A DNA stretch of 11,301 nt, taken from assembly GCA_030603035.1 (NCBI GenBank), contig JAUVYQ010000088.1, positions 1-11,301 on the forward strand, read 5' to 3'. The notes beneath the pieces were generated by a model, which made no database searches, had not been told where the DNA came from, and saw only the letters and a program-made list of their open reading frames with translations. The position numbers and the translations under genes are program-made. Source of the DNA: Phycisphaerae bacterium. Its GTDB lineage: Bacteria > Planctomycetota > Phycisphaerae > Sedimentisphaerales > SG8-4. Below are positions 1-11,301 of the stretch, piece after piece (position 1 is the first letter of the stretch; every line of letters starts with the position of its first letter).

Positions 1-67
1 CTTTCAATGAATCGGTGAAAGTTTTATGGCCAAAGTCTACGGGAGATTTCAAGTCGATCCCAATCAT
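1..67 (-). CDS. Possible third gene of the tcmP cassette, 5' end only (hypothetical)
   Basis: Reading leftward from an ATG at 65-67, 22 codons stay open to the window edge (begins MIGIDLKSPVDFG). The start lies 41 bases after the tcmP stop on the same strand, preceded by an A-run and a weak GTGAG purine stretch. I recognise no family in so short a piece. An alternative is that this is decayed 3' sequence of tcmP. The tcmP frame, read past its TAA, stays open for another 14 codons to a second stop at 64-66, and tcmP homologues are usually longer than the product here. The sequence to the left of the window is needed to decide. Confidence 0.3.
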   Translation of the reverse strand, partial: MIGIDLKSPVDFGHKTFTDSLK

Positions 68-108
68 TTTTTCTCACAACCTATTATATTTACTTGGTTT
101 ACAACAAT

Positions 109-723
109 TTAGTCACAAGTTAATGGGACAGTAGTGATTTCTTCTGCGTCTTCAATCTCGGGGTCGGATTCAGGAATTGACAGCTTTAGCGCTGCCAGAC
201 CTCTGCGGACAAAACTTGGAGAATTGAAGTTCAAGAGAATCTCAATGCTCATGTTGGAAATGGTTAAGTGTTGGAAAACGCGATCCATGCGTTCCCATTC
301 AAGGCCCTCAACAGTCCACGGGTCAACATAAAGGAAAACACTATGGTTTTTTGCCCGCCTCTCAATCTCATCAATGTAATCACCAAATTCCCCGTGGTTG
401 GCAGTTGCAAATGAAAATGACTCAATCGATTTAGTAAGATCCTTAAAAAGTTCTTCGTCGGACTCTATGCACATTACGGATACATGTACTGAGAGACCCT
501 TCGAAAGTGCTATTTCAACACTTTGGCAAATTATTTGCGGTGATCCAAGTTCTCCGTCACCGAACTTTCCAGGTCCGGCGAAAGCGTCAACAATAAGAAC
601 AGGGGATTTTTGAGTCGCTATTTTATAAAGGTATGGTGGAAGATAAGACTCAAGAATCTTATCTTTTCTCTTAGACCATTGCCTCTTTACCTTGAAGAAT
701 GACTTGTCTGCTTTGTGACCGAT
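109..723 (-). CDS. tcmP: Three-Cys-motif partner protein TcmP, short and with a non-canonical start
   Basis: Partner of the adjacent DUF5131 protein; this pair is widespread but biochemically uncharacterised. From codon 721-723 the frame gives about 204 residues. The N-terminal part (GHKADKSFF..KRQWSKRKDKILESYL) matches how TcmP proteins begin. A VDAFAGPGKFGDG motif follows (about residues 45-57), like SAM-binding motif I of Rossmann methyltransferases, then CIESDEEL (about 85-92), YVDPW (about 132-136) and LLNFNSPSF (about 163-171). Methyltransferase-like chemistry is my inference from these motifs. The first ATG in frame is at 472-474, 83 codons too late. Upstream the frame is open only to a TAG at 784-786 and has no ATG, GTG or TTG. 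A GGAGG at 731-735 sits 7 bases before an ATC at 721-723, the best start candidate. The frame overlaps the DUF5131 gene by about 53 bases. The product ends soon after NFNSPSF, whereas family members usually continue, so the gene may be damaged. Confidence 0.75.
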   Translation of the reverse strand: MGHKADKSFFKVKRQWSKRKDKILESYLPPYLYKIATQKSPVLIVDAFAGPGKFGDGELGSPQIICQSVEIALSKGLSVHVSVMCIESDEELFKDLTKSIESFSFATANHGEFGDYIDEIERRAKNHSVFLYVDPWTVEGLEWERMDRVFQHLTISNMSIEILLNFNSPSFVRRGLAALKLSIPESDPEIEDAEEITTVPLTCD

Positions 724-1459
724 GGTTCTGCCTCCGCATCTTAATTTTTGGTGTAATGGGTGTCTGGTTCCAAATATGGCCCTCTAATGTGCGGCCGGTT
801 TTTTTCTTGTTTGTGCCGCCCCATTGTTTGAAGAAGAAAGGAATGTCCGCGGCAAGGCATTGGTCGCGTATATCAATAGCCCACTCCGCTTTCATTGGTC
901 TTGCGTTTGGGCCGGATTCACCGCCGACAATGACCCAATCGATGCCTTCGAGAGCGATATTGGGAATTGGCCCCAGGAGCGGCTCGAAAGAGATGAATTT
1001 TATCGCAGCAGAGGTTTGTCTCAGGTGATCTATGCGGAAAGTGTAATCAGGGCCCTCGACAGTAACACCCATCCAAACGTTTTTCGGCCAGGGAAGCTTA
1101 GGGCTTAATTGTAACAAACGGCGAGAGCGCTTCGTTAGTATTTGAAATCGATGGTGAGAGGCCTGGCACATAACGTCAAAGATTTTCGAGATGAAATCAA
1201 AAGGAACGTCCCTATGAAACAGGTCACTCATAGAATTTACAAAAATTATGCGGGGTTTTTTCCACCGCAAAGGTATTTTAAGGACGTGGGGATGTGGTGT
1301 AACACGGAAACCGTTGAGATAATTGCGACTGCGGGCGGCTTTTAGACGTAACGCCATACGTTCGGCATAGCAGTTCTTGCAGCCTGTGCTGATTTTTGTG
1401 CAGCCGGTGACCGGGTTCCAGGTGGATTCAGTCCATTCAATTTTGGAATTCTGGGCCAT
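671..1459 (-). CDS. DUF5131 family protein (phage Gp37/Gp68-like, three-Cys motif)
   Basis: 262 residues beginning MAQNSKIEWTESTWNPVTGC. The family-defining cysteines are C20, C27 and C30 (CX6CX2C, in GCTKISTGCKNCYAERM), an arrangement expected to bind metal or an Fe-S cluster. Further conserved blocks are FVNSMSDLFH (about 74-83), the ILTKRS region, FISFEPLLGP, VIVGGESG and FFKQWGG near the C-terminus. The family (PF07505) is found in phages and bacteria, almost always beside tcmP, and has no established reaction. The start is supported by GGAG five bases before the ATG and a TATAAT about 20 bases upstream. Homologues normally end soon after the FFKQWGG...GR block. Here about 24 extra basic, low-conservation residues overlap the tcmP frame, so the C-terminus may be altered by a frameshift. 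Confidence 0.88.
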   Translation of the reverse strand: MAQNSKIEWTESTWNPVTGCTKISTGCKNCYAERMALRLKAARSRNYLNGFRVTPHPHVLKIPLRWKKPRIIFVNSMSDLFHRDVPFDFISKIFDVMCQASHHRFQILTKRSRRLLQLSPKLPWPKNVWMGVTVEGPDYTFRIDHLRQTSAAIKFISFEPLLGPIPNIALEGIDWVIVGGESGPNARPMKAEWAIDIRDQCLAADIPFFFKQWGGTNKKKTGRTLEGHIWNQTPITPKIKMRRQNHRSQSRQVILQGKEAMV

Positions 1460-1479
1460 TTTGTCTCCACGGAAAATCC

Positions 1480-1485
1480 ATTATA
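1480..1485 (-). promoter_or_regulatory. Candidate -10 box for the DUF5131-tcmP transcript
   Basis: On the minus strand this reads TATAAT, a perfect sigma-70-type -10 hexamer, about 20 bases before the DUF5131 ATG. This would give a very short leader that includes the GGAG ribosome site. I see no convincing TTGACA-like -35 at normal spacing, so the promoter call rests on the -10 only. Confidence 0.45.
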
Positions 1486-1560
1486 CATAAAAGCTAATAC
1501 TTGAAGGGTAAAAATCAAGGGATTTATCGGTATAGAATGACAAGGGAAAAGAAATAAATA

Positions 1561-1589
1561 TTGTTTTTTGTGGGTAAATAGTGTAGGAT
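1561..1589 (+). promoter_or_regulatory. Weak candidate promoter for asd
   Basis: TTGTTT at 1561-1566 and TAGGAT at 1584-1589 are 17 bases apart and lie about 100 bases upstream of asd. They match 3 of 6 and 4 of 6 consensus positions. The whole divergent gap (1460-1686) is AT-rich in its first half and contains no gene I can support. Confidence 0.25.
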
Positions 1590-1624
1590 TATCAGCCGAA
1601 TAGTGGTTTTATAGGTTTTAAGAG

Positions 1625-1646
1625 GGCAGTCGTGGTTTCGGCTGCC
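1625..1646 (+). promoter_or_regulatory. Small hairpin in the asd leader
   Basis: GGCAGTC (1625-1631) can pair with GGCTGCC (1640-1646) over an 8-base loop, with one G-T wobble. It lies 40 bases upstream of the asd start. There is no U-tract, and it is far too small to be a lysine riboswitch. Whether it regulates asd is unknown. Confidence 0.3.
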
Positions 1647-1686
1647 TGTTGTTGTGTGTGCGAAAAGCGATTGAGGAGATTTAGCG

Positions 1687-2688
1687 ATGGGTTGCAATCT
1701 GGCAATTGCGGGAGTAACGGGGGCGGTCGGTCAGGAGTTTCTGAAAATCCTGGAAGAGCGGGACTTTCCGTTCGATTCTCTGAAGGTGCTTGCGAGCAGC
1801 CGGTCGGCTGGTAAGAAAATCGAATTCAAAGGCAAAAAATATATTGTCGAAGAATTGACGAAAAAAAGTTTCGGCCGAATTGATATTGCGTTGTTCAGTG
1901 CCGGCGGAGCGCGAAGTAAGGAATTTGTGCCGGCTGCTGTGGAAGCGGGTGCGGTGGTGGTGGATAACTCATCGGCTTTTAGAATGAACCCGGATGTCCC
2001 GCTTGTCATTCCGGAGATAAATCCGCAGAAGATTGCGGAACACAACGGCATTATTGCGAATCCGAACTGCTCGACGATTATCGGCATCGTTCCGGTCTGG
2101 CCTCTGCACAAGGCGAATGCGGTCAAACGAATGGTGGTCAGCACGTACCAGGCGGCGAGCGGTGCGGGGATGAGAGCGATGTTCGAGCTGGAAAGTCAAA
2201 CGCGCGAGATTCTTGATGGGAAAGAGCCGACGTGCGAGGCGTTCCCGTATCAAATTGCGTTTAACTGCTTTAGCCATAACTCGGCACTCGATACTAACGG
2301 GTACAACCTGGAAGAGGTGAAAATGGTCGACGAGACGCGGAAGATTTTCGACTGTGCTGAGATTGCGATTACCTGCACGTGCATTCGGATACCGGTTTTG
2401 CGTGCGCACTGCGAGAGCATCAATCTTGAATTTGCGGACCCGATTACGCCCGAGCAGGTGCGGGACCTTTTGAGCACGGCGCCTGGGGTTTCAGTACTGG
2501 ACGACCGGGCAAACAACCGGTTCCCGATGCCGATTGACGCCAGCGGGAAAGATGATATTTTGGTTGGGCGCATCCGTCAGGATGGGTCGGTAGCTGAGAA
2601 CCGCGGCATCAATATCTGGGTTGCCGGCGACCAGCTGCGAAAAGGCGCAGCGCTAAATGCCGTGCAGATTGCGGAAAAGCTGCTGTAG
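1687..2688 (+). CDS. asd: Aspartate-semialdehyde dehydrogenase
   Basis: Catalyses NADPH-dependent reduction of aspartyl phosphate to aspartate semialdehyde, the branch-point step to lysine/diaminopimelate, threonine and methionine, in the cytoplasm. The 333 residues are normal length. The N-terminal dinucleotide-binding motif is AIAGVTGAVGQEF (residues 6-18), followed by SSRSAG (37-42), VVDNSSAFRM (91-100, with the phosphate-binding Arg99), IANPNCST (123-130, nucleophile Cys128), YQAASGAG (154-161, Gln155) and CIRIPVLRAH (232-241, Arg234 and general-base His241). The C-terminal GRIRQD...NIWVAGDQLRKGAALNAVQIAE is typical. GAGGAG at 1673-1678, 8 bases before the ATG, fixes the start. It is the first gene of a seven-gene plus-strand run. 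Only two bases separate its TAG from the heptamer array that precedes the S23 gene. Confidence 0.97.
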   Translation: MGCNLAIAGVTGAVGQEFLKILEERDFPFDSLKVLASSRSAGKKIEFKGKKYIVEELTKKSFGRIDIALFSAGGARSKEFVPAAVEAGAVVVDNSSAFRMNPDVPLVIPEINPQKIAEHNGIIANPNCSTIIGIVPVWPLHKANAVKRMVVSTYQAASGAGMRAMFELESQTREILDGKEPTCEAFPYQIAFNCFSHNSALDTNGYNLEEVKMVDETRKIFDCAEIAITCTCIRIPVLRAHCESINLEFADPITPEQVRDLLSTAPGVSVLDDRANNRFPMPIDASGKDDILVGRIRQDGSVAENRGINIWVAGDQLRKGAALNAVQIAEKLL

Positions 2689-2690
2689 CA

Positions 2691-2725
2691 CAGGAGTCAG
2701 GAGCCGGAATTCAGAAATCAGAATG
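2691..2725 (+). repeat. Heptamer array at the 5' edge of the S23 gene
   Basis: Five consecutive 7-base units, each beginning CAG or CGG (CAGGAGT, CAGGAGC, then three AT-richer variants such as CAGAAAT), fill the gap from just after the asd stop. The last unit, CAGAATG, supplies the ATG of the S23 gene. The units are reverse-complement relatives of the ATTCTGA units found at the other end of that gene. Confidence 0.75.
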
Positions 2726-3106
2726 AAAAAATCCGCAAAAACCTTTGAAGATTTGATTGTTTGGCAAAAGGCACATCAATTTGTTCTGGCGGTTTACAAA
2801 GCAACCTCATGTTTTCCCAAAAGTGAAGTTTACGGCTTAACATCTCAGTTCAGACGTGCCGCAGTGTCTGTACCTGCCAATATAGTAGAAGGTTTTAAGA
2901 GAACCCACAAAGCCGAGAAGGCCCGCTTTATGAATATAGCACAAGGTTCTTTGGAAGAATGCCGGTACTATCTTATTCTAACGGAGGATATAGGGTATTG
3001 TGAGTCCTCAAGTCTTTTGTCCAAACTTGAGGAAGTTAGCAAGTTACTTGAAGCGTATTCTCGCTCTATAATTGATTCTACTAAGCGATGTTATTCTGAA
3101 TTCTGA
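2723..3106 (+). CDS. S23-type four-helix-bundle protein
   Basis: 127 residues from the ATG at 2723. Family: four helix bundle / 23S rRNA intervening-sequence protein (TIGR02436, PF05635). Conserved blocks are FEDLIVWQKAHQF (8-20), FPKSEVYGLTSQFRRAAVSVPANIVEG (31-57), and GSLEECRYYLILTEDIGY (75-92) leading into a C-terminal helix rich in Leu, Glu and Ser. The family forms pentameric barrels in solved members and is related to the Avd accessory protein of diversity-generating retroelements. Its own cellular role is not established. An upstream in-frame ATG at 2657 lies inside asd and would add 22 residues coded by repeat, so I reject it. The ORF is bounded by inverted heptamer arrays that supply its start and stop codons, which suggests that it inserted as a unit between asd and truA. 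Confidence 0.93.
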   Translation: MKKSAKTFEDLIVWQKAHQFVLAVYKATSCFPKSEVYGLTSQFRRAAVSVPANIVEGFKRTHKAEKARFMNIAQGSLEECRYYLILTEDIGYCESSSLLSKLEEVSKLLEAYSRSIIDSTKRCYSEF

Positions 3107-3113
3107 AGGCTGA
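3093..3113 (+). repeat. Heptamer array at the 3' edge of the S23 gene
   Basis: Three 7-base units: ATTCTGA, ATTCTGA, AGGCTGA, followed by a degenerate CTTCTTT. The second unit contains the TGA stop of the S23 gene. ATTCTGA is the reverse complement of TCAGAAT, the unit at the 5' edge, so the arrays form imperfect inverted repeats around the gene. Confidence 0.75.
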
Positions 3114-3124
3114 CTTCTTTTAAA

Positions 3125-4048
3125 ATGACGGTCCGCAATATAAAACTGACGGTTGTCTATGACGGCAGCGCATATCACGGCTGGCAAATTCAGCCGGGGC
3201 TAAGAACCATTCAGGGCGTGCTTACCGAGGCAATCCAAAACCTCATCGGCGGTGAAGTTAGAGTGTTCGGGGCGAGTAGAACCGATGCGGGGGTGAGCGC
3301 TCTGGGACAGGTTGTGCTTGTTCAAATCGATTCGGTCATACCGGTGGAAAATCTCGCCAGGGCAATTACGGACAGACTTCCGGCTGATATTGCAGTTGCC
3401 GAGGCGGTGGAGGTTCCGCAGGGCTTTGATTTGATAGGGGCGGTCAAAAGCAAATTGTACCGGTATACGATTTTTACGGGGCAGCTGCGGCCGGTCATGC
3501 AAATAAGACACTGTTGGCATCTGCCTGCCCCGTTAGAAATTCCACAAAAGGAGACCAAAGCCCAAAAAGGACGATTTCTAACGGGGCCTGCAAAACTTGA
3601 TGTCGCAGCTATGGCCGAGGCAGGAGCAATGCTGGTCGGCAAAAAAGATTTCAAGTCCTTTGCATCGGCTGCGGACCGACGGGAGAATTCTGTGCGGACA
3701 ATCTTTCGCTGCGATGTCAATTCGTCGTGCGTCCCTTCGGCTATGCTCAGGACAGGCGTGCGTGATGCGTCGTGCGAAAAAAAGACACAAAAATTTGCCA
3801 CAGGTATACACAACACGCAATACGCAGTACACAATACGCAATACGAAAATGATTGGGTATATGTTGATGTGGAAGGGGACGGCTTTCTGTATAATATGGT
3901 CAGGAATATCGTCGGCACTTTGGTCGAGGTCGGTGTCGGCAGAATGCCTCCAGAAAAAATAGCCGAAATTCTCGAAGCAAAAGACCGAACGGCAGCGGGG
4001 CCAATCGCGCCGGCTGCGGGATTGTGTTTGATGTGCGTTAAATATTGA
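3125..4048 (+). CDS. truA: tRNA pseudouridine synthase A (positions 38-40), enlarged by in-frame repeats
   Basis: Isomerises uridines 38-40 in the tRNA anticodon stem-loop. Conserved parts are IKLTVVYDGSAYHGWQ (6-21), GASRTDAGVSALGQV (49-63) with catalytic Asp54, KSKLYRYTIF (108-117), DFKSFASA (175-182), DGFLYNMVRNIVGTLVEVG (252-270) and AKDRTAAGPIAPAAGL (285-300). At 307 residues it exceeds the usual 245-270. The excess is two insertions coded by repeat DNA. Residues about 135-155 are a palindromic element. Residues about 200-242 are a second dispersed element followed by heptamers encoding a duplicated HNTQY. Both lie between conserved blocks, probably in surface loops, and the frame is kept, so the enzyme may still work. 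No clear ribosome site precedes the ATG, perhaps because the S23 unit displaced it. The stop overlaps the next gene. Confidence 0.95.
   Translation: MTVRNIKLTVVYDGSAYHGWQIQPGLRTIQGVLTEAIQNLIGGEVRVFGASRTDAGVSALGQVVLVQIDSVIPVENLARAITDRLPADIAVAEAVEVPQGFDLIGAVKSKLYRYTIFTGQLRPVMQIRHCWHLPAPLEIPQKETKAQKGRFLTGPAKLDVAAMAEAGAMLVGKKDFKSFASAADRRENSVRTIFRCDVNSSCVPSAMLRTGVRDASCEKKTQKFATGIHNTQYAVHNTQYENDWVYVDVEGDGFLYNMVRNIVGTLVEVGVGRMPPEKIAEILEAKDRTAAGPIAPAAGLCLMCVKY
3527..3587. repeat. 61-base palindromic element inside truA
   Basis: GCCCCGTTAGAAAT (3527-3540) is the exact reverse complement of ATTTCTAACGGGGC (3574-3587), a perfect 14-base inverted repeat around a 33-base A/G-rich centre. It codes in frame for roughly truA residues 135-155 (centre ..IPQKETKAQKG..), a stretch absent from normal TruA. 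It resembles in principle the Rickettsia palindromic elements that insert in coding genes. Confidence 0.85.
3723..3776. repeat. Dispersed repeat element inside truA, flanked by 9-base direct repeats
   Basis: The core at 3735-3756 begins CTTCGGCTATGC and ends TCAGGACAGG, a sequence type I remember as a frequent dispersed repeat in environmental genomes of this kind (not searched). It is bordered by CGTCGTGCG at 3723-3731 and again at 3768-3776. The right flank also reads as 7-base units (GTGCGTG, ATGCGTC, GTGCGAA) from 3758. It codes in frame for truA residues about 200-218. Confidence 0.65.
3808..3849 (+). repeat. In-frame heptamer array in truA (ACRCAAY units)
   Basis: Five tandem 7-base units of consensus ACRCAAY (ACACAAC, ACGCAAT, ACGCAGT, ACACAAT, ACGCAAT) plus a sixth degenerate unit. 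Three units make 21 bases, so the array codes for a 7-residue protein repeat (HNTQYAV, HNTQYEN) at truA residues about 228-242. Confidence 0.85.
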
Positions 4049-5238
4049 AAATCGTTCATATAATAACAAGATTGATTTTAGGCGGGGCGCAGGAAAATAC
4101 TCTTATAACCTGCAAACTGCTGGCAGAGCGAGGGCACGATGTTACGCTGGTTACCGGGCCGGCCATAGGCCCTGAAGGCGAACTGTTCAATCAGACAAAG
4201 AACCAAAAATATAATGTAATAGTCATACCCAAAATGATTCGTGCAATCTGCCCCTTATATGACACCATAACTTATTATCAAATCAAAAAACACCTTAAGC
4301 GTCTGCATCCTGACATCGTTCACACCCATTCAGCAAAGGCGGGAGTACTGGGAAGATTTGCTGCACACAGTCTCAGACACAAGACACAAGACGCAAGACA
4401 CAAGAGGCCAGCGATAGTGCATACTATACACGGATGGTCTTTCCATACGTATCAGAGTCAATGGCTGAATAAATTTTATATCGCCGTTGAAAAATCCGCT
4501 GCGAAACGAACGGATTTCTTTATCAGTGTTGCCGATGCGATGACCGCTCGGGCGAGAGCCGGGGGTATCGGTCGGCCTGAACAATTTGTTACCGCTTACT
4601 CGGCTATCGAGGAGGATGATTTTTTAGAGGCAATCCCGCAAGAGCGCAAAAAGGATTTTCGCCGAAGGTATGAAATCGGCGAAGATGCGATTGTGCTTAT
4701 CACCATTGCTCGGCTGTTTATGCTCAAGGGACATAAATACATTATCGAATCGGCTAAGCGGCTTTCGAAGCGATTTGAAAAGTGCGTTTGGCTGTTTGTC
4801 GGAGACGGGAATCTTGCCGAGCATTTCAAAGAACAGGTCCGGCAATTGGGGTTAGCTGAAAAAATCAGATTTACCGGTCTTTTGCCGCCGGGTCAAATCC
4901 CGCTTGCGATACAATCATCGGACATCCTCGTGCACTGCTCGCTTCGAGAAGGCCTTGCACGGGCGCTGCCACAGGCAATGCTGTGCGGCAAGCCGGCGGT
5001 GTCCTTCGATATCGACGGGGCAAGAGAAGTTGTAAATGAAAGCACAGGCCGGCTTGTTGAGCCGGAGAATATCGAACAGTTGACAAAGGCCTGCGCGGAA
5101 TTGATAGAGGATAAAGATTTAAGGGACAAACTCGGTCGAACCGGCCGAGAATCTGTGAAAGAAAAATTTGCACCAAAAACAATGGTCGACACGATTGAAT
5201 CAGTGTACAGAAAACTTACTATAAACAATAAACTATGA
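4045..5238 (+). CDS. GT4-family (GT-B fold) glycosyltransferase
   Basis: 397 residues. Probably transfers a sugar from a nucleotide donor to a lipid or polysaccharide acceptor at the inner membrane; the actual substrate cannot be read from sequence. The N-terminal acceptor domain starts KIVHIITRLILGGAQ (2-16) and contains DIVHTHSAKAGVLGRF (90-105) and IVHTIHGWSFH (124-134). The C-terminal donor domain shows IARLFMLKGH (221-230), WLFVGDGNL (249-257), FTGLLPPGQI and HCSLREGLARALPQAM (297-312). The EX7E donor motif reads Glu302...Gln310, a substitution common in this subgroup. Residues 111-120 (RHKTQDARHK) are coded by a heptamer repeat and look like an insertion. The start is a TTG that overlaps the truA TGA by 4 bases, implying translational coupling. 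Confidence 0.9.
   Translation: MKIVHIITRLILGGAQENTLITCKLLAERGHDVTLVTGPAIGPEGELFNQTKNQKYNVIVIPKMIRAICPLYDTITYYQIKKHLKRLHPDIVHTHSAKAGVLGRFAAHSLRHKTQDARHKRPAIVHTIHGWSFHTYQSQWLNKFYIAVEKSAAKRTDFFISVADAMTARARAGGIGRPEQFVTAYSAIEEDDFLEAIPQERKKDFRRRYEIGEDAIVLITIARLFMLKGHKYIIESAKRLSKRFEKCVWLFVGDGNLAEHFKEQVRQLGLAEKIRFTGLLPPGQIPLAIQSSDILVHCSLREGLARALPQAMLCGKPAVSFDIDGAREVVNESTGRLVEPENIEQLTKACAELIEDKDLRDKLGRTGRESVKEKFAPKTMVDTIESVYRKLTINNKL
4375..4402 (+). repeat. In-frame heptamer array in the glycosyltransferase gene
   Basis: Four tandem units AGACACA, AGACACA, AGACGCA, AGACACA, followed by a partial unit. Rotated, the unit is ACACAAG, the same type as the ACRCAAY array in truA about 530 bases upstream. 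The stretch codes for residues about 111-120, between the GRFAA helix and the IVHTIHG strand, where related enzymes normally have only a short linker. Confidence 0.8.
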
Positions 5239-5252
5239 ACTAAGGACTGAAT

Positions 5253-5669
5253 ATGAAAAGTTACAGGAAAGAGTTGTGGTTTAATACGAGAGGCAGGCGG
5301 GAGTTTATCAATATCACGCCGGAGGTTGAAGAAGCTCTGAGAGAAAGCGGTGTCAAGGAGGGATTTGTGCTTTGTAACGCTATGCACATTACGGCCAGCG
5401 TGTTTATCAATGACGATGAATCCGGGCTGCATCACGACTTTGAAGTCTGGCTGAAAAAATTAGCGCCGGAAAAGCCATACTCGCAGTATCGGCATAACGG
5501 CTTTGAGGACAACGCCGACGCCCATCTGAAGCGCAGCGTTATGGGTAGGGATGTGGTCGTGGCCGTTACCGATGGCACGCTTGATTTCGGGCCGTGGGAG
5601 CAGATATTTTACGGCGAATTCGACGGCAAAAGAAAAAAGAGAGTGCTGATAAAAATCATCGGCGAATAA
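5253..5669 (+). CDS. YjbQ family protein (UPF0047, secondary thiamine-phosphate synthase type)
   Basis: 138 residues, the normal length for this single-domain cytoplasmic family. Recognised from [21 protein letters not shown] (38-58, with conserved His45), [13 protein letters not shown] (60-72), [15 protein letters not shown] (86-100, His91) and [19 protein letters not shown] (113-131), which together form the conserved metal- or phosphate-binding pocket. Some members have weak thiamine-phosphate synthase activity, but the physiological role is unsettled. The ATG lies 14 bases after the glycosyltransferase stop, with a GGA purine motif at 5244-5246, so the two genes are likely co-transcribed. 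A heptamer array begins 3 bases after its stop. Confidence 0.92.
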
Positions 5670-5672
5670 ATT

Positions 5673-5693
5673 CGTCGCTTGTCGCTCGTCGCT
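5673..5693 (+). repeat. Heptamer array after the YjbQ gene (YGTCGCT units)
   Basis: Three tandem 7-base units CGTCGCT, TGTCGCT, CGTCGCT, starting three bases after the stop codon. The base composition differs from the other arrays in the window, but the period is the same. Confidence 0.7.
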
Positions 5694-5708
5694 CGGTAAA
5701 GACTAATT

Positions 5709-5770
5709 TGGCCAGAGAAGGCACAGAGGAAATTCAAAGATTAAAAGGGTACTGCCGGCGGTAATAAAGA
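5709..5770. repeat. Decayed copy of a dispersed repeat between the YjbQ and LysE genes
   Basis: The stretch contains GCACAGAGGAAATT and, further on, GGCGGTAATAAAG. The same order (GCACAGAGAAAAAATT ... GGCGGTAAGAAAAG) appears at 7859-7921, so both look like members of one dispersed family. The rest of the 5670-5816 gap holds no gene or terminator that I can support. Confidence 0.5.
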
Positions 5771-5816
5771 CAAATCATCCACATATCTGTTTAAGTTGTT
5801 AAGAGCTGGTGAATTC

Positions 5817-6461
5817 GTGAGTTTGCTGTTTTTTTTATTCGAGGTGGTTGGGATATCTCTTTCGGGTGTTATGGCGCCTGGGCCTATGACGGCTGCGGCT
5901 ATCGCAATGGGTTCGCGCAATCGATTTGCCGGGGCGCTTATGGCGGTTGGACACGGCATTATCGAGTTTCCACTGATGATTCTGATTACACTGGGGATAG
6001 ATAAGATACTTAAATCCGCCACTACTAAAATCGTAATTGGCTTTGCCGGTGGAGTGTTCCTGGTGATTATGGCAATTCGGATGCTGCGTAGCTTAAGAGG
6101 TGCAGAACAGCAGGAAGTCAAGGTGACCAAAAGTGGGCCGGTAGTGGCCGGTATAGTGCTGTCGGGAGGCAATCCGCTTTTTTTAATCTGGTGGGCCAGT
6201 GTGGGATTAAATCTCGCAATTACTGCTACCAGCTTGGGGATATGGGCCTTTGTGTTATTTGCTATCGTACACTGGCTGTGTGACCTTATTTGGTTTAGCG
6301 TCTTATCGTGGGCGAGCTTCAAAGGCAGCGGCTTGCTCAGCCCCCGCAGGCAGCGAACGCTGCTGCTGATTTGCTCGCTGGCACTGTTTGGCTTCGGCGT
6401 GTTCTTTATTTACAATGCCGGCAGCACTTTGATAAATCTAATCCTGGCAAAAAGTCATTAG
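5817..6461 (+). CDS. LysE/RhtB-family amino-acid exporter-like membrane protein
   Basis: A 214-residue inner-membrane protein with about six hydrophobic segments, the usual size and shape of the LysE superfamily of amino-acid or small-metabolite exporters. The family signature near the N-terminus is GVMAPGPMTAAAIAMGSRNRFAGAL, with GHGIIEFPLMILITLGI in the second segment, GFAGGVFLVIMAIRML in the third and SGGNPLFLIWWASVG at the start of the C-terminal half. The substrate cannot be told. I prefer the GTG at 5817, preceded by GAGCTGGTG. An in-frame TTG at 5796 would add seven residues (LLRAGEF), but it has no ribosome site and does not look like membrane-protein N-terminus. It stands alone between two repeat-bearing gaps and is followed 28 bases later by the phosphatase gene. 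Confidence 0.87.
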   Translation: MSLLFFLFEVVGISLSGVMAPGPMTAAAIAMGSRNRFAGALMAVGHGIIEFPLMILITLGIDKILKSATTKIVIGFAGGVFLVIMAIRMLRSLRGAEQQEVKVTKSGPVVAGIVLSGGNPLFLIWWASVGLNLAITATSLGIWAFVLFAIVHWLCDLIWFSVLSWASFKGSGLLSPRRQRTLLLICSLALFGFGVFFIYNAGSTLINLILAKSH

Positions 6462-6489
6462 CTAACTTTCAGAAAGAAGGAGACTGACT

Positions 6490-7755
6490 ATGCGCAATGA
6501 GAAATCACGAGAGAGCCGGCGGATACTCGGCAGTGTATTGACCCTGCCGGTGGTGTGTTTAACTGCCGGTCTGGTTGTGGCGGGCAGTTGTGCGAGAATA
6601 ACAAAAGGTCCTGTCCTGCTTGTTGTATCCGAAAGGCAAGCTGCGCTGATGTGGGAGACCGAGATAGGGGGGCCGGGTGAGGTTCTGTACGGCCAGGGCG
6701 CATCGCTGAGCGAAAAAGTTACAACCCAACCTCTACGAGTCGAATACGGGATTAAGGAGAAGGGCGCAGCCGTTAAGGAGAAAACCGCTTTTATTCATAA
6801 AGTCCGTCTCGAAAATCTGGAGCCGGGCCGGGTTTACAGCTATCGTGTTGTTAGGCCGGCTCAGATGCAAAGCAAGGTCTATAAATTTCGTACCGTGCCG
6901 GCTGATGCTAATGAAGTTACATTCGCGGTGTATGGTGACAGCCGCAGTTTTCCCGGGAGACATCGTAAAATAGTTGAGCAAATAATCAAGAAAAAGGTTG
7001 ATTTTGTGGTTCATACCGGGGATTTGGTAAGCAGTGGTAACCGTTACGAGCAATGGGGCCCGCAATTTTTTGAGCCATTAAAGGGTCTGGCCGAGACTGT
7101 GCCGGTTTATATTGCCAAGGGCAACCACGAGGGCAACAGCGGCAATTTTGAAAAACTGCTGATTCCCGAAGATGGGCAAAACAACTACGGCTTCGACTAT
7201 GGGCCGATGCACTATTTCTGCGCAGATAACGTCTCCAAAGGCCTAAAAGCCGAGGAGGTGTTGAATCTGATTGCTGCTGATGCCAGAGGTAGTAAGGCCG
7301 AATGGAAATTTGTGAGCTATCACATACCAAGCCTTAATTTCGGCGGGCACTGGTCGAAGTGGGGGTATCCGGATGCGCTGCGGACTTTGTCTGAAGCCGG
7401 CGTCGATTTTGTTCTGACAGGCCATTCGCATCAGTACGAGCGATTTCGCCCCGTCGCCCCGGCTCCCGGCACTGACGGCAGTTTTGTAACTTATGTTACC
7501 TCCGGCGGCGGCGGTGCGCCACTGCATGATGTCAAGCCGTGTCTCTACCACGCGCAGGCAAAGGTGGTACATCATTTCTGCTTGTTTGACATAAAGGGCA
7601 ATAAACTTACGATGGATACCTTTGATATTAACGGCAAGATAATCGACCATCTTGAAATAACTAAAACTGATGGCCGGTTAAATAAACAGTATCTGTGGAC
7701 AGTAGTGCCGATGGAGGAGATTCGGCGCTATCAGGAGTTGAAGCGGAAGCGATAA
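6490..7755 (+). CDS. Purple-acid-phosphatase-like metallophosphoesterase, predicted lipoprotein
   Basis: 421 residues. The N-terminal signal (hydrophobic about 13-31) ends in VVAGSC with Cys34, which fits a lipobox, so it is probably an envelope-anchored lipoprotein. Residues about 40-135 form the Ig/FN3-like domain of purple acid phosphatases (ERQAALMWET ... LENLEPGRVYSYRV). The calcineurin-like catalytic domain follows with its metal ligands: GDSRS (Asp150), HTGDL (Asp178), GNHEG (Asn212, His213), SYHIP (His278) and GHSHQYER (His312, His314). All the motifs are intact, so it is likely active on phosphate esters, though the substrate is unknown. AAGGAG at 6477-6482, 7 bases before the ATG, is the strongest ribosome site in the window. 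It is the last gene of the plus-strand run and faces the YihY gene across a repeat-filled gap. Confidence 0.92.
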   Translation: MRNEKSRESRRILGSVLTLPVVCLTAGLVVAGSCARITKGPVLLVVSERQAALMWETEIGGPGEVLYGQGASLSEKVTTQPLRVEYGIKEKGAAVKEKTAFIHKVRLENLEPGRVYSYRVVRPAQMQSKVYKFRTVPADANEVTFAVYGDSRSFPGRHRKIVEQIIKKKVDFVVHTGDLVSSGNRYEQWGPQFFEPLKGLAETVPVYIAKGNHEGNSGNFEKLLIPEDGQNNYGFDYGPMHYFCADNVSKGLKAEEVLNLIAADARGSKAEWKFVSYHIPSLNFGGHWSKWGYPDALRTLSEAGVDFVLTGHSHQYERFRPVAPAPGTDGSFVTYVTSGGGGAPLHDVKPCLYHAQAKVVHHFCLFDIKGNKLTMDTFDINGKIIDHLEITKTDGRLNKQYLWTVVPMEEIRRYQELKRKR

Positions 7756-7773
7756 AGAAGGCAAACAGGAGCC

Positions 7774-7914
7774 ACCGCAGAGAACGCTGTCCTTTGGGAC
7801 TCCTCCGCAGTCCACTTGGGGACGCCTTGCGGCGGATGTCTTACGGCATTACGGAGAGAGCACAGAGAAAAAATTAAAATCAAAAAACTCAGCGACCTCT
7901 GCGAACTCGGCGGT
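7774..7914. repeat. Nested dispersed repeats in the convergent gap
   Basis: The outer family begins ACCGCAGAGAACGC (7774-7787) and ends CTCTGCGAACTCGGCGGT (7897-7914), imperfect inverted ends of one element, with GCACAGAGAAAAAATT between. It is interrupted at about 7788-7850 by a different, structured element. That element has two small GTCC...GGAC hairpins (7789-7800 and 7810-7821), the second enclosed by TCCGC (7804-7808) pairing with GCGGA (7832-7836). It fills nearly all of the 185-base gap between the convergent genes; no gene is present. Confidence 0.65.
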
Positions 7915-7940
7915 AAGAAAAGCTCGGTTACTTTCCTGGT

Positions 7941-9272
7941 TTATTGTGTTTGTGAGTCCCCGAGAATTTGTTTTAAGGTGTACTGAGCCAAAGCGTTTCG
8001 CTGCGATTGAGTTATTTGTGCGAGCGTGTCCGGCTGGCCGGTTGTTGACTGTGCGAAACTCACTTCGGCTACGGCTGCGCCAATATCGGACAACCTGATA
8101 TTTTCCGGCTCTTTTGCCGGAACGAAACCGAGCTTTGGTTCAGAGGTCTTCATTATAATGCCGCTGGCAACGAGATGGTCAAGTATCTTTTCGCTGAATT
8201 CAGCGGGTATATCCAATTTGCTGCATATAACCTCAGGCGAGACCGGAGCTTGATTTGCCTGAAAAGCGGCCGCAATCTCTCTGACAATATTGATAGCGGT
8301 AAGGTCGTTAGCTATGAAATATTCCTCTGTCTTTTTGGCGGCGGCAATCTCGGCGGCATCGAGCGTCTTTAAGTGCTGAGTAGTAAATGTCAACTGCAGG
8401 CCGAACAGGACAATGAGCCACGTGATAAAAATCCAGAAGACGCTCAGTGGTATAAGGCCCATAACCCCGTACACCTTACTGTAAGGGATAAATTCCGTAA
8501 CGTATTGGCCAAAGCCCCACTTGGCAAAACTCCAGACCAACGCAGCCACTGCTGCTCCCCAGATAGCGGCTTTTGCCTGAACCTTTGTGTTTGGCAAGAC
8601 AAAGTAAAGCAGGAAAAAGGCGACAGTCGCGACGATATAAGACAGAAGAGCTGGGGCGATATTTGACAGGACGGTTTCTTGTATCTGTGCCAGAGCAGCA
8701 TATCTTGTGCCGGCGAAGACGCCCAGGCCGAGAAGGAACGGCCCGAGCGTCAGGAGCGCCCAGTAGTTGATTATTCGGTGCAGAAAACTTCTGCTCCGGG
8801 CAACGTGCCAGATATTGTTAAACGCTCTCTCTATCGTCAATAGCAAGGCCAGCGCGGCCCAGATAACAATTGCGGCACTAAAGAGCGCGATGGAACCTTC
8901 ATCTAATCTTGTGAAGAAACTTCCGGCTATATTGTCGAGATATTCTGTGAGCATTATTTTTTCATCTGGTTTTTCGGGGTCCGGGGTGTATTCAATAGTT
9001 GAGAGATGAAGCTGCGCATAAACTACATTTTTTACTTCCTCGCCTACGTTACTATAAGCGGGGAATAATCGAAATATTAAAAGTAATAAGATGGTCAGCG
9101 GGACAATTCCGAAAATTGTATGATACGACAGGGCGGCGGCCTGCTGGCCTGCGCGGTTCTTTATCAGCAGCCTTGTACAGTGCGACCAGAGTTTAATTTG
9201 AAAAACCACAAAGCGACTGCCTTTACCAAGCTGTGCGGTCGGCGTGGTTAAAATCTTCTTTAGCTTCAGCAT
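7941..9272 (-). CDS. YihY/BrkB-family inner-membrane protein with C-terminal winged-helix-like domain
   Basis: 443 residues. Six hydrophobic segments lie at about 45-70, 127-148, 167-188, 207-227, 233-257 and 268-296. Family motifs include NRAGQQAAALSYHTIFGIVPL (39-59), TIERAFNNIWHV (146-157), FVLPNTKV (224-231) and YSKVYGVMGLIPLSVFW (264-280). The family was once misassigned as RNase BN; its function remains unclear. The usual domain ends near residue 300. An extra region, about 320-405 (INIVREIAAAFQ...VSPEVICSKLDIP...ILDHLVASGIIM), has the helix pattern of a winged-helix domain, so it may be sensory or protein-binding (inference). GGAG seven bases before the ATG supports the start. It follows the AsmA-like gene by 39 bases on the same strand, so the two are probably co-transcribed. 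Confidence 0.9.
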   Translation of the reverse strand: MLKLKKILTTPTAQLGKGSRFVVFQIKLWSHCTRLLIKNRAGQQAAALSYHTIFGIVPLTILLLLIFRLFPAYSNVGEEVKNVVYAQLHLSTIEYTPDPEKPDEKIMLTEYLDNIAGSFFTRLDEGSIALFSAAIVIWAALALLLTIERAFNNIWHVARSRSFLHRIINYWALLTLGPFLLGLGVFAGTRYAALAQIQETVLSNIAPALLSYIVATVAFFLLYFVLPNTKVQAKAAIWGAAVAALVWSFAKWGFGQYVTEFIPYSKVYGVMGLIPLSVFWIFITWLIVLFGLQLTFTTQHLKTLDAAEIAAAKKTEEYFIANDLTAINIVREIAAAFQANQAPVSPEVICSKLDIPAEFSEKILDHLVASGIIMKTSEPKLGFVPAKEPENIRLSDIGAAVAEVSFAQSTTGQPDTLAQITQSQRNALAQYTLKQILGDSQTQ

Positions 9273-9311
9273 CTCTATTCTCCTTGAACTCTGAACTGTC
9301 TCTCAGCTTAT

Positions 9312-10850
9312 TTACTTAAACAGTTTTTCAAGGCCCTTTAGCAACTCCTGCTCTAATTGCCTTCTAAGCTGCTCTTCAAGCAGCTTGCCGACGTCGAGTT
9401 CGGGCTTGTCAATGGTGCCTCTAAGCGGCAGCGATATCCTTTGGCCGACAGTTTCTTTATCGACCCTTGCTGTTCTGCCCTTTAGCGTATAAGGTAAAGT
9501 TACCGTCATATTCAAACTCTTATCCAGCCCAATAACGCCCTTGAAGTTGAGCGGATTATCACCAATATCTATTTGCATATCATCATATTTAAGAAAGCCG
9601 TTCTGCAAAACGAATTTTGTCGGACGAATGGTAATTTCTTGTTCCCGAAGGCCTGTGCCGACTAATGAAAGAATTGTGCCGAGCAAATCCGAGGGCTGCA
9701 GGCGCAGTTTGTTTACCGAAATCGTGCCAATCACTTCGAGGTTATTTTTGGCAGCCCCTGCCAGCGGTATAGCAAGACGCTCGCAGCTAAAATTTGCCAC
9801 GCCACTAACATTGACGGCGTTCGCAAAGATGGGGTTCAGATACATCAAAAGCCTTCTGGTTGTCTCATCGTTAATTTGAATATCCTTCGCTATTTCAATT
9901 GGCGCCGGTGTTCTCAATAGTGTCGGTTTTTTCTTAAAATCCGCTTCGGCGGCAAAATTAAATTGCCCGTTATTGACGGTCGTTGAGAACGGAGCAATCT
10001 TTAATAAACCATTCTGGATTTGAATGTCGACCTCGGTCGGGCCGAAATTCAAGCCCATATACTGGGCCTTTTCGAAGCCCAATTTGGCCTTTGTGGTAAG
10101 GTTGGCCAACAGTTTGTCTGTCCGGCCGGTTGGGTATTCGGTGGTGAAATTGATAACATCTTTTCTTTTGCCCTGAAGTTTCAGACCCTCGGGCAAGAAC
10201 GGCCCGGCAACAGTGCTGAGAGCCGACCAGTCATATTCGCAGTCAAACCTCCCCTCTAATCTGGTTTTGCTGGCTTTGCTGACCTGGCTGAATTCGCCCT
10301 TGTGAATCTTTATTTGCGCAACAGTTTCAGCTTGTCGGTCGGTTACTTTCACATTGCCGTCATTGATAGTGAGGTCGATTTTCTTGATTGGTATCATCGG
10401 CAGTTGCAATTCTTTATTACCGGCAGGTTTCTGCGGTGAGACCTTGGTTTTATGTATCTGCTCAGGTTTAAGATTTATCACAATTACCGGTTCATCGATT
10501 ATAGTTTTCCCAAACGATAAAGTGCCAAATAAAATGGCAGCATAGTGGGGTTTTGTTTCAATTTGGCCTATTCTAACTAATGTTTGACCGGTGCTGTCTT
10601 GAAAATTGAAATCGGTAACTTTGACTCCTTTGAGCCAGCTCATTGAAAGGCCGGCAAAATCTACTTTGCCGTTGATGGAATTATTGATTTTGGTCAGTAT
10701 TATTTTTCGGCCTTTCTCAGATGATACAAACGCAGGCACAAGAAACACCACTAACACAATCAAAACAACTGCAAGTGCCAATACCAACTTGAGTATTCTT
10801 GTTCTGGTTTTTCTTTGGGGCCCAGCTTTGGGTTTTTTTTCGGCTTGCAT
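9312..10850 (-). CDS. AsmA-like membrane-anchored envelope protein
   Basis: 512 residues. A basic N-terminus and one transmembrane helix (about 20-42) anchor a long periplasmic region. That region begins with the AsmA-type opening (ILTKINNSINGKVDFAGLSMSWLKGVKVTDF, about 51-81), followed by repeated beta-rich stretches such as FGKTIIDEPVIVINL. The C-terminal part (LRLQPSDLLGTILSL...EITIRPTKFVLQNGFLKYDDMQIDIG...LPLRGTIDKPELDVG) matches the AsmA-like C-terminal domain. It ends in an Arg/Glu/Leu-rich amphipathic helix. AsmA and TamB relatives are thought to move phospholipids between membranes; applying this here is inference. GGGGGA (10857-10862) lies 6 bases before the ATG. Its position between frr and YihY suggests an envelope-related two-gene unit. 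Confidence 0.85.
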   Translation of the reverse strand: MQAEKKPKAGPQRKTRTRILKLVLALAVVLIVLVVFLVPAFVSSEKGRKIILTKINNSINGKVDFAGLSMSWLKGVKVTDFNFQDSTGQTLVRIGQIETKPHYAAILFGTLSFGKTIIDEPVIVINLKPEQIHKTKVSPQKPAGNKELQLPMIPIKKIDLTINDGNVKVTDRQAETVAQIKIHKGEFSQVSKASKTRLEGRFDCEYDWSALSTVAGPFLPEGLKLQGKRKDVINFTTEYPTGRTDKLLANLTTKAKLGFEKAQYMGLNFGPTEVDIQIQNGLLKIAPFSTTVNNGQFNFAAEADFKKKPTLLRTPAPIEIAKDIQINDETTRRLLMYLNPIFANAVNVSGVANFSCERLAIPLAGAAKNNLEVIGTISVNKLRLQPSDLLGTILSLVGTGLREQEITIRPTKFVLQNGFLKYDDMQIDIGDNPLNFKGVIGLDKSLNMTVTLPYTLKGRTARVDKETVGQRISLPLRGTIDKPELDVGKLLEEQLRRQLEQELLKGLEKLFK

Positions 10851-10910
10851 TACTTATCCCCCGAAAGAAAGTTAAAGTTCCGAATCAAAACGGCATTCTA
10901 AATAGCACAA

Positions 10911-10979
10911 GCCCCACTGCTTCGATTTTGCCTACACCCGCGGTTGCGCAGGCACAGGTGCGAAGCAAAATGGCGGGGC
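10911..10979. repeat. Palindromic intergenic element between frr and the AsmA-like gene
   Basis: Outer arms GCCCCAC (10911-10917) and GCGGGGC (10973-10979) pair with one mismatch. Inner arms ATTTTGC (10925-10931) and GCAAAAT (10965-10971) pair perfectly. The centre is GC-rich (CGCGGTTGCGCAGGC). There is no U-tract, so it is not a typical terminator. The remaining bases of the 168-base gap (10851-11018) hold only the AsmA-like ribosome site. Confidence 0.6.
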
Positions 10980-11018
10980 CGGCTTGCGCACTTATAAGTT
11001 ATCGGCTTTTCATCAAGG

Positions 11019-11301
11019 TCAATCGAGCATTATCTCGTCCGATTTGTTTTTGACCATGTCATCAACCTTGTCGGTGTATTCCCTGGTAACATCATCGATT
11101 TGTTTCCTGCCGGTCTGGAGGTCATCTTCGGTGATGAGCTTGTCTTTTTGCTCCCTTTCAAGCTGCTTATTTGCGTCTCTTCGTATGTTGCGAATAGTAA
11201 CCTTCGTCTGCTCGCCCATCTGTTTGGCCTGGCCGACGAGCTGCCTTCTTCTTTCCTCACTGAGCGGTGGAATGTTGAGCCGGATTAGTTTGCCGTCCAC
11301 G
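11019..11301 (-). CDS. frr: Ribosome recycling factor, C-terminal half (5' end outside window)
   Basis: The last 93 residues of RRF, which with EF-G splits post-termination ribosomes in the cytoplasm. Recognised from IPPLSEERRRQLVGQAKQMGEQTKV and IRNIRRDANKQLE, then DKLITEDDLQTGRKQIDDVTREYTDKVDDMV, which form part of the long three-helix domain, ending in DEIMLD where other RRFs end in ELM-type tails. About half of a usual 185-residue protein is present. The N-terminal part and hinge lie to the right of the window, where pyrH or tsf would be the commonest neighbours. The TGA stop is at 11019-11021, and 168 bases separate it from the AsmA-like gene. Confidence 0.96.
   Translation of the reverse strand, partial: VDGKLIRLNIPPLSEERRRQLVGQAKQMGEQTKVTIRNIRRDANKQLEREQKDKLITEDDLQTGRKQIDDVTREYTDKVDDMVKNKSDEIMLD

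Follow-up and report, generated by a model that had tools for sequence, protein, structure and literature searches.

Palindromes that lie in frame within genes have been described chiefly from Rickettsia and Wolbachia, and REPs are sometimes found inside genes elsewhere, as far as the accessible parts of the reports go (PMC10969869, PMC3767692, PMC4853749, PMC3733652). According to the same partial sources, the Rickettsia and Wolbachia elements (RPE and WPE) are dispersed in frame among unrelated protein genes and their peptides occupy solvent-exposed places (PMC10969869, PMC3767692). TruB of R. conorii, named among the carriers in the available part of PMC3733652, is itself a tRNA pseudouridine synthase.

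The locus analyzed here lies in a window (the whole stretch of DNA under analysis) of 11,301 nt, in which truA contains a palindrome at one site and heptamer arrays together with a 24-nt repeat at a second. In the best reading of these sequences, the palindrome represents one copy of a lineage-restricted mobile element family and would be translated with its host gene. We consider it probable (about 0.8) that the family is a MITE-like, protein-coding palindrome, similar to RPE but separate from it, that selection maintains in frame and that may be preadapted to translation, and that the arrays and the 24-mer are repeats residing in permissive loops. Searches of open-licence papers brought up no earlier description of the palindrome.

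Results

The truA gene and its product

The truA gene for tRNA pseudouridine(38-40) synthase (3125–4048, plus strand) encodes 307 aa in an intact frame with inserts in two loops. The equivalog score (176.8 bits against TIGR00071, cut-off 142.85), the conserved blocks, and the fold all assign the product to TruA, and the blocks are intact and in frame, as the first-pass annotation had held. Its estimate of about 60 residues added by repeat elements also proved accurate: there are 61, split between the two sites, and the frame is unbroken.

The best relatives of the window are MAGs of Phycisphaerae, Sedimentisphaerales or Planctomycetota. The best 80 of the 559 stretches encoding a relative were taken as truA loci, and the window protein was aligned with 119 other listed proteins. 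The structural model based on alignment A1 reached a pLDDT of 48, and the A2 model was used instead. Low confidence in the latter was confined to the inserts, both of which appear as excursions from an intact predicted fold that agrees with 1dj0 (one protein modelled). Aligning the relatives and mapping the inserts on a structure, the check proposed in the first pass, placed both inserts in putative loops.

The palindrome at site 1 and its empty sites

The palindromic element (3528–3586, plus strand) is composed of a core (3529–3585) with the arms CCCGTTAGAAAT and ATTTCTAACGGG plus an outer C and G, and reads in frame as PLEIPQKETKAQKGRFLTG; the palindrome extends to 61 nt at 3527–3587. In the DNA, GCCTGC is followed by the 57 nt running from CCCGTTAGAAAT to ATTTCTAACGGG and by a second GCCTGC. 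Judged from this sequence and from the duplication register common to the whole family, CCTG within GCCTGC is the target duplication (left copy 3524–3527, right copy 3587–3590, both unstranded). The net gain of 63 nt equals a 59-nt element and the 4-bp duplication, i.e., 21 codons, and the extra stretch in TruA, PAPLEIPQKETKAQKGRFLTG, follows HCWHL. RNA of positions 3520–3600 folds at −29.5 kcal/mol (z −4.84), none of 200 shuffles being as stable. Rfam gave no matches at gathering scores.

Empty counterparts of the site were found among the relatives. Without the palindrome, site 1 reads CATCTGCCTGCTGAACTT in locus L003 and CATCTGGGGAGAGAACTT in L001; it is also palindrome-free, with substitutions, in L005, L008, L012, and L014. 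The palindrome was present in 22 of 195 TruA proteins (window counted), always at one codon, and the 173 proteins devoid of it include several of the closest relatives. Insert 1 resembles itself across the 22 carriers, some of them fairly divergent TruA proteins. A tree was built for 140 of these 195 proteins with gappy columns dropped; on it, 13 changes were needed to account for the presence of the insert versus a mean of 20.8 after shuffling, and the well-supported branches force at least four presence/absence changes. Between the window and L002, three of the 19 palindrome codons differ, all by replacements and none silently; all 19 third positions of the element are identical, compared with 67% of third positions in the whole alignment.

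A dispersed family of palindromes

The exact pattern, defined as two 12-base arms 20–50 apart, detected 98 copies in 11 of 16 genomes drawn from the 80 truA loci, and the reversed-pattern control none in all 16. Flanks were fetched for 97 copies, and the remaining one, in truA of L002, was read within that locus. The cores measured 51 (8 copies), 56 (2), 57 (28), 58 (4), 59 (4), 60 (34), 61 (7), 62 (1), 63 (3), 64 (1), 66 (4), and 74 nt (1), so that 51, 57, and 60 nt are the main classes and 77 of the 97 cores are multiples of three; the longest core found in the family had 105 nt.

The family-wide target-site duplication is visible in the flanks: left and right sides match well in a single register, that of 6 bases (73% versus 14–28% in registers 3–5 and 7–10), with 77–88% identity at its four inner positions. 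Pyrimidines occupy position −5 in 93 of the 97 copies, and purines position −2 in 94. An outer C (81/97) and an outer G (83/97) adjoin the 12-base arms, and the further outer G and C beside the element occur in about half of the copies (48/97 and 52/97). Since C and G hardly vary at the two ends, we read the element as the core plus two bases, flanked by a 4-bp YNNR duplication. The net gain for the main classes is then 57, 63 or 66 nt.

Mobility is suggested by near-identical copies (0.97) at unrelated loci of the same genome, for example L191/L188a in G004 as well as L149/L163 and L157/L167 in G011. For insertions shared between genomes, identity of the element was about equal to or above that of the flanks in most pairs. 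Searching with a single arm gave 87 matches in G001 and 90 in G011 (0 and 1 with the reversed control). These two genomes hold 13 longer members of the family, 11 of which are multiples of three and two of which have 100 nt. Neither a transposase nor an autonomous copy was found, and G001 and G011 contained no facing pair of solitary arms when exact ends were sought. Among seven solitary-arm loci that were read, six proved to be short copies (37–96 nt) with a mismatched partner arm. On contig C104 of G001 (25592–28441), a solitary arm faces a complete copy 2.85 kb away, possibly a longer element.

The distribution appears restricted. In a sample of 298 genomes from the class, the exact element occurred in seven, five of them already known carriers, and in an overlapping sample of 246 from the phylum it occurred in two, one of them already known. 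Viral contigs gave no matches to a pattern with 13-base arms.

Copies inside genes

By our own classification, 44 of the 97 copies are genic and in frame. The class was defined by a spanning stop-to-stop frame together with a codon score for which 283 long ORFs served as the training set; because the open spanning frame was itself a criterion, the in-frame status is partly given by construction. The genic copies comprise 21 internal ones (at least 50 codons upstream and at least 20 downstream), 12 in prepilin-type leaders, one C-terminal copy, and 10 near the start (fewer than 50 codons upstream), some of which may precede the true gene start.

Thirty ORFs (29 of the 44 genic copies and one antisense frame of L189) were scanned against Pfam; 24 had a family match at some point of the ORF and six did not. 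One domain match spans the insert in six copies (L110, L115, L123, L124, L148, and L179). The palindrome lies between domains of Dxs (L150) and inside the radical SAM domain of a lipoyl ligase-synthase fusion (LipA, L123), and it is carried by an AIR-synthase-like protein (L115), an APRT-like phosphoribosyltransferase (L172), a MiaB-like protein (L153), and a pyridine nucleotide oxidoreductase (L179).

In the prepilin leaders (L107, L118, L119, L161, L174, L180, L181, L190, L192, L193, L196, and L197), the Gly of the new G|FTLVEL-type cleavage motif comes from the element end, as in GFT[PLEIKVSNRASKRFLTG]FTLVELLVVIAIIA. The eight copies with a 51-nt core all belong to this leader group, and PF07963 was found in three of four prepilin ORFs scanned. 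For the longer members, a duplicated start codon or the position ahead of a twin-arginine motif is a frequent location (MN[PVRN...ISNG]MNRRDFFK); members of 96–99 nt near a start codon or before twin-arginine signals were seen at L200, L202, L206, L207, and L211.

Two further observations concern individual loci. In the UvrD/PD-(D/E)XK gene of L148, the palindrome and a heptamer array share a frame, and the peptide PVPSEVEG encoded there appears to resemble the 24-mer family read in reverse. At L139, L145, L146, L147, L183, and L188, coding frames of 309–501 codons enter the closed frame of the palindrome and stop inside it.

Length and orientation

The length bias extends beyond the genic class: 33 of the 53 other cores are multiples of three (P = 1.5e-5 against an expectation of 1/3), as are 23 of 41 after 12 near-identical copies were dropped (P = 0.002), both P values being optimistic as the copies, which include orthologues and subfamilies, are not independent. 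The arms leave two of three frames open on either strand. The sense strand is the purine-rich one in 41 of the 44 genic copies (19/21 internal, 10/10 N-terminal, and 11/12 prepilin copies). Strand asymmetry is alike in the other and the genic copies (0.67 vs. 0.65), and it is therefore orientation rather than asymmetry that sets the genic copies apart.

None of the 53 other copies was flanked on each side by a coding-scored frame of at least 60 codons in the same strand, that is, none split a gene out of frame. Coding-scored ORFs cover about 70% of the fetched flank DNA and 45% of the copies are genic; genic copies are thus fewer than expected from random insertion. The first-pass annotation had offered two ideas, that selection keeps only frame-preserving insertions or that the elements are built to be read through. 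The absence of gene-splitting copies among the 53 and the low genic share speak for the former, as do, partly by construction, the open frames of the genic copies, and the codon-multiple length outside the genic class, the open arms, and the sense-strand bias lend support to the latter.

Heptamer arrays and the 24-mer at site 2

Heptanucleotide tandem repeats are known from cyanobacteria as STRR. Repeats of the heptanucleotide TAACTGA in Beggiatoaceae are described in the accessible part of PMC4679880. The heptamer arrays of these genomes are similar in being built of 7-base units and widely scattered, and differ in that their units vary from gene to gene and many of them lie within open frames. 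Among tandem repeats in the 953 kb examined, a period of 7 was the most frequent (97 arrays), 47 of these arrays falling in open frames by a loose criterion.

The extra stretch at site 2 of TruA amounts to about 40 residues after FRCDV. Array 1 (unit TCGTGCG, 3723–3776, plus strand) is split by the 24-nt dispersed element CCTTCGGCTATGCTCAGGACAGGC (3734–3757, plus strand), which reads as part of PSAMLRTG and is absent from L001, where the counterpart TCGTCGTGCGTCGTGCGTGATGCGTCGTGCG is unbroken; TRF detects array 1 in L001 (4536–4565) and misses the split one in the window. Array 2 (unit ATACGCA, 3806–3845, plus strand; TRF score 52) reads IHNTQYAVHNTQYE and is also present in L001 and L003. The first-pass annotation had counted three repeat elements in truA, and the palindrome, the heptamer array, and the 24-nt dispersed element all stand. 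The 9-base direct repeats said to border the dispersed element do not: since the L001 stretch is uninterrupted, the 9-mers at 3723–3731 and 3768–3776 are units of array 1 and not a target duplication. RNA of positions 3715–3860 folds no better than its shuffles (z 0.70).

A 23-base pattern of the 24-mer with up to two mismatches occurs 36 times in G011 and eight times in G001 (reversed control 0). The 24-mer apparently recurs in truA relatives at other positions and frames, as PFGFAQDR in P0023 and P0024 (protein only) and as SFGSTQDK in L004 (DNA seen). Many relatives show the basic form of site 2, in which a spacer separates a TCGTGCG array from an ATACGCA array that follows it; some have another repeat there, reading MDSCFRRND or VIPAQAGI, and others have neither array (FRCDVTCEDDWVY). 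In the glycosyltransferase gene 3′ of truA, a single loop carries heptamer arrays, of several different units, in the window as well as in nine further genomes. The window copy of this gene (4045–5238) contains an in-frame AGACACA array at 4375–4405, and the same loop holds arrays with other units or larger inserts in L019, L021, L026, and L038.

The region upstream of truA

Between asd and truA, the window has a gene (2657–3106) for a 23S rRNA intervening-sequence/four-helix-bundle protein (PF05635), flanked by imperfect inverted repeats (2692–2716/3094–3118). The asd–truA gap in L001 is about 12 bases. Relatives of the PF05635 gene occur in 12 of the best 80 truA loci; one of them (91% identity) lies directly upstream of truA in L008.

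Discussion

Like RPE and WPE, as these are described in the accessible parts of PMC10969869 and PMC3767692, the planctomycete palindrome is dispersed, with in-frame copies in protein genes of unrelated kinds (44 of 97 by our own classification, 21 internal). It differs from RPE in its core of 51–105 nt, set against a unit of about 100–150 bp in the portions available, in its host phylum, Planctomycetota, in its clear 4-bp target duplication and inverted ends, and in a codon-multiple length that is also seen outside genes. It shares with MITEs the terminal inverted repeats (the 12-base exact arms were the search pattern), the target-site duplication, a size with no room for a transposase, and the many dispersed copies. 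Unlike MITEs, it mostly falls below the 70–300 bp range given in the accessible part of PMC3733652, its parent insertion sequence was not found, and its compatibility with reading frames is unusual. With REPs, again as presented in the available part of PMC3733652, it has in common short dispersed palindromes, some of them in genes. In contrast to REPs, it has a target duplication, and the REP tags GTAG or CGTC were absent from the ends and flanks of the 97 copies. We read the family as probably separate from RPE.

We propose that a mobile element, served by a putative transposase acting in trans, inserts with a 4-bp target duplication of the form pyrimidine-N-N-purine. Element and duplication together usually make whole codons, and whichever strand is read, the ends are free of stops in two frames out of three; given this length and these ends, insertion in a permissive place would add about 20 mostly polar residues. 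Selection would then remove insertions that break the frame or hit the protein core. In the predicted fold of TruA, peptide 1 sits in the loop between a segment ending at residue 132 and the helix 160–168, and a second loop, the turn of a β-hairpin (strands 190–200/244–252), has independently gathered the heptamer arrays and the 24-nt repeat. The inserts would be translated, and the codon-multiple length may stem from ancestry through coding copies. That the family is adapted to life inside proteins, as suggested by the whole-codon gain, the two open frames, the polar sense-strand peptide, and the subfamilies in dispensable or removed protein parts, is a tentative idea to which we give somewhat less than an even chance.

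One competitor, to which we would give even odds, is the host filter alone: an ordinary palindrome inserts anywhere, selection against harmful insertions makes all of the pattern (reading frame, loop positions, and purine-rich sense strand), and founder chance accounts for the 57/60-nt length. A genic share of 44 in 97 copies, below what about 70% coding content predicts, fits with it, and so do the heptamer arrays and the 24-mer, which have no palindromic ends and still keep the frame in the aligned TruA relatives. It accounts poorly for multiples of three prevailing outside the genic class, also after thinning, and recurring in the separate length classes of 51, 57, 60, 63, 66, 75, 81, 96, 99, and 105 nt. 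The view that the inserts are native functional loops of TruA, selected for a role such as tRNA contact or regulation, draws on the similarity of insert 1 in its 22 carriers, common to fairly divergent proteins. We rejected it as very improbable, as the insert is missing from most relatives (173 of 195) and the site is empty in several close ones; a native domain common to all relatives, which the first pass had named as the outcome speaking against its claim, is thereby contradicted. In addition, members of this sequence family are scattered among genes unrelated to truA and to each other, and the inserts were modelled at low confidence, like disordered loops. Inserts that are skipped or excised are known, namely mobile bypassing elements and rRNA intervening sequences. 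A hairpin that ribosomes bypass or that is excised from the transcript would agree with the stable fold and the location within housekeeping genes, yet open, codon-multiple, and sense-strand-biased genic copies (the open frame being a selection criterion) would be needless in that case, and we regard this option as highly unlikely. Least probable of all is that the truA of the window is a pseudogene with a working copy elsewhere. G001 does possess, besides its own truA, a TruA-like piece of 36 residues at a contig end, but in the other four of the five relatives searched (G002, G005, G011, and G013) TruA matches fell in one gene per genome, those of the insert-bearing G002 being confined to the two halves of a single gene with the same insert. 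Moreover, frame and motifs of the window truA are intact, and the 21 other insert-bearing TruA proteins are listed at 100% query coverage.

The history of the palindrome at truA is a separate matter. Its patchy occurrence reflects either an old insertion that was precisely lost several times or spreading from lineage to lineage, and lateral spread or targeted re-insertion at this site may have taken place. Loss and regain through homing-like targeting or inter-lineage recombination, instead of inheritance with losses, seems doubtful to us. By DNA identity over seven loci, the window is nearest to L001 and L005, and L002 to L012 and L014, all insert-free; both duplication copies change together (GCCTGC in the window vs. 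GCCCGC in L002), the third positions of the element are identical in these two, and the carrier P0013 is nested among non-carriers in the tree. On the other hand, the protein tree puts the carrier P0002 nearest to the window and pairs P0010 with the carrier P0014 (weak internal support), and direct repeats flanking a hairpin would favor precise loss. We do not press the lateral reading, because at most of the other shared insertions the element, too, is about as conserved as its flanks or more so.

With its many copies and clear target duplications, this probably separate family of uncultured environmental Planctomycetota provides natural pairs of occupied and empty sites in housekeeping enzymes. 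With such pairs at hand, the distinction between elements that merely survive selection and elements that evolved for translation becomes testable.
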